Assembly (NCBI RefSeq): GCF_025751495.1
Contig: NZ_JAOWKZ010000001.1
Coordinates: forward strand, 379,920-443,919
DNA: 64,000 bases
From: Albidovulum litorale
GTDB taxonomy: Bacteria; Pseudomonadota; Alphaproteobacteria; Rhodobacterales; Rhodobacteraceae
Reading direction: 5' to 3'
In this document: in pieces, positions 1 to 64,000 of the stretch
Layout: each line of letters starts with the position of its first letter
How positions within the stretch are numbered: position 1 is the stretch's first letter
The notes under the pieces: generated by a model
What the model saw: only the letters and a program-made list of their open reading frames with translations
Told to the model about the DNA's origin: nothing
Databases searched by the model: none
Made by a program: the position numbers and the translations under genes

Positions 1-764
1 AGCAGGCGGTGGCCGAGGCATATCGCAACCTCACCGCCGTGGGTGCAACCCCCCTCGCCTCGACCGACAACCTCAATTTCGGCAATCCCGAAAAGCCCGA
101 AATCATGGGCCAGTTCGTCGGCGCGATCAAAGGCATCGGAGAGGCCTGTGCGGCCTTGGACATGCCCATCGTCTCGGGCAATGTCTCGCTTTACAACGAA
201 ACCGACGGCAAGGGCATCCTGCCGACGCCCACGATCGGCGCGGTGGGGCTTCTCAACTCGCTCGATGACCTCATTGCCGGGCTGCCCGCCAAGGGCGACA
301 TCGCCATGGTCATCGGCGAGACGAAGGGTCATCTCGGCCAGTCCGCCCTGCTTGCTGAGGCCTTTGCCCGCGAAGAAGGCGACGCGCCGCATGTCGACCT
401 TGTCGACGAGCGGAAGAACGGTGAATTCCTGCGGGCAAACCGCAAGCTTGTCAGCGCCGCGACCGACCTGTCTGACGGTGGCCTCGCGCTCGCGGCCTTC
501 GAGATGGCCGAGGCTGCAGGGCTTGGCCTGACGCTCGACAGCGACGATACCGGCCAGCTCTTCGGCGAGGATCAGGCGCGTTACCTCGTGGCGGTGCAGC
601 CCGACAATGCTACCGCGCTGGAGGAAGCAGCCGCCAAGGCAGGCGTGACCCTCACCCGCGCAGGGCTATTCGGCGGCACGACCGTCAGCCTCGGCTCGGC
701 CACAGCAGCGCTTCGCGACCTCTCGTCCCTCTACCGCAGCGCCTTTGCCAAGGCGGTTGCCTAA
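1..764 (+). CDS. purL: PurL, phosphoribosylformylglycinamidine synthase II, 3' part
   Basis: This is the C-terminal part of the large subunit of FGAM synthase, which makes formylglycinamidine ribonucleotide from FGAR, ATP and glutamine-derived ammonia in purine biosynthesis. The gene runs in from beyond the left edge; the codons upstream of the first GTG (position 9) stay open and continue the family sequence. Visible landmarks are the ATP/FGAR-binding stretch with [14 protein letters not shown], the GNVSLYNET motif and the second AIRS-like half with [12 protein letters not shown]. The frame ends at TAA and is followed after 12 nt by a dispersed 3' element. Confidence 0.95.
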
Positions 765-776
765 GGAAAGCGCCGT

Positions 777-809
777 CACTTTCTGTCCGGAAATACTCCC
801 GCCGGAGGC
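777..809 (+). repeat. Dispersed 3'-end element, copy A
   Basis: Starts 12 nt after the purL stop. Its core CTTTCTGTCCGGAAATACTC is followed by CCGCCGGAGGC. Related copies lie at 14972-15004 (minus strand), 45691-45719 and 51010-51037, with a weaker one at 18566-18589. Each reads in the sense direction of the gene that has just ended. Function unknown. Confidence 0.7.
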
Positions 810-903
810 TCCCTAACCCGCCACCGGCACGACATCGGCGATCTTGCAGGCCCCGTCGCGCGGGCCTACATTCAGAACCAAGACCAAAGGGGAAGGACGC
901 CAC

Positions 904-1146
904 ATGGCGATGGAAGCGCAGGAAATCGAAGACCTGATCCGGGCGACATTCCCGGATGCGAAGATCACGATCACCGATCTCGCGGGCGACGGAAACCACT
1001 ATGCCGCCGAAGTCATCGACGAAAGCTTCCGCGGCCAGAACCGCGTTCAGCAGCAGCGCGCGGTCTATGCCGCGCTCAAGGGAAAGATGGACGGCGCGCA
1101 TGGCGAATTGCACGCGCTCGCCCTCACCACAAAGGCACCGGAGTAA
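904..1146 (+). CDS. BolA/IbaG family protein
   Basis: An 80-residue BolA-like protein. Proteins of this family pair with CGFS monothiol glutaredoxins and share a [2Fe-2S] cluster that is used in iron sensing and Fe-S transfer. The typical fold signature is visible: an N-terminal [15 protein letters not shown] helix, the central [13 protein letters not shown] loop, and the C-terminal helix with the conserved His in GELHALAL. The start at 904 follows GGAAGGA closely; the longer open frame from 844 would add unlikely residues. It lies 5 nt before the glutaredoxin gene, which fits the known partnership and suggests one transcript. Confidence 0.9.
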
Positions 1147-1151
1147 GACAG

Positions 1152-1511
1152 ATGAGCGCCCAGGATCGCATCCGCGACACCGTCACCAAAAACGACGTCG
1201 TCCTTTACATGAAGGGCACCAAGTCCATGCCGCAATGCGGGTTTTCGTCCCGCGTCGCCGGGGTCCTGAACTTCATGGGCGTCGACTATGCCGACGTCAA
1301 CGTGCTGGAAGACGCCGAGATTCGTCAGGGGATCAAGGATTTCTCCGACTGGCCGACCATCCCGCAGCTTTACGTCAAGGGCGAGTTCGTCGGCGGCTGC
1401 GACATCGTCACCGAGATGACGCTCTCGGGCGAGCTGGACCAGCTTCTGGCCGACAATGGCATCGCCTTCAACAAGGACGCCGCCGACCAGATCCGCGCTG
1501 CGAACGCCTGA
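1152..1511 (+). CDS. grxD: Monothiol glutaredoxin, Grx4 type
   Basis: A 119-residue CGFS glutaredoxin. It carries the active-site motif CGFS at residues 29-32, the glutathione-binding [19 protein letters not shown] stretch and the usual short C-terminal tail. Monothiol glutaredoxins of this type carry glutathione-ligated [2Fe-2S] clusters and deliver them to apoproteins, often with a BolA partner; the BolA-like gene sits directly upstream. A hairpin terminator follows 26 nt after the stop and also separates it from the convergent zapA. Confidence 0.95.
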
Positions 1512-1537
1512 GGCACATCGCCAACCACAATAACCAT

Positions 1538-1560
1538 AAGGCCGCCCTCGGGCGGCCTTT
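1538..1560. terminator. Hairpin terminator between grxD and zapA
   Basis: Ten-base arms AAGGCCGCCC (1538-1547) and GGGCGGCCTT (1550-1559) with a tiny loop. It lies between two convergent genes, so it may act on both strands. The T-run is short on the plus side. Confidence 0.7.
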
Positions 1561-1611
1561 CGCGCCTGAGGGCGCAGGGTGGGCGGGTGGGCGCGCCCGA
1601 ATGCGCGAACC

Positions 1612-1995
1612 CTAACCCGCTTTCCGCTCTTCGATCCGGTCGGCAAGCGCCTCGGCCCGGGCGGCGATTTCGGCGAAGCTGTCGATGACGATCTCGGGGA
1701 TGACCGGCACCTCGACCCGTTCGGGATTGGCGCGCGCATTCGCGGCCACGCGTTCGGCGACCACGGCGCGCTCCTCGGCGGCGCGCAGCTGATCTTCAAG
1801 CCCTGCAGCCTTGTCGGCCAGCATCAGCCCCGCCATCAGAAGCATCCGCGCCTCGGGCATACGGCCGATCTGGCCGATCAGCACCGTCGCCTCATTGTCC
1901 AGAAGCTTCGCCGCCGAGCGCAGGAAATGCTCCTCGCCCTCCTGGCAGGCGACCTCGAAATCGCGGCCGCCGATGGTGATCGTCATCTCCGGCAT
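1612..1995 (-). CDS. zapA: Cell division protein ZapA
   Basis: A 127-residue ZapA protein, which binds and bundles FtsZ at the division site. The N-terminal globular part is visible (MTITIGGRDFEVACQEGEE), with the SAAKLLDNEA helix, then a long helix ending in a charged coiled coil rich in Ala, Glu and Arg. Its ATG overlaps the stop of the upstream coiled-coil gene by one base (ATGA type), so the two are probably translationally coupled. The longer C-terminal tail, compared with the roughly 110-residue gammaproteobacterial form, is common in alphaproteobacteria. Confidence 0.9.
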   Translation of the reverse strand: MPEMTITIGGRDFEVACQEGEEHFLRSAAKLLDNEATVLIGQIGRMPEARMLLMAGLMLADKAAGLEDQLRAAEERAVVAERVAANARANPERVEVPVIPEIVIDSFAEIAARAEALADRIEERKAG

Positions 1996-2477
1996 CAGGC
2001 CACCTCGCCGATCAGGGGTTTCAGTTCCGAAAGGATCTCTTCCATCTCCGCCATCTCCGCCGCCCGTGCGGCGCGGAGCGCCTCCAGTTCGGCCTGCAGG
2101 GAGCGGTTAATCAGATCAGGCTCGGCCATGCCTTTGGTCGCCGCATCGCTCAGCGCGCGGTTGGCCTCGGCCAGATCGGCATTGAGCCGCTTCTGGCGCT
2201 GCAGCTCGACCCCGGAGGCATCGAGCTGTTTCGTCAGCCGCGCGACTTTCTCCTCAAGCGCACTGACCATGGTCTCCTGCTTGTCCTTGATGGCCCGCAC
2301 GCGCTCGGTGAGCTGCGCATTGGTCGTGCGCTCGGCATCGAGCGCCTCCTGCAGCGCAGCAGTCCCGGCCCCCGAAGACGATGCCGCCGACCCGTCAGCG
2401 GCCGAAGCCTCAAGCCCTGTGCCGATCCGTTCCAGTGCCGCGGACAGCCGCCGCGCAAGTTCCTGCATGTCACTCAT
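1995..2477 (-). CDS. Coiled-coil protein coupled to ZapA
   Basis: A 160-residue protein starting at MSDMQELARRLSAALERI. After a low-complexity Ala/Ser/Gly segment (about residues 25-40) it is almost wholly predicted coiled coil, with heptads such as LDAERTTNAQLTERVRAIKDK and LEEKVARLTKQLD, and an acidic C-terminal helix. No catalytic motif is visible. Coiled-coil proteins (ZapB-like or DUF4164-like) commonly precede zapA in alphaproteobacteria, so a role as an FtsZ-ring partner is likely but inferred. The start was placed at 2477 because the frame upstream looks like intergenic sequence. Confidence 0.75.
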   Translation of the reverse strand: MSDMQELARRLSAALERIGTGLEASAADGSAASSSGAGTAALQEALDAERTTNAQLTERVRAIKDKQETMVSALEEKVARLTKQLDASGVELQRQKRLNADLAEANRALSDAATKGMAEPDLINRSLQAELEALRAARAAEMAEMEEILSELKPLIGEVA

Positions 2478-2640
2478 GTGATCGCCCCCGACCCTACTAC
2501 CTACCAATTCAGTCCCGGGACCGCGCGGAACCAAATGTCCCGCAGCCCGACCGAATCGGCCAGCGCCCCGTTCCCCCGAGTTTAGACCAAAGCGCGCGTG
2601 GATTTCTCCCCCTTTCCGGCCAATCGGTTAGGGGCTGCGC

Positions 2641-2668
2641 TTGATCTTGCCTTTCAGCCTGCTATCAA
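2641..2668 (+). promoter_or_regulatory. Putative sigma-70-type promoter of tkt
   Basis: TTGATC (2641-2646), a 16-nt spacer, then TATCAA (2663-2668), each matching consensus at four of six positions. It lies about 40 nt before the tkt GTG start. This is a pattern match only. Confidence 0.4.
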
Positions 2669-2706
2669 GCCGCCAAACTCTGCCACTTCAAAAAGGACAG
2701 TGCCCC

Positions 2707-4725
2707 GTGGATATCGCCACCCTCCGCAAGGACCATGCCGAACACTGGATGAAAGCCTGCGCGATCCGCGCCCTGGCCATGGATGCGGTTCAGGCCGCCA
2801 ATTCGGGCCATCCCGGCATGCCGATGGGCATGGCGGACGTGGCAACGGTGCTCTTTGAAAAGCACCTGAAATTCGACGCCTCGGCCCCGAAATGGGCCGA
2901 CCGCGACCGCTTCATCCTGTCGGCCGGTCACGGGTCGATGCTGATCTACGCGCTGCTCTACCTTACCGGATACGAGGACATGACGCTCGATCAGGTGAAA
3001 AACTTCCGCCAGTGGGGTGCCATCACCGCCGGTCATCCGGAATATGGCCATGTCGCGGGGGTGGAGACGACGACCGGACCCTTGGGTCAGGGTATCTCCA
3101 ATGCCGTCGGTTTCGCGATTGCTGAAGAGAGCTTGCGCGCCCGCTTCGGCAAGAAGGTGGTCGACCACTACACCTGGGTGATCGCGGGCGACGGCTGCCT
3201 GATGGAAGGCATCAGCCATGAGGCGATCGGTCTTGCGGGGATGCAGAAGCTTTCCAAGCTGATCGTCCTTTGGGACAACAACGACATTTCCATCGACGGC
3301 AAGATCAGCATGTCCGACGTGACCGACCAGCAGGCGCGCTTTGCCGCCGCTGGTTGGAAAGTCCTGTCCTGCGACGGGCACGACCCATTCGATATCGACC
3401 GGGCCATGACCGCGGCCAAGGGGTCGGACCGCCCCGTCCTGATCGACTGCAAGACCCATATCGGTTTCGGCAGCCCGAAGAAGCAGGATACGGCGGGCGC
3501 GCATGGCTCGCCGCTTGGTCCCGATGAGATCAAGGTTACGAAAGAGATCTATGGCTGGCCCCACGCGGCCTTCGATATCCCGACCGATATCCTCAAGGCC
3601 TGGCGCGCCATCGGCGCCCGTGGTCAGGCTGCGCGCGCCGATTGGGAAAGCCGTCTCAACGCCCTATCGGCCACCCGCAAGGCGGAATTCGAACGGCAGA
3701 TGTCGGGCGGCGCGCCCAAGCGGCTTGCCGCCACGATCCGTGCGCTGAAAAAGCAGAACTCCGACCTCGCGCCCAAAGTCGCGACCCGCAAAGCATCCGA
3801 AATGGTGCTGGAAGTGGTGAACCCGGTGATGCCGGAAACCATCGGCGGCTCAGCCGACCTTACCGGATCGAACAACACCAAGACCGGCGATCTCGGCATC
3901 TTCAACCCGCAAAACCGCAAGGGTCGCTACGTCCATTACGGTATCCGCGAGCACGGCATGGCGGCGGCGATGAACGGCATGGCGTTGCATGGCGGCGCGC
4001 GACCCTATGGCGGTACGTTCCTGTGCTTCACCGACTATGCCCGTGGTGCAATGCGTCTGTCCGCGCTGATGGGGGTTCCGTCCGTCTACGTGATGACGCA
4101 CGATTCCATCGGCCTCGGCGAGGACGGCCCGACCCACCAGCCGGTGGAGCATCTGGCGATCTGCCGGGCGACGCCGAACACCTGGACCTTCCGCCCCGCC
4201 GACCTGATCGAGACGGCCGAGGCCTGGGAACTGGCGCTGACCGCCGAGGCGACCCCCTCGGTGCTGGCGCTGTCGCGGCAGAACCTGCCGACCGTGCGCA
4301 CCAAGCACACGGGCAAGAACCTGACCGCGCAGGGCGGCTATGTGCTGCGCGAAGCAGAGGGCAAGCGCCGGGCGATCCTGATGGCGACCGGTTCGGAAGT
4401 GGAAATCGCGCTGAAGGCCCGCGATCTGTTGCAGGCCGAAGGCATCGGAACCCGCGTCGTCTCCATGCCCTGCATGGAACTCTTCGCGGCGCAGGACGAA
4501 GCCTACCGCAAGCGTGTCCTGCCCGCCGGCCCGGTCCGTGTCGCCGTCGAGGCGGCGGTGCGCCAGCCCTGGGACCGCTTCCTTCTGGGCGAGCGGGGCC
4601 GCGAGGCGAAATCGGCCTTCGTTGGCATGGACAGCTTCGGTGCCTCCGCCCCGGCTGAACGGCTCTACGCCGAGTTCGGCATCACTGCCGAAGCGGTGGC
4701 GGCAAAGGTCCGGTCGCTGCTCTGA
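2707..4725 (+). CDS. tkt: Transketolase
   Basis: A 672-residue transketolase, which transfers two-carbon units in the pentose phosphate pathway (and in the Calvin cycle if that is present). Visible features are [10 protein letters not shown] near residue 32, the thiamine diphosphate motif [21 protein letters not shown] (about 155-195), the central pyrimidine-binding domain with [15 protein letters not shown] and the [18 protein letters not shown] loop, and the C-terminal domain. The GTG start at 2707 is chosen because AAGGA lies 9 nt upstream and the family length fits. It is transcribed divergently from the zapA pair. It ends 6 nt from the convergent DUF2267 gene. Confidence 0.95.
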
Positions 4726-4731
4726 CGCGTT

Positions 4732-5163
4732 TCAAGGCGCACCGAACAGGCTGCGCAGCTCCTTCGTGAAGGCGCTGCGCACGTCTTTCATCTCGCCGGC
4801 CGAGATGTGGCTGTCGAGCAGGTCGAACACCGCCCGAACTGCGTGATCGGCATCGCCAAGCGGGTCCGTCTCGAAGCTCTTTTGCACGGCGGCGACGAAT
4901 TCCTTCGCATGCCGCATCCGGACCGGGTTGCGGGAGGAGTTCCAGCCTTCGTAGTAGATGCCACGGATCAGCGTCGGCAGCTGAGCGCCGAGATCCGTGG
5001 CCTCGTCCACAGTCAGATGATCGCGCACCGCGTGCATCACCGCGCGCAACAGCCGGTAGCTGCGCTGCTTGTTGTCCCAGCCTGTATGGCTGTCGACCTC
5101 GTTGATCCAGATATTAGCCGCCTGCACGGCCTCGTCGATGACCTTCAGTCCGAGCGCACTCAT
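4732..5163 (-). CDS. DUF2267 family protein
   Basis: A 143-residue protein of the DUF2267 type: an all-helical protein with NIWINEVDSHTGWDNKQRSYRLLRAVMHAVRDHL, LGAQLPTLIRGIYYEGW and the C-terminal SAGEMKDVRSAFTKELRSLF. The biochemical role of the family is not known. The start at 5163 is set by an AGGAGG 6 nt upstream. It is divergent from the ribosome-hibernation/cold-shock fusion gene, with 150 nt between them. Co-occurrence with stress-related genes suggests a stress role, which is inference. Confidence 0.85.
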   Translation of the reverse strand: MSALGLKVIDEAVQAANIWINEVDSHTGWDNKQRSYRLLRAVMHAVRDHLTVDEATDLGAQLPTLIRGIYYEGWNSSRNPVRMRHAKEFVAAVQKSFETDPLGDADHAVRAVFDLLDSHISAGEMKDVRSAFTKELRSLFGAP

Positions 5164-5313
5164 GTCGGCCTCCTGTCTTGTATCGATCGGAACGAAGTAC
5201 AGCACAACTGTCGCACCCGGGCATTGACGGCCATCAGCCGTCTTGACCTCGATCAGTGCTTCCGATGCCAACTTCGGCGATCATTGATCATCGACATGAT
5301 CCGGAGCAGTCCA

Positions 5314-5865
5314 ATGGAAACCGAACCGCAAATCATCTTTCACGGGATGGACGCCTCGCCCGCCGTCACCGCCGAGATCCATGGCAAGATCGGCAAGCTC
5401 GAGCAGGTCTTCCAGCGCATCACCTCGTGCCGCGTGATTGTTGAGAAGCGCACGTCGCGGGGCCACAAGGGCCATCTTTATCAGGTGGCGGTGGAGGCCG
5501 AGGTTCCTGGAAGCATGATCATCGTCAACAAAAAACCCGGAGATCTCGGCGCGCACGAGGACCTGCATGTCGCGATACGCGACAGTTTCAACGCCGCCCG
5601 CCGGCAGATTGACGACTATGTCCGCAAAACGAAGGGCGTTCACGTCAAGAGCCACCCCGAGAAGCATCACGGACGCGTTGTGCGGCTTTTTCCCGACGAG
5701 GGCTACGGTTTCATCAAGTCGAGCGGCGGGCTGGAAGTGTATTTCCAGCGCGACAGCGTGATCGGAAACGACTGGGACCGGCTCGATCTCGAGACCGATC
5801 TGGAATTCAGCCTGATGGACGGAGAGAAGGGCCCCTTCGCGGTGAACGTGTCGCTGCGGTCCTGA
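5314..5865 (+). CDS. HPF/RaiA-type protein fused to a cold-shock-like domain
   Basis: A 183-residue two-domain protein. Residues 1-110 resemble the ribosome hibernation factor/sigma-54 modulation family (IHGKIGKLEQVFQRITSCRVIVEK, then a basic helix AARRQIDDYVRK). Residues 120-183 resemble a cold-shock domain with GRVVRLFPDEGYGFIKSS and VYFQRDSV, the RNP-like motifs of that family. The first half would be expected to bind in the ribosomal decoding region and the second to bind RNA. The ATG at 5314 has GGAG 7 nt upstream; an in-frame ATG at 5296 is a weaker candidate. The fusion separates it from the ordinary HPF that acts in 100S dimer formation. Confidence 0.85.
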   Translation: METEPQIIFHGMDASPAVTAEIHGKIGKLEQVFQRITSCRVIVEKRTSRGHKGHLYQVAVEAEVPGSMIIVNKKPGDLGAHEDLHVAIRDSFNAARRQIDDYVRKTKGVHVKSHPEKHHGRVVRLFPDEGYGFIKSSGGLEVYFQRDSVIGNDWDRLDLETDLEFSLMDGEKGPFAVNVSLRS

Positions 5866-5875
5866 TACCGGGGTC

Positions 5876-6850
5876 TCAATGCGCCGCGGGCTTTCTGCCT
5901 GAGACCGCCGCCCAGAGCGGGCCGATCACGCGCGTCACGAACGGGATCAGGATCATGCCGAGCACGAGCCCGAAAAGGCCGTCGAAGAGCGCGGTGACCG
6001 CCCATTCGGTCAGCCCCGCAAACCGTTCCGCGACACCGTGCGCCACGATTTCGGCCCAGTGGTGAATTGTCTCGTAAAGTACCGGCCAACCCAGCACGTC
6101 GAACCCGTGGATGATGATCGAGCCGCCGACCCAGAGCATCGCCGCCGTGCCGATGGTCGAGAGAAGCGTCATCAGCTTCGGCATGCCCTTCACCAGCCCC
6201 GAGCCGATTGACCTTCCAAAACGGGTCCGGGCGGTGGCGGCCATGAAGAGCCCGATATCGTCCATCTTCACGATCAGCGCGACCGAACCATAGACAGCGA
6301 CGGTGATTCCGACCGCAACGACAGCGAGGGTCAGGGCCTCCATCCACAGGACCCCTTCCGGGATTGCGGCAAGCGCGATGGTCATGATCTCGGCCGAGAG
6401 GATGAAATCGGTCTTGATCGCCCCCCTGACCCGCTTTTCCTCCAGATGGACGGGGTCACCGACATCCATGTCGGCCTCGACCTCGGCGTCGCCGTGGGGA
6501 AAGAGCTTATGAAAGATCTTTTCCGCCCCTTCGAAACACAGATAGGCGCCGCCGAGCATCAGCAGGGGCGTGATCAGCCAGGGGGCGAAGGCGTTCATCA
6601 GCATCGCGGCGGGCAGAAGGATCACCAGCTTGTTGAACAGCGACCCCTTGGTGATCCTCCAGATGATCGGCAGTTCGCGTTTGGCCTCGAACCCGTGGAC
6701 ATATTTCGGCGTCACGGCAGCGTCGTCGATGACCACGCCAGCCGCTTTCGAACCCGCTTTCGCGGCCATTCCCGCGACGTCATCGACGCTTGCCGCCGCA
6801 ACCTTGGCAATGGCCGCCACGTCGTCCAGAAGTGCCAGTAAACCGCTCAT
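5876..6850 (-). CDS. DUF808 (YedI-like) membrane protein
   Basis: A 324-residue inner-membrane protein of the DUF808 family. It opens with MSGLLALLDDVAAIAKVAAASVDDVA and a short Ala-rich region, then several hydrophobic segments such as LVILLPAAMLMNAFAPWLITPLLMLGG and VALIVKMDDIGLFMA. The central charged stretch ..EKRVRGAIKTDFILSAEIMTIAL is a family hallmark. Function is unknown. It is convergent with the HPF-fusion gene and divergent from the gap region. Confidence 0.88.
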   Translation of the reverse strand: MSGLLALLDDVAAIAKVAAASVDDVAGMAAKAGSKAAGVVIDDAAVTPKYVHGFEAKRELPIIWRITKGSLFNKLVILLPAAMLMNAFAPWLITPLLMLGGAYLCFEGAEKIFHKLFPHGDAEVEADMDVGDPVHLEEKRVRGAIKTDFILSAEIMTIALAAIPEGVLWMEALTLAVVAVGITVAVYGSVALIVKMDDIGLFMAATARTRFGRSIGSGLVKGMPKLMTLLSTIGTAAMLWVGGSIIIHGFDVLGWPVLYETIHHWAEIVAHGVAERFAGLTEWAVTALFDGLFGLVLGMILIPFVTRVIGPLWAAVSGRKPAAH

Positions 6851-6960
6851 ACCCGTCCCGCTATGCTGATACCTGTCCGCAACCTAGCGGATCGGCGGGC
6901 CGAGGCAAGGCGATGCCGGATTCGCGCATAGTTGCGTCGCCCACGCCGCATTGTCGTGCC

Positions 6961-6994
6961 TGTTTTCGCTAACACCAGCCTGTTTCCGCTAACA
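6961..6994 (+). promoter_or_regulatory. Tandem LacI-family-like operators before gap1
   Basis: Two 14-mers, TGTTTTCGCTAACA (6961-6974) and TGTTTCCGCTAACA (6981-6994), lie exactly 20 bp apart, about two helical turns. They match a TGTTAGCGCTAACA-like palindrome at 12 of 14 positions. From memory, such sites are bound by the LacI-family carbon regulator CceR in Rhodobacter sphaeroides. A third copy precedes gap2. Confidence 0.6.
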
Positions 6995-7090
6995 TATTGA
7001 ATTTATGTGTTTTATAGGCAGCCCGATTTTGGTATTCGGGATGGAAGGCGCGGGACGCAGGACCGCCGCATCATCGGACAGGAGACGCAT

Positions 7091-8095
7091 ATGACCGTCA
7101 CGATCGGCATCAACGGCTTCGGGCGCATCGGGCGCTGCACGCTGGCCCATATCGCGGAAGCGGCACGCAATGACGTTCAGGTCGTCAAGATCAACGCCAC
7201 CGGCCCGATCGAGACCAACGCACATCTTCTGAAATACGATTCGGTCCATGGCCGTTTCGGCGGACCCGTGAAGGTAGCGGGCAACACGCTCGACCTCGGC
7301 CGCGGCCCGATCGAGGTGATGTCGACCTACAATCCTGACGAACTGGACTGGGACGGCGTCGATGTCGTGCTGGAATGCACCGGCAAGTTCAACGACCGCG
7401 ACAAGGCCGCCGTCCACCTAACGCGCGGCGCGAAGCGGGTGCTGGTCTCGGCCCCGGCGAAGCGCGCCGACAAGACGGTCGTCTATGGCGTGAACCACCG
7501 CGAACTGAAGGCCGATCACCTTGTAGTTTCGAACGGCTCCTGCACGACCAACTGCCTCGCGCCGCTCGCCAAGGTGCTGAACGACGCGATCGGCATTGAG
7601 TCCGGCATCATGACGACGATCCACAGCTACACCGGCGACCAGCCGACGCTCGACCGCCGCCACAACGACCTCTACCGCGCCCGCGCTGCAGCGATGGCGA
7701 TGATCCCGACCTCCACCGGCGCTGCCAAGGCGTTGGGTGAGGTGCTGCCGGAATTGTCGGGCAAGCTGGACGGCACCGCGATCCGCGTTCCTACGCCGAA
7801 TGTCTCGGCCGTCGACCTGACATTCCAGGCCGCCAAGGACGTGACGGTGGCGGATGTCAACGAAATCGTAAGGGAAGCCGCTGCAGGCTATATGGGCATG
7901 GTTCTTGCCTATGACCCGGAACCCAAGGTCTCGATCGACTTCAACCACACCCCCTATTCGTCTATCTTCGCCCCGGACCAGACCAAGGTCGTGGGCGGGC
8001 GCACTGTCCGGGTCCTGGCTTGGTACGACAATGAATGGGGCTTCTCCTGCCGGATGGCCGATGTGGCCGGTGCGATGGGGCGGCTCCTGCAATAA
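7091..8095 (+). CDS. gap: Glyceraldehyde-3-phosphate dehydrogenase, first copy
   Basis: A 334-residue type I GAPDH, which interconverts glyceraldehyde 3-phosphate and 1,3-bisphosphoglycerate. It has the Rossmann motif INGFGRIGR at residues 7-15, catalytic Cys151 in SNGSCTTNC, and the STGAAKA and WYDNEWGFS motifs. The residue that ends strand beta-2 is Ala36 (KINATGP), where NAD-specific enzymes have Asp, and the region around residue 189 reads DRRHND. Both hint at NADP use, as in GapB-type enzymes; this is inference. GGAGACGC lies upstream of the ATG at 7091. Confidence 0.95.
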   Translation: MTVTIGINGFGRIGRCTLAHIAEAARNDVQVVKINATGPIETNAHLLKYDSVHGRFGGPVKVAGNTLDLGRGPIEVMSTYNPDELDWDGVDVVLECTGKFNDRDKAAVHLTRGAKRVLVSAPAKRADKTVVYGVNHRELKADHLVVSNGSCTTNCLAPLAKVLNDAIGIESGIMTTIHSYTGDQPTLDRRHNDLYRARAAAMAMIPTSTGAAKALGEVLPELSGKLDGTAIRVPTPNVSAVDLTFQAAKDVTVADVNEIVREAAAGYMGMVLAYDPEPKVSIDFNHTPYSSIFAPDQTKVVGGRTVRVLAWYDNEWGFSCRMADVAGAMGRLLQ

Positions 8096-8102
8096 GGAGC
8101 CC

Positions 8103-8123
8103 CGGGGGGCCTTAGCGCCCCCG
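8103..8123 (+). other. GC-rich hairpin before the microprotein start
   Basis: CGGGGG (8103-8108) can pair with CCCCCG (8118-8123) just after the gap1 stop. It has no T-run. It lies 3 nt before the ATG of the 47-codon gene and would cover its ribosome-binding site. Confidence 0.45.
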
Positions 8124-8126
8124 CCC

Positions 8127-8270
8127 ATGACCAATAGGATCGCCTTTGTCCTTCTGGCGCTGATCGTGGCGTTCTTCGTGGTCGACTATCTCTGGCTCGG
8201 CCTTGGCGCGCCCGTGTTCCTCGGGCGCAAATTCATCGAATTCATCGAATTTCTCGCCTTCTGGCGGTGA
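8127..8270 (+). CDS. 47-residue membrane microprotein between the two gap genes
   Basis: A short open frame with ATG at 8127, encoding one strongly hydrophobic segment (IAFVLLALIVAFFVVDYLWLGLG, about residues 5-27), then FLGRKFIEFIEFLAFWR. It is most likely a single-span inner-membrane protein with a short amphipathic C-terminal helix. I recall similar short frames next to gap in other Rhodobacterales, which supports it as a real gene. No function is known. It lacks a good ribosome-binding site and lies behind a hairpin, so coupling to gap1 translation is possible. Confidence 0.65.
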   Translation: MTNRIAFVLLALIVAFFVVDYLWLGLGAPVFLGRKFIEFIEFLAFWR

Positions 8271-8310
8271 GACCGCTACTCTGCGGTTGACCTTTTGCTT
8301 TTATTGACGA

Positions 8311-8324
8311 TGTTAGCGCAAACA
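8311..8324 (+). promoter_or_regulatory. LacI-family-like operator before gap2
   Basis: TGTTAGCGCAAACA, one mismatch from TGTTAGCGCTAACA. A possible -35 TTGACC (8287-8292) lies such that the operator would cover the -10 region. Same motif as at 6961-6994. Confidence 0.6.
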
Positions 8325-8367
8325 TGTGCCGCCTGGCCAGGCGGGATGAGCTTTGGAGGAAAGAGAC

Positions 8368-9369
8368 ATGACGGTGAAGGTAGCCATCAACGGCTTCGGA
8401 CGCATCGGGCGGAACGTTCTCCGGGCGATCATCGAATCCGGCCGCAAGGATATCGAGGTCATCGCGATCAACGATCTGGGTCCGGTGGAGACCAATGCCC
8501 ACCTCTTGCGCTTCGATAGTGTCCATGGCCGTTTTCCGGCCGAGGTAAAAACGACCGAAACCACGATTGATGTCGGTCGCGGCCCGATCGCGGTGACGGC
8601 TTTGCGCAATCCGGCCGACCTGCCCTGGGCCGATGTCGATGTCGTATTGGAATGCACCGGTATCTTCACCTCGAAGGAGGCCTGCCAAGCACATCTGGAA
8701 AACGGCTCGTCCCGTGTTCTGATCTCAGCCCCCGGCAAGGATGCCGACAAGACTATCGTTTACGGTGTGAACCACACCTCGCTGACGAAGAACGATATCG
8801 TTGTCTCGAACGCCTCCTGCACGACGAACTGCCTGTCGCCGGTGGCCAAGGTTCTGAACGATGCGATCGGTATCTCCAAGGGCTTCATGACGACGATCCA
8901 TTCCTATACCGGCGACCAGCCGACGCTTGATACGATGCACAAGGACATGTACCGCGCGCGGGCTGCGGCCCTGTCGATGATCCCGACCTCGACGGGCGCG
9001 GCAAAGGCGGTGGGGCTGGTTCTGCCGGAACTGAACGGCAAGCTCGACGGTGTGGCCATCCGGGTGCCGACGCCCAATGTCTCGGTCGTCGATCTCGTCT
9101 TCGAAGCCGCCCGCGATACCAGCGTCGAGGAGATCAATGCCGCGATCAAGGCGGCCGCCGATGGCAAGCTGAAGGGCATCCTCGGCTATACGGAACACCC
9201 CAATGTTTCGTCCGATTTCAACCACGACCCGCATTCCTCGGTGTTCCACATGGATCAGACCAAGGTGATGGAGGGCCGGATGTGCCGGATCCTCAGCTGG
9301 TACGACAATGAATGGGGGTTCTCCAACCGGATGTCGGACACGGCCGTAGCGATGGGCAAGCTGATCTGA
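8368..9369 (+). CDS. gap: Glyceraldehyde-3-phosphate dehydrogenase, second copy
   Basis: A 333-residue type I GAPDH closely related to the first copy. It has INGFGRIGR at residues 7-15, catalytic Cys151 in SNASCTTNC, and [14 protein letters not shown] near the end. It keeps Asp36 in AINDLGP, the usual mark of NAD specificity, and reads DTMHKD around residue 189. The likely assignment is the NAD-linked glycolytic enzyme, with the first copy the NADP-type partner. GGAGG lies 9 nt before the ATG. It has its own operator-containing leader and ends in a strong terminator. Confidence 0.95.
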
Positions 9370-9390
9370 CCGGTCACACCGGGCAACGAA

Positions 9391-9416
9391 AAAGGGAGGG
9401 GTCGCCCCCTCCCTTT
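9391..9416. terminator. Strong hairpin terminator after gap2
   Basis: Perfect 11-bp arms AAAGGGAGGGG (9391-9401) and CCCCTCCCTTT (9406-9416) with a TCGC loop, and A/T on both flanks. It lies between convergent genes, so it probably works in both directions. Confidence 0.85.
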
Positions 9417-9437
9417 AAATCATAGTCTAGCTACCTG

Positions 9438-10100
9438 TCAGGCTGTCCGACGACGACGCGCAATGGTCAGCGCCCCAAGTCCGGCCACCATCAACCATCC
9501 GGCCGCGGGCAGCGGTACGGGCGGTGTGTTCACAAAGGATTCCGAACCGCCATTGGCAAAGCCCTGCACATGGATGCCCACCCGCAGAGACCCGGACTGA
9601 TCACCACCAAGATTCAGCGCGGCGATCACATCGGCAAAGGTCGCGCCGGAAATAAGGTTCCAGACGATGGTCAACCATTCGCCAGGATTGACGCCATTCG
9701 GTTGTGCCGGCGCATTGCTGTCGGCAGATGCCCCCGACGGGCTGACCGTAAACCCGATCGTATTTCCACCGGGAAGATTGCCCGGATTGGCGCCCTGCGA
9801 AAACGACACGCCCGAGGACGAGGTGATCGCCCCCATGGTGCCGAGCAGCGAGGCCTGATCGTCCCAGTATACATCGGTAATTGACGAGGCCAGCGGCCCC
9901 GAATTGTTGAAAGTGAAAGAAACCGTGCCCGACCCGCTGTCGAGCACATCCATTGTCAATTGCGTCTGACCGGTGGTGACATTCGCTGTCGAGTTCGACG
10001 TGACACCGGTGAAATTGTAGGTCACTGCGTGTGCAGCGACCGCTGAAACAGCCAACACAACCGCGGCAAGCGCAGCCGAAAGGCTTTTCTTAACACCCAT
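9438..10100 (-). CDS. Secreted VPLPA-CTERM protein
   Basis: A 220-residue exported protein. It has an N-terminal signal peptide (VKKSLSAALAAVVLAVSAVAAHA), a beta-rich body with many Ser, Thr, Gly and Asn, and a C-terminal sorting tail: VPLPAAGWLMVAGLGALTIA followed by RRRR. The tail is the VPLPA variant of PEP-CTERM, which an exosortase of the XrtD type is thought to process for surface or extracellular placement. No exosortase is encoded in this window. The start at 10100 is preceded by GGAGG with 5-nt spacing; an in-frame ATG four codons upstream is less likely. Only two Cys-poor regions and no enzymatic motif are visible. Confidence 0.85.
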   Translation of the reverse strand: MGVKKSLSAALAAVVLAVSAVAAHAVTYNFTGVTSNSTANVTTGQTQLTMDVLDSGSGTVSFTFNNSGPLASSITDVYWDDQASLLGTMGAITSSSGVSFSQGANPGNLPGGNTIGFTVSPSGASADSNAPAQPNGVNPGEWLTIVWNLISGATFADVIAALNLGGDQSGSLRVGIHVQGFANGGSESFVNTPPVPLPAAGWLMVAGLGALTIARRRRTA

Positions 10101-10439
10101 CCACCCCTCCATTTAGAGGCACCCGCCTCTGCCATATTTTTACCACATTTCCATGCGGCCACCATGGAAATGTTATGCGCATCACGCCGTTCATCTGGCG
10201 TTCATCCTGGCCCAATTGAGCGAAATAGTTATACGCACAATCGCCGCCTTTTTACGAGCATTGTATCCAATTCATGCACAGAGCAGCGTACCGCTCTTTT
10301 GTCCGGACAGGCTCGTGAGCACGAATCACTCCTCTGTTCCAATAGAGGCACGGTTCCGGTGACCGCTAATTCGCCCTTGCAAAAGTTGCGAAACAATTAG
10401 AATTTAACAAGCGTTCAATTCATCTCGATGGAGGCCGGA
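10101..10439. other. Long low-GC intergenic region
   Basis: About 340 nt between the divergent VPLPA-CTERM and acyl-CoA dehydrogenase genes, clearly lower in GC than its surroundings. It holds a perfect 10-bp inverted repeat (10146-10172), small hairpins AGAGGC/GCCTCT (10115-10130) and CCTCT/AGAGG (10331-10348), and a possible promoter for the rightward gene with TAGAAT at 10398-10403. No open frame in it looks like a gene. Confidence 0.5.
10146..10172. promoter_or_regulatory. Perfect 10-bp inverted repeat, candidate operator
   Basis: CATTTCCATG (10146-10155), spacer CGGCCAC, CATGGAAATG (10163-10172). It lies 45 nt before the VPLPA-CTERM start. The size and spacing suit a dimeric DNA-binding protein, which I cannot name. 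Confidence 0.5.
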
Positions 10440-11585
10440 ATGGACTTCGCCCTGAGCGACGAACAGCAAGCGATCTTTGACATGGCGCGGGCCTTCGGGG
10501 CGGACGAGATCGCCCCCCATGCCCGCGACTGGGAAAAGGCCGGGACGATCCCGAAAGCACTCTGGCCGAAGGTCGCGGAACTGGGCCTTGGCGGCATTTA
10601 TGTCGGCGAGGATCATGGCGGATCGGGTCTGTCGCGGCTCGACGCGACGTTGGTCTTTGAGGCGCTGGCGATGGCCTGCCCCACCGTCGGCTCGTTCCTG
10701 TCGATCCACAATATGTGTGGCGGCATGGTCGACAAGTTTGGCTCGGACGAGGCAAAGGCGAAATGGCTGCCCGGCCTCGTGTCGATGGAGAAGGTGTTTT
10801 CCTACTGTCTGACCGAACCGGGGTCGGGATCGGACGCCGCCGCACTCCGGACGAAAGCGGAGCGGACCAACGAGGGCTGGAAGCTCAACGGCGCCAAGGC
10901 CTTTATCTCGGGCGGGTCCTATTCGGACGCCTATCTGACCATGGTCCGCACCGGCGAGGACGGACCCAAGGGCATTTCGGCTGTGATTGTGGAGGCTGGA
11001 ACGCCCGGACTGTCCTACGGGGCGCTGGAAGACAAGATGGGCTGGCGCGCGCAGCCCACCTCACAGGTGCAGTTCGACGATTGCGTGATCCCGGCCGAAA
11101 ATCTTCTGGGCGAAGAGGGCAAGGGGTTCACCTATGCCATGGCCGGACTTGATGGCGGGCGGCTGAACATCGCGGCCTCGGCCCTTGGCGGGGCGCAGGC
11201 GGCGCTCGACGCGACGCTCGCCTATATGGGCGAACGCAAGGCGTTCGGCAAATCGCTCGACCAGTTTCAGGCCCTGCAGTTCCGGCTGGCGGAACTGGAG
11301 GTCAAGCTGCAATCCTCCCGCACTTTCCTGCGCCAGGCGGCGTGGAAGCTGGACAACAAGGCACCGGACGCCACCAAGTTCTGCGCCATGGCCAAGCTGA
11401 TGGTCACCGACAACGCCTTTGACGTCGCCAATCAATGCCTTCAACTCCATGGCGGCTATGGCTACCTTGCCGATTACGGGATCGAAAAGATCGTGCGCGA
11501 CCTGCGCGTTCACCAGATTCTTGAAGGAACGAACGAGATCATGCGGCTGATCGTCAGCCGCGCGATGCTGGCCGAGAGGGGCTGA
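10440..11585 (+). CDS. Acyl-CoA dehydrogenase, probably isobutyryl-CoA specific
   Basis: A 381-residue FAD-dependent acyl-CoA dehydrogenase. Visible are the N-terminal helical domain, the FAD/substrate motif YCLTEPGSGSDAA (about residue 120), the C-terminal four-helix domain with QLHGGYGYLADYGIEK, and the catalytic base Glu362 in LEGTNEIMR, the position used by short- and branched-chain enzymes. Followed by a hydroxyisobutyryl-CoA hydrolase and a hydroxyisobutyrate dehydrogenase, it most likely oxidises isobutyryl-CoA to methacrylyl-CoA in valine breakdown. GGAGG sits 5 nt before the ATG at 10440. It overlaps the next gene by one base. Confidence 0.88.
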   Translation: MDFALSDEQQAIFDMARAFGADEIAPHARDWEKAGTIPKALWPKVAELGLGGIYVGEDHGGSGLSRLDATLVFEALAMACPTVGSFLSIHNMCGGMVDKFGSDEAKAKWLPGLVSMEKVFSYCLTEPGSGSDAAALRTKAERTNEGWKLNGAKAFISGGSYSDAYLTMVRTGEDGPKGISAVIVEAGTPGLSYGALEDKMGWRAQPTSQVQFDDCVIPAENLLGEEGKGFTYAMAGLDGGRLNIAASALGGAQAALDATLAYMGERKAFGKSLDQFQALQFRLAELEVKLQSSRTFLRQAAWKLDNKAPDATKFCAMAKLMVTDNAFDVANQCLQLHGGYGYLADYGIEKIVRDLRVHQILEGTNEIMRLIVSRAMLAERG

Positions 11586-12631
11586 TGGCCGATATCCACA
11601 TCCGTAAAGAGGGTCGCGCGGGCCGGATCACGCTGAACCGTCCCAAGGCGCTCAATGCGCTGACCTATGAGATGTGCCTTGAGATCGACGCGGCACTGAA
11701 AACCTGGGCCCATGACGATGACGTCGCCCTGATCCTGATCGATGCGGAAGGAGACCGCGCATTCTCAGCCGGCGGCGACATTGCCGAGATGTATGAAACC
11801 GGGAGGAAAGGCGATTACACCTATGGCCGTCGCTTCTGGGCCGACGAATACCGGATGAATGCCCGCATCGCGAGCTATCCCAAGCCGGTCGTGAGCCTTT
11901 TGCAGGGCTTCACGATGGGCGGCGGGGTCGGCGTCGGCTGCCATGGCAGCCACCGGATCGTCGGCGAAAGCTCCCAGATCGCCATGCCCGAATGCGGCAT
12001 CGGCCTTGTGCCGGATGTCGGCGGTTCCTTCCTTCTGGCGCTCGCGCCGGGGCGGCTTGGCGAGTATCTCGGCACCACGGGTGCGCGGATGGGACCGGCG
12101 GACGCGATCCTCGTGGGCTTTGCCGACCTTTTCGTGCCGGAGGCCGACTGGTCTGCGCTGGTCTCGAAACTCATCGAAACCGGCGATGCACAGGTCATTC
12201 TGGAGCACACATCGCAACCGCCGGAGGGACGGCTCGCCGCGTTGCGACCTGAGATCGACGCCCATTTCGCCGGTGAAACCGGGGGCGACATCCTGCGCGC
12301 GCTGCGTCATTCTGGCAGCCCCTTTGCCACCGAAGCCATTAGGGCTTTCACCCGCTCGGCCCCGCTCTCGGTCGCCTGCACGGTCGAAATGCTGCACCGC
12401 CTGCGTGGAGCGCCGTCGATGCGCCGGGCGCTGGAACTGGAATACCGCTTCACCTACCGCGCGATGGAACACGGCGATTTTATCGAGGGCATCCGGGCCG
12501 CGATCATCGACAAGGACCGCAATCCACGCTGGCGTCATGAGAGCGCCGAGGCCGTGTCGGGTATGGAAGTTTCAAAGATGCTGATGCCGCTCGGGGCACA
12601 GGCGCTCACATTCGAGGAGGAACTGGCATGA
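11585..12631 (+). CDS. 3-hydroxyisobutyryl-CoA hydrolase / enoyl-CoA hydratase family
   Basis: A 348-residue crotonase-fold protein of the 3-hydroxyisobutyryl-CoA hydrolase type. It has the oxyanion-hole motifs FSAGGDIAEM and FTMGGGVGVGCHGSHRIV, and the MPECGIGLVPDVGGS stretch that holds the catalytic acidic residues. The extended C-terminal part (from about residue 200) separates it from the shorter enoyl-CoA hydratases. It probably releases free 3-hydroxyisobutyrate for the dehydrogenase encoded next. Both junctions of this gene are one- to four-base stop/start overlaps, so the three genes form one translationally coupled operon. Confidence 0.88.
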   Translation: MADIHIRKEGRAGRITLNRPKALNALTYEMCLEIDAALKTWAHDDDVALILIDAEGDRAFSAGGDIAEMYETGRKGDYTYGRRFWADEYRMNARIASYPKPVVSLLQGFTMGGGVGVGCHGSHRIVGESSQIAMPECGIGLVPDVGGSFLLALAPGRLGEYLGTTGARMGPADAILVGFADLFVPEADWSALVSKLIETGDAQVILEHTSQPPEGRLAALRPEIDAHFAGETGGDILRALRHSGSPFATEAIRAFTRSAPLSVACTVEMLHRLRGAPSMRRALELEYRFTYRAMEHGDFIEGIRAAIIDKDRNPRWRHESAEAVSGMEVSKMLMPLGAQALTFEEELA

Positions 12632-13500
12632 AGATCGGCTTTATCGGCCTTGGCAATATGGGCGCGCCGATGGCGAAGAACCTCGTCGCGGCGGGTCATG
12701 ACGTGACCGGCCATGACATTCACGCGCCCATGCCCGACGGCGTTGTCGCCGCGATCAGCGCGGCGGGCGCGGCGAAGGATGCCGATGTCGTTATCACCAT
12801 GCTGCCAAACGGCGCTATCCTGCGCGCTGTCGCCGACGAACTGATCCCGGCGATGAAACAGGGTGCGGTGCTCTGCGACTGCTCCACCGTTGATGTCGAA
12901 AGCGCCCGGGCGGTGGCCGATCAGGCGGCCAAGGCCGGGGTTCTGGCGATCGACGCGCCGGTCTCGGGCGGGATCGGCGGCGCGGCGGCGGGCACGCTGA
13001 CCTTCATGGCGGGGGGCTCGGACGAGGCATTTGCCATCGTGAAGCCGCTCTTCGATGTAATGGGCCAGAAGGCGGTACATTGCGGCGCATCGGGCGCGGG
13101 CCAGGCCGCAAAGATCTGCAACAACATGATCCTCGGGGTCACCATGATCGCCACCTGCGAGGCCTTTGCGCTGGCCGACAAGCTGGGCCTCGATCGGCAG
13201 AAGATGTTCGATGTCGTCTCCACCTCCTCGGGCTATTCCTGGACGATGAACGCCTATTGCCCGGCCCCGGGCGTCGGGCCGCAATCGCCTGCGGATAATG
13301 CCTACAAACCCGGTTTCGCCGCCGAGCTGATGCTGAAGGACCTGCGCCTTTCCCAGCAGGCGGCAGAGGCAGCCGATGCCGACACGCCCATGGGACACCT
13401 CGCAGCTTTGCTCTACGAGACCTTCGTCGAGTCCGAAGGCGGCAAGGGCATGGATTTCTCGGCCATGCTGCCGCGGTTCGAAAAGCGCCATCGCGGCTGA
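12628..13500 (+). CDS. mmsB: 3-hydroxyisobutyrate dehydrogenase
   Basis: A 290-residue NAD-dependent beta-hydroxyacid dehydrogenase. It has the N-terminal dinucleotide motif GFIGLGNMGAPMA, the substrate-binding DAPVSGGIGGAAAGTL, and the catalytic Lys in GAGQAAKICNN near residue 170. It converts 3-hydroxyisobutyrate to methylmalonate semialdehyde as the last step of this valine degradation operon. The next enzyme (MmsA) is not in the window. The ATG lies inside the end of the hydrolase gene (ATGA overlap). Confidence 0.92.
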   Translation: MKIGFIGLGNMGAPMAKNLVAAGHDVTGHDIHAPMPDGVVAAISAAGAAKDADVVITMLPNGAILRAVADELIPAMKQGAVLCDCSTVDVESARAVADQAAKAGVLAIDAPVSGGIGGAAAGTLTFMAGGSDEAFAIVKPLFDVMGQKAVHCGASGAGQAAKICNNMILGVTMIATCEAFALADKLGLDRQKMFDVVSTSSGYSWTMNAYCPAPGVGPQSPADNAYKPGFAAELMLKDLRLSQQAAEAADADTPMGHLAALLYETFVESEGGKGMDFSAMLPRFEKRHRG

Positions 13501-13587
13501 TTTCCGCGCGGTGGCGGAGATGTGAGTGACCTCCGGCGCGTGGCTGGGCTATAGGAAGGGCAATAATGTCCTTTTTCGGGGTATCTT

Positions 13588-13920
13588 ATGAAATCGGTTC
13601 TTGTCTTCGCCGCCCTCAGCCTAGGCGCGCTCGCCCTGCCCGCCCATGCCGGCAACGGCCATTGCCCTCCGGGACTGGCGAAAAAGTCGCCCGCGTGCAT
13701 CCCGCCCGGACAGGCGAAAAAGCTCTACGGTGGCCCGCGCATCGGCGACCGGGTCAGCGACTACGACTATCACCTGATCCGCTATCCCGACCGCTACGAC
13801 CTGCCGCCATTGCGCCGCGGCGAGCGGTATTACGTGATCGACGGCCAGATCCTGCGGGTCAATCAGGAAACGCGCGAGATCCTCGATTTCATCCGCGCGA
13901 CGGCGGCGCTTCTGGATTGA
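13588..13920 (+). CDS. Small exported protein with CPPGLAKK repeats
   Basis: A 110-residue protein with a signal peptide (MKSVLVFAALSLGALALPAHA), then two short related motifs, HCPPGLAKKSPACIPPGQAKK, and a C-terminal domain RGERYYVIDGQILRVNQETREILDFIRA. The latter looks like the RcnB/YD-type periplasmic domain found in many small exported proteobacterial proteins. Homologues in Rhodobacterales are sometimes misannotated as excinuclease subunits; nothing here supports that. Function is unknown and a periplasmic location is likely. Confidence 0.8.
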   Translation: MKSVLVFAALSLGALALPAHAGNGHCPPGLAKKSPACIPPGQAKKLYGGPRIGDRVSDYDYHLIRYPDRYDLPPLRRGERYYVIDGQILRVNQETREILDFIRATAALLD

Positions 13921-13945
13921 TCCGATCGCGGCGCGGTTTGCGGGC

Positions 13946-14602
13946 ATGAGCGGCTGGACACCAGACGCGTTGGGGCTGGAGGCACTTGAGCCAAGGGCAC
14001 GCGCGCGGCTCGACGCGCTGCATCCGGTGCAGCTCACGCGCGGCACACCGCTCTTTCATCCCGGCGACAGCGCCAAGGGCTTCGTCGTGGTGCTGGAGGG
14101 GCGTGTCGAGGTCTTCCTGACGGGCCCTACAGGGCGCGATATCCTGCTTTATGCGGTGGAACCCGGCGGCAGCTGTGTGCAAACGACGCTCGGCCTTCTC
14201 GGTGGCGAGGCCTATTCCGGCGAGGCGATCGCGGCGAGCGACTGTCGCCTCGTGCTGATCCCGAAGGCGGAGTTCCTGTCGCTCATGGATCATTCCGCCG
14301 CATTCCGGGGCTTCGTCTTCACCGCCTTCGCGGTGCGGATGCAGGGCATGCTGCATGTGTTGGAGCGTGTGGCCTTCCAGCGGGTGGAAAGCCGCCTCGC
14401 ACAGGCGCTTCTCGACCGGGCCGAGGGCGACATGGTGCAGGCCACCCATCAGGAGCTTGCAACCGCCATCGGCTCGGCGCGCGAGGTCGTGTCGCGGCGG
14501 CTGGAAGGGTTCGGGCGGTCGGGCTGGGTCACGACCGAACGCGGCGCGGTACGGATCGTGGATGAAGACGCCCTGCGGCGGCTTGCCGCAGCTGCCGAGT
14601 AA
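13946..14602 (+). CDS. Crp/Fnr-family transcriptional regulator
   Basis: A 218-residue regulator with an N-terminal cyclic-nucleotide-binding-like beta-roll (RGTPLFHPGDSAKGFVVVLEGRVEVF), a long dimerisation helix, and a C-terminal winged helix-turn-helix (THQELATAIGSAREVVSRRLEGFGRSGWV, about residues 168-197). It lacks the N-terminal cysteine cluster of oxygen-sensing FNR. A perfect dyad, TGTGAC-N3-GTCACA, begins directly after its stop and lies before the DUF2892 gene, so that gene is a likely target. The effector is unknown. Confidence 0.9.
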   Translation: MSGWTPDALGLEALEPRARARLDALHPVQLTRGTPLFHPGDSAKGFVVVLEGRVEVFLTGPTGRDILLYAVEPGGSCVQTTLGLLGGEAYSGEAIAASDCRLVLIPKAEFLSLMDHSAAFRGFVFTAFAVRMQGMLHVLERVAFQRVESRLAQALLDRAEGDMVQATHQELATAIGSAREVVSRRLEGFGRSGWVTTERGAVRIVDEDALRRLAAAAE

Positions 14603-14617
14603 TGTGACGAGGTCACA
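14603..14617. promoter_or_regulatory. Crp/Fnr-like dyad before the DUF2892 gene
   Basis: TGTGAC (14603-14608), GAG, GTCACA (14612-14617), a perfect odd-centred palindrome directly after the regulator stop. It resembles a CRP half-site pair but with a spacer one base shorter than TGTGA-N6-TCACA. Confidence 0.55.
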
Positions 14618-14692
14618 GACCGGGCGGCTGCCTGTCTGGCATTCTTCTCTTGTGATCAGGGGGCGATACCCGCCCCGGAGAAGGAGAAAGCC

Positions 14693-14902
14693 ATGTTCAA
14701 GACCAATGTCGGCGGCATCGACCGCGTAATCCGTATCCTGCTGGGGCTGGCCCTGCTGGCCTGGTGGTTCTTCGCACCCGGAATGGGTCTGCGCTGGCTT
14801 CCCCTGGTGCTCGGGATCATCGCGCTGGGGACCGGCCTGATGTCGACCTGTCCGCTTTATTCGCTCCTCGGGATCAATACCTGCCCGCTGAAGAAAGCCT
14901 GA
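14693..14902 (+). CDS. DUF2892 small membrane protein
   Basis: A 69-residue protein of the DUF2892 (YgaP C-terminal-like) family. It has the family start MFKTNVGGIDRVIRILLG, two hydrophobic segments (about residues 14-30 and 36-53), and the C-terminal CPLYSLLGINTCPLKKA with two conserved cysteines. In several proteins this domain is fused to a rhodanese; here it stands alone, 3.2 kb from a separate rhodanese gene. GGAGAAGGAG precedes the ATG. Probable control by the adjacent Crp/Fnr-type regulator is inferred from the dyad between them. Confidence 0.85.
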   Translation: MFKTNVGGIDRVIRILLGLALLAWWFFAPGMGLRWLPLVLGIIALGTGLMSTCPLYSLLGINTCPLKKA

Positions 14903-14941
14903 TCCGGCGGAGGCCCCGTTCCGGGGCCAAGAACTTACCTC

Positions 14942-14965
14942 GCGCCGTTTCTTGCGAAACGGCGC
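14942..14965. terminator. Hairpin after the DUF2892 gene
   Basis: Nine-bp arms GCGCCGTTT (14942-14950) and AAACGGCGC (14957-14965), starting 40 nt after the stop. There is no T-run on the plus side, so rho-independent activity is uncertain. Confidence 0.5.
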
Positions 14966-14971
14966 TCCGGT

Positions 14972-15004
14972 GCCTCCGGCGGGAGTGTTTCGGGACAGAA
15001 AGTG
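14972..15004 (-). repeat. Dispersed 3'-end element, copy B
   Basis: Read on the minus strand: CACTTTCTGTCCCGAAACAC, then TCCCGCCGGAGGC. It lies 77 nt past the uvrA stop in the direction of uvrA transcription. GC-rich hairpins occupy the space between. Confidence 0.7.
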
Positions 15005-15081
15005 GGGTGCGCCCGCGGCCCGCAGGGGTCGCGCGGCCGAGCGGGGGCTCGATGCCCCCCGAGGTCGCCCCCCTTTTTTGG

Positions 15082-17940
<2,859 letters not shown>

Positions 17941-17965
17941 GGCTCACCCCGGGGTCAGGGATTAA

Positions 17966-17994
17966 CAGATAGTGCATCCGGTCCGAGTCTCCAA
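17966..17994 (-). promoter_or_regulatory. Putative uvrA promoter
   Basis: On the minus strand TTGGAG (17994-17989), a 17-nt spacer, then TATCTG (17971-17966), 25 nt before the uvrA ATG. This is a pattern match. Confidence 0.45.
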
Positions 17995-18005
17995 CCCGAA
18001 AAAGA

Positions 18006-18020
18006 GAACATATGACGAAC
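18006..18020 (-). promoter_or_regulatory. LexA (SOS) box of uvrA
   Basis: GTTC-GTCATAT-GTTC on the minus strand. It exactly fits GTTC-N7-GTTC, the direct-repeat LexA target established for Rhodobacter and other alphaproteobacteria, for which uvrA is a known target. It lies 66-80 nt before the uvrA start. Confidence 0.8.
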
Positions 18021-18161
18021 ATGCCCATGTATGCTGACATCTGAGGAGGAAGAACGCTTTTCAAATTCATTTTTTTGAATTTATACTGCAGTCAGGCCTT
18101 GATCCTGCGTGGCGATGCACCAGATCGGGCACCAGAGTTCATGCCGAGAAAGGCCCTATCA

Positions 18162-18527
18162 ATGCTGTCCTTCCTGTCCCAGAAGCCCGGTGGCCCCGCC
18201 CGCATGGCCGCGCACGACGCGATCAGCCGCAGCGGCGCGGGCGAGCTTGTCGTCATTGACGTACGCGAGGGGGCAGAGGTTGCCGCCTCGGGCAAGGCCA
18301 GCGGCGCGCTTCATGTACCGCTCGCGGTGCTGCGTATGAAATGCGATCCGGCGAGCCCGGAATGCCTTGCCGAGCTTTCGGTTGAAACGCCCGTCGCACT
18401 TTACTGCGCCTCGGGTGGGCGCAGCCAGATGGCGGCGCAGATGCTCGCGGGGCTCGGCTACCTGGAGGTCTACAATATCGGTGGGTTGGGCGACTGGCAG
18501 GCAGCAGGCGGCGCGATCACCCGCTGA
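18162..18527 (+). CDS. Rhodanese-like sulfurtransferase
   Basis: A 121-residue single-domain rhodanese. It has the start-proximal LVVIDVREGAEVAASGKASGALHVPL motif and the active-site loop YCASGGRSQMAAQ with catalytic Cys, followed by LGYLEVYNIGGLGDWQAAGG. Such proteins transfer sulfane sulfur. The ATG at 18162 is supported by a GAAAGG upstream; the frame is open further upstream but the added residues do not fit the family. An AT-rich inverted repeat (AAATTCA/TGAATTT, 18063-18082) lies about 80 nt before the start. Confidence 0.88.
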   Translation: MLSFLSQKPGGPARMAAHDAISRSGAGELVVIDVREGAEVAASGKASGALHVPLAVLRMKCDPASPECLAELSVETPVALYCASGGRSQMAAQMLAGLGYLEVYNIGGLGDWQAAGGAITR

Positions 18528-18590
18528 GGCGTGACGCGCCGACAGGTGAACAACGAGCTATAAGCATTCTGTCCGAAAAACGCTTCGGGT

Positions 18591-18615
18591 GAGTCCCGGA
18601 CAACGTCCGGGACTC
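18591..18615. terminator. Perfect hairpin between rhodanese and lpdA
   Basis: Eleven-bp arms GAGTCCCGGAC (18591-18601) and GTCCGGGACTC (18605-18615) with a three-base loop, between convergent genes. Just before it, ATTCTGTCCGAAAAACGCTT (18566-18585) is a diverged relative of the dispersed 3'-end element. Confidence 0.75.
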
Positions 18616-18633
18616 GGGCACAACCACTTCCCG

Positions 18634-20028
18634 TCAGATATGGAGCGCGCGGCCGTAGGCGTCGAGCACGGCCTCATGCATCATCTCGCTGAGCGTCGGA
18701 TGCGGGAAAACGGTTTCCATCAACTCGCCCTCGGTCGTCTCAAGGCTGCGGCCAACAACGTAGCCCTGGATCAGTTCGGTCACTTCAGCACCGACCATGT
18801 GCGCGCCCAGAAGTTCGCCGGTCTTGGCGTCGAAGACGGTCTTGATCATGCCTTCGGCCTCACCCAAGGCAATCGCCTTGCCGTTGCCGATGAAGGGGAA
18901 GCGCCCGACTTTGACCTCATGCCCGGCCTCTTTTGCCTTCGCCTCGGTCAGGCCGACGGAGGCGACCTGCGGATGGCAATAGGTGCAGCCGGCAATTGAG
19001 TTCGGCTTGATCGGATGGGGATGTTTGCCTGCGATCAGTTCGGCAACCATGACGCCTTCGTGGCTTGCCTTGTGCGCCAGCCAGGGCGCGCCCGCGATAT
19101 CGCCGATGGCGTAAAGCCCATCGACTCCGGTGCGGCAATATTCGTCGGTGACCACATGGGTGCGGTCGATCTTTACGCCCAAAGCTTCCAGTCCGAGGTT
19201 TTCGACGTTGCCGACGATGCCGACGGCGGAGATCACCGTGTCGAACTCCATCGTCTCGGTCTTGCCACCCGCCTCGATATGCGCCGTCACCTTGCCCTTG
19301 GCACGGTCGAGCTTCTTGACCGTGGATTTCTCCATGATCTTCATGCCCTGCTTGACGAAAGCCTTCTTGGCGAAGGCGGAGATTTCGGCGTCTTCCACCG
19401 GCAGGACGCGGTCCATCACCTCGACTACGGTCGTGTCCGCGCCGAGCGTGTTGAAGAACGAGGCGAATTCGATGCCGATGGCGCCGGAACCGATCACCAG
19501 CAGCTTTTTCGGCATCCGCTTTGGCATCAGCGCGTGCTTGTAGGTCCAGACCAGATCGCCATCCGCCTCCAACCCCGGCAATTCACGGGCACGGGCGCCG
19601 GTCGCCACGACGATGGACTTCGCGGTCAGTTCCTCGGTCCCCTTGTCGGTCTTGACGGACACGGTACGCTTCTTCGGCAAGGTCGCCTCGCCCATGAAGG
19701 TCGTGATCTTGTTCTTCTTCATCAGATGGCCGATGCCACCCGAGAGTTGCTTGGCCACGCCGCGCGAGCGCTGCACGACCGCGTCGAGGTCATAGCCAAT
19801 CCCATCGGCCTTCAGGCCGAATTCCTTGGCGCGATGCATGAGGTGGAAGACCTCAGCGGATCGCAGGAGCGCCTTCGTCGGGATGCAGCCCCAGTTGAGG
19901 CAGATGCCGCCCATATGCTCCCGTTCGACAATCGCGACATTCAGGCCGAGCTGCGCGCCCCGGATCGCGGCCACATAGCCGCCCGGACCCGCACCGATCA
20001 CGATCATGTCGAAAGTCTTCGCCGCCAT
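18634..20028 (-). CDS. lpdA: Dihydrolipoyl dehydrogenase (E3)
   Basis: A 464-residue flavoprotein that reoxidises dihydrolipoamide in 2-oxoacid dehydrogenase complexes with NAD. It has the FAD motif GAGPGGYVAAIRGAQLG, the redox pair in GGICLNWGCIPTKALL (about residues 40-54), the NAD motif GSGAIGIEFASFF near residue 180, and the C-terminal His-Glu pair in HPTLSEMMHEA. It shares an upstream dyad with pdhA, about 31 kb away, which suggests it serves that complex. Its start at 20028 has GGGAGGATG next to it. Confidence 0.95.
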   Translation of the reverse strand: MAAKTFDMIVIGAGPGGYVAAIRGAQLGLNVAIVEREHMGGICLNWGCIPTKALLRSAEVFHLMHRAKEFGLKADGIGYDLDAVVQRSRGVAKQLSGGIGHLMKKNKITTFMGEATLPKKRTVSVKTDKGTEELTAKSIVVATGARARELPGLEADGDLVWTYKHALMPKRMPKKLLVIGSGAIGIEFASFFNTLGADTTVVEVMDRVLPVEDAEISAFAKKAFVKQGMKIMEKSTVKKLDRAKGKVTAHIEAGGKTETMEFDTVISAVGIVGNVENLGLEALGVKIDRTHVVTDEYCRTGVDGLYAIGDIAGAPWLAHKASHEGVMVAELIAGKHPHPIKPNSIAGCTYCHPQVASVGLTEAKAKEAGHEVKVGRFPFIGNGKAIALGEAEGMIKTVFDAKTGELLGAHMVGAEVTELIQGYVVGRSLETTEGELMETVFPHPTLSEMMHEAVLDAYGRALHI

Positions 20029-20043
20029 CTCATCCTCCCTCTG

Positions 20044-20073
20044 AAAAAGTAGTTTGGCATTAAACTACTTTTT
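20044..20073. promoter_or_regulatory. Palindromic operator before lpdA
   Basis: Perfect 12-bp arms AAAAAGTAGTTT (20044-20055) and AAACTACTTTTT (20062-20073), 16 nt before the lpdA start. Its core TAGTTT-N7-AACTACTTT is repeated with identical spacing before pdhA at 51143-51164. Confidence 0.7.
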
Positions 20074-20129
20074 GATTTCACACAATGCGACCGATGCCGT
20101 GGCCCCTTGCGCTGAGCGCATGGCTGCGC

Positions 20130-20708
20130 TCAGCCCTGTTTTTCAAGCTCCCGCACGATCGCGCCATAGCCGCCTCCGGTCAGAAACGCCTCTTCCTCGG
20201 CACTGGATTTGCGGCCAAGCGCGGCATTCCGGAACGGGAAGCGGCCAAACCGGCGGATGATCTCACGGTGGGCGTTCCCGTGCAGCAGGAACTCGTCCCG
20301 CGTTTCGTGCAGGTTCTTTTTGAAGAGCGCGATGCAGCGGTCCTGATCGGCGAGATCCTCGGAATGCTCGAAAGGCATGTAGAAGAAGACGCGCTCCGGC
20401 TCGGGGATCTTCAGGTCATATCCCTTCTCGACAGCCATCGCTGCCGCCGCCCGGGCGCGGGCATCGGTGGCAAAGGCGTCTGCCTTGCCGCGAAACATGT
20501 TGCGCGGGAACTGGTCGGTCAGGATCAGATAGGCAAGCGTCCCGCGCGGACCGTTGCACCAGTGTTCGCGATTGCCTGCATGGGCGGCCTGCCATTCCGC
20601 GCCGAACCGTGCCCGGATTTCCTCATCGACCTCATCGACGGCTGCGTACCAGCCATCAGGTCCGACATCGTGCAACCAGAACTCGACGATGGCTTCAGGT
20701 TCGGACAT
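20130..20708 (-). CDS. DUF924 family protein
   Basis: A 192-residue protein of the DUF924 family. It starts with EAIVEFWLHDVGPDGWYAA, has the central RGTLAYLILTDQFPRNMFRGKADAFATD motif and the FFYMPFEHSEDLADQDR motif. It is predicted to be all-helical with a TPR-like fold and cytosolic. The biochemical role is not known. AGGAGG lies 6 nt before the ATG. It is followed on the same strand from the MFS gene by about 70 nt. Confidence 0.88.
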   Translation of the reverse strand: MSEPEAIVEFWLHDVGPDGWYAAVDEVDEEIRARFGAEWQAAHAGNREHWCNGPRGTLAYLILTDQFPRNMFRGKADAFATDARARAAAAMAVEKGYDLKIPEPERVFFYMPFEHSEDLADQDRCIALFKKNLHETRDEFLLHGNAHREIIRRFGRFPFRNAALGRKSSAEEEAFLTGGGYGAIVRELEKQG

Positions 20709-20775
20709 GGCGGCCTCCTGCGCTGTGGTCGTTACCAGAGTTACAGGAAGTCAGTCGAAAGGCCAGCGGAAGCTG

Positions 20776-22056
20776 TCAGTCCTTGGATATGTCTTCACCC
20801 GTCACATCGGGATTGCTTTCAGCCTGAGCGTCTGCGGCGACCTCGGCCGCTGTTTCCACCGCGACGAGACCGGCAGTCGGCGCCAGCGCCATATACGAGC
20901 CTGTCTGATCGCTCGTCGGCGCGGGACGGCGCGTCATCCGCCAGGCGGCATAGCCCGCCATCACGCCGAAAAGAACCGCAATGAAGAGGAAGAACCCCGA
21001 CGGGCCGAAAACGGCCATGATCCAGCCGGTCAGGAGCGGACCGCCGATGGCCCCAACGCCGTTGATGAAGATGAGACCGGCCGAGGCTGCAGGCATATCC
21101 TCGCGCGCGAGGAAGTCGTTGGTATAGGCAACAAGCAACGAATAGAGCGGGTTGGACACCCCGCCCATCACGGCGGCGACACCAACGAGCGTGTAGAATT
21201 TCGCGTCCATCAGAACCGGAACGATAGTGCCGATTGCCCCAACGGCAGCAAGCCCCAGTACAAGTGTGCGCCGGTCCATCCGGTCAGACATCCAGCCGAT
21301 CGGATATTGCAGCACGAGGCCGCCGACATAGATCGCCGCGACGAAGATCGACAGTTCCTTGACCGAGAGCCCGACCGTCGCGCCCCAGACCGAGGCCATG
21401 CCGAACTGGGCCGAGAACACCCCACCGAGGAGGAAGATACCGACACAGCCGAGAGGCGAGGTCTGATAGAGCTTCACGAAGCTCAGCGGCTTCGTCAGCT
21501 CAAAAGCGGGCGCCGGGCTCGCCGTCAGCAGGATCGGCGTGAAGGCAATGGAGACGAGCATCGAGGGGATGACGAAGAGGAAATAGCCCGACGGGTCGCC
21601 GATGTTCAAAAGCCCCTGCGCCGAGATGATGCCGAGCATCTGCATGATCATGTACAAGGACAGCGCCTGCCCCCGCGTTTCGTTCGTCGAGGCGTTGTTC
21701 AGCCAGCTTTCGGCGGTGATGTAGACGCCCGAGAAGGAGAATCCGATAAGGACCCGCATCAGCGACCAGGCGATCCAGTCGGGCGCAGCCGCATAGGCCA
21801 CCAGAACCGCCGAGATCATCGAGCCCAAAGCCGCAAAGACACGGACATGTCCGACCGAGCGGATCATGTTCGGCGTCATCCGGCTGCCGAACAGGAAGCC
21901 GAGGAAATAGGCCGACATCACGACGGACATCTGCGTGGTTGAGAAGCCCTCGATCGCTCCCCGGATACCCAGAAGCGTGCCCTGCACACCATTGCCAATC
22001 ATCAGGAGCATCATGCCCAGAAGCAGGGGCCAAGAGGTGCGCAGAACGGTCAGCAT
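20776..22056 (-). CDS. MFS transporter, YcaD-like
   Basis: A 426-residue major facilitator protein with twelve predicted membrane segments, starting with WPLLLGMMLLMIGNGVQGTLLGIRG. The motif-A region between segments 2 and 3 reads GSRMTPNMIRSVGHVRVFA, and AESWLNNASTNETRGQALSLY is typical of the YcaD/YfkF-like family. A hydrophilic C-terminal tail of about 50 residues (from RRPAPTSDQ) is cytosolic. The substrate is unknown. It is separated from queA by 55 nt on the same strand. Confidence 0.85.
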   Translation of the reverse strand: MLTVLRTSWPLLLGMMLLMIGNGVQGTLLGIRGAIEGFSTTQMSVVMSAYFLGFLFGSRMTPNMIRSVGHVRVFAALGSMISAVLVAYAAAPDWIAWSLMRVLIGFSFSGVYITAESWLNNASTNETRGQALSLYMIMQMLGIISAQGLLNIGDPSGYFLFVIPSMLVSIAFTPILLTASPAPAFELTKPLSFVKLYQTSPLGCVGIFLLGGVFSAQFGMASVWGATVGLSVKELSIFVAAIYVGGLVLQYPIGWMSDRMDRRTLVLGLAAVGAIGTIVPVLMDAKFYTLVGVAAVMGGVSNPLYSLLVAYTNDFLAREDMPAASAGLIFINGVGAIGGPLLTGWIMAVFGPSGFFLFIAVLFGVMAGYAAWRMTRRPAPTSDQTGSYMALAPTAGLVAVETAAEVAADAQAESNPDVTGEDISKD

Positions 22057-22111
22057 CGGAACGGTCTTTCAAAAGGATTGTGCAGCGGGATACGCCCGTT
22101 GGTACCGGATT

Positions 22112-23200
22112 TCACGCCTCGGCGCGACCGGGCGTCGCCGGATTACGCCGTTCGGGCAGGAGAAGCGAGGCGTCGCCATAGGAAAAGAAACGATAGCCGG
22201 ACGCAATTGCGTGATCATAGACACGCCGCATGCGGTCCCTGCCCATCAGGGCCGAGACCAGCATCAGCAGCGTCGATTTCGGTAGGTGGAAATTGGTCAT
22301 CAGCCCGTCTGTCACGCGGAACCGGTATCCCGGGTAGATGAAGATATCCGTCGTGCCCCGCCACGGGTGAATACGGCCATCTTCGCCTGCGGCACTTTCA
22401 ATGAGTCTCAGCGCCGTGGTGCCGACCGGGATCACCCGGCCGCCGCTCTCGCGGGTCGCATTGATATCGGCGGCGGCTGCGTCGCTCACCTCGCCCCATT
22501 CGGCATGCATCCTGTGGGTCGTCACATCCTCCACCTTCACCGGCAGGAAGGTGCCCGCCCCGACATGAAGCGTCACATGGGTGAAAGCAACGCCCTTCGC
22601 AGCCAGTTGGGCGAGCAGATCATCATCGAAATGCAGCGACGCGGTCGGGGCGGCGACGGCACCGGAATTGCGGGCAAAGACGGTCTGGTAATCCTCGCGG
22701 TCCTGCGCGTCAGGCGCCCTCAGCGCGGCAATATAGGGTGGCAGAGGCATGGCGCCCGCCTCGGCAAGGGCAGCGTCGAAATCGGGGCCGGTAAGATTGA
22801 AAGCCAGTTCCGCCTGCCCCTCGGTGATCCCTACCACCTCGGCCGAGAGCGCATCCGAAAACCGGATGACCTCGCCCTCCTTCACCTTGCGCAATGGCTT
22901 TGCAAGCGCGGCCCAATGCCCTCCGGGGCGCGGCTCCAGAAGCGTGACCTCGACCTTCGCCACCGCCTCGCCCTGCCCGGTCGCGCGGGTTCGTGTACCC
23001 GCCAGACGCGCCGGGATGACCTTGGTATCGTTCAGCACCAACCTGTCGCCGGGGCCGAGCAGGTCGACCAGATCGCGGACATGCAAATCGTGCATCGCGT
23101 CGCCCTCGGCCACCAGAAGCCGCGCGGCGGTGCGCGGCCGCACGGGGCGGGTGGCGATCAGCCCCTCGGGCAGGTCGAAATCGAAATCGGAAAGCTTCAT
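22112..23200 (-). CDS. queA: QueA, S-adenosylmethionine:tRNA ribosyltransferase-isomerase
   Basis: A 362-residue enzyme that moves the ribosyl part of S-adenosylmethionine to preQ1 in tRNA to form epoxyqueuosine. It begins [29 protein letters not shown] and carries [38 protein letters not shown] and the [17 protein letters not shown] motif near the end, all family hallmarks. The ATG overlaps the stop of the large AsmA-like gene upstream (ATGA type). No other queuosine gene is in the window. Confidence 0.95.
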
Positions 23201-26200
23201 TGCTGCTGTTTCGGCGGGTTGGCGCGGAAGATGTTGCGGAACATGCCCGGCGTCAGGATTGAAAGCGGATTGACGCTGACCTTCGGCGCGTCAGCCGCTC
23301 CATACAGGCGATAGTTGAAGCCGAACAGCCCCTCGCCTTCACGCGAGACGACCTGCCCGATCTGGTTGATAAGATATACGGGGGAAACAGTGCCCTGCAG
23401 GTCGATCCGACCGGCGCCCGTGTCATAAAGCCCGTCGGCTGAGATGCCGAGAGAGGGGCCGGTCGCCGTTCCCTTGCGGATCTGAACAATGCCCGGGGTC
23501 AACCGGAAATCCCCGGTCACTCGCGAAAAGAGAATGCCAGGCCCGTTAAGCTGGCTGAGAAGCCCCACGACCGACACCGCGTCGAGAAGCGAGGCGAGAG
23601 CGGGAGCATCGACAACCCGGAGATCGCCGATCTGGATCTGGCCGTCATATGTGCCGGGTTCCCCGACCGGGGTCAGCGTCATGTCGAGCGCCCCGCCGAC
23701 GCCCCGAGTGAAGATACCCGCAGCGCGCATGGCTGCGCCCGCGTCGGCGGCGCGCAGGTGAACGGCACTGCGGGTGCCGGATGGCGTCACGCGCCCGGTC
23801 ACCGGCGCTTCGCCGTTCACGGTGCCGATGAACTCGCCGGTCAATCCGCCTTGAGTGGAGAAATCACCACGGAACCCGGTGAGTGAAATGCCCTCGGACA
23901 CCTGAAGCCGGTCGAGCGCGACCGAAAGCGGCGCACCCTGCCCCCCGCCACTGCCGAATGACGCGCGACGCAGATCGACACTGCCGCCTTCGACGATGAC
24001 CGCCACCGGCAGTCCCTGCCCCCGGCCACGCAGGGTTGCCGTGCCGTTGAACCAGTCTCCGATCCTTACCGATTTCAGCCGTACCGCTTCCAGCGCTCCC
24101 TTCGCGGTCAGCACGACCCTGCCCGAGGCCGTCAATCCCGGCGCTTCGATTTCGACGAGGTCGATCTCTGCCGGCTGACCGAGCCGCCCAACGACCGACA
24201 ACCGGCCCGTGCCGCCCGCCCCCTTGGCCCAACCGACCTCGGGAATGCTGAGGTTCAGCCCCTTGAGGTTGGAGCCGAGCCGGAACTCGACCGGCTTGCC
24301 GCGTTCGAACCGCAGGACAATCCGCCCCTGCCCCGTACCCCGGACGGCCCCCGGCGGCAGGCCAATGGAAAAAGCCTCGAGAAAACGCGGCGACAGTTCA
24401 ACGATGCCTTGCAGTTCGCTCTTGCCGCGGTGTTCGGGGGAAAACACCTGCCGCCAGGCGGCGTCGACCGGCACACCGGAAAAGATAGCGGGGCCAGAGA
24501 TTTCCAGCCCCTCGCGCGTCGCAGTGACATCGAGCGCGGCGGCCGTCAGCAAGCGGTCGGGCGCAAGTGTATCAGAGCGGACATCGAGAAGTTTTCCGGT
24601 CACGCGGTAGTCGACATCCTCCGGCATGATCTTGCGGGCAAGGCGCAGGTCCAGCGCGGTTTCCAGCCGGGCGCGGCCCTCGGCCAGATCGACCGGACGG
24701 CCTGCCTTGGTCAGGAACTCGAAAGGCGGCTGATCGAGGAGCGACAGGGCGGCGGTTATTGAACTATCCGTCTTCAGCGTGAATTTCGCCGGGGCCGGTT
24801 TGATCCTCAGATCTGGGATCGCCATGACGCTGCCCGAGACATCGATGTCGCCACCTTCGGGCGCGGTCACATGGCCCCGGTCGACAACCAGCGTATAGGA
24901 ATAGTCGTTGATCGTTGCATATCCCGCCCCGTTCTGAATCGGTGGCAGTGTCTTGATGATCCTGACCTCGGTGTCGCGGTAATCGTAGCCGAGCGTGAAA
25001 TGCGGCTCCTGCCCCGGCCTCAGGCGGAACGCGGACACCACATCGAAAAGCTGACTTGTCGCGACGTTCTGTTCCAGCCAGGCGCGGGTCAGCGGCACCG
25101 CCGCAACGGGCCAAAGCGCCAGAAGCCGGTCAGACGTGATTTCGTTGACTGTCACATCCACGGCCACGTCCCAACCCGCCGGTGCGGCGGCGATGGTTCC
25201 CTTCGCGCCGATGCGCTGATCGCCGTCGGTCAGCATCATCTGGCCAAGCTCCAGTCGGAACGGATCGAGCCGCAGCCGGAAATCCAGAGCCCCCCCGCTC
25301 AACGTCACCGCATCGGTGAACACCCCTTCAGGGTCGGCCTTGAAATCCTCGATCCGGACCTGTGAGACCAGCGTCTCGGGCCAAGCCCCCTTGAAGTCCT
25401 TCAGCCAGGCCTTGGCACTGGCACGGACACGCAACGCCGTGCTGTCGACGTCGAGGTCCGAAAACGTCATCAGCGCGGCTTCGGGATCGTAGCTCATCGC
25501 CAACTTCACACGGTCGAACCGCACCGGTTTCGTATCGGCGGTCGGACGCAAAGCACCTTTGCCGATCTCCAGCACCGCAGAAAGCCCGCTATAGCGTCCC
25601 TCGGCATCGACACCCGTATCGAAGGCCCCCGAAATCGGCGCGTCGAGCGCGCCCAGGAACGACAGGGCCGGCGATTGCACCGCCAGATCGCGCGACGGCA
25701 CATCGCTGAGGCGGACCGACAAGGCCGCCTCGGGCGTACCTTTGACCGAACGGAACGTGACCTCGGCCCGCGCGGGCGGCTTGCCGGTGTCGGCAAGCGC
25801 GGTGCCAAGGCCAATCTCGACCGCCTCGGCGCTGTTTGTGAGGGTCAGCCAACCGCCAGAGGCCCGCCAGACACGGCCGGTGCGCAGATCATCGAGCTGC
25901 ATCGACAACCGGTCAACCTCGATCCTCTCGACATCGCGCAGCAGCGGAAGTTCGAACGCCGCGTCAACCACTTTCAGCAGTTCGGCAGGCTTGACAGCCT
26001 CCGCGGGTGCCGCCGCACCGGGACCAAGCGCCAGATCCAGCCGCCCATCCTCCAACCGGCGCAGGGCAATGCGGCCATCGCTGATATGCAGCGACCTAAG
26101 TTCGATCTTGCCGTCAAGCATTGGCCTTGCGTTCAGCGTGGTTCTCAGATCCGGCAGCAGGGCGATGCGGGTGCCAGTCTTGGAAAACAGCTCCACCCGC

Positions 26201-26475
26201 CGCAACCAGACATGCGGGATCAGATTTTCGTCGACCATGAGGTCAAGCCCGCCCAGCTTGGCCGATGCCTCCCCGGCCAGAACTGCGTTCGCGCGTGTCT
26301 CGACCTGTGCCACGAGCCAGCCGGGGGCAGCGACGACGCGCCCGGTCATGGAAAGCGCGACAAACGTCATGGAAACGAGCGACATCGTCAGGCCAAGCAA
26401 GGCCCATAGCCAGCGGCGGCGCCGAAAGGGTCCGGGGTCGGGTGATTTTCCCGCCTGTGACTCTGTCTGGTTCAT
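23197..26475 (-). CDS. AsmA/DUF3971-type giant envelope protein (YhdP-like)
   Basis: A 1092-residue protein with one N-terminal membrane anchor ([25 protein letters not shown], about residues 20-45) and a very long periplasmic beta-rich body. The body has AsmA/DUF3971 traits: repeated [14 protein letters not shown] and [16 protein letters not shown] strands. The C-terminal region [33 protein letters not shown] is the conserved AsmA-like end. Such proteins are thought to form bridge-like grooves for phospholipid transport between the membranes. The start at 26475 (MNQTESQ) is chosen over a longer open frame. Its stop overlaps the queA start. Confidence 0.82.
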
Positions 26476-26591
26476 ACCGCTGCCAATGCCCCAACAAACC
26501 GTGCCATTGCAGCCCGGCCAAAGCTCCCCTTTATCTTTGCGGAAACGGAAGTAAAACACAAAGCCGAACCATTCGGCAAAGGACAGCGCAC

Positions 26592-27053
26592 ATGCTCAAA
26601 CCCGGCGACAAGGCCCCCGATTTCACCCTGCACGGCAATGGCGATGCGACGGTATCGCTTGCGGGTTTTGCACCGAAGAAGGTGGTGCTCTACTTCTACC
26701 CCAAGGACGATACGCCGGGCTGCACGACCGAAGCGCTGGATTTCACCCGGCTGATGGACGAGTTTGATGCTGCCGGGACGGTCGTTGTGGGCATCTCGAA
26801 GGACAGCGCCAAGAAACACGACAAGTTCTGTGCAAAGCATGGGCTGGGTGTCATCCTGGCGTCCGATGAAAACAGCGACACCTGCGAACGTTATGGCGTG
26901 TGGGTGGAAAAGAACATGTATGGCCGGACCTATATGGGGATTGAACGGGCAACTTTCCTGATCGACGGCACCGGCCATATCGCGCGCATCTGGCCAAAGG
27001 TGAAGGTGAACGGCCATGCGGCCGAGGTGCTGGACGCGGCGCGCGCACTGTGA
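26592..27053 (+). CDS. bcp: Thioredoxin-dependent peroxiredoxin, Bcp type
   Basis: A 153-residue peroxiredoxin. The peroxidatic cysteine is Cys44 in DDTPGCTTEA. The nearby resolving cysteine of E. coli Bcp (five residues on in the C-x4-C pattern) is absent, as TEA is followed by Leu. Cys80 in HDKFCAKHG lies 36 residues away, the spacing of the resolving cysteine in atypical 2-Cys Bcp proteins, so it is the likely partner. The start at 26592 follows GGACAGCGC. Its stop overlaps the GTG start of the DUF455 gene. Confidence 0.92.
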   Translation: MLKPGDKAPDFTLHGNGDATVSLAGFAPKKVVLYFYPKDDTPGCTTEALDFTRLMDEFDAAGTVVVGISKDSAKKHDKFCAKHGLGVILASDENSDTCERYGVWVEKNMYGRTYMGIERATFLIDGTGHIARIWPKVKVNGHAAEVLDAARAL

Positions 27054-27892
27054 GCCTGACGCTGGCAGACATGGCGGTGGAGGTTCTGACCACCGCCAAC
27101 GGGAGGGCAAAGACGGCGCTCAGCCATGCCCATGCTGCGCGCTGGCGCGAGGCCCGCGCGGCGGGAACCCCATTGCCGATTGGCCGGGCCAATCCGCCGA
27201 TGCAGCCATCGCGGCCGGAACGACCTGAACTTCTGCCACCGCGCGACGTGCCCCGCCGCCGCACGGGCTCGCCGCAGGGGCGTATCGCGCTCTTGCACGC
27301 TCTGGCCCATATCGAGCTGAATGCGGTGGACCTGCACTGGGACATCATCGCGCGTTTCACCGATACCGAGATGCCCTTGGGATTCTACGACGACTGGGTG
27401 AAATCGGCCGACGAAGAATCCAAACATTTCAATCTTCTCTGCGACTGTCTTGAAGCGGTGGGCAGCCATTATGGCGCCCTGCCTGCCCATGCGTTCATGT
27501 GGCGGGCGGCCGAGGACACGGCCGATGATCTTCTCGGCCGTCTCGCCGTTGTGCCGATGGTGCTGGAGGCACGCGGGCTGGACGTGACGCCCGGCATGAT
27601 CGAGATCTTCACCAAGGCCGACGAACCCGCCGCAACCGACGCGCTGAAGGTGATCTATGCCGAAGAGGTCGGCCATGTCGCCTACGGTGTGAAATGGTTC
27701 AACTGGCTGTGCGGACGCGACGGTCTTGATCCCAAGGAGGTCTTTCACGGCCTTGTCCGCAGGTATTTCCGTGGTGCCCTGAAACCGCCCTTCAACGAAG
27801 AAAAGCGCGCCGAGGCGGGGCTGCCTCCGGATTTCTACTGGCCGCTGGCCGAGGAGGTCGCCGAGGCGCCGGGCACCGCCGCGTTCCGGTAA
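27050..27892 (+). CDS. DUF455 ferritin-like protein
   Basis: A 280-residue protein of the DUF455 ferritin-like family. Metal-ligand-type motifs are visible on helices: HALAHIELNAVDLHWD, DEESKHFNLLCDCLE, VLEARGLDVTPGM and YAEEVGHVAYGVKWFNW, a pattern of Glu and Glu-x2-His as in di-iron ferritin-like folds. Activity is unknown. The GTG start overlaps the bcp stop (GTGA), so the two are coupled; a joint role in oxidative stress is plausible but inferred. Confidence 0.88.
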   Translation: MSLTLADMAVEVLTTANGRAKTALSHAHAARWREARAAGTPLPIGRANPPMQPSRPERPELLPPRDVPRRRTGSPQGRIALLHALAHIELNAVDLHWDIIARFTDTEMPLGFYDDWVKSADEESKHFNLLCDCLEAVGSHYGALPAHAFMWRAAEDTADDLLGRLAVVPMVLEARGLDVTPGMIEIFTKADEPAATDALKVIYAEEVGHVAYGVKWFNWLCGRDGLDPKEVFHGLVRRYFRGALKPPFNEEKRAEAGLPPDFYWPLAEEVAEAPGTAAFR

Positions 27893-28021
27893 CCGCGCGA
27901 TCGTCGGCGAAAGTTTGCCGAAACCGGCGGGTTCCAGCCGGCCGGGCGCCGGATTTGGTCAAAAATGTTGCAGGGGCATCACGGGGTTGTTAAGCCCTTG
28001 CGCCAAGGGGATGTCGTGGGG

Positions 28022-29383
28022 ATGGCGTCCCGTCTTTCAAAACTAAAAAACGCAACGGGGAACAGTTTGCCAGCACGCCTGATGCACCGTTTTCACGCCG
28101 CCTTGGAGCGCCGACTGCCGGAACAGCGCCTGTTCCTGCGCTCCGATACCGAAACCCGCTTCGTCCGCCTGAAGCCGACCACCCAGGCCATCGCGCTTGG
28201 CGGATCGGCGGTCGTTCTGGCCTGGACCATCGTCGCCACGGCGATCCTGATGATGGACTCGATCGGCTCGGGAAGCGCCCGCGAACAGTCGCGGCGGGAA
28301 ATGGCAACTTACGAGGCCCGGCTGGATGCGCTGTCGCAGGAACGCGACCGCCGCGCCGAGGAGGCGCTTGCGGCACAGGAACGCTTCGCCATCGCGCTCG
28401 AACAGGTTTCGTCGATGCAATCTGCCCTCCTCGCCTCGGAAGAGCGCCGCAAGGAACTGGAAACCGGCATCGGCGTCATTCAGACGACGCTGCGCCGGAC
28501 AATGACCGAGCGCGACGAGGCGCGGACGCAAGTGGCCGAGCTGAACGCCAACCTCGCGGAAGGCCCGCAACTGGCCCAGACCGGTGCGGCCCCGGCGGAT
28601 ACGACCGAAACACTGGAGTTCGTGACCGCCGCCCTCGCCCGCACCGCGTCGGAACGTGACGAGATGTCGAGGGCCGCCGTCGTCGCCCGCGATCAGGCCG
28701 ACGAGATCGCCTATGAGATGAAACTGCTCGAGGAGCGGCACGACGACATCTTCACGAGCCTCGAAGAGGCCGTGACGATCTCGATGGAGCCGCTGGACAA
28801 GATGTTCGCCTCTGCCGGGCTCGACCCCGATGACCTGATCAAGCAGGTACAGCGCGGCTATTCCGGCCAGGGCGGCCCGCTCGGCCCGCTTGCGCCGTCG
28901 ATCGGCGGCAAGGCCGATCCCAATGCCGAACGCGCGTCGAAGATCCTCGATGGCCTCGACCGGATGAACCTCTATCGGATGGCAGTGGAAAAGGCGCCCT
29001 TTGCGATGCCGCTCAAGACCTCGTTCCGCTACACGTCGGGCTTCGGACGTCGCTGGGGCAGGATGCACGAAGGCACCGATTTCGCCGGCGCGCACGGCTC
29101 GCCCATCTACGCAACGGCCGACGGCACGGTCATCCATGCCGGCTGGGAATCGGGCTACGGCAACCTTGTGAAGATCCGCCACGACTTCGGCATCGAGACC
29201 CGTTACGGCCATATGTCGAAAGTCCGCGTCGAGGTTGGTCAAAAGGTCTCGCGCGGGGACCGGATCGGTGATATGGGGAACACCGGCCGCTCAACCGGAA
29301 CGCATCTGCACTACGAGGTGCGCGTCAACGGAGCGGCGAAGAATCCGATGACGTATATCAAGGCGGCCAACAATGTTTTCTAA
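28022..29383 (+). CDS. M23 family metallopeptidase with coiled-coil domain
   Basis: A 453-residue inner-membrane-anchored peptidoglycan hydrolase. It has a short cytosolic part, one membrane segment (AIALGGSAVVLAWTIVATAILMM, about residues 58-80), a long periplasmic coiled coil (90-250, the DUF5930-like region), and a C-terminal LytM domain. The LytM zinc ligands are seen in HEGTDFAG, and the HLHYEVRVNG motif follows. The start at 28022 is the best fit, but an in-frame ATG at 27965 cannot be excluded. Its last 11 nt overlap the bactofilin gene, a known functional pairing. Confidence 0.88.
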   Translation: MASRLSKLKNATGNSLPARLMHRFHAALERRLPEQRLFLRSDTETRFVRLKPTTQAIALGGSAVVLAWTIVATAILMMDSIGSGSAREQSRREMATYEARLDALSQERDRRAEEALAAQERFAIALEQVSSMQSALLASEERRKELETGIGVIQTTLRRTMTERDEARTQVAELNANLAEGPQLAQTGAAPADTTETLEFVTAALARTASERDEMSRAAVVARDQADEIAYEMKLLEERHDDIFTSLEEAVTISMEPLDKMFASAGLDPDDLIKQVQRGYSGQGGPLGPLAPSIGGKADPNAERASKILDGLDRMNLYRMAVEKAPFAMPLKTSFRYTSGFGRRWGRMHEGTDFAGAHGSPIYATADGTVIHAGWESGYGNLVKIRHDFGIETRYGHMSKVRVEVGQKVSRGDRIGDMGNTGRSTGTHLHYEVRVNGAAKNPMTYIKAANNVF

Positions 29384-29870
29384 AAGCAGGATCAACGAGC
29401 CCGGACCGAAAGCGGGAGCAGAGACCGAACAACCCAAGGCCTCCGAGCCCGTAGCGAAGCCTGCCTTCGACTATGCGTCGAGCACGCCGAAGCCGAAGCC
29501 CCCGGCATCGGTTCTGTCGTCGGACCTGACGATCACCGGAAATCTCAAGACCACCGGCGATATCCAGGTCGAGGGCACGGTCGAGGGCGACATCCGCGCC
29601 CATCTGCTGACGATTGGCGAATCCGCCACGATCAAGGGCGAGATCGTCGCTGACGACGTCGTGGTCAATGGCCGCGTCATCGGCCGCGTGCGCGGTCTGA
29701 AGGTGCGTCTGACATCAACCGCACGGGTCGAGGGCGACATTATCCACAAGACCATCGCCATCGAATCCGGCGCACATTTCGAGGGCTCCGTGCAACGCCA
29801 GGAAGACCCGCTGTCGCTCGGCAACCCGGTGGCACCGAAAGCCGCGCCGGCCCCGGCCCCGGCGAAGTAA
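29373..29870 (+). CDS. Bactofilin (polymer-forming cytoskeletal protein)
   Basis: A 165-residue bactofilin. It has a disordered N-terminus rich in Pro, Lys and Ala, then the beta-helical core (about residues 48-145) with repeats such as LTITGNLKTTGDIQVEGTVEGDI, ATIKGEIVADDVVVNG and GDIIHKTIAIESGAHFEG, and a Pro/Ala tail. Bactofilins polymerise without nucleotide and place envelope enzymes. The overlap with the upstream M23 peptidase gene fits the known role of bactofilins in recruiting LytM-type hydrolases for shape control. Confidence 0.92.
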   Translation: MFSKSRINEPGPKAGAETEQPKASEPVAKPAFDYASSTPKPKPPASVLSSDLTITGNLKTTGDIQVEGTVEGDIRAHLLTIGESATIKGEIVADDVVVNGRVIGRVRGLKVRLTSTARVEGDIIHKTIAIESGAHFEGSVQRQEDPLSLGNPVAPKAAPAPAPAK

Positions 29871-29897
29871 GCCGCACGAACCCGCGGAAGCTGTTTC

Positions 29898-29924
29898 AGG
29901 GCGCCTTCGGGCGCCCTTTGTTTT
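29898..29924 (+). terminator. Rho-independent terminator after bactofilin
   Basis: AGGGCGCC (29898-29905), TTCG tetraloop, GGCGCCCT (29910-29917), then TTGTTTT. A classic form, 27 nt after the stop. Confidence 0.88.
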
Positions 29925-29991
29925 CAGTGGCCCGTCAGGCGGATCGAGAAAATTGAAATTCGTTCGGTCACCGTTCCGCAGGCGGTGCCCA

Positions 29992-30768
29992 TCAAGGCTG
30001 CATCAAGCGCCGGTACATGTGCCATGTCGCGTGGCCGAGTATGGGAAGCGCCGCGAACAACCCTAGAAACATCGGTACCATTCCCGCAAAGAGGATCAGC
30101 GTGATGACCGCGCCCCATGCGGCCATCGCGATGGGATTGGCAAGAACCGCCTTTGTCGAATGGATCATCGCGGTCACGAAATCCACCTCGCGGTCCAGAA
30201 GCAGCGGCAGGCCGGCCACTGTGATGGCAAAGAGAACCCCGGCAAAACCCGCCCCCACCGCGCCACCGATGAGCAGCATCAAGGGGCCGTTTCCTGTGAA
30301 GAAGAGCGTGATGATATCGGTGCCCGAGGTGAAGGCCCTGAGCCCCATGAAGAGCGCAAACAGCGCGTGCGCCACGAAGACCCAGAAGAGGAAGATCACG
30401 ATGATCACGGCCGCCATCGCGGGGATCTGGCGATCCTTCTGGGCAAAGACCACGCCAAGGATTTCGCCCCAGGGCCGGGTCTCGCCTGCCTCGATCCGAC
30501 GGCTGACCTCGTAGAGCCCGACGGCGGCAAAGGGCGCAAGAAGCGGGAAACCGACGGCCACGGGGGCCAGCCACCATTCCTGACCGGCGACACCGTAGAT
30601 ACGCCACAGGATGAGCCCGCCCGCGACATAGACAGCGCTGAAAAAGAGACCAAAGAGCGGTGCTTTCAGAAAATCGCCGAGCCCCAAGCGCAGCACTGCT
30701 TTGATGTCCGATACTTCGATATTGCGAATTTCGGGCAGCGGATCGGGTCCCCGGTCCGTTTCGTTCAT
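29992..30768 (-). CDS. DUF2189 family membrane protein
   Basis: A 258-residue inner-membrane protein of the DUF2189 type. A polar N-terminus (PEIRNIEVSDIKAVLRLGLGDFLKAP) leads into about six hydrophobic segments, including FGLFFSAVYVAGGLILW, IIVIFLFWVFVAHALFALF and LMLLIGGAVGAGFAGVLFAITVAG. The family motif LPILGHATWHMYRRL is at the C-terminus. Function is unknown. The start at 30768 follows GGGAGGG. It sits between the bactofilin terminator and prfB, on the same strand as prfB. Confidence 0.82.
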   Translation of the reverse strand: MNETDRGPDPLPEIRNIEVSDIKAVLRLGLGDFLKAPLFGLFFSAVYVAGGLILWRIYGVAGQEWWLAPVAVGFPLLAPFAAVGLYEVSRRIEAGETRPWGEILGVVFAQKDRQIPAMAAVIIVIFLFWVFVAHALFALFMGLRAFTSGTDIITLFFTGNGPLMLLIGGAVGAGFAGVLFAITVAGLPLLLDREVDFVTAMIHSTKAVLANPIAMAAWGAVITLILFAGMVPMFLGLFAALPILGHATWHMYRRLMQP

Positions 30769-30835
30769 CTTCCCTCCCTTTCCCGCGCGCCGTTGAAGGC
30801 TAGGGCAGAGGGTAGGATTCGGGCAAGCGTCGTGT

Positions 30836-31960
30836 CTAGTCGTCCGCCTGCGCCTCGGCGCGGCTTTTTCCCGCAACATCCATCGCCAGCGTTGCCGCCA
30901 TGAAGGCGTCGAGATCGCCGTCCAGCACGCCCTGCGTGTCCGAGGTTTCGTGCCCCGTCCGCAGGTCCTTCACCATCTGGTAGGGTTGCAGCACATAGGA
31001 CCGGATCTGGTTGCCCCATCCGGCCGATCCCTTGGCCTCGTGCTGAGCGTTGATCGCGGCGTTCCGCCGGTCAAGCTCCATCTGGTAGAGCCGTGATTTC
31101 AGTGCCTTCATCGCGATATCGCGGTTTTGGTGCTGCGACTTTTCCGACGAGGTCACGACGATGCCCGTGGGCAGGTGGGTGATGCGCACGGCCGAGTCGG
31201 TCGTGTTCACGTGCTGGCCGCCCGCGCCTGAGGACCGGTAGGTGTCGATGCGGATATCATTCGGCGCGACCTCGATCTCGATATTGTCGTCGACGACCGG
31301 ATAGACCCAGACCGACGCGAAGGACGTCTCACGCGTGCCCTTGCCGAAGGGCGAGATACGGACCAGCCGGTGCACCCCGCTTTCGGATTTCAGCCAGCCA
31401 TAGGCGTTCTGGCCGGATATCTTGTAGGCGCATGACTTGATGCCCGCCTCGGTGCCGGGTTCCTCGGACTGCAATTCAACGGTGAAGCCGCGGCTTTCAG
31501 CCCAGCGGACATACATCCGCTGCAGCATCTGCGCCCAGTCGCAGGCCTCGGTCCCGCCGGCACCGGCATTGATTTCAAGGAACGTGTCGTTGCCATCCGC
31601 CTCGCCGTCCAGAAGCGCCTCCAGCTCTTTCGCGGCGGCGAACTCCTTCAGTGCTTTCAGCGAGCCCTCGGCCTCGGCGACGATCTCCTTGTCGTCCTCC
31701 ATCTCGCCCAGTTCGATCAGGTCGACATTGTCCTTCAGCTCGCGTTCGACCTTCTTATAGGTCTCGATCGCGTCCATCAGCATCTGGCGGTCGCGCATCA
31801 GCTTTTGCGCCCGGGCCGGGTCAGACCAGAGGTCCCCGTCCTCGATCATCGCGTTCATTTCTTCCAGACGATGCGGCGCCGTTTCCCAGTCCAGCCGCTG
31901 GCCCAGAAGCTTGAGCGATTTTCCAATCGCTTCGGCAATGTTTTCCATCTCGGCGCGCAT
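30836..31960 (-). CDS. prfB: Peptide chain release factor 2
   Basis: A 374-residue RF2, which recognises UGA and UAA stop codons. It has the tripeptide anticodon SPF in VRISPFGKG and the catalytic GGQ in SSGAGGQHVN. The reading frame is uninterrupted, so there is no programmed +1 frameshift as in E. coli; this is usual in alphaproteobacteria. The start at 31960 (MRAEMENIA) is chosen over a longer frame upstream. It lies downstream of the mrcA gene on the same strand with a 90-nt gap. Confidence 0.95.
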   Translation of the reverse strand: MRAEMENIAEAIGKSLKLLGQRLDWETAPHRLEEMNAMIEDGDLWSDPARAQKLMRDRQMLMDAIETYKKVERELKDNVDLIELGEMEDDKEIVAEAEGSLKALKEFAAAKELEALLDGEADGNDTFLEINAGAGGTEACDWAQMLQRMYVRWAESRGFTVELQSEEPGTEAGIKSCAYKISGQNAYGWLKSESGVHRLVRISPFGKGTRETSFASVWVYPVVDDNIEIEVAPNDIRIDTYRSSGAGGQHVNTTDSAVRITHLPTGIVVTSSEKSQHQNRDIAMKALKSRLYQMELDRRNAAINAQHEAKGSAGWGNQIRSYVLQPYQMVKDLRTGHETSDTQGVLDGDLDAFMAATLAMDVAGKSRAEAQADD

Positions 31961-32050
31961 GGGCCTTGGTCCTTCCAGATCGTTCGGCGCGGTGATAGCC
32001 GAGCCACCCATCCCCGGCAAGAGGACGGGCACCCGGCGTGCTATCGGGTG

Positions 32051-34606
32051 TCAGTAAAGTCCGCCGGAACTCAACGTGCCGAAATCGGCTTTCTTCGGGA
32101 TGATCTTGGTCTGGCCAGTCGAGGTCGTGACGGTCGTGCCGCCCTCATCCCCGCCCAATTCGCCATAGGCGAAGAGCGGCAGGTTCTGGCCCATCGCAAA
32201 GCCGCCATCGACCATCGCGCCGATACCGAAGATCGGGATCTCGTCGTCGCGGAAAAACTCGGCCTGCACAAAGTCGCCCTCGACATCGTCAGGAAGCCGT
32301 TCGCCGGTGAACCGGTTGATCTTGATGAAATGGCCGCCTGCGGGAACCTTGAACTCTGACCCGCCGTATTTCTTCACCGCTTCCTGCATGAAGGCGTTGA
32401 AGACCGGCACGCAGAGCGTACCGCCATAGGCGCCGCGGCCAAGCGAGCGGGGCTGGTCATAGCCCATGTAGCAGCCCGCGACGATGTTCGAGGTGAAGCC
32501 GATGAACCACACATCCTTGGCGTCGTTGGTGGTGCCGGTCTTGCCGCCTGTCGGCACCGGCAGGCGCACGCCCGAGCCTGAGCCCCGCTGCACGACGCCC
32601 TGCAGCATCGAGGTAAGCTGATAGGCGGTGACGGCATCCATCACGCGTTCGCGGTTAGACGCAATGCGTGGTGCGGCGCCGGGGTCGAGGCTCGCCAGCC
32701 TGCAATCGTCGCAGGTCCTCTGGTCGTGACGATAGACCGTGCGGCCCCAGCGGTCCTGAACGCGGTCTACAAGCGTCGGTTCCACCCTCTCGCCGCCATT
32801 GGCGAACATCGCGTAGGCCGCGACCATCTTGAACAAAGTTGTTTCCTGCGCGCCGAGCGAATTCGCGAGGAACGGTTCCAGCCGGTCATAGACACCGAAC
32901 CGTTCGGCGTAGCCCGCGACCGTGCGCATAGTGATTTCCTGCGCGATCCGCACGGTCATCAGGTTCCGCGACTGTTCGATCCCGGTCCGCATCGGCGTCG
33001 GCCCGTAGAACTTGTTCGAGGCGTTTTTGGGTCGCCAGAGACCCTGCGGCGTGTCGACCTCGATCGGCGCGTCGACGATGATCGTGGCAGGAGAGAACCC
33101 GCTGTCGAGTGCGGCGGCATAGACGAAGGGCTTGAAGGACGAGCCCGGCTGGCGCTGCGCCTGCGTCGCACGGTTAAAGACCGACGATTGATAGGAAAAA
33201 CCGCCCTGCATTGCGATGACGCGGCCGGTATTGACGTCCATCGCCATGAACCCGCCCTGCACCTCAGGCACCTGCCTGAGCGACCAGCGCTTGAACGTGC
33301 CATCCTCATTGGCGAGCGCCGCGACCAGTACCACGTCGCCAACCGAAACCAGATCGCCCGCGACCTTTGCTTTCGGACCGAGCTTGCCGTCAGCCAGCCG
33401 CTTCTTGGCCCAGGTCACATCCTCGGCCGGAATCCAATGACCGTCCTCGTCGTCGCTGACACCCTCGATCCCGATCCGCGCCGATTTCTCGCCCAGTTCC
33501 AGCACCACGGCGGGCAGCCAGCCGGCCACGTCGCGCGGCACCTCGGCCAAAGCAAGGGCGGCACGCCATTTCTCCTCACTCTCCAGCTCGGATGCCTCGA
33601 TCACCTGTTTGGTTCCGCGCCAGACCCCAAGGTTGCGGTCATAGCTTTCGAGCGCTTCCTGCAACGCGATCGCGGCCTGATCCTGCATCTCGGGATCGAC
33701 CGTCGCTCGGATCGTCAGGCCACCGCCAAAGAACTCCGCCTCGCCAAAGCTTTTCGACAACTGGCGACGAATCTCGTCGGTGAAGTAGTCCCGTGGCGGG
33801 AGGCCGGACTTGAACGACGCGTAGTCGCCGCTTTGCACCGTCTTTAGGGGCGCGGCCTGCGCGGTCTCCAACGCCGCGTCGTCGATGTAGCCGTTCTGGA
33901 ACATCTCGCGCAGCACGTAGTTGCGCCGGTCGATGGCGGCCTCGCGGTTATGTACGGGATGATAGCTGTAGGGCGCCTTGGGTAGGGCCGCGAGATAGGC
34001 GGCCTCTTCCACCGTCAGTTCCGAGAGCGTCTTGTTGAAATAGGTCTGCGCGGCCGAGGCCACACCGAAGGAGAGGAAGCCAAGGTCGATCTCATTGAGG
34101 TAAAGCTCCAGAATCTTGTCCTTGGACAGCGTATCGACGAGCCGGGTGGCAAGCACCAGTTCCTTGATCTTGCGCTCGGCAGTGCGTTCGCCGCCAAGGA
34201 GGAAGTTCTTCGCCACCTGCTGCGGGATCGTGGAGGCTCCGCGCAGGTTCTTGCCACGCGACTTGACCGCATCCCAAAGGGCACCTGCCATGCCGCGCGC
34301 ATCAAAGCCCTGATGTGAATAGAAATTTTTGTCTTCCGCCGAGATGAAGGCCGATTTCACGACCTCCGGGATCTCCTCGATCGGCGCGAAGATACGCCGC
34401 TCGGTGGCGAACTCGTCCATGAGACGCCCCTCGCCGGAATAGATCCGGCTGATCGTCTTCGGTGTGTACTGCGCAAGGTATTCGTGGTCCGGCAGGTCGC
34501 GGGCATACATCCAGAAAACGGCGCCCACCGTCAGCGCGGCAAAAACCGCGCCGGTAACGATCCAGCTGAAAATGCCCCCGAAGAAGGACAGAATGAAACG
34601 GAGCAC
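32051..34606 (-). CDS. mrcA: Penicillin-binding protein 1A
   Basis: An 851-residue bifunctional class A PBP that polymerises and cross-links peptidoglycan. It has an N-terminal membrane anchor (FILSFFGGIFSWIVTGAVFAALTVG), the GT51 domain with catalytic Glu in SAEDKNFYSHQGFD and the RGASTIPQQVAKNFLL motif, an OB-like insertion, and the transpeptidase domain with SSFKPF (catalytic Ser) and GGKTGTTND. The GTG start at 34606 has GGAGAG 6 nt upstream. It lies between amiC and prfB, a block of wall and translation genes common in the order. Confidence 0.95.
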   Translation of the reverse strand: MLRFILSFFGGIFSWIVTGAVFAALTVGAVFWMYARDLPDHEYLAQYTPKTISRIYSGEGRLMDEFATERRIFAPIEEIPEVVKSAFISAEDKNFYSHQGFDARGMAGALWDAVKSRGKNLRGASTIPQQVAKNFLLGGERTAERKIKELVLATRLVDTLSKDKILELYLNEIDLGFLSFGVASAAQTYFNKTLSELTVEEAAYLAALPKAPYSYHPVHNREAAIDRRNYVLREMFQNGYIDDAALETAQAAPLKTVQSGDYASFKSGLPPRDYFTDEIRRQLSKSFGEAEFFGGGLTIRATVDPEMQDQAAIALQEALESYDRNLGVWRGTKQVIEASELESEEKWRAALALAEVPRDVAGWLPAVVLELGEKSARIGIEGVSDDEDGHWIPAEDVTWAKKRLADGKLGPKAKVAGDLVSVGDVVLVAALANEDGTFKRWSLRQVPEVQGGFMAMDVNTGRVIAMQGGFSYQSSVFNRATQAQRQPGSSFKPFVYAAALDSGFSPATIIVDAPIEVDTPQGLWRPKNASNKFYGPTPMRTGIEQSRNLMTVRIAQEITMRTVAGYAERFGVYDRLEPFLANSLGAQETTLFKMVAAYAMFANGGERVEPTLVDRVQDRWGRTVYRHDQRTCDDCRLASLDPGAAPRIASNRERVMDAVTAYQLTSMLQGVVQRGSGSGVRLPVPTGGKTGTTNDAKDVWFIGFTSNIVAGCYMGYDQPRSLGRGAYGGTLCVPVFNAFMQEAVKKYGGSEFKVPAGGHFIKINRFTGERLPDDVEGDFVQAEFFRDDEIPIFGIGAMVDGGFAMGQNLPLFAYGELGGDEGGTTVTTSTGQTKIIPKKADFGTLSSGGLY

Positions 34607-34715
34607 GTCGGACTCTCCCGTACAAAACAGGCTGTCTATATAGTGCGCGCTGACGCGGGTCAAAACAACTCGCACCGCGCGGGAGGAAACGGCAGCGCCC
34701 CGCCGGAACCAGACG

Positions 34716-34736
34716 AAAAATCCTGCAAGGATTTTT
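34716..34736. terminator. AT-rich hairpin between amidase and mrcA
   Basis: AAAAATCCT (34716-34724), GCA, AGGATTTTT (34728-34736). A second weaker AT-rich stem (34738-34762) follows. On the minus strand it lies after the amidase gene and ends in a T-run, so it fits an intrinsic terminator. Similar arms occur at 38453-38476. Confidence 0.7.
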
Positions 34737-34781
34737 GCGAAGAGTTTTTAAAAGATTCTTCGGCCCGGCCTGGTGCCGGTG

Positions 34782-36011
34782 CTACTGCCGGATAAGCCGA
34801 GCCTCGGTCGCATCAGCCTCGGCCCATGTCCGGATTGCCTCCAGAATGGCATCCTGCATACCCGCCCGCCAGTCCGGATCGGCCAGCCGCGCCCGGTCCT
34901 CGTCTGATGACAGGAAGCCGATTTCAAGTAGAACGGAGGGGATATCGGGCGATTTAAGGACCGAGAATTCGGCCCGCTGGATCGGGTGGCGATGCAGTTT
35001 TCCGCCTTCTGAACGGATCGCATCGACGATAGCCGAGGCCAGTCGCGCGCTCCGTGGCTGGGTTTCCGCCCGGGCCAGATCCATCAGCGCGAAAGCCACG
35101 TCGTCATCCTGTCCGGCCAGGTCGACGCCAGCCAGAAGGTCCGCCCGGTCGTGGCGCTCGGCGAGCCGGCGCGCGACAAGGTCTTCTGCCCCTTCGGAAA
35201 GAAGATACACCGTCGCCCCCGTAGCCTCACCCGCGTCCAATGCGTCTGCGTGAAGCGAAAGGAAGACATCCGCCCCGGCCGCCCGGGCGATGGACACGCG
35301 AGTCTCCAGCGGCACAAAGACGTCCGCCTCGCGGGTCAGCACCACCTCCATCCCGGCAGCGCGGAGCTTCTCCGACAGCTCGCGTGAGAAGCCCAGCACA
35401 ACCTCGGCCTCATCGCTCCCGCCTGCCTCGGCGCCGGGATCGATGCCGCCATGACCGGGATCGAGCGCCACGACGAGAGGTAAGTCACCCGTTTGCCGGG
35501 TCTTGGCCGTCGCGGGGATCGTTGCGGGTTCGGGCAAAGCCCAGCGTGTGTCGGCCGGGGTGCCACCCTGAGTAATGTTGGCGAACTCGACCGCTGATAC
35601 GGGTTCCAGAAGAAGCCGGATTGCCGCCCCCCTTTCGGCCTGCGCTTCCTCGGCCCGCGCGATCCTGTAGGGCCTGTCGAGTTCCGCAACCAGCCGTGTC
35701 CAACCGGCCCGCACGGGTCCGATTCGGAGCGCGGTCACGCGCGCTGAATGATCAAGATCGGCAAGACCTCCGGCATCCTCTGTATCCGCAAGATCGACGA
35801 CCAACCGGGGCGGACCGTCCAAAAGAAATGCCCGGTAAGGCACCGCTCGGCTGATCGCCAGCGACAGCGAGACACCCTGCCCGGCATCCACCAATGTCGA
35901 TGCTGTCGCGTCGATCCGTGCAGGCTCTGCCTCCTCTGCCGCGAAAACGGCGGGGGTCTTGAGAAACGCCACGGAGACGAAGAGAAGGATCAGAAACCGA
36001 ACTGCCCGCAT
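34782..36011 (-). CDS. amiC: N-acetylmuramoyl-L-alanine amidase, AmiC type
   Basis: A 409-residue periplasmic amidase that removes stem peptides from murein, mainly at division. It has a signal peptide (MRAVRFLILLFVSVAFLKTPAVFAA), an AMIN-like targeting domain (about residues 30-150), a Pro/Thr linker, and the Amidase_3 catalytic domain. Zinc ligands are seen in ALDPGHGGIDPG and SLHADAL, and a late Glu in VLLEIGFLSS. The terminal tail is short. Gene order amiC-mrcA-prfB suggests a wall synthesis neighbourhood, though a hairpin separates the first two. Confidence 0.92.
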   Translation of the reverse strand: MRAVRFLILLFVSVAFLKTPAVFAAEEAEPARIDATASTLVDAGQGVSLSLAISRAVPYRAFLLDGPPRLVVDLADTEDAGGLADLDHSARVTALRIGPVRAGWTRLVAELDRPYRIARAEEAQAERGAAIRLLLEPVSAVEFANITQGGTPADTRWALPEPATIPATAKTRQTGDLPLVVALDPGHGGIDPGAEAGGSDEAEVVLGFSRELSEKLRAAGMEVVLTREADVFVPLETRVSIARAAGADVFLSLHADALDAGEATGATVYLLSEGAEDLVARRLAERHDRADLLAGVDLAGQDDDVAFALMDLARAETQPRSARLASAIVDAIRSEGGKLHRHPIQRAEFSVLKSPDIPSVLLEIGFLSSDEDRARLADPDWRAGMQDAILEAIRTWAEADATEARLIRQ

Positions 36012-36071
36012 GTACCTGCCTTTTTGGGCGGCATCTTATGCCGGTCATGCCGCCGGGGGAATCCCCATCAA

Positions 36072-37214
36072 TCAGACATGCCGCCCCATGAACGCAGCGA
36101 GCCGTGCGAGGCCTTCACGGATATCGGCAGTGGAGCGGGCATAGGAGAACCGCAGGGTCTGGCCGCCGCGATGCGGATCGAAATCAAGCCCCGGCGTCAC
36201 CGCCACCCCCGCCCGGTCGAGGATCTCGGCGGCAAAGGCCCGGCTATCCTCGGTCAGGTCCGAGACATCGGCATAAATGTAAAAGGCCCCGTCTGGCGGC
36301 GCGATTTTCGTGAACCCGGCTTTTGGCAGTCCCTCCAGCATCAGCCGCCGGTTTTCGGCATAGACCGACCGGTTTGCCTCCAACTCGTCGATGCAGTCGA
36401 GCGCGCCAAGGGCAGCAACCTGGCTGGCATGGGGCGGACAGATGAACATGTTCTGCGCCAGCCTTTCAACGATGCGGATATGGTCTTCGGGCACGACCAT
36501 CCAGCCGATACGCCAGCCGGTCATCGAGAAATACTTGGAGAACGAGTTGATGACATAGACATCGTCGGAGATTTCCAGTGCCGAAACCGCCCGGCCCTCA
36601 TAATGCAGGCCATGATAGATCTCGTCGGAAACGAAACTGATCCCTTTGGCTTGTGCCGCCCCGATCAGGGCCGCCAGCGCGTCACGGTCAAGCATCGTGC
36701 CCGACGGATTTGCGGGCGAGGCGACGATCAAACCGGCGATATCGGCCGGAATGTCACCGGGGCGTGGCTGATACCGGTCTTCAACGCGGGTCGGAATGCC
36801 GACGGGCGTCAGGGAAAGTGCGCGCAAGATTTGGCGGTAGGAGGGATAGCCCGGTTCGCCCAGGGCCACGCGGTCGCCCGCGTCGAAAAGGGCGGTAAAG
36901 GCAAGAAGAAAGGCCGCAGAAGAGCCCGCCGTGACCACGATCCGGCCGGGATCGAGCGCAATCCCATACCAGCTCTGGTAGAGCCGGGCGATGCCTTTGC
37001 GCAATTCTGGTAGGCCGAGTGTCACAGTATAGCCGAGCGCGTCGCGTTCCATTGCCTGCGCCAATGCCGTGCGGGCCCCGGCCGGAGCGGGCGTCGAGGG
37101 CTGGCCAACCTCCATGTGGATGATGTGGCGGCCCGTGGCCTCGGCCGCGCGCGCGGCCTCCATCACGTCCATCACAATGAAGGCATCGACCACCCCACGG
37201 CTTGAACTGCGCAT
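36072..37214 (-). CDS. PLP-dependent aminotransferase, class I/II
   Basis: A 380-residue fold-type I aminotransferase. It has GYTVTLGLPELRKGIARLY (about 60-80), the PANPSG motif, the PLP-binding DEIYHGL with Asp and Tyr, and the Schiff-base Lys in NSFSKYFSMTGWRIGW, followed by the substrate Arg region LRFSYARS. It resembles the aspartate/tyrosine/aromatic aminotransferase subfamily; the substrate cannot be fixed from sequence. GAGAGGG lies before the ATG. It is divergent from a DsbA-like gene with 160 nt between. Confidence 0.88.
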   Translation of the reverse strand: MRSSSRGVVDAFIVMDVMEAARAAEATGRHIIHMEVGQPSTPAPAGARTALAQAMERDALGYTVTLGLPELRKGIARLYQSWYGIALDPGRIVVTAGSSAAFLLAFTALFDAGDRVALGEPGYPSYRQILRALSLTPVGIPTRVEDRYQPRPGDIPADIAGLIVASPANPSGTMLDRDALAALIGAAQAKGISFVSDEIYHGLHYEGRAVSALEISDDVYVINSFSKYFSMTGWRIGWMVVPEDHIRIVERLAQNMFICPPHASQVAALGALDCIDELEANRSVYAENRRLMLEGLPKAGFTKIAPPDGAFYIYADVSDLTEDSRAFAAEILDRAGVAVTPGLDFDPHRGGQTLRFSYARSTADIREGLARLAAFMGRHV

Positions 37215-37374
37215 CTTTCCCTCTCTATCCTGCGGGCGACGTGGGGTTCTTCCCAGTCCGGCGATGCGAGGTCAATGGCTGTTCCGGCGGTCAGGCTTGT
37301 GGCGGGCCGGTTTCTGTGATCTTCGCCCCGGATGCATTCCCGCGCGCCATCGCGCCGCCAGACAGGACAGATAT

Positions 37375-38115
37375 ATGAAACTCGCCCCCCTCGCCCTTGC
37401 CGCTTTGCTGGCCACGCCTGCTACCGCCTTCGACATCTCGGCGATGTCAGAGGCAGAGCGCGAGGCGTTCCGGGCCGAGATCCGCGCCTATCTTCTAGAC
37501 AATCCCGAAGTGCTGACCGAGGCGATTGAGGTGCTGCAGACCCGTCAGGCAGAAGAGGCCGCGATGCAGGACCTGAATCTCGTCAAGGCGAATGCCGATG
37601 ACATCTTCAGCGATGGTCATTCCTATGTCGGCGGCAATCCCGACGGCGACATCACGGTCGTCGAGTTCATCGACTATCGCTGCGGATATTGCCGCAAGGC
37701 CCATGCCGAGGTGGCCGAACTGATCCAGTCGGATGGCGATATCCGCTATATCGTCAAGGAATTCCCGATCCTCGGCGAGCAGTCGGTGATTGCCGCGAGG
37801 TTCGCCATCGCCACGCTTCAGGTCGCCGGAAGCGAGGCTTATGCCAAGGTCAATGCCGGTTTCTACGAAAGCTTCCGCGGTGACGTCAGCATCGAAACGC
37901 TGACCGCCTTTGCCGACAGCTTCGATATCGACGCCGAGCCGATCATCGCCCATATGGACGCGCCGGAAGTGACGAAAGTGATCGAGGAAAACCACCTTCT
38001 GGCACAGCGCATGCAGATCTCGGGCACGCCGACCTTCGTTATGGGCAACCAGATGCTACGTGGCTACGCGCCGCTGAACGAGATGCAGGCCATCGTCGCC
38101 GGGGAGCGCGGCTGA
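37375..38115 (+). CDS. DsbA-family thiol:disulfide protein
   Basis: A 246-residue exported thioredoxin-fold protein. It has a signal peptide (MKLAPLALAALLATPATA), an N-terminal helical extension (20-70), and the active site CGYC at Cys103 and Cys106 in EFIDYRCGYCRKAHAEV, with the cis-Pro loop SGTPTFVMG near residue 217. The N-terminal helix after the signal resembles oligomerising ScsC/DsbA-like proteins, so isomerase or reductase activity is possible; oxidase activity is not assured. AGGACAG precedes the ATG at 37375. Confidence 0.9.
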   Translation: MKLAPLALAALLATPATAFDISAMSEAEREAFRAEIRAYLLDNPEVLTEAIEVLQTRQAEEAAMQDLNLVKANADDIFSDGHSYVGGNPDGDITVVEFIDYRCGYCRKAHAEVAELIQSDGDIRYIVKEFPILGEQSVIAARFAIATLQVAGSEAYAKVNAGFYESFRGDVSIETLTAFADSFDIDAEPIIAHMDAPEVTKVIEENHLLAQRMQISGTPTFVMGNQMLRGYAPLNEMQAIVAGERG

Positions 38116-38167
38116 GGTCGGCATTGCCCTTCATTACTGATTAATCTTGTTGCGCAAGTGTGCGGGT

Positions 38168-38410
38168 ATGGATGCAAACCGCACATCAACGCCAAAAACC
38201 GTCCCCTATTGGCAGTGGCTGGATCAGATTTTTTCTGCCCGGTCTGTTGGACGCGGCGGTGTGGTCCGGCGCAACACCCGGGATGTAGAACTGCGCATAG
38301 GCCGCATGACACTCGAACTGGAAGTCAGACGTCGCGGGTATCATATGGTGGAGTGCGGCGGGCAATTCGTGATCTTTTGCGACCGCGGTGACATCAGGCT
38401 TATCTGCTAA
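38168..38410 (+). CDS. Small conserved protein (often mislabelled PRA isomerase)
   Basis: An 80-residue cytosolic protein starting at MDANRTSTPK. Motifs are VPYWQWLDQIFSARSVGRGGVVRRNTRDVELRIGR and the terminal GQFVIFCDRGDIRLIC. I recall relatives in Rhodobacterales annotated as N-(5'-phosphoribosyl)anthranilate isomerase, but it is far too short for that barrel enzyme and shares none of its motifs. It has no signal peptide and no membrane segment. Function is unknown. Two AT-rich hairpins follow 10 and 42 nt after the stop. Confidence 0.75.
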   Translation: MDANRTSTPKTVPYWQWLDQIFSARSVGRGGVVRRNTRDVELRIGRMTLELEVRRRGYHMVECGGQFVIFCDRGDIRLIC

Positions 38411-38420
38411 CCTGCCCGCA

Positions 38421-38447
38421 GGAAGAATTTTGAAACAAAATTCTTCC
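38421..38447. terminator. AT-rich hairpin terminator
   Basis: Perfect 11-bp arms GGAAGAATTTT (38421-38431) and AAAATTCTTCC (38437-38447) with loop GAAAC, 10 nt after the stop at 38410. Confidence 0.72.
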
Positions 38448-38452
38448 CTTCC

Positions 38453-38476
38453 GAAAATCCTTCATGAAGGATTTTC
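38453..38476. repeat. Perfect AT-rich palindrome
   Basis: GAAAATCCTTCA followed directly by its complement TGAAGGATTTTC, a 24-bp perfect palindrome. Its ends match the hairpin at 34716-34736 (AAAATCCT..AGGATTTT), so the two may belong to one dispersed family. Confidence 0.65.
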
Positions 38477-38560
38477 TCCGGGCAGTTGAGCATGACACAG
38501 ATCATGGTTCGGACCCGGTATGGCTGATTGAAATGGCGCAATATCATTCTGGAGATGGTC

Positions 38561-39712
38561 ATGACAGCACCGCTTGACGGCCTCACGATCCTCGACCTTA
38601 CCCATGTGCTCGCGGGCCCCTTCGCCTCGGCGACGCTCGGAGATCTCGGCGCGCATGTGATCAAGGTCGAACGGCCCGGTACAGGCGATGACACCCGCGC
38701 CTTTCCCCCGTTCAAGGGAGAGGAGAGCGCATATTTCGCGGGCCTCAACCATGGCAAGCTCTCGATCGCGCTCGACCTGAAGGATGATGGCGACCGGGCG
38801 ATCTTCGAGCGTCTGCTCGCACGGGCCGATATCCTGCTGGAAAATTACCGTCCCGGAACAATGGAAAAGCTCGGTTATGGCTGGGACACGCTGGAAAAGC
38901 GGTTCCCGCGCCTCATCTATGGTGCGGTATCCGGCTTTGGGCATACTGGTCCCGAGGCCGGAAAACCCGCCTATGACATGGTTGTTCAGGCGCGCGGCGG
39001 GGTGATGTCGATCACCGGCGAGGAAGGTGGTCCGCCGGTCAGGGTCGGCGCGTCGATCGGCGATATCGTCGCGGGCATGTATCTGGTTCAGGGCGTCCTT
39101 GCCGCATTGTTGCGCCGCGACCGCGACGGAAGGGGGGCGAAAATCGATATCTCGATGCTCGACGCCCAGCTTGCGATCATGGAACATGCCGTCGCCATAA
39201 CTTCGGTGACCGGCCGGCCTCCGGGCCCGACCGGCGCCCGCCACCCGACGATCACGCCCTTTTCCACCTATCGCGCCGCCGACGGGTTTTTCGTCATCGC
39301 TGCCGGCAACGATGCGCTTTTTACGAAACTCTGCGCTGCGCTGGGGCTTGGCGACCTGCCCGCCGATCCGCGATTCGCGACCAATGCGACGCGTTGTGAA
39401 AATGTCCATCTTCTCAAACGGATGATCGAAGCCGTTACACTGGGTGAACCCCGCGCCCACTGGATCGCTGCGCTGGAGGCGGCGGGCGTACCGACGGGTC
39501 GTTTGCAGGATATGGCTGAGGTTCTCGCCGATCCCCAGCTGCTGGCCCGTCACATGGTGACAGAGGTTCCTGCCCGGCCGGGCGGAAACGTCTTCATGGC
39601 CGCTGGAAACCCGATCAAGATGACCGGTCTGACCGATCCCGCCCCGCGCGGTCCGGCGCCTGCGCTGGATGGCGACCGGGCGGCAGTGCTTGCCTGGCTG
39701 GAGGACGGCTGA
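38561..39712 (+). CDS. CaiB/BaiF family CoA transferase
   Basis: A 383-residue class III CoA transferase. It has LDLTHVLAGPFASATLGDLGAHVIKVE near the start, the AYDMVVQARGGVMSITGE segment and the catalytic Asp region IDISMLDAQLAIMEHAV. Family members move CoA between carboxylic acids by a mixed-anhydride mechanism; the substrates here cannot be named. GGAG lies 6 nt before the ATG at 38561. It is followed by a 319-nt gap and a corrinoid-activator gene; a link between the two is not shown. Confidence 0.9.
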   Translation: MTAPLDGLTILDLTHVLAGPFASATLGDLGAHVIKVERPGTGDDTRAFPPFKGEESAYFAGLNHGKLSIALDLKDDGDRAIFERLLARADILLENYRPGTMEKLGYGWDTLEKRFPRLIYGAVSGFGHTGPEAGKPAYDMVVQARGGVMSITGEEGGPPVRVGASIGDIVAGMYLVQGVLAALLRRDRDGRGAKIDISMLDAQLAIMEHAVAITSVTGRPPGPTGARHPTITPFSTYRAADGFFVIAAGNDALFTKLCAALGLGDLPADPRFATNATRCENVHLLKRMIEAVTLGEPRAHWIAALEAAGVPTGRLQDMAEVLADPQLLARHMVTEVPARPGGNVFMAAGNPIKMTGLTDPAPRGPAPALDGDRAAVLAWLEDG

Positions 39713-40031
39713 CCCTCAGGATTGTGTTGATCGGTGGCGAAGATCGTGTTGTCGCCTCCAGAACCGTGGTCTGATCAGCGAGCGCCGATCATGAACGTGT
39801 CTTGGTCTTCGCAGACACGAACGCTGGAGTGACAGACGAGCCTCCGGCCCGGCGGCAGGATCGAGGCGCGGGCGCGACACGTCTCGCTCGACCATTGCCT
39901 TCTGCAGTCACATCTCAATTGACTGTGCAGCGGGCGATGATGACGCAGCCGGACAAGAAAACGGCGCTGGCTGCCTTCCCCTTGGCCTTCAAATCGCTAA
40001 AGTCCCCCGGACCCTAGGACCGGACATAGTC
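39713..40031. other. 319-nt intergenic region before the RACo-type gene
   Basis: No convincing gene. A possible stem CGTGTCT/AGACACG (39796-39819) lies near the middle. I see none of the conserved cobalamin-riboswitch core elements. The only open frame (39802-40017) is short and has no family features. It may hold a long leader or the remnant of a lost gene. Confidence 0.4.
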
Positions 40032-42068
40032 ATGAGCAGCGATCCCCTTGTCATCTTCACCCCTTCCGGCAAACGCGGACGCTTCCCGGTCGGCACCCCG
40101 GTTCTGACCGCCGCGCGGCAACTCGGCGTCGATCTCGATTCTGTCTGCGGCGGGCGCGGTATCTGTTCGAAATGCCAGATTACGCCGGGTTACGGAGAGT
40201 TCTCCAAGCATGGCGTCACGGTCAGTGAGGACGCCCTTTCAGAATGGAACGAGGTCGAGGCGCGGTATGACCGCATCCGCGGCCTGAAGCAGGGCCGCCG
40301 TCTTGGCTGTCAAGCCAAGGTGATGGGTGATGTCGTCATTGACGTGCCGCCGGAGAGCCAGGTGCACCGGCAGGTCATCCGCAAGTCGGCCACCCAGCGC
40401 GACATCACGATGGACCCGGCGACGCATGCCTATTACGTCGAAGTCGCCGAACCGGACATGCATTCGCCCTCGGGCGATTTCCAGCGGCTTTGTGACGCCC
40501 TTCGCGATCAGTGGCAGATCGACGGGCTGGAGGCGGAGACGACGCTGCTCGGCAAGTTGCAGCCGGTGCTGCGCAAGGGCGAGTGGAAGGTGACGGTGGC
40601 CATTCACCGCGATCACCGAAACAAGCCGCGCATCATCGACATCTGGCCGGGCTTCTACGAAGGGCGGCTCTACGGCCTTGCGATCGACCTCGGCTCCACC
40701 ACCATCGCCGCGCATCTCTGCGATCTCAGGAACGGCAACGTGCTGGCCTCCTCGGGTCTCATGAACCCGCAGATCCGCTTTGGTGAGGATCTGATGAGCC
40801 GGGTAAGCTACGCGATGATGAACCCCGGCGGCGACAAGGAAATGACCGACGCCGTGCGCACGGCAATCAACGGTTTGGCGCAATCCATCGCCACCGAGGC
40901 CGAGATCGATCCCGGCCAGATCGTCGAGACCGTGTTCGTCTGCAACCCGGTCATGCATCACCTGCTGCTGGGCATCGATCCGGTGGAACTCGGCCAGGCC
41001 CCCTTCGCGCTGGCAACTTCGGAAAGCATCTCGCTAGCCGCGCGTGATCTGGACTTGACCGCCATCCATGCCAATGCACGCATTTACATCCTGCCGTGCA
41101 TCGCCGGTCACGTGGGCGCCGACTGCGCCGCCGTCGCGTTGTCGGAGGAACCCAACAAATCCGAGGATATGGTTCTGATCGTCGACGTCGGCACCAATGC
41201 CGAGATTCTCTTGGGCAACAAGGATCGGGTTTTGGCCTGTTCATCGCCCACCGGCCCAGCCTTCGAGGGCGCACAGATCAGCGCGGGTCAGCGCGCAGCC
41301 CCCGGCGCCATCGAGCGGGTGGAGATCGACCCCGAGACCAAGGAACCCCGCTTCCGCGTCATAGGCTGCGACCTCTGGTCCGATGACGAGGGCTTCGCCA
41401 CCGCCACCGCCCAGACCGGCATCACCGGCATCTGCGGATCGGGCATCATCGAGGTTGTGGCCGAGATGCGGATGGCGGGCATTCTCGATGCGAGCGGGCT
41501 GATCGGATCGGCAGAGCAGGTCGGCACCAACCGCTGTACAGCGACGGGCCGAACCCATGCCTATGTGCTTTACGATGGCACAACGGGCGGCGGACCGCTG
41601 ATCACCGTAACGCAGGGCGATATCCGGGCTATTCAGCTGGCCAAGTCGGCCCTTTATGCCGGCGCGCGCCTCCTGATGGACGAGTTGGAGATTGAAAAGG
41701 TCGACCGCGTGGTTCTGGCGGGTGCCTTCGGCGCCCATATCTCGCCCAAGCACGCGATGGTCCTCGGCATGATCCCGGATGTGCCTTTGGACAAGGTGTT
41801 CTCGGCGGGCAATGCCGCGGGCACCGGCGCACGCATCGCGCTCTGCAATATCGGTGCGCGGGCGGCGATCGAGGATGAGGTCAACCGCATCTACAAGGTC
41901 GAAACCGCGATCGAGCCGCGCTTTCAGGAGCATTTCGTCGCCGCAAACGCAATCCCCCATGCGACCGCGCCCTTCCCGGAACTCTCGGCCGTCGTCACGC
42001 TGCCTGACGTCAGCTTCAACACCGCTGGATCGGGTGCCGAGGGCGGCCGTCGGCGGCGGCGGGGATAG
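40032..42068 (+). CDS. Corrinoid activation protein (RACo/RamA-like, ASKHA ATPase)
   Basis: A 678-residue reductive activator of corrinoid proteins. The N-terminal ferredoxin domain has the [2Fe-2S] ligands Cys39, Cys45 and Cys48 in CGGRGICSKC and Cys93 in LGCQAK. A linker leads to the ASKHA ATPase part with GLAIDLGSTTIAAHL (phosphate 1), IVDVGTNAEILLG and VLAGAFGAHISPKHA. Such proteins reduce inactive Co(II) corrinoids to Co(I) for methyltransferases. No corrinoid protein or methyltransferase is encoded nearby. It is followed by a strong hairpin. Confidence 0.92.
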   Translation: MSSDPLVIFTPSGKRGRFPVGTPVLTAARQLGVDLDSVCGGRGICSKCQITPGYGEFSKHGVTVSEDALSEWNEVEARYDRIRGLKQGRRLGCQAKVMGDVVIDVPPESQVHRQVIRKSATQRDITMDPATHAYYVEVAEPDMHSPSGDFQRLCDALRDQWQIDGLEAETTLLGKLQPVLRKGEWKVTVAIHRDHRNKPRIIDIWPGFYEGRLYGLAIDLGSTTIAAHLCDLRNGNVLASSGLMNPQIRFGEDLMSRVSYAMMNPGGDKEMTDAVRTAINGLAQSIATEAEIDPGQIVETVFVCNPVMHHLLLGIDPVELGQAPFALATSESISLAARDLDLTAIHANARIYILPCIAGHVGADCAAVALSEEPNKSEDMVLIVDVGTNAEILLGNKDRVLACSSPTGPAFEGAQISAGQRAAPGAIERVEIDPETKEPRFRVIGCDLWSDDEGFATATAQTGITGICGSGIIEVVAEMRMAGILDASGLIGSAEQVGTNRCTATGRTHAYVLYDGTTGGGPLITVTQGDIRAIQLAKSALYAGARLLMDELEIEKVDRVVLAGAFGAHISPKHAMVLGMIPDVPLDKVFSAGNAAGTGARIALCNIGARAAIEDEVNRIYKVETAIEPRFQEHFVAANAIPHATAPFPELSAVVTLPDVSFNTAGSGAEGGRRRRRG

Positions 42069-42123
42069 GCCGAAAGCCAATCTGACCGTGGGCCCGTTGG
42101 TTCAGACTGGCCGTCCGGAAGGG

Positions 42124-42147
42124 CCATGAAAATTCAAATTTTCATGG
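42124..42147. terminator. AT-rich hairpin between convergent genes
   Basis: CCATGAAAATT (42124-42134), CA, AATTTTCATGG (42137-42147), a perfect 11-bp stem 56 nt after the RACo-type gene and 25 nt from the end of the convergent Lrp gene. Confidence 0.7.
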
Positions 42148-42171
42148 CAAAAGTCATGACGATTTATGGCC

Positions 42172-42627
42172 CTACCCGACGGGCAGAACCTGGCGTTTGA
42201 CCATCGTGCGCAGCGCGAAGGAAGATCGGGTGGACCTGATGCCGGGCACCCGCATCAGTTTTTCCTCCAGAAACCGGTCGAAATCGGCAAGGTCGGCCGC
42301 GACGACCCGCATCAGGATATCGCGCGAGCCGGTCATTAGGTGGCACTCCATCACCCGATCGAACCCCCGGACCGCGCGTTCGAAGGCGTCGATGGCGTCT
42401 TTCGCCTGCCGCTCAAGCTCCACCCAGATGAAGATCGACACCGGCAGGCCGACGCGGCCCTGATCTATCCGCGCCGAATACCCCTCGATCACGCCATCGG
42501 CCTCCAGCCGCGACAGTCGACGGGCGCAGGGTGTCTGCGACAAGCCAATCTCGGCAGCGAGATCGGTGACGGAAAGACGTCCGTCGCGCTGAAGCGCGGT
42601 GAGCATGCGCCGGTCGGTGGCATCCAT
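42172..42627 (-). CDS. Lrp/AsnC-family transcriptional regulator
   Basis: A 151-residue regulator with an N-terminal helix-turn-helix (MDATDRRMLTALQRDGRLSVTDLAAEIGLSQTPCARRLSRLE) and a C-terminal RAM effector domain (IFIWVELERQAKDAIDAFE..MTGSRDILMRVVAADLADFDRFL). It is divergent from a leucine-dehydrogenase-type gene, an arrangement seen with BkdR-like regulators that respond to branched-chain amino acids. It most likely controls that gene, and perhaps itself, by binding in the 131-nt gap, which has inverted repeats. Confidence 0.92.
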   Translation of the reverse strand: MDATDRRMLTALQRDGRLSVTDLAAEIGLSQTPCARRLSRLEADGVIEGYSARIDQGRVGLPVSIFIWVELERQAKDAIDAFERAVRGFDRVMECHLMTGSRDILMRVVAADLADFDRFLEEKLMRVPGIRSTRSSFALRTMVKRQVLPVG

Positions 42628-42758
42628 GGTGACTTCACCTACATTTTTAAATTTTGGTGGATAATATCACTCAAATCACCAATCTCAACATCAAAGATTG
42701 GCGAAAGCCCGCTGTCAAAGGGTGTTATCTTCCATCCATCGCATTCACGGAGCCTACA
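42628..42758. promoter_or_regulatory. Divergent control region, Lrp/dehydrogenase
   Basis: AT-rich gap with an inverted repeat CCAATCT (42679-42685), 9-nt spacer, AGATTGG (42695-42701), and a TTTTTAAATTTT run near 42645. Lrp-type proteins favour such AT-rich dyads. The repeat is a candidate operator. Confidence 0.5.
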
Positions 42759-43808
42759 ATGCAGATCACCCGAGTCGCCACAAAAGAGCATGAAGAGGTT
42801 TATCGGGTCGAGGACCGGGATTCGGGGCTGACAGGATTCATTGCCATTCATTCGACCACGCTTGGCCCGGCCGCGGGCGGGCTCAGGATGCGGGTCTATC
42901 GCAGCGAGGACGAGGCGCTGAGCGACGTTCTGCGCCTGAGCCGGGGCATGACCTTCAAGAATGCCGCCGCCGGTCTGCCGCTCGGCGGTGGCAAGGCGGT
43001 GATCATCGGCGATCCGTCGCAGGGCAAGACACCAGACCTGCTGCGGGCCATGGGGCGCGCGGTCGAGACACTGGCCGGTCGATACTGGACCGCCGAGGAT
43101 ATGGGCATGACGACCGCGGATATGGCGGTGCTGGCCGAGGAAACCACCTTTGTTGCCGGTCTGGCCGGTGGGGCCTATGCCAGCGGCGACCCCTCGCCAG
43201 TGACTGCGCGGGGCGTTTTCAATGCTGTACGTCGGGCGGCGAAACACAGGCTTGGCAAAGACAGCCTTGACGGGCTGACCGTCGCCGTACAGGGCCTTGG
43301 CAATGTCGGGCGCCATCTCTGCGCCCTGATGCATGGCGATGGCGCGCGCCTGATCGTGACCGATATCGACGCGACCCGCGTTGCAGGCGCTGTCGCGGAA
43401 TGGTCGGCCGAAGCCGTTGCCGAAGACGAGATATACCACGCCGGCGCCGATATCTTCGCCCCCTGCGCCATCGGCGGCATCCTGAATGCCGAAACCATTC
43501 CGGCGCTTCGCGTCGCCATCGTCGCTGGCGGTGCCAACAACCAGCTGGTCACCGATGCAGACGCTGATCGCCTCGCGGCCCGCGATATCCTCTACGCGCC
43601 TGATTTCGTCGCCAATGGCGGCGGCATCATCAATGTCGCGGCCGAGATCCTGAAAATCTCCGACCGCGAAAGCTGGGTCGCGGCCCAGCTTACGGCGCTC
43701 GACCGGACAATGGAGGCGATACTGTCCGCCGCCAAGGCCGAGGGGGTGAGCCCGCATCACGTCGCCGAGCGGATCGTGGCCGAACATATGGCCCGTGCGG
43801 CGGCCTGA
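42759..43808 (+). CDS. Leucine dehydrogenase-type Glu/Leu/Phe/Val dehydrogenase
   Basis: A 349-residue NAD-dependent amino acid dehydrogenase. It has the N-terminal IHSTTLGPAAGGLRMRVY, the catalytic Lys in GLPLGGGKAVI, the TAEDMGMTTADM motif, and the Rossmann motif VAVQGLGNVGRHLCAL (about residue 175). It probably deaminates leucine or other branched-chain amino acids to 2-oxoacids. The ATG at 42759 follows CGGAG. It is divergent from an Lrp-type regulator; the substrate could be phenylalanine or valine instead. Confidence 0.88.
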   Translation: MQITRVATKEHEEVYRVEDRDSGLTGFIAIHSTTLGPAAGGLRMRVYRSEDEALSDVLRLSRGMTFKNAAAGLPLGGGKAVIIGDPSQGKTPDLLRAMGRAVETLAGRYWTAEDMGMTTADMAVLAEETTFVAGLAGGAYASGDPSPVTARGVFNAVRRAAKHRLGKDSLDGLTVAVQGLGNVGRHLCALMHGDGARLIVTDIDATRVAGAVAEWSAEAVAEDEIYHAGADIFAPCAIGGILNAETIPALRVAIVAGGANNQLVTDADADRLAARDILYAPDFVANGGGIINVAAEILKISDRESWVAAQLTALDRTMEAILSAAKAEGVSPHHVAERIVAEHMARAAA

Positions 43809-43868
43809 CCCCTTGACGCGCGGCGCGACCCGGCAGATTTTCGGGCCGTGCCGCGAAGGAGCATTCCG

Positions 43869-44066
43869 ATGAAACTCTCGATTCCCGATATGAGCTGCGG
43901 TCACTGCAAGGCGTCGGTGGAACGCACGATCATCGACCTCGACAGCCATGCCGATGTCGTGGTTGACCTTAACGCACGCACTGCCGACGTCCGGACCACC
44001 GCCCCGGCCGAGGCCGTCTTGACAGTGCTGAAGGCCGAGGGCTATCCGGCGACGATCCTGCGCTGA
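43869..44066 (+). CDS. Small heavy-metal-binding protein (CopZ-like)
   Basis: A 65-residue single heavy-metal-associated domain with MSCGHC at residues 8-13 (Cys10 and Cys13). It has the ferredoxin-like alpha/beta fold with SVERTIIDLDSHADVVVDL and ADVRTTAPAEAVLTVLKAEGY. Such proteins carry Cu(I) between transport and regulatory proteins. AAGGAG lies 6 nt before the ATG at 43869. No copper ATPase is in the window, so its partner is elsewhere. Confidence 0.9.
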   Translation: MKLSIPDMSCGHCKASVERTIIDLDSHADVVVDLNARTADVRTTAPAEAVLTVLKAEGYPATILR

Positions 44067-44169
44067 GGCCCTGGCAATTGCACCAAGGGGGCGATCGGTG
44101 CATACTCCGCCCCGCTTGATGGCGCCAAGACCGAAAAAACCGGCGGCGCAGGTGGGATGGGACGAAGGA

Positions 44170-44469
44170 ATGAGGATAGCATTGTTTGCGGCGGCGCTCT
44201 GCGCTGTTGCCCCGATGACAGCTTTAGCGGGGCCGATCGACAGTGCCTGCCTGAAATCCGACCGGTCGACCAGCCCGATCATCTGTGACTGTATCCAGCG
44301 CGTCGCCAACATGACGCTGACCAGTTCCGACCAGCAACTGGCGGCAAAACTCCTGCGTGATCCTGAAAAGGTTCAGGACATCGCCTATTCGAACCGCGCC
44401 AGCCACCGTGAGTTCTGGGCACGCTACACGAACTTTGGCACCGCAGCCGAACAGGTCTGCGCGAACTGA
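44170..44469 (+). CDS. Small exported cysteine-containing protein
   Basis: A 99-residue protein with a signal peptide (MRIALFAAALCAVAPMTALA) and a mature part with conserved cysteines in DSACLKSDRSTSPIICDCIQRVAN and at the end (EQVCAN). I recall relatives in Rhodobacterales labelled arginine transporter, but nothing here is like a transporter. Function is unknown; it is probably a disulfide-bonded periplasmic protein. The start at 44170 follows GAAGGA very closely, so an upstream start cannot be excluded. Confidence 0.75.
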   Translation: MRIALFAAALCAVAPMTALAGPIDSACLKSDRSTSPIICDCIQRVANMTLTSSDQQLAAKLLRDPEKVQDIAYSNRASHREFWARYTNFGTAAEQVCAN

Positions 44470-44485
44470 GCGGACAGGCTTGCGG

Positions 44486-44944
44486 TCAGCCCGACCGCGT
44501 CAGCGATGCAACCAGCCCATCGGCGGCCAGTTCGATCAGGTCCAAAGCCCGGTCGAAATCACGCGTGTAGTAGGGATCGGGCACCTCGTCCGTGCCGCAG
44601 CCCGGCGCATTTTCGAGCATGAGGTGGAGCGGCGTGGCATTGCCCCCAGGGCGCAGAGCCGAGAGTTCGGCGAGAGTTGCGCGGTCCATCGCCAGAATTA
44701 GGTCGAAATCGTCGAAATCCGCCCGCCGCACCTGCCGCGCCCTGAGCGGCGCAAGATCGTAGCCACGCGCGGCCGCCGCTGCGATCATCGGCGGATAGGG
44801 CGGACCGCCGATATGCCAGCCGCCGGTTCCGGCGCTGTCCACACTGGCCGCCAGCCCCGCCGCACTGGCCTTGGCGGCAAAAACCGCCTCGGCCGCCGGG
44901 GAGCGGCAGATATTGCCGAGACAGACGAAGAGAACGCGCTTCAT
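44486..44944 (-). CDS. Low-molecular-weight protein tyrosine phosphatase
   Basis: A 152-residue phosphatase with the catalytic loop VCLGNICRSP (nucleophile Cys8, Arg14) and the general acid Asp in EVPDPYY near residue 126. It has the usual second-site tyrosines. Members dephosphorylate tyrosine kinases or small-molecule phosphates. The start at 44944 is fixed by the motif position. It is divergent from the sirtuin gene with a 40-nt gap, so the two share a control region. Confidence 0.93.
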   Translation of the reverse strand: MKRVLFVCLGNICRSPAAEAVFAAKASAAGLAASVDSAGTGGWHIGGPPYPPMIAAAAARGYDLAPLRARQVRRADFDDFDLILAMDRATLAELSALRPGGNATPLHLMLENAPGCGTDEVPDPYYTRDFDRALDLIELAADGLVASLTRSG

Positions 44945-44984
44945 GCTGGGCCTCCGTCCCCGGCCATGGCAGAAGGAGGGGGCG

Positions 44985-45689
44985 ATGTCAAAACCCGACC
45001 ATATCGTCATCCTGACAGGCGCCGGGATTTCGGCCGAGAGCGGGCTCGGAACTTTCCGCGATGTCGGCGGTATCTGGTCTCGTTACGACTGGCGCGACCT
45101 GGCCACACCCGAAGGCTTCGCCCGCGACCCGGATTTCGTACTCGATTTTTACAACTGGCGGCGCGAGAAGGTACGCGCAGTCAAGCCTAATCCGGCGCAT
45201 CTCGCGCTTGCCCGGCTCGCCCGGCACTGGCAGGGGCCCGTCACGCTGATCACGCAGAATGTCGATAACCTGCACGAACAGGCGGGAAGCCCCGAGGTGA
45301 TCCACATGCACGGCACACATCTGACCGCGCTCTGTGCCGCCTGCGGCCACCGCTGGCCTGCACCTGAAGTCATGCGGGCCACCGATCCCTGCCCCGAATG
45401 CGCACGCCCCCGGGCCCGGCCCGATGTGGTCTGGTTCGGGGAAACGCCCTATCATCTCAACCGGATCGGCGAGGCTCTGACCTGCGCCGGTCTTTTCGTC
45501 TCCATCGGCACATCCGGCACGGTCTACCCCGCCGCCGGTTTCGCCGCGGCGGCCCGCGCCGCGGGGGCGCGGACGCTGGAACTGAACCTCGAACCCTCAC
45601 AGAACGCGACAGTTTTCGACGAGTCGCGGCATGGCCGGGCGAGCGAGATCGTGCCCGAATGGGTGGCGGAAATGCTCAACGAAAGCTGA
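44985..45689 (+). CDS. cobB: Sirtuin (NAD-dependent protein deacylase)
   Basis: A 234-residue Sir2-family deacylase. It has the NAD motif GAGISAESGLGTFRD, TQNVDNLHEQAG with the catalytic His in MHGTH, a four-cysteine zinc module (CAACGHRW..CPEC), WFGE and IGTSGTVYPAAGF. Bacterial members remove acetyl or succinyl groups from lysines of metabolic enzymes. AAGGAGG lies 6 nt before the ATG at 44985. A dispersed 3'-end element begins one base after the stop. Confidence 0.93.
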   Translation: MSKPDHIVILTGAGISAESGLGTFRDVGGIWSRYDWRDLATPEGFARDPDFVLDFYNWRREKVRAVKPNPAHLALARLARHWQGPVTLITQNVDNLHEQAGSPEVIHMHGTHLTALCAACGHRWPAPEVMRATDPCPECARPRARPDVVWFGETPYHLNRIGEALTCAGLFVSIGTSGTVYPAAGFAAAARAAGARTLELNLEPSQNATVFDESRHGRASEIVPEWVAEMLNES

Positions 45690-45690
45690 T

Positions 45691-45741
45691 CACTTTCTGT
45701 CCGGAAATACTCTCGGGGGTGAATGCGCCCGGAACGGGCGC
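45691..45741 (+). repeat. Dispersed 3'-end element, copy C, with hairpin
   Basis: CACTTTCTGTCCGGAAATAC (45691-45710), then TCTCGGGGG, followed by a stem GCGCCCG/CGGGCGC (45725-45741). It begins one base past the sirtuin stop. Confidence 0.7.
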
Positions 45742-45773
45742 AGAGGGGGCAGACGGCCCCCTGCCCGCCCGCA

Positions 45774-47033
45774 TCAGGGCGCGCCCGTGGCCTCACGCAT
45801 CGCGGTGAGAAAAGCCGCGACCTCGGCTTCGGTGTTATAATGACTGACCGACACGCGAATGCAGTCCTCATACCCAAGGGGACCGAGGATATTTCCGCAA
45901 TAATGGTCATTGCGGCGGATATGAACACGGATGCCCCGCTCCGCCAGAAACCGCACCAGATCGCCCGAGGCCATATTCGCAAGGCGCAATGATACAACGC
46001 CCTCGCGCCCCTCCACCGCATCGCCGCCGATCAGCGTAACGCCCGGCAGGGCAACAAGTCCGGCGAGATTGCCGGTACCGTGAATCATCGCCGTCATCAG
46101 ACGCGCCTCATGTCCGGCAATGGCCTTGCCCGCCGCCTCGATCCGGCTCCGCCGCTCGCCGCTTGTCGTGAAGTGACCGCCAAGCCAGTCGAGATAGGCC
46201 ACGACATCGGAAAAGGTCGCGTAGCTGCCAGCATCGCGGGTCCCAAGTTCCCATGCATCAGCGGGGCCGCCGACAATCTGTTCCTTGACCAAAGCGGTCA
46301 GCCGGTCCGAGGCCCAGCCGACGCCGTAGCCATGGCGGGCGAACACCTTGTAGGGCGATACTGCATAGCCATCCGCCAGAACCGCGCCGGTATCGACGGC
46401 TCCGTGGCTTGCATGCTGGATGCCGTCGACGATGATGAAGCAATCCGGCGCAACCTCCCGGATCGCCGCCGCAATGCCCGCGACATCGACCGACATGCCC
46501 GTCACAGGCGAGGTATGAACGATGGTCGCGACCCTGAGATCGGCCGTCAGGTGCGGGCGGTAGGCCGCCAGCCCGACGGTCCCGGTGGCATCGTCATGCG
46601 CGACGCGGATATGGGGTCTGCCCGTCACCGCGGCCCAGCGCGCCATGGCGCTGGCCGAAGCAGGATGTTCAAGGGTGGAACCGAGCATCACGCCGCCCGT
46701 TTCGGCCCCGAGCGCGGCGGTGCGGACCAGCCGGAACAACACCTCGGTTCCGCTTTCGCCGACAAAGACCCGGCCACCAGCCGCATTGAAGAACAAAGCC
46801 ATATCGGCCTTGCCCTTCGCAATCGCAGCCATCAATGCCGCCGCGGCCGGATTGTCGCGGCCCTGATTGTCAGGATAGCCCGCATAGGTCGCTGAAGTCT
46901 CGATCACCGATTTCAGCCGCAGCGCGCCGCCGGCATTCTCGAAAAAGATGCGTGGACCTTCGAAGGGACAAGCCTCGACATGGGCGAAACGCGCCCGCAC
47001 TTCTTCCATCAATCCCGGCTTATCGGCGATCAT
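45774..47033 (-). CDS. Class V aminotransferase / cysteine desulfurase-like
   Basis: A 419-residue PLP enzyme of the aminotransferase class V fold. It has FFENAGGALR near the start, GTEVLFRLVRTA, the HTSPVTGM and IIVDGIQHASHGAVD stretch that holds the PLP-binding Asp and His, and the Schiff-base Lys in SPYKVFARHG. The catalytic Cys loop of true cysteine desulfurases (SufS/IscS) is not clear, so it may act on another amino acid. It lies third on the minus strand after the oxygenase and the isocitrate lyase-like gene. Confidence 0.85.
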   Translation of the reverse strand: MIADKPGLMEEVRARFAHVEACPFEGPRIFFENAGGALRLKSVIETSATYAGYPDNQGRDNPAAAALMAAIAKGKADMALFFNAAGGRVFVGESGTEVLFRLVRTAALGAETGGVMLGSTLEHPASASAMARWAAVTGRPHIRVAHDDATGTVGLAAYRPHLTADLRVATIVHTSPVTGMSVDVAGIAAAIREVAPDCFIIVDGIQHASHGAVDTGAVLADGYAVSPYKVFARHGYGVGWASDRLTALVKEQIVGGPADAWELGTRDAGSYATFSDVVAYLDWLGGHFTTSGERRSRIEAAGKAIAGHEARLMTAMIHGTGNLAGLVALPGVTLIGGDAVEGREGVVSLRLANMASGDLVRFLAERGIRVHIRRNDHYCGNILGPLGYEDCIRVSVSHYNTEAEVAAFLTAMREATGAP

Positions 47034-47101
47034 TCCTGCTCTCCCGCTTTTTGGCCAATTGGGCGCGTCCGGGCGGGGAGGTCAAGCCCGACCGGTCGCG
47101 T

Positions 47102-47653
47102 TCAGCGGAAAGCCGGGCCGTGAGACCAGATCGTGAGCGACCAGCGTTCACCCGCCGTGACCGGCGTGACGCGGTGCAGGACAAAGCTCGGGAAGACGGT
47201 CGCCGTGCCGCGCCCTGTCTCGGCGGCATGGATATTGGCGTCGGGCATAAGTTCCAGCACCCCGCCGGAATAGGCATCCGACTCTGAGAGCTGAACCACC
47301 ATCGTCAGCTTGCGCCGTGCGGCGGCAGCCCCCATGCCGATGTCGGAATGCCAGTCGAAATGCCCCTCGCGCTCAGCCCCGTAACGCGCGACCTGCGCGC
47401 TTTCGGCGAATTCGGTCAGCGCGAAATCGAACGCCTCGCGATTGGCGCGGGCGACAAGCTGGATGATGCGGTCCATGACCCATTCCGCCCCCTCGCGTTC
47501 ATCGAGCCATGCCAGATCGGCGCGGCGGATATTGTGATCGGAGGTGTTGCGGACGAGCCCGGCATCATCCAGCGGCGCGGCGCTGGCAAGCGCGATGATC
47601 CGGTCGCATTCCGCGGGATCGAAAGCGTCGGGCAGAGAATAGGGGGTAAACAT
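47102..47653 (-). CDS. 2OG-Fe(II) oxygenase
   Basis: A 183-residue 2-oxoglutarate-dependent oxygenase of the prolyl-4-hydroxylase/PKHD type. The iron-binding His-x-Asp is in HFDWHSDIG, and the distal His and 2-oxoglutarate-binding Arg are in LHRVTPVTAGERW. The target is unknown. The start at 47653 (MFTPYS) is chosen over a longer frame without family features. It lies 130 nt downstream of the SOS-box-controlled isocitrate lyase-like gene, so it could be carried on the same transcript. Confidence 0.85.
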   Translation of the reverse strand: MFTPYSLPDAFDPAECDRIIALASAAPLDDAGLVRNTSDHNIRRADLAWLDEREGAEWVMDRIIQLVARANREAFDFALTEFAESAQVARYGAEREGHFDWHSDIGMGAAAARRKLTMVVQLSESDAYSGGVLELMPDANIHAAETGRGTATVFPSFVLHRVTPVTAGERWSLTIWSHGPAFR

Positions 47654-47783
47654 GGGCGGGTCGCCTGGGTCAGAATTAGGAATCGCCCCCCGATGGCGCG
47701 GTTCGGTGCAAAAGTCCGCATCATGTGCGACCGCAATGTCGCTTTTCGCATTCGGATCTATTGTGAATCCGCGCGGGGCCGCG

Positions 47784-48626
47784 TCAAAGCTGCCCGCCAC
47801 CCCGTTTCTGCGACATCATCGCCGCCACCTCCGCATCCGGCACCGCATCGGAAGCATAGGTGAATGTGCCCGCCTCCAGCACCTCCCTGCCTGCCCGTAT
47901 CAGCGCGCCGAGCGCGGCACGGGCAAAAGAGCCACCGGTGCTGATGCGCCTGACCCCGGCCCCGGAGAGATCGGCGACCGTATGGTTCGGCCCCGACAGG
48001 CCCATCACGAAATTCACCGGCCTGTCCACCTCTCGGCATACCGTTCGGATCGCTTCCAGATCAGGCAGCCCCGGCGCATAGAGCACATCCGCCCCTGCCT
48101 CGGCGAAGGCCTGCAGGCGGGCAATCGTATCGTTCAGGTCGGGCCGTCCGTAAAGGAAATTCTCAGCGCGGGCGGTCAGCAGGAAAGACCGCCCCCGCGC
48201 GGCCTCAACCGCCGCCCTGATCCGGTCGACCGCCAGCCCGAAAGGGTGAATCGGATCATCGGGATCGCCCGTGGCATCCTCGATCGCACCGCCGACAAGG
48301 CCCCGCTCAGCCGCCATGATCACGGTTTCGGCCACCGTCTCGGGCGCGGGTCCGAAACCGTCCTCAAGATCGACGCTGACCGGCAGGTCGGTGGCGGCCG
48401 CGATGGCAGCGGCATTGGTCAGCACCTCATCGCGGGAGAGTGCGGCAAAGGAATCCCGCTTGCCGACCGAAAAGGCATATCCCGCGCTGGTGGTTGCAAT
48501 CGCCTCGTATCCCAAAGCGGTCAAGATCATCGCAGACCCGGCATCCCAGGCATTGGGCATCACGAAGGCCCCTGCCCGATCATGCATTGCCCGGAACCTG
48601 TCGAATTTGACCTTTCGGACCGCCAT
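47784..48626 (-). CDS. Isocitrate lyase/PEP mutase family protein
   Basis: A 280-residue TIM-barrel protein of the isocitrate lyase/phosphoenolpyruvate mutase superfamily. It has PNAWDAGSAMILTALGYEAIATTSAGYA, the metal-binding VDLEDGFG and the ARAENFLYG segment. Members include oxaloacetate decarboxylases and C-C lyases; the reaction here cannot be fixed. The ATG at 48626 has GGAG 7 nt upstream; a GTG one codon earlier is possible. Its promoter carries a LexA-type box over the -10, which suggests DNA-damage induction. Confidence 0.87.
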   Translation of the reverse strand: MAVRKVKFDRFRAMHDRAGAFVMPNAWDAGSAMILTALGYEAIATTSAGYAFSVGKRDSFAALSRDEVLTNAAAIAAATDLPVSVDLEDGFGPAPETVAETVIMAAERGLVGGAIEDATGDPDDPIHPFGLAVDRIRAAVEAARGRSFLLTARAENFLYGRPDLNDTIARLQAFAEAGADVLYAPGLPDLEAIRTVCREVDRPVNFVMGLSGPNHTVADLSGAGVRRISTGGSFARAALGALIRAGREVLEAGTFTYASDAVPDAEVAAMMSQKRGGGQL

Positions 48627-48653
48627 CACGCCACTCCCTGATTACCAAAACAA

Positions 48654-48686
48654 GAACATAATAGGAACACTTTCATCGCACGGCAA
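48654..48686 (-). promoter_or_regulatory. Promoter with overlapping LexA (SOS) box
   Basis: On the minus strand: -35 TTGCCG (48686-48681), 17-nt spacer, -10 TATTAT (48663-48658). GTTC-CTATTAT-GTTC (48668-48654) exactly fits the alphaproteobacterial GTTC-N7-GTTC box and covers the -10. It lies 28-42 nt before the isocitrate lyase-like start and also faces the divergent SDR gene. Confidence 0.65.
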
Positions 48687-48786
48687 TCACGCCCTGCCGA
48701 TGACGCGAGGTTCCTCAAGACGGCCATAGTTTCGCCGTTTACAGATTGGATACAACTTCACAACAAACTGGCCGAGAGACGCGCAG

Positions 48787-49560
48787 ATGTCGACCAAATG
48801 GACTATGATCACCGGTGCCTCCGAGGGGCTGGGCGTGGAATTCGCGCGCCTTGCGGCGGCCGAGGGACGTGACCTGATCCTCGTCGCGCGGCAGGCACAG
48901 AAACTGGAACGTCTGGCCGATGAACTGCGCGCCAAGCACAATGTCGCCATCGAGGTGCTGCCGACCGACCTTGAAGACCCGAAGGCTGTTGAGGCCCTGT
49001 GGCGACGGGCCGAGATGCGCCGCCATATCGACATTCTCGTGAACAATGCCGGGCTTGGCTACAATGGCCCCTTCACCGGTGCCGATTTCACCCGTGAAAT
49101 GGCGTCGATCATGGTCAATGTGACGGCCCTCACAACACTTACCAAACGTGCGGTCGCTCATATGACCCGGCAGGGCGGCGGACGCATCCTGAATGTGGGC
49201 TCCGCGGCCGGGTTCATGCCGGGACCGAACATGGCGGTCTACCACGCGACCAAGGCCTATGTGCTGTCGCTGACCGAGGCCGTGGCCGAAGAGCTGCGTG
49301 GCGGCCCGGTCACGGTGACGGCGCTTTGCCCGGGCGCGACGGCCACCAATTTTGCCAAGGATGCGCAGATGGAGGGGATCGCTCTCTTCAAGGCGTTGCC
49401 GCCTGCTTCAGCCAAGCGCGTTGCGAAAGCGGGCTGGAAGGCGATGAAGAAGGGCAAGCGGATTCGCGTGACCGGCCTTCAAAACAAGTTCTTCGCCTTT
49501 GCCCCCCGGTTCGCGCCGCGCTTTCTCGTGCCCCGGATCGCTGCATTGTTCCTGAAATAG
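48787..49560 (+). CDS. Short-chain dehydrogenase/reductase
   Basis: A 257-residue classical SDR. It has the cofactor motif TGASEGLG near residue 9, NNAG near residue 88, an active-site Ser in ILNVGSAAG and YHATK (Tyr and Lys) near residue 155. The Arg after the glycine motif region (VARQAQKLE) suggests NADP use. A basic C-terminal tail with APRFAPRFLVPRI may touch the membrane. The substrate is unknown. It is divergent from the isocitrate lyase-like gene. Confidence 0.9.
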   Translation: MSTKWTMITGASEGLGVEFARLAAAEGRDLILVARQAQKLERLADELRAKHNVAIEVLPTDLEDPKAVEALWRRAEMRRHIDILVNNAGLGYNGPFTGADFTREMASIMVNVTALTTLTKRAVAHMTRQGGGRILNVGSAAGFMPGPNMAVYHATKAYVLSLTEAVAEELRGGPVTVTALCPGATATNFAKDAQMEGIALFKALPPASAKRVAKAGWKAMKKGKRIRVTGLQNKFFAFAPRFAPRFLVPRIAALFLK

Positions 49561-49574
49561 AACCGCCAGACCTG

Positions 49575-49588
49575 CGTTAGCGCCACCA
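49575..49588 (+). promoter_or_regulatory. Weak LacI-family-like operator before fba
   Basis: CGTTAGCGCCACCA matches TGTTAGCGCTAACA at 11 of 14 positions and lies 83 nt before the aldolase start. It is weaker than the copies at 6961-6994 and 8311-8324. Confidence 0.4.
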
Positions 49589-49670
49589 CGTTTGCATGGG
49601 CCGCGTGAAGCGCCTAGAAGCCGGGATCAGGATTTGATCCATGGGTTTCAGCATTCCGGCGGAGGTGAAC

Positions 49671-50564
49671 ATGTCGCGGCAAAAACAGGCGGAACAGATG
49701 CGCTCGGGCAAGGGCTTCATTGCCGCGCTGGACCAGAGCGGCGGCTCGACGCCAAAGGCGCTCAAGCTCTACGGGATCGGCGAGGATGCCTATTCGAATG
49801 ATGCCGAGATGTTCGGCCTGATCCACCAGATGCGTGCCCGCATCGCCACCTCGCCCGCCTTCACCGGTGAGCGCGTGATCGGCGCGATCCTGTTCGAAAA
49901 AACCATGGACGATGAGATCAGCGGTAAGCCCTCGGCGACCTATCTGTGGGAAGATCGCGGCGTGGTGCCCTTCCTGAAGATCGACAAGGGACTTGAAGAG
50001 GCCAAGGACGGCGTGAAGCTGATGAAGCCCATTGGCGGCCTCGATGCCCTCCTGAGCCGCGCCGTCAAGGCGGGCATCTTCGGCACCAAGGAACGCTCGG
50101 TCATCGACGCGGCCAACCCGGCGGGCATCGCCGCCATCGTGGCGCAGCAGTTCGATCTGGGCCGTCAGGTTCTGGCCCATGGGCTGGTGCCGATCATCGA
50201 GCCCGAGGTCACAATCTCCATCGCCGACAAGGCCGAGGCGGAGGACATCCTGCTGGCGGAACTGAAAAGGCACCTCGACGCCCTGCCCGCCGATCAGCAG
50301 GTCATGCTGAAGCTGACGCTGCCGACCAAGGCCAATCTTTACAAGCCGCTGGTCGATCATCCGCGTGTGATGCGGGTCGTTGCCTTGTCGGGCGGTTACA
50401 GCCGTGATGAGGCCAATGCGCTTCTGGCCCAGAATACCGGCATGATCGCGAGCTTCAGCCGCGCCCTGACCGAAGGTCTGTCGGCGCAGCAGTCTGACGC
50501 AGAATTCAATGCGGTTCTGGACACCACGATCCAGTCGATCCGCGACGCCTCGGTCGCTGGTTGA
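49671..50564 (+). CDS. fba: Fructose-bisphosphate aldolase class I
   Basis: A 297-residue Schiff-base aldolase of the bacterial class I type, which splits fructose 1,6-bisphosphate. It has [16 protein letters not shown] near the start, [16 protein letters not shown] and the Lys-rich [16 protein letters not shown] that contains the Schiff-base Lys, then [11 protein letters not shown]. The ATG at 49671 has GGAGG 5 nt upstream; an in-frame ATG ten codons earlier lacks such a site. It has a weak copy of the gap operator upstream and a hairpin downstream. Confidence 0.93.
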
Positions 50565-50596
50565 TCGCGCAAAAACCCGCAAAAACCTTGGGAAAA

Positions 50597-50621
50597 TCGC
50601 GAAGGGGGATTCCCTTCGCGA
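50597..50621. terminator. Hairpin after fba
   Basis: TCGCGAAGGG (50597-50606), GGATT, CCCTTCGCGA (50612-50621). Perfect 10-bp stem, no clear T-run. Confidence 0.55.
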
Positions 50622-50679
50622 ATCTCCTGTGCAATGATTCGCGAGCCCGCCCGCAAGAGGCGGTGAAACGAGGCAGAGC

Positions 50680-50982
50680 ATGAATGCACCGCGCAAACGT
50701 CCGGCCCTTGCCATGGCGCTCTATCTGATGACGGCGTCCGCGCTCGGCTTCTATTTCACCTTTGCCGCTGTGCAGGGTGATTTCGGCGTGTTCCGGCGGG
50801 TGCAGGCGACGGCTGAACGGGACGCGCTGACAGCCGAGCGGGACCGGCTGAAATCCGAGGTCGCGCGGATGGCCAATCTGACGCATCGCCTGTCCGACAC
50901 CTATCTCGATCTTGACCTTTTGGACGAACGCGCGCGGGACGTGCTTGGACTGGTGCGCGCTGACGAAATCGTCATTCACTAG
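50680..50982 (+). CDS. FtsB/DivIC-type septum protein
   Basis: A 100-residue membrane protein with one N-terminal membrane segment (about residues 10-30) and a periplasmic coiled coil (TAERDALTAERDRLKSEVARMANLTHRL), then a short C-terminal tail with DLLDERARDVLGLVRADEIVI. This is the FtsB/DivIC layout, a core part of the division complex with FtsL and FtsQ. It lies just before the pyruvate dehydrogenase genes, an order common in alphaproteobacteria, but a dispersed 3'-end element and an operator come between. Confidence 0.88.
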   Translation: MNAPRKRPALAMALYLMTASALGFYFTFAAVQGDFGVFRRVQATAERDALTAERDRLKSEVARMANLTHRLSDTYLDLDLLDERARDVLGLVRADEIVIH

Positions 50983-51009
50983 CGCATCGCGGCAAACCAC
51001 GCCTTTCGT

Positions 51010-51037
51010 CACTTTCTGTCGGAAAATACTCCGGGGG
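51010..51037 (+). repeat. Dispersed 3'-end element, copy D
   Basis: CACTTTCTGTCGGAAAATAC (51010-51029), then TCCGGGGG, 27 nt after the FtsB-like stop. A GC-rich hairpin region follows (GGGCGCAGCGCCC and flanks). One base is lost in the TCCGG part compared with copies A and C. Confidence 0.68.
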
Positions 51038-51142
51038 TCCGGGCGCAGCGCCCCCGGTGGGTCGGATCGCCAGGGGCGATCCGATATTAAAGTCGCCACG
51101 CACAAATATTGCTCGCGATTTAACCGCAGTTACGCTATAAGA

Positions 51143-51164
51143 TAGTTTAACGTTGAACTACTTT
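51143..51164. promoter_or_regulatory. Palindromic operator before pdhA
   Basis: TAGTTT (51143-51148), N7, AACTACTTT (51156-51164), 23 nt before the pdhA ATG. The same 6+7+9 layout occurs before lpdA (20050-20071). A -10-like TATAAG (51136-51141) touches its left edge, so the protein that binds may act as a repressor. Confidence 0.7.
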
Positions 51165-51187
51165 CTCGCCATTGGGAGGTTCTCGGC

Positions 51188-52177
51188 ATGGCCGCAAGAA
51201 AAAGCGCCGCGAAATCAAATACATCTAAAGAAGAATTGCTGACCTATTACCGGGAGATGCTGCTCATCCGCCGATTCGAGGAAAAGGCAGGTCAGCTTTA
51301 CGGGATGGGTCTGATCGGTGGTTTCTGCCATCTCTACATCGGGCAAGAGGCGGTCGTGGTCGGATTGGAAGCCGCGGCCGAAGAGGGCGACAAGCGCATC
51401 ACCTCCTACCGCGATCACGGTCATATGCTGGCCTGCGGCATGGACCCCAAGGGCGTCATGGCCGAACTGACGGGCCGTGAGGGCGGCCTCTCAAAAGGCA
51501 AGGGCGGCTCCATGCACATGTTCTCGAAAGAGAAGCATTTCTATGGCGGCCACGGCATCGTCGGCGCTCAGGTGCCACTTGGCGCCGGCCTCGCCTTCGC
51601 CGACAAGTACAAGGACAACAAACGCGTCACCTTCACCTATTTCGGCGACGGTGCCGCGAACCAGGGCCAGGTCTACGAGACTTTCAATATGGCCGCCCTG
51701 TGGAAACTGCCGGTGATCTTCGTGATCGAGAACAACCAGTATGCGATGGGCACGGCGCAGAAACGCTCCACCTCCACTCCCGAATTGCATACGCGCGGCC
51801 TCGCCTTCGGCATTCCGGGCGAAACGGTCGACGGCATGGACGTGCTGGCAGTGAAGGCGGCAAGCGAGAAGGCCACGGAGCACTGCCGCGCGGGCAAGGG
51901 TCCGTACATCCTCGAAGTCATGACCTACCGCTATCGCGGCCACTCGATGTCGGACCCGGCCAAGTACCGGACCCGCGAGGAAGTCCAGAAGATGCGCGAT
52001 GAACGCGATCCGATCGAACATGTGCGCGAACTGCTTCTGCAGGGCAAGCATGCGACCGATGACGACCTGAAGGCCATAGACAAAGAGATCAAGGCCGTCG
52101 TCAACGAGGCCGCTGAATTCTCCAAGACCAGCCCGGAACCGGCGCTCGACGAGCTCTGGACCGACATCTACGCGTAA
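51188..52177 (+). CDS. pdhA: Pyruvate dehydrogenase E1 alpha subunit
   Basis: A 329-residue E1 alpha subunit. It has [28 protein letters not shown] near residue 30, the thiamine diphosphate motif [26 protein letters not shown] (about 155-185), and the phosphorylation-loop region [14 protein letters not shown]. With PdhB it decarboxylates pyruvate and acetylates the lipoyl group on E2. A Lys/Ser-rich N-terminus precedes the conserved part. GGGAGG lies upstream of the ATG. A shared lpdA/pdhA operator is directly upstream. Confidence 0.95.
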
Positions 52178-52190
52178 GGGGGACACGCAC

Positions 52191-53552
52191 ATGGCTACCG
52201 AAATTCTCATGCCCGCGCTTTCCCCGACGATGGAGGAAGGCAAACTTGCGAAATGGCTGGTGAAGGAGGGCGACACGGTGTCGTCCGGCCAGATCCTCGC
52301 CGAGATCGAAACCGACAAGGCGACGATGGAATTCGAGGCAGTCGATGAAGGCATCGTCGGCCGTATCCTCGTGACAGAAGGCACCGAAGGCGTGAAGGTG
52401 AATACGCCCATCGCGGTGCTGGTCGAGGAAGGCGAAAGCGCCGATGCGGCCGCTGCTGCGGCACCGGCGGCCGAGGCCCCTGCGCCCGCACCCACCGCTG
52501 CGGCACCCGCGGCTGCCGCGCCCGCAGCGCCGAAAGCGGACACCTCGCCCGACTGGCCGACAGGCACGGCGATGAAAACTATGACCGTGCGTGAGGCTTT
52601 GCGAGAAGCGATGGCCGAAGAGATGCGCCGCGATCAGGACGTCTACCTGATGGGCGAGGAAGTCGGCGAATATCAGGGCGCGTACAAGATTAGCCAGGGC
52701 CTCTTGGACGAATTCAGCGACAAGCGGGTGATCGACACCCCGATCACCGAGCATGGCTTTGCCGGTATCGCGGTCGGTTCCGCCTTCGGCGGCCTGAAGC
52801 CGATCGTCGAGTTTATGACCTTCAACTTCGCGATGCAGGCGATCGACCACATCATCAACTCGGCTGCAAAGACGCTCTATATGTCAGGCGGCCAGATGGG
52901 GTGTCCGATTGTCTTCCGCGGACCGAACGGCGCGGCGGCCCGCGTGGCTGCCCAGCACAGCCAGGATTACGCCGCCTGGTACGCGCAGATCCCCGGCCTG
53001 AAGGTCGTGCAGCCCTATTCGGCGGCTGATGCCAAGGGCCTCCTGAAATCGGCGATCCGCGATCCGAACCCCGTCATCTTCCTTGAGAACGAAATCCTCT
53101 ATGGTCGCTCCTTCGAGGTGCCGGATATGGACGATTTCACCATCCCCTTCGGCAAGGCCAAAATCTGGCGCGAAGGCACGGATGTGACGCTGGTCTCGTT
53201 CGGGATCGGCATGACCCACACGCTGGACGCGGCGGACAAGCTCGCCGCCGAGGGGATCAGCGCCGAGGTGATCGACCTGCGCACGCTGCGCCCGATCGAC
53301 TATGACACCGTCATCGCTTCGGTCATGAAGACCAACCGCTGTGTGACGGTTGAAGAGGGCTGGCCCGTCGCCTCGATCGGCAACCACCTCTCGGCAGTGA
53401 TCATGGAACGCGCCTTCGATTACCTCGACGCGCCGGTGATCAACTGCACCGGCAAGGACGTGCCGATGCCCTATGCGGCGAACCTTGAAAAGCACGCGCT
53501 GGTGACCTCGGACGAGGTCGTGGCAGCGGTCAAGCAAGTCACCTACCGGTAA
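52191..53552 (+). CDS. pdhB: Pyruvate dehydrogenase E1 beta subunit with N-terminal lipoyl domain
   Basis: A 453-residue E1 beta subunit. Residues 1-80 form a lipoyl domain with the lipoylated Lys43 in ETDKAT, then an Ala/Pro linker (about 87-120), then the E1 beta catalytic part with [50 protein letters not shown] and [12 protein letters not shown]. The added lipoyl domain is typical of alphaproteobacterial PdhB. Its first 87 residues match those of PdhC at 83 positions. It starts 13 nt after pdhA. Confidence 0.95.
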
Positions 53553-53564
53553 GGAGCGAAAGAC

Positions 53565-54857
53565 ATGGCAACCGAAATCCTGATGCCCGCTCTGTCACCG
53601 ACGATGGAGGAGGGAACGCTCGCGAAATGGCTGGTGAAGGAGGGCGATACCGTCTCCTCCGGCGATATCCTGGCCGAGATCGAAACCGACAAGGCGACGA
53701 TGGAATTCGAGGCGGTCGATGAAGGGATCGTGGGCCGCATCCTCGTGGCCGAAGGGACGGCGGGTGTGAAGGTAAACACCCCCATCGCCGTTCTGGTCGA
53801 GGAAGGTGAAAGCGCTGATGCGGCTCCTGCCCCCGCAGCGGCACCTGCTGCGGCCTCCCCCGCCCCGGCTGCAGCCGCACCGGCGGCTGCAGCCCCGGCA
53901 CCAGCCCCCGCCGCACCGAAACCGGACGGCAAGCGTGTGATCGCCTCGCCGCTCGCACGCCGGTTGGCAAAGGAAAAGGGCATCGACATCGCGACCCTGA
54001 CCGGCTCCGGCCCGCATGGGCGGATCGTCAAGGCCGATGTCGAAGGTGCAAGCGCGGTGCCGAAGGCCGCGACCCCTGCGGCGGCACCGGCAGCCGCACC
54101 TGCGGCTCCGGCGGTGGCTCCTGCCGGGCCGTCGGCCGATATGGTTGCGCGGATGTACGAGGGTCGGGAATATGAGGAAATCCCGCTCGACGGCATGCGC
54201 AAGACCATCGCGGCCCGGCTGACCGAGGCCAAGCAGACGATCCCGCATTTCTACCTGCGTCGTGAGGTGCAGCTTGATGCACTGATGAAGTTCCGCGGTC
54301 AGCTCAACGCCCAGCTTGAAGGGCGTGGCGTGAAACTGTCGGTAAACGACTTCATCATCAAGGCCTGCGCGCTGGCGCTTCAGGATGTGCCCGATGCCAA
54401 TGCTGTCTGGGCGGGCGACCGGATGCTGAAGCTGAAACCTTCGGACGTGGCCGTTGCAGTCGCCATTGAAGGCGGGCTCTTCACGCCGGTCCTGAAAGAT
54501 GCGCACCAGAAAACGATTTCTGCCCTCTCGGCCGAAATGAAGGATCTCGCGACCCGGGCACGAAACCGCAAGCTGGCCCCCCACGAATATCAGGGCGGCA
54601 GCTTCGCGATTTCCAACCTTGGCATGATGGGGATCGAAAATTTCGACGCCGTCATCAACCCACCGCATGGCGCGATCCTGGCCGTTGGCGCGGGGATCAA
54701 GAAGCCGGTCGTGAAGGCGGATGGAGAGATTGGCGTAGCGACGGTTATGTCGATGACGCTTTCGGTCGATCATCGGGTTATCGACGGCGCACTTGGCGCC
54801 GAACTTCTGAAAGCCATTGTCGGCTATCTCGAAAGCCCGATGTCGATGCTAGCCTGA
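53565..54857 (+). CDS. pdhC: Dihydrolipoyllysine acetyltransferase (E2) of pyruvate dehydrogenase
   Basis: A 430-residue E2, which transfers acetyl groups to CoA. It has one lipoyl domain (1-80, Lys43), a long Ala/Pro linker, a subunit-binding domain (about 123-160, [30 protein letters not shown]), another linker, and the catalytic core with FYLRREVQ and the terminal [10 protein letters not shown] (catalytic His403). Only 12 nt separate it from pdhB, so pdhABC is one operon. E3 is supplied by lpdA about 33 kb away. A GC-rich hairpin follows the stop. Confidence 0.95.
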
Positions 54858-54863
54858 CCTGAC

Positions 54864-54887
54864 GGGCGGGAGGTCACACTCCCGCCC
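54864..54887. terminator. Hairpin after pdhC
   Basis: GGGCGGGAG (54864-54872), loop, CTCCCGCCC (54879-54887), then CTC. It starts 7 nt after the stop. Confidence 0.65.
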
Positions 54888-54912
54888 CTCGCACCATGGG
54901 CGGCCAATCCAG

Positions 54913-55776
54913 ATGACCCGGATTCTCGTTCTTCATACCGGTGGCACCATCGGCATGGCGCATGGACCCAATGGCCTCGCGCCGCAGCCGGGGCTTGTCG
55001 AGGAGGCGCTTATCCGTCTCGCGCCACCCAAGCTCGACCTGACGATTCACAGTTTTGACCCGCTGATCGACAGCGCCGAAATGGGACCGGCGGTTTGGAA
55101 CCGGCTGATCGACCGGATCGCGGAGTGGTCGGGGGACGGTATAATCTTTACCCACGGCACCGATACGATGGCCTTCACCGGCGCCGCCCTGTCGGCGGCA
55201 CTTCCGGGCCTGCCGATCCCCGTCGTTCTGACCGGTTCGATGAAGCCACTCGGGGTGCCTGGGGACGCCGAGTCCAACCTCATTCTGGCGCTCGATGCCG
55301 TCAGCGGAGCGGCCCCGGGCGTTTGGCTTGCCTTCTCCGGGCGCATTCTCACGGGGGCGTCCGTGGTAAAACACCATTCTTCCGCGCCCGATTCCTTTCG
55401 CGAAACGCAAGCTGCGATTTCGATGCGTGGTCCCTTCGCCCCAAGACACTTTCCCGATCGGAAGCTCGCCATCCTGACCCTCGCCCCCGGCTTCGGGGCT
55501 GCCGTCGACGCATTTGGCGCAGCCCTTGAACACCTCGATGGGGCCATCCTCAGGGTATTCGGTGCCGGTACCATGATGCAGGACCCGAAGCTGCTGTCGG
55601 TGCTCTCTGCCGCAACCGGACGTGGCTGCAGGATCGTCGCCGTCAGCCAATGCGAACGCGGGGGGCTTACCCCCGGCGCCTATGCGGCAGGGGAAGCGTT
55701 GTGGGCTTCAGGAGTTGAAAACGGCGGCACGAAAACAGCCGAACGCGCGCTCGCCGATCTCTGGCTCGACCTCTGA
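54913..55776 (+). CDS. Asparaginase family protein
   Basis: A 287-residue L-asparaginase-like amidohydrolase. It has the N-terminal catalytic Thr in LHTGGTIG (Thr12), the second catalytic group THGTDTMAFTGAAL near residue 80 and the Lys in LTGSMKP. It is shorter than the usual 330-350 residues, with a reduced C-terminal domain ending in CERGGLTPGAYAAGEAL. It probably converts asparagine to aspartate, in the cytosol as no signal peptide is seen. It is convergent with cysE. Confidence 0.9.
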   Translation: MTRILVLHTGGTIGMAHGPNGLAPQPGLVEEALIRLAPPKLDLTIHSFDPLIDSAEMGPAVWNRLIDRIAEWSGDGIIFTHGTDTMAFTGAALSAALPGLPIPVVLTGSMKPLGVPGDAESNLILALDAVSGAAPGVWLAFSGRILTGASVVKHHSSAPDSFRETQAAISMRGPFAPRHFPDRKLAILTLAPGFGAAVDAFGAALEHLDGAILRVFGAGTMMQDPKLLSVLSAATGRGCRIVAVSQCERGGLTPGAYAAGEALWASGVENGGTKTAERALADLWLDL

Positions 55777-55789
55777 CGCCGCTACGGCG

Positions 55790-56599
55790 TCAGACGCCAC
55801 CATCAATGATCTGATCCATTGTCAGCGCGGGTTGCTCGCACCCGGCTTCACCAACGACACGTGCGGGCACGCCCGCGACGGTGGTGCATTTCGGGACTTC
55901 GTGCAGCACGACAGACCCCGCCGCGATGCGAGAGCAGTCGCCAACCCTGATATTGCCAAGGATTTTTGCACCAGCCCCGATCAGCACACCATTGCCAATC
56001 TTCGGATGGCGGTCGCCATCTTCCTTGCCCGTGCCGCCAAGCGTCACCGAGTGCAGCATGGAAACATTATCGCCAACTACAGCCGTCTCGCCGATGACGA
56101 TTGAATGCGCATGATCGATCATAATTCCCTTGCCCACGATGGCGCCGGGATGAATGTCGACGCCAAAGACCTCGCTCACACGCATCTGGACAAAATAGGC
56201 CAGATCGCGGCGCCCGGTCTGCCACAACCAGTGACCGATCCGGTAGCACTGAACCGCCTGGAAGCCCTTGAAAAACAACACCGGCTGCAGGAAGCGGTGG
56301 CAGGCCGGATCACGGTCATAGACCGCGACGATATCGGCCCGCGCCGACTGCCCGATTTCGGGATCAGCGGCATAGGCCTCGTCGGCGATCTCACGCAGGA
56401 TCTGCTCGCTCATCTCACCTGAAGCAAGCTTCAGGGAAAAGCGGTAGGCGAGCGCGCGCTCCAGCGACGGATGATGCAGAAGGCTGGAATGGATGAGCCC
56501 GCCCAGAAGCGGCTCATCGCGAACCGCCGCACGGGCCTCCTCGCAAATATGCGACCAGACCGGATCGACCTGAGCAACCTTACGTTTCGTTTCGGCCAT
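55790..56599 (-). CDS. cysE: Serine O-acetyltransferase
   Basis: A 269-residue enzyme that makes O-acetylserine for cysteine synthesis. It has an N-terminal helical domain and a C-terminal left-handed beta helix of hexapeptide repeats (DIHPGAIVGKGIMIDHAHSIVIGETAVVGDNVSML), with catalytic Asp/His in MIDHAHS and HSVTLGGTGK. The start at 56599 has GGAGG 8 nt upstream. It lies on the same strand as and directly downstream of the GTA cluster. I recall cysE in this position in other Rhodobacterales. Confidence 0.95.
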   Translation of the reverse strand: MAETKRKVAQVDPVWSHICEEARAAVRDEPLLGGLIHSSLLHHPSLERALAYRFSLKLASGEMSEQILREIADEAYAADPEIGQSARADIVAVYDRDPACHRFLQPVLFFKGFQAVQCYRIGHWLWQTGRRDLAYFVQMRVSEVFGVDIHPGAIVGKGIMIDHAHSIVIGETAVVGDNVSMLHSVTLGGTGKEDGDRHPKIGNGVLIGAGAKILGNIRVGDCSRIAAGSVVLHEVPKCTTVAGVPARVVGEAGCEQPALTMDQIIDGGV

Positions 56600-56678
56600 G
56601 ACGGTGCCCTCCGCTTGCAGACCCTTTATAGCAGATAGAGATAAGGCGCAAAACCGGAAGAGGAAAGGCAATGGGTCA

Positions 56679-56972
56679 TCAAGTTTTGCGATGCTTCCAA
56701 TCAAGCAGTGTTTCAATCACCGCTGCCATCGCTTCCAGATAACGTGTGTCTGACTGAAATGGCTCTGTAACTTTGGCAGCTTTGCCCATGACGGCCCCGG
56801 CAAGACTGCCATTCCCCCAGAACGGATGCGACCGGCCCTTATGCTTGCGGTACAAGTCCGCCGCATGGGCGCATTCCAGAACCCGAACGATCTCGGAAAT
56901 GCGGCAGGCAGGCGGCAGATCGACAACCGCCCTTGCTAAAGCGATCACATCGCCATGCGTAACTTGCCGCAT
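56679..56972 (-). CDS. Small GTA-linked protein (DUF7742-like)
   Basis: A 97-residue protein starting at MRQVTHGDVIALARAVVDL. It starts 4 nt after the stop of the DUF2793 gene. The only clear pattern is a helical protein with ECAHAADLYRKHKGRSHPFWGNGSLAGAVMG, which I recall from small proteins that lie directly after the GTA tail genes in Rhodobacterales. Function is unknown. The longer open frame upstream overlaps the DUF2793 gene out of frame and is not used. Confidence 0.75.
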   Translation of the reverse strand: MRQVTHGDVIALARAVVDLPPACRISEIVRVLECAHAADLYRKHKGRSHPFWGNGSLAGAVMGKAAKVTEPFQSDTRYLEAMAAVIETLLDWKHRKT

Positions 56973-56976
56973 GTCA

Positions 56977-57687
56977 TCACAAGTCCGGCAGGGCGAGTTC
57001 CAGGTAATGGACGGCGATCCGCACTTCGCCACTGGCAAAATTTCCACCCTCAGCATCAAGCTGCATCGCCTCGGGCACATAGAATGTCGTGGGCTGTCCC
57101 AGCACTCCACGCGCCCATGACCCGGCTGCAAGGCCAAGGCCCGAACCATATCGCCCGACCGCCCCGGGATTGCCGAGTGACCACCCCGTGAGCGTGCCGG
57201 TGATGTCCACTGTGACGCGTGCGGTCGCCCCGAACACCACGGCATTCGAGGGGATGACAACCATCGTTGTCGAAACCGGTCCTGCGGCTATCACATGATC
57301 GATTTCCGCGACTTTCAGCGACAGTCCCGCATTCTTGGGCGATAGGGTCGCCATCCCGATCCGCCATGCAGCGCCGTCATACAAAGCAGTGCCGCCCTCA
57401 TCCAGAATCGCAGCGTGCCAGCCGCGCTTAGGATCAGCAAACTCCCAACCACCATTGGTGCCGATGGCAATCTTGCCGTCCTGCCCCGACCATTCGTTAA
57501 CCGCGCCGACCGGCACACCATAGCAGGCCCCGTCGATAACGATCGCCGGTGGCAGGGCGACACTCTTCGAGATCAGCACAAGCTGCACAAGCCCGTCGAG
57601 CCGCGCCATCCCCTCGTTTACGGTCACATGTTTCTGCGCCTGCGCCGGTTGCAACAGCGGCAGGCCAAGCTGGTTGGTATTAGGCAT
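56977..57687 (-). CDS. DUF2793 protein at the end of the GTA cluster
   Basis: A 236-residue protein of the DUF2793 type. The first half has LGLPLLQPAQAQKHVTVNEGMARLDGLVQLVLIS, then ACYGVPVGAVNEWSGQDGKIA and WEFADPKRGWHAAILDEG, the conserved core. The second half is a beta-rich lectin-like part with TARVTVDITGTLTGWSLGNPGAVGRYGSGLGLAAGSWARG. DUF2793 is found in phage tail or spike proteins. In R. capsulatus the genes near this position encode head spikes (GhsA/GhsB), so a surface attachment role is inferred. Its start overlaps the end of gene g15 by 8 nt. Confidence 0.8.
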   Translation of the reverse strand: MPNTNQLGLPLLQPAQAQKHVTVNEGMARLDGLVQLVLISKSVALPPAIVIDGACYGVPVGAVNEWSGQDGKIAIGTNGGWEFADPKRGWHAAILDEGGTALYDGAAWRIGMATLSPKNAGLSLKVAEIDHVIAAGPVSTTMVVIPSNAVVFGATARVTVDITGTLTGWSLGNPGAVGRYGSGLGLAAGSWARGVLGQPTTFYVPEAMQLDAEGGNFASGEVRIAVHYLELALPDL

Positions 57688-60600
57688 TGACAGTGATCCT
57701 CCTGAAGGGTCCCGGCCCGAACGCATCGGACAACTGAGCCACATGAATTTCGAACGGCGCGGTCACAGCATCGGCGGCCTGCATCGCCGTTGTGTAAGTC
57801 CAGTTCGGCTGCGCCACGAACACCTCGCGCCGGATCAGAGAGCTTTCGACAACCCGGACGAGATACCGTTCAAGCGCCTCTCCCAATGGTACGTCCAGCC
57901 CTGACCAGCTATCCCCGTCAATCCGCGTGCGACGGACCCAGCTCACGCCCAGATCGCCCACCAGACCGCGCCGTGCCCGCAAATGAGCGGGTGACAGCGG
58001 CCTAAGACCGATCCCGGAAAACGCCTCGACCCGGTGGATGTAGGACGGATCATCATAAGCCCGCGTCGATGGGCCGATCCTGTAGTGCCGGGCCAGATCT
58101 CGCGCAGCCAGCGCCATATCGATCTGCTTCGGCGCACCGTTCATCAGGACCACATAGGACCCGATGGGCCAATTCGTAGGCATGACCGCATCTGTACCTG
58201 CCTGCCCCCTCAGCCGCATCGAAAGGTCATAGGTATCGGGACCAACCAGTACAGCATCGGCAAACTGGAAAAGTTCCCAATTGCTCGGCGAGCCATCGCC
58301 GATCGCCATCACATTGGCCCCGTTAAAAAGCTGGTCGGGACTGACAGAACTCAGATCGCCACCAGAAACCCTGACGCGCAGCGGCAGCCCCCGGTCCCAA
58401 AGCCCCGGCGCGGCGGCGTCTAGCGCTGTTTCCGTCTCGCCAATGACCGCACGGGTCGAAATCAGCCGGTTCAGCAGGTACCCCGCATCGGTGTCCGAAG
58501 AATATACCGCAGCAGAACCCGGCCAAGGCGTCGCGGTGACCGCCAAATGCGGTGCTTGGGGCGCCTCCTGGCCGGTCATGAGCGGCAGGTCCATGAACAG
58601 AGGAAAGACTGGAACCGGAGCGGCGAATTTGCGTGGTGTCACGCGTTCCTCAGCTTCGTCTGACGGTCCATAGACTGCCGGTTCCACCCTTACTGCTTCC
58701 AGCGCGATGGCCCCCGCCTGCTCGGCCCGGTCGATGCGGTAGCGTCCCGCCCCGCCAAGATCTACAACATCGCCGACCCCGAGATGACCCAGCGACGGCG
58801 GCAGCGCGAACCGCGCGCCATCCCGCGCTACCCGCGCCTCGGCCAGCCAGCGCTCGACGATCCGCAGCCCTTCGGACCGGGTCAGCGCCAGCACAAGTTC
58901 CGACTGTGCGATACCCAGCGCCGCTTCGTCGGGAAAAATCGCCTCGACCGAACGTGCCTCGTAATCGCCCTCGGCCTCGACATAGTTCAGGCGCACCCGC
59001 CCCGCGACCTCGGCCTCAGTCGCGCGAACCGTCTCGACCCAACCATCAGTTTCCTCGCTCACGGCAATGTCTGCGGCTCCGACATTTGCCTTGACCACAC
59101 CGTTCCGCATCCGGAACCGCATCAGACCATCCCGCTCCAGCGCCTCGAACCCATAGGCCAGCATCAGTGGTTGTAGTGCCGACCGCCCAGTCGTCACATC
59201 CGCCACCGAATAACCCCGGACAAGGCCGTAAAGCCCGTCCACGTCTATATCGTTCAGGTCCGAACGCGCACAAATCTCGGCCACCACGCTCGACAGGGGT
59301 TGCGCCGACACGCGCCCATTCATCCAATGCCCGCGGGCATAATTCTCGCCATCCGACCAAAGGTCTGAATTGGCCGGGAAATGGGGAAACGGCCTTGCAT
59401 CCCAGGCCCAGACATGGGCGCGGTCCATATCGATCATCGGCCCGCCATATTCGGTAGAAACGGGGTTCCTCTGGGGATCGCGCCAATAGTCGATGACCGC
59501 GCGCAGGTACTGCATCTGGATCAGGTCGTCGCGCCGACCGTTGGAATATACCGGCAAGCTGGATTCGGACGATTTGGGGTCGAGGAACTTGTTCGGCTCG
59601 TTCGTTCCCTTGTCGATGGCCGCGCAACCAAACTCCGTGAACCAGACCGGCTTCGACTGCGGGACCCACGGGCTCTGCACGCCTTTCACACCGGCTATAC
59701 GGTCGAAATGTTCGTTCTCCCACCAGGATCGGATGTCCTTGTAGCGCCACACCCAATCCTCGCCATATGCATCGTCGGTGATCGGCGTGCGGATCTGGGC
59801 ATCGCGATGGGCCTGACTGGAATAGAACCAGTCATAGCCCTCGCCGCCCTCGATATTGGCCTTCAGATACTCAAGGTTGTAGAGCGATCCCCAATGAGCA
59901 TCAGCATGGTCCTGCCCCTCGCGCCAATCCGACAGCGGCATGTAATTGTCGATGCCGATGAAATCGATGTTGGCATCCGCCCAGAGTGGGTCGAGGTGAT
60001 TGTAGAGATCGCCGGTTCCGTCCTGATAACCGGAATACTCAGTCCAGTCGGCAGCATAGCTGATCTTGACGGCGGGCCCGAGAATGCTCCGCACATCGGC
60101 TGCCAGGGCTCGCAGCGCCGCGACAGTGGGAAACGCATCCCCTGCACCGCGTATCTGCGTCAGCCCGCGCATTTCCGAACCAATACAGAACGCATCGACG
60201 CCACCAGCGGCGGCACAAAGATGCGCGTAATGCAGGATGAACCGGCGATAGGACCATTCGGCCGGTCCGGTGTAGGAAACCGTGGTGCCGGTGACAATGA
60301 AATCGGACGCCTGAGCAGTGCCAAAAAACGCCGCGACTTCGACATCCGCTGCCACCGTTCGGTCCGGCGTCCCCGCCCGACCCGGCGCAGCTGAAAGCGT
60401 GATCCGCCCCCGCCACGGCAAGGCAGGCTGGTCGGCAGCACCGGACCAAGGATCAAACAACCCGTTTCCAGCCAGCTGCTCCAACAGGATGAACGGATAA
60501 AAGACCACCGACTTGCCATCGGACTTCAACGACCCGATCGCTTCGATCACCGCCCGGTCCGCAGGCGTACCGCCGTAAATTGAACGCCCCGACGCATCAC

Positions 60601-61588
60601 GCGGCACTTCTTCAGCCGCTGCCCGTCCGATCCCACCAGCCCGCCACGGCATGCCGACACCATCGAAGCGCCTGTCTTCCACCTTCGGCTTCAGCGTACA
60701 ACGCCCACAGCGCAGATCGCCCCCGAACCACGAAACCACCAGCGATGCTGAACCGCAGCCCGGCAATTCCTCGCGCAATGCCTCCATGGACAGGACGAAA
60801 TCGGTCTTGCCACCCGGCGCGTGGATATTCGCCGACACATTCTGCCCGACACCCATGCTGAAATGCACCGGCGTCGTCGCAAGTGCGTATTCGCCCGTCC
60901 CCGGGACCAGCGCGACCCCACTCACACCCCGCGTCAGGTCCGGTTCCGCGTCGATCGCGTCGCCCTGCGCCGCCCGCAGGACCTCGAAACTGAACTGCGG
61001 CACCCGGTTGCCGAACCGCGACAGATCCAGGTCTTCGAAGACGATATAGGCCGTTCCGCGATAGGCCGGAACATTGCCCGCCCCCTCCACGGCCTCCATC
61101 TTCGGATCGGGCAACTGGTCTTCGGCCCCGCTATAGACACGCATCGTCACGTCGTCGCGGGATATCTCGATCCCATCCGCCCAGATGCGCCCCACCCGTG
61201 TGATCTCCCCTTCACAAAGCGCGACCGCGACGTTCACCGAATAGGAAAACTCCCGCACCGTCGGCTGCGACGGCGCGCCCTTGCCGCCGCCACCCGATGT
61301 GGTCACATGTTCGGTGAAGCGTGAAGCCCAGATCACCTGCCCGGCAATCCGCATCCGCCCCCAGACCTGTCCGACAGGCGCGCCCTCCGAAGCTGCCGTC
61401 AGCCGGAACCGGTCGATCCGCCCGGTTTCCACGGTGCGCGAGCCCGATCCCATCAGCCTCTGATCAATCGCCCGCCCCAGTGTTGCCCCGATCGCACGCC
61501 CGATGACCGCGCCCGAAAGACCGAGGATCGAACCGCCGAAACCGCCACCGATCGCGGCACCAGCGGCCGAAAGCAAAATGGTCGCCAT
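57680..61588 (-). CDS. GTA gene g15, host-interaction tail protein
   Basis: A 1302-residue GTA baseplate/tail protein. It starts with a Gly/Ala-rich helix (MATILLSAAGAAIGGGFGGS). A central GTA TIM-barrel-like domain is seen (about 420-720) with FCIGSEMRGLTQIRG, YAADWTEYSGY, DFIGIDNYMPLSDWREG and WFTEFGCAAIDKG, which resembles glycoside hydrolases. This is followed by phage-tail-like domains and a fibronectin-like C-terminal part. In RcGTA, g15 is the megatron-like hub protein. AAGGAGGG lies before the ATG. Confidence 0.93.
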   Translation of the reverse strand: MATILLSAAGAAIGGGFGGSILGLSGAVIGRAIGATLGRAIDQRLMGSGSRTVETGRIDRFRLTAASEGAPVGQVWGRMRIAGQVIWASRFTEHVTTSGGGGKGAPSQPTVREFSYSVNVAVALCEGEITRVGRIWADGIEISRDDVTMRVYSGAEDQLPDPKMEAVEGAGNVPAYRGTAYIVFEDLDLSRFGNRVPQFSFEVLRAAQGDAIDAEPDLTRGVSGVALVPGTGEYALATTPVHFSMGVGQNVSANIHAPGGKTDFVLSMEALREELPGCGSASLVVSWFGGDLRCGRCTLKPKVEDRRFDGVGMPWRAGGIGRAAAEEVPRDASGRSIYGGTPADRAVIEAIGSLKSDGKSVVFYPFILLEQLAGNGLFDPWSGAADQPALPWRGRITLSAAPGRAGTPDRTVAADVEVAAFFGTAQASDFIVTGTTVSYTGPAEWSYRRFILHYAHLCAAAGGVDAFCIGSEMRGLTQIRGAGDAFPTVAALRALAADVRSILGPAVKISYAADWTEYSGYQDGTGDLYNHLDPLWADANIDFIGIDNYMPLSDWREGQDHADAHWGSLYNLEYLKANIEGGEGYDWFYSSQAHRDAQIRTPITDDAYGEDWVWRYKDIRSWWENEHFDRIAGVKGVQSPWVPQSKPVWFTEFGCAAIDKGTNEPNKFLDPKSSESSLPVYSNGRRDDLIQMQYLRAVIDYWRDPQRNPVSTEYGGPMIDMDRAHVWAWDARPFPHFPANSDLWSDGENYARGHWMNGRVSAQPLSSVVAEICARSDLNDIDVDGLYGLVRGYSVADVTTGRSALQPLMLAYGFEALERDGLMRFRMRNGVVKANVGAADIAVSEETDGWVETVRATEAEVAGRVRLNYVEAEGDYEARSVEAIFPDEAALGIAQSELVLALTRSEGLRIVERWLAEARVARDGARFALPPSLGHLGVGDVVDLGGAGRYRIDRAEQAGAIALEAVRVEPAVYGPSDEAEERVTPRKFAAPVPVFPLFMDLPLMTGQEAPQAPHLAVTATPWPGSAAVYSSDTDAGYLLNRLISTRAVIGETETALDAAAPGLWDRGLPLRVRVSGGDLSSVSPDQLFNGANVMAIGDGSPSNWELFQFADAVLVGPDTYDLSMRLRGQAGTDAVMPTNWPIGSYVVLMNGAPKQIDMALAARDLARHYRIGPSTRAYDDPSYIHRVEAFSGIGLRPLSPAHLRARRGLVGDLGVSWVRRTRIDGDSWSGLDVPLGEALERYLVRVVESSLIRREVFVAQPNWTYTTAMQAADAVTAPFEIHVAQLSDAFGPGPFRRITVNA

Positions 61589-61600
61589 GCCGACCCTCCT

Positions 61601-62038
61601 TCAGGGAAATTCGAACCTCGCCACGACGCGGCGAAGCCAGGGGACGGAAAGCGGACTTTCCATAACGCCGTGCCCGGAATAGGCGTGAATGAAACTTGAG
61701 CGGCTACCGACGGCGGCTACCAACCCCAGATGCTTGGCGACGGCCCCTTCGCGCATCCGGAAAAGTAGAACCTCGCCCGCCGCCACCGCCCGGGCCGGAT
61801 CGCACGGCCGCAGATGGCGTCCCGCGGCCTGCCACAACCGCTCGATCCCTTCCGGTTCCGACCAGTCCTTCGTATAGGCAGGCATCGCTTCGGGCTCTGC
61901 ACCATAAAGCTCACGCCACACACCCCTGATCAGCCCCAGACAATCAGTTCCCGCCCCTTTTGCCGAGGCCTGATGCCGATAAGGCGTTCCGATCCAGGCC
62001 CGCGCGATTTCGACTGACTTGTGCCGAGATGCGCCCAT
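61601..62038 (-). CDS. GTA gene g14, NlpC/P60 peptidase
   Basis: A 145-residue cysteine peptidase of the NlpC/P60 fold. The catalytic Cys is in GAGTDCLGLIRGVW, with His in AKHLGLVA and SFIHAYSGHGV. In RcGTA this is the peptidoglycan peptidase of the tail tip that helps DNA pass the cell wall. The ATG at 62038 overlaps the g13 stop (ATGA type); a GTG one codon upstream is possible. Confidence 0.92.
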   Translation of the reverse strand: MGASRHKSVEIARAWIGTPYRHQASAKGAGTDCLGLIRGVWRELYGAEPEAMPAYTKDWSEPEGIERLWQAAGRHLRPCDPARAVAAGEVLLFRMREGAVAKHLGLVAAVGSRSSFIHAYSGHGVMESPLSVPWLRRVVARFEFP

Positions 62039-62925
62039 CACCGCCTGCTCCCGCCGTCATTGATAGCGGCCCCGACCGGATAGGACATAAGCCAGTCCTC
62101 GCCCGGAATGTCCGGAAAGCCACGGAAGTTATCGAGGTTGGCGAATTTCAGTCGGCAGGTATCCGCGCGCCTGTCACATCCCGCCTCAAGCCGAACCATG
62201 TCCCCAACAGCCGGGGCAGCCCCCAGCGCCTGCCACAGCTCGACCGTCCGGATATCGCCGGTGCCCAAACGGTCATTCTTGACCGCCCCGACCAATCCGG
62301 CCGCCTTCCCGGTCAGCACCCGGAACCGGCCCTTTTCGAACCACCGGTCGTCATAGCCGGTGAAATTCACGAACCGGAACACCCGCGCCTCCTCAATCTC
62401 TTCGACAGCGCGTTCCTCCGAAAAACCTAACTGGTTCAGATCGAATCTGCAGCGGCTGTCCCCCAGCACTGCCGAACACCGGGCGTGATATATCTGCCCC
62501 TGCTCTTGATTGAGCGCCTCCGCCAACCCGCGCAGTTCAGCGTTGAACGCGCCGCCTTTGCGCACGATCTCGCCCAATGTGCCGCGAAACTGCAGGGCAC
62601 GAACCGAGACATCGGCCCAATTGACCAGCCAGCCCCGGACCTCTGCCCCGTCAAAGCGCCCGCCAAGGATGTCCTCCTCGGTGATCGCCTCGGACTGAAG
62701 CGCGCCAAAGGCCTCGGTATTGTCAACCGACAGGCCCGTCGCCTGCTGGATCGCCTTCGCGGTCATGCCCGACCCGGCACGAAAGGTGATCCCCTCGAAA
62801 GCCAGATCGCGGTCGTGGTCGGTAAACCCCAGAACCGCCCCATCCTTGCGGGTCACCGCAAAGGCCCGCGCAAGCGTGGTGACGCCCGTGGCCAGATGAT
62901 CCTTCAACGCCTGGGGATAGGTCAA
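62038..62925 (-). CDS. GTA gene g13, DUF2163 tail hub protein
   Basis: A 295-residue protein of the DUF2163/phage hub type. It has LARAFAVTRKDGAVLGFTDHDRDLAFEGITF near the start, EDILGGRFDGAEVRGWLVNWAD and the C-terminal region with cysteines: CSAVLGDSRCRFDLNQLG and LEAGCDRRADTCRLKFANLDNFRGFPDIPG. Conserved cysteines and this last segment suggest a metal or Fe-S cluster site, as in the hub of the R. capsulatus GTA. The start is TTG at 62925 and overlaps the g12 stop (TTGA). Confidence 0.9.
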   Translation of the reverse strand: MTYPQALKDHLATGVTTLARAFAVTRKDGAVLGFTDHDRDLAFEGITFRAGSGMTAKAIQQATGLSVDNTEAFGALQSEAITEEDILGGRFDGAEVRGWLVNWADVSVRALQFRGTLGEIVRKGGAFNAELRGLAEALNQEQGQIYHARCSAVLGDSRCRFDLNQLGFSEERAVEEIEEARVFRFVNFTGYDDRWFEKGRFRVLTGKAAGLVGAVKNDRLGTGDIRTVELWQALGAAPAVGDMVRLEAGCDRRADTCRLKFANLDNFRGFPDIPGEDWLMSYPVGAAINDGGSRR

Positions 62926-63554
62926 AGCCGCACCTCCACCACCGGAACCTGCGGCACGTCGCCGGCCTGAAACGAGGCGACCGAGACCTGAATCCCGTCG
63001 GTATCAAAACGCACCGGCACGTCGAATTCGAATCCGGCTGTCACCCGTTCATCGACGGCGGGCGGGCTCGCAAAGGTGACGATCCCGGTCGCCACATCGA
63101 CCGTGAAATGGACGCCTTCCTGCAATTCGTCACCCTGCAAGCCGATACGCACCGTCCCCGCCACCGGTTTGCTAATATCCCGGCTCTGCGCCTGCGACCC
63201 GGACGCATAACTTTTCACAAGCTGATACTCCGCCCTCAAGCCGTCACCGATTCCGATCAGCTGATCTGCATAGGCGGGCGTGGCCGAGGCCGTGCAGGAT
63301 TTGTAATCCGCCCAGTCCTTCCAGCGAAAGCCGTTCAACTGCCCCTGCCGTGCCTCGAAAAACGCGATCAGCGCCCCGATATCGTCAAGGCTGCGCAGGC
63401 TTACCCCCGCATCATAACGGCGCCGCGACTGCGACCAGGGGGTATTGCGTTCCTCGAACCCGTTCGACAACTGCACCACTTCCGTGCGCCGCTCAGGCCC
63501 CCCGACCGAGCCGAAGCTGAGATTCGCTGGAAACCGCACCTCATGAAATGCCAT
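62922..63554 (-). CDS. GTA gene g12, DUF2460 distal tail protein
   Basis: A 210-residue phage distal tail protein (DUF2460). It starts with MAFHEVRFPANLSFGSVGGPERRTEVVQLSNGFEERN and has IAFFEARQGQLNGFRWKDWADYKSC, the family's key motif. In tail assemblies it forms a ring between the tail tube and the hub. GAGGAG lies 6 nt before the ATG at 63554. It ends with overlap into g13 and follows g11 by 10 nt. Confidence 0.92.
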   Translation of the reverse strand: MAFHEVRFPANLSFGSVGGPERRTEVVQLSNGFEERNTPWSQSRRRYDAGVSLRSLDDIGALIAFFEARQGQLNGFRWKDWADYKSCTASATPAYADQLIGIGDGLRAEYQLVKSYASGSQAQSRDISKPVAGTVRIGLQGDELQEGVHFTVDVATGIVTFASPPAVDERVTAGFEFDVPVRFDTDGIQVSVASFQAGDVPQVPVVEVRL

Positions 63555-63564
63555 GCCGCTCTCC

Positions 63565-64000
63565 TCACCGGTTTCTGTCGCCTCGGGCGAGCGCCCGGGC
63601 CATCTGCGCCGCAATCTGGCTCTGACTGCGGGCGAAGCCCTGCACATCGGGCGTCGTCACGTTCATGACAATGTTCACCGGCCGCCCGCCACCCGCCGCC
63701 TGAACGCCCAACCGCCCGTCGGCACCGCGCGCCAAGGGCATGATCGCCTCTGGCCCCGCCTCGCCCATCAGACCCCGACCATTCCGCATCGGGAACATTG
63801 TGGGCGAGGACACGACACCTCCCTTGGCAAAGGGCATCACCCTGCCTTGAGAAAAACTCCCACCCTTTTCGAAAGGAAAGAGCCCGCTCACCAACCCGTT
63901 GATGCCATTTGCAATCGCGCCCCCGACGGCATTCTGAATAGGCTGCAGCGCGGTGTTGTAGACGCTGTTCACAATCGTCTGCGCCACCTGTTTCAGCGCA
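63565..64000 (-). CDS. GTA gene g11, tail tape measure protein, 3' part
   Basis: This is the C-terminal part (about 145 residues) of the GTA tail tape measure protein; the gene continues past the right edge. It has the typical tail-tape C-terminal segment GRVMPFAKGGVVSSPTMFPM followed by GLMGEAGPEAIMPLARG, and helices NTALQPIQNAVGGAIANGINGLVSGLF. The protein sets tail length and is ejected with DNA. The rest of the GTA cluster (capsid, portal, terminase) would lie outside the window. Confidence 0.9.
   Translation of the reverse strand, partial: ALKQVAQTIVNSVYNTALQPIQNAVGGAIANGINGLVSGLFPFEKGGSFSQGRVMPFAKGGVVSSPTMFPMRNGRGLMGEAGPEAIMPLARGADGRLGVQAAGGGRPVNIVMNVTTPDVQGFARSQSQIAAQMARALARGDRNR

Follow-up and report, generated by a model that had tools for sequence, protein, structure and literature searches.

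When LexA sits on a box that covers the −10 element of a promoter, it blocks transcription until the repressor is cleaved under the stimulation of RecA. In Alphaproteobacteria, the operator type of the LexA regulon is the direct repeat GTTC-N7-GTTC, in a regulon that includes lexA itself, recA, uvrA and imuA-imuB-dnaE2 (PMC3323433, PMC12700426), and the conserved core of this SOS response is made up of genes for repair and mutagenesis (PMC3323433). The site described here has the same repeat, placed in front of a gene of the PEP mutase/isocitrate lyase superfamily. "The window" is the whole 64-kb stretch of DNA that was analysed, and four of its features carry the argument:

48654-48668, minus strand: LexA-type box GTTCCTATTATGTTC, direct repeat GTTC-N7-GTTC (exact match, conservation and recA/lexA matrix)
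48658-48686, minus strand: predicted sigma-70-like promoter TTGCCG-17-TATTAT (consensus match only)
47784-48629, minus strand: PF13714 PEP mutase/isocitrate lyase superfamily gene, predicted LexA target
18006-18020, minus strand: second box GTTCGTCATATGTTC, upstream of uvrA, the internal reference for the motif

The first-pass annotation had read an exact GTTC-N7-GTTC over the −10 of a TTGCCG-N17-TATTAT promoter, 28–42 nt before an isocitrate lyase/PEP mutase-like gene, and these points were borne out: the exact repeat lies at its given position, the promoter match runs from 48686 to 48658 with its −10 TATTAT inside GTTCCTATTATGTTC, and the gene matches the PF13714 PEP_mutase profile with 244 bits against a curated cut-off of 31.5 (E=1.9e-72). 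Its start is either the ATG at 48626 or the GTG one codon upstream at 48629, and the box spans −28 to −42 relative to the ATG, which agrees with the annotated spacing. The promoter pattern itself was found once vs. 0.2 times expected in shuffles.

We consider it probable, at roughly 85%, that 48654-48668 is a LexA operator repressing a one-gene unit, such that damage would induce the PEP mutase/isocitrate lyase-fold enzyme. In undamaged cells, LexA on the direct repeat would cover the −10 and keep this unit low, and upon DNA damage the activated RecA would lead LexA to cleave itself, allowing the enzyme to be made. The latter would act on a metabolite and not on DNA, and might, speculatively, adjust or clear a small 2-oxo or 2-hydroxy acid during the damage. 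We infer the repression and induction of the PF13714 gene from the established knowledge of LexA.

The exact motif alone is weak evidence because the genome-wide search proposed by the first-pass annotation returned 146 exact sites in 4.05 Mb (73 for the reversed pattern), and for that number of sites we rejected the exact motif as a sufficient proof. With a motif this common, chance could have dropped one of the 146 sites on this promoter. The window holds eight exact sites vs. 2.1 expected and, on partial examination, 48654-48668 and 18006-18020 precede gene starts, and others fall within reading frames; GTTCGTCATATGTTC lies about 65–80 nt 5′ of uvrA, which is one of the usual SOS targets. 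When a T is required before the second GTTC, 31 genome sites are left vs. 11 for the control pattern, and this set includes sites 5′ of lexA, recA, uvrA, imuA, imuB, a PA0069-family radical SAM gene and the PF13714 gene. The significance of the site at 48654-48668 rests on its position and its conservation.

The known regulon can be recognized in the same genome, where recA, uvrA, imuA and imuB bear the GTTC-N7-GTTC box and the only lexA match has two overlapping boxes upstream; as positive controls across genomes, the exact box was found at recA in 27 of 28 and at lexA also in 27 of 28. Three other sites of this genome were recorded along the way. Box GTTCGCTAAATGTTC (site 1501-1515 of L029; C3:610655) stands about 12 nt 5′ of the PA0069-family radical SAM gene, a candidate LexA target, and box GTTCTTATATTGTTC (site 1363-1377 of L275; C10:251362) about 30 nt 5′ of an open frame that by eye has the look of an MT-A70-type methyltransferase and has no NCBIfam match. 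A putative box, GTTCCAATTCTGTTC (site 1501-1515 of L010; C3:241971), is found where a pmtA-like phospholipid N-methyltransferase gene begins.

Orthologues were gathered from named genomes, from family sets (149 and 394 genomes), a class set (385 genomes), a genus set (22) and plasmids, with at least 50% identity required for the set of 71. In this set, 21 of the 71 carry the exact box no farther than 120 nt from the start, where 0.3–1 would be expected; the binomial p, calculated without regard to shared descent, falls between 1e-21 and 1e-32. The first 43 loci had given 14 exact boxes vs. 0.13 expected from shuffled upstreams, together with a further five having 7 of the 8 box positions, at −58 to −60 and on the same strand; the class set adds seven exact boxes and the named Rhizobiales plasmids add five. 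Within the class set, an exact box is seen in families f33, f37, f41, f107 and f123, and also in the window's own f1. Overall, the box-bearing orthologues come from six or more families of Alphaproteobacteria, with Sinorhizobium, Phyllobacterium and Agrobacterium among the carriers, and these are the named examples:

Sinorhizobium meliloti Ak57 pSymB: exact box at −60
Phyllobacterium zundukense: exact box at −59
S. fredii CCBAU 25509: exact box at −54
S. fredii NGR234: exact box at −53
Agrobacterium vitis Ti plasmid: exact box at −49

Among the four same-genus relatives, the exact box is present in two, L277 (95% identical, with a box identical to that of the window) and L279 (with a different spacer), and no box was found upstream of the orthologue in L278 and L280. 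Conservation before orthologues, the check that the first-pass annotation had set for its own claim, thus came out in part: the exact box recurs in the numbers given above, and the majority of orthologues are without it. In genome G108, there are two orthologue copies (L117 and L178), each preceded at −60 by the near-box GTTCCTGTTTTGTTT.

A weight matrix built solely from 56 boxes of recA and lexA in these genomes gives the orthologue upstreams far higher scores than random windows from the same loci (p=1.4e-13, Mann-Whitney, ignoring shared descent). Of 82 orthologues, 22 are above the 99.9th percentile of the control windows and 32 above the 99th, and the site at 48654-48668 falls in the interval between these two percentiles. 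The upstreams of the 45%-identical paralogues were not separated from random windows by this matrix (p=0.94), and none of them exceeded the 99.9th percentile. Chance placement, which the commonness of the motif and the box-less majority of orthologues would favour, is very unlikely in view of this silence of the paralogues and of the 21 exact boxes spread over several families and different neighbourhoods. A LexA operator is the reading that we keep.

When 20 sites are lined up by their boxes, the flanks average 0.22 bits per column, near noise for 20 sequences, and the spacer, which was not used in the selection, rises to 1.71 bits at the final base. On a tree of 97 proteins, the exact box needs 13 changes vs. 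20.1 with shuffled labels (0 of 500 shuffles as low; the bootstrap was unsettled), and it clusters on the tree in the way expected of an inherited trait, with repeated gain or loss.

The site might also serve a different regulator whose motif is similar, for instance a LexA-like repressor responding to another stress, given that LexA-like proteins without the cleavage residues exist in Alphaproteobacteria, such as RogA (PMC9632790), and that some genomes hold partial extra LexA-like matches. This is very unlikely, since the window's genome has a single LexA match and the box agrees with a matrix for which recA and lexA boxes were the sole source. As the box is kept before many orthologues and matches in type the boxes of lexA and recA in those genomes, the original call of a LexA-type box on this promoter holds, and judging from these comparisons LexA very probably controls the single lyase-fold gene here and in many other Alphaproteobacteria. 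Boxes of other types did not appear in other groups: the E. coli-type CTGT-N8-ACAG was found within 1500 nt in none of 76 loci of Pseudomonas and other homologues, nor in a further homologue set, and the Gram-positive GAAC-N4-GTTC had no exact match before the actinobacterial homologues.

The extent of the controlled unit was judged from the neighbours. The box could govern a larger unit, including the downstream 2OG-Fe(II) oxygenase and class V aminotransferase genes or the divergent SDR gene, all of which are adjacent, and no terminator-like site was found before the oxygenase, making read-through into it possible. The gap between the PF13714 gene and the oxygenase is, however, about 130 nt long and contains a weak promoter-like site, and in the fetched loci the 95%-identical L277 was the sole one with matches to the oxygenase and aminotransferase, and the SDR was matched only in L277 and L278, the latter (76% identity) keeping the SDR neighbour and lacking the box. 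Elsewhere, box-bearing orthologues have unrelated neighbours; they vary between loci in the annotated Rhizobiales plasmids, and no neighbour-gene family recurs widely across loci (largest cluster, 5 of 87). Because the neighbours differ in this way, we take the PF13714 gene to be the unit that moves together with the box, and a larger unit is very unlikely. The co-induction of oxygenase and aminotransferase that the first-pass annotation had suggested, like the control of the divergent SDR faced by the box, therefore found no support in the neighbour comparison, and neither an operon of this kind nor a functional link through widespread conserved neighbours was retained. In Pseudomonas, the homologue sits after a conserved gene, and in Streptomyces plasmids it adjoins a 3-oxoacyl-ACP synthase gene. 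The box-less orthologues L118, L119 and L171 lie directly downstream of related MerR-family genes, the copy tested, that of L119, being SoxR, which hints at redox control in place of damage control at these three loci.

Regarding the enzyme, its AlphaFold2 model is confident (pLDDT 93.5) and has a TIM-barrel fold, and the fold search placed nearest to it the structure 4lsb, a putative lyase/mutase of Burkholderia cenocepacia (TM-score 0.94, about 52% identity in the structural alignment), whose Burkholderia homologues, in those examined, carry no LexA-type box. Next came DFA0005 (2ze3), an ICL/PEPM superfamily member bound to alpha-ketoglutarate that shares the fold and the conserved acidic metal-site motif D-x-E, although with only about 35% identity. 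Two activities did not fit: methylisocitrate/isocitrate lyase, because the KRCGH-type catalytic cysteine loop is absent in the alignment to 9hra and the prpB score is 83.9 bits vs. a cut-off of 354.4, and the PEP mutase of phosphonate synthesis, with 46.2 bits for TIGR02320 vs. an equivalog cut-off of 319.55. The invariant residues D86, E116, D117 and R153 would fit a metal-dependent enzyme for a small carboxylic acid, and by analogy the protein is most likely a metal-dependent C–C bond lyase, decarboxylase or hydrolase of a small 2-oxo or 2-hydroxy acid, the reaction being speculative. Oxaloacetate decarboxylation is one candidate, with a precedent in PA4872 (3b8i) (PMC8100219), which is of the same superfamily but distant (E=2.9e-10), and one Sinorhizobium meliloti homologue is annotated as an oxaloacetate decarboxylase.

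In the literature searched, no report of this enzyme family among LexA targets turned up, and a prior mention is possible. The results suggest a metabolic enzyme, instead of a DNA-repair protein, as a recurrent part of the alphaproteobacterial damage response, and an operator kept in several families despite a fully changed neighbourhood points to an unnamed physiological need during DNA damage. More tentatively, and at something less than even odds, this small-acid enzyme may be a recurrent, overlooked SOS member across Alphaproteobacteria that clears or remodels a metabolite building up under DNA damage, so that LexA would be tied directly to central carbon metabolism or to the detoxification of metabolites.

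We judge that the PF13714 gene, by its predicted operator, joins the known alphaproteobacterial LexA regulon as a new member with a presumed metabolic role. With that regulon it shares the operator motif GTTC-N7-GTTC and its location near the gene start, as in the lexA, recA, uvrA, imuA and imuB of its own genome, whereas it differs in that the target is a metabolic-fold enzyme and not a repair or mutagenesis gene, and in that the box accompanies a part of the orthologues only.
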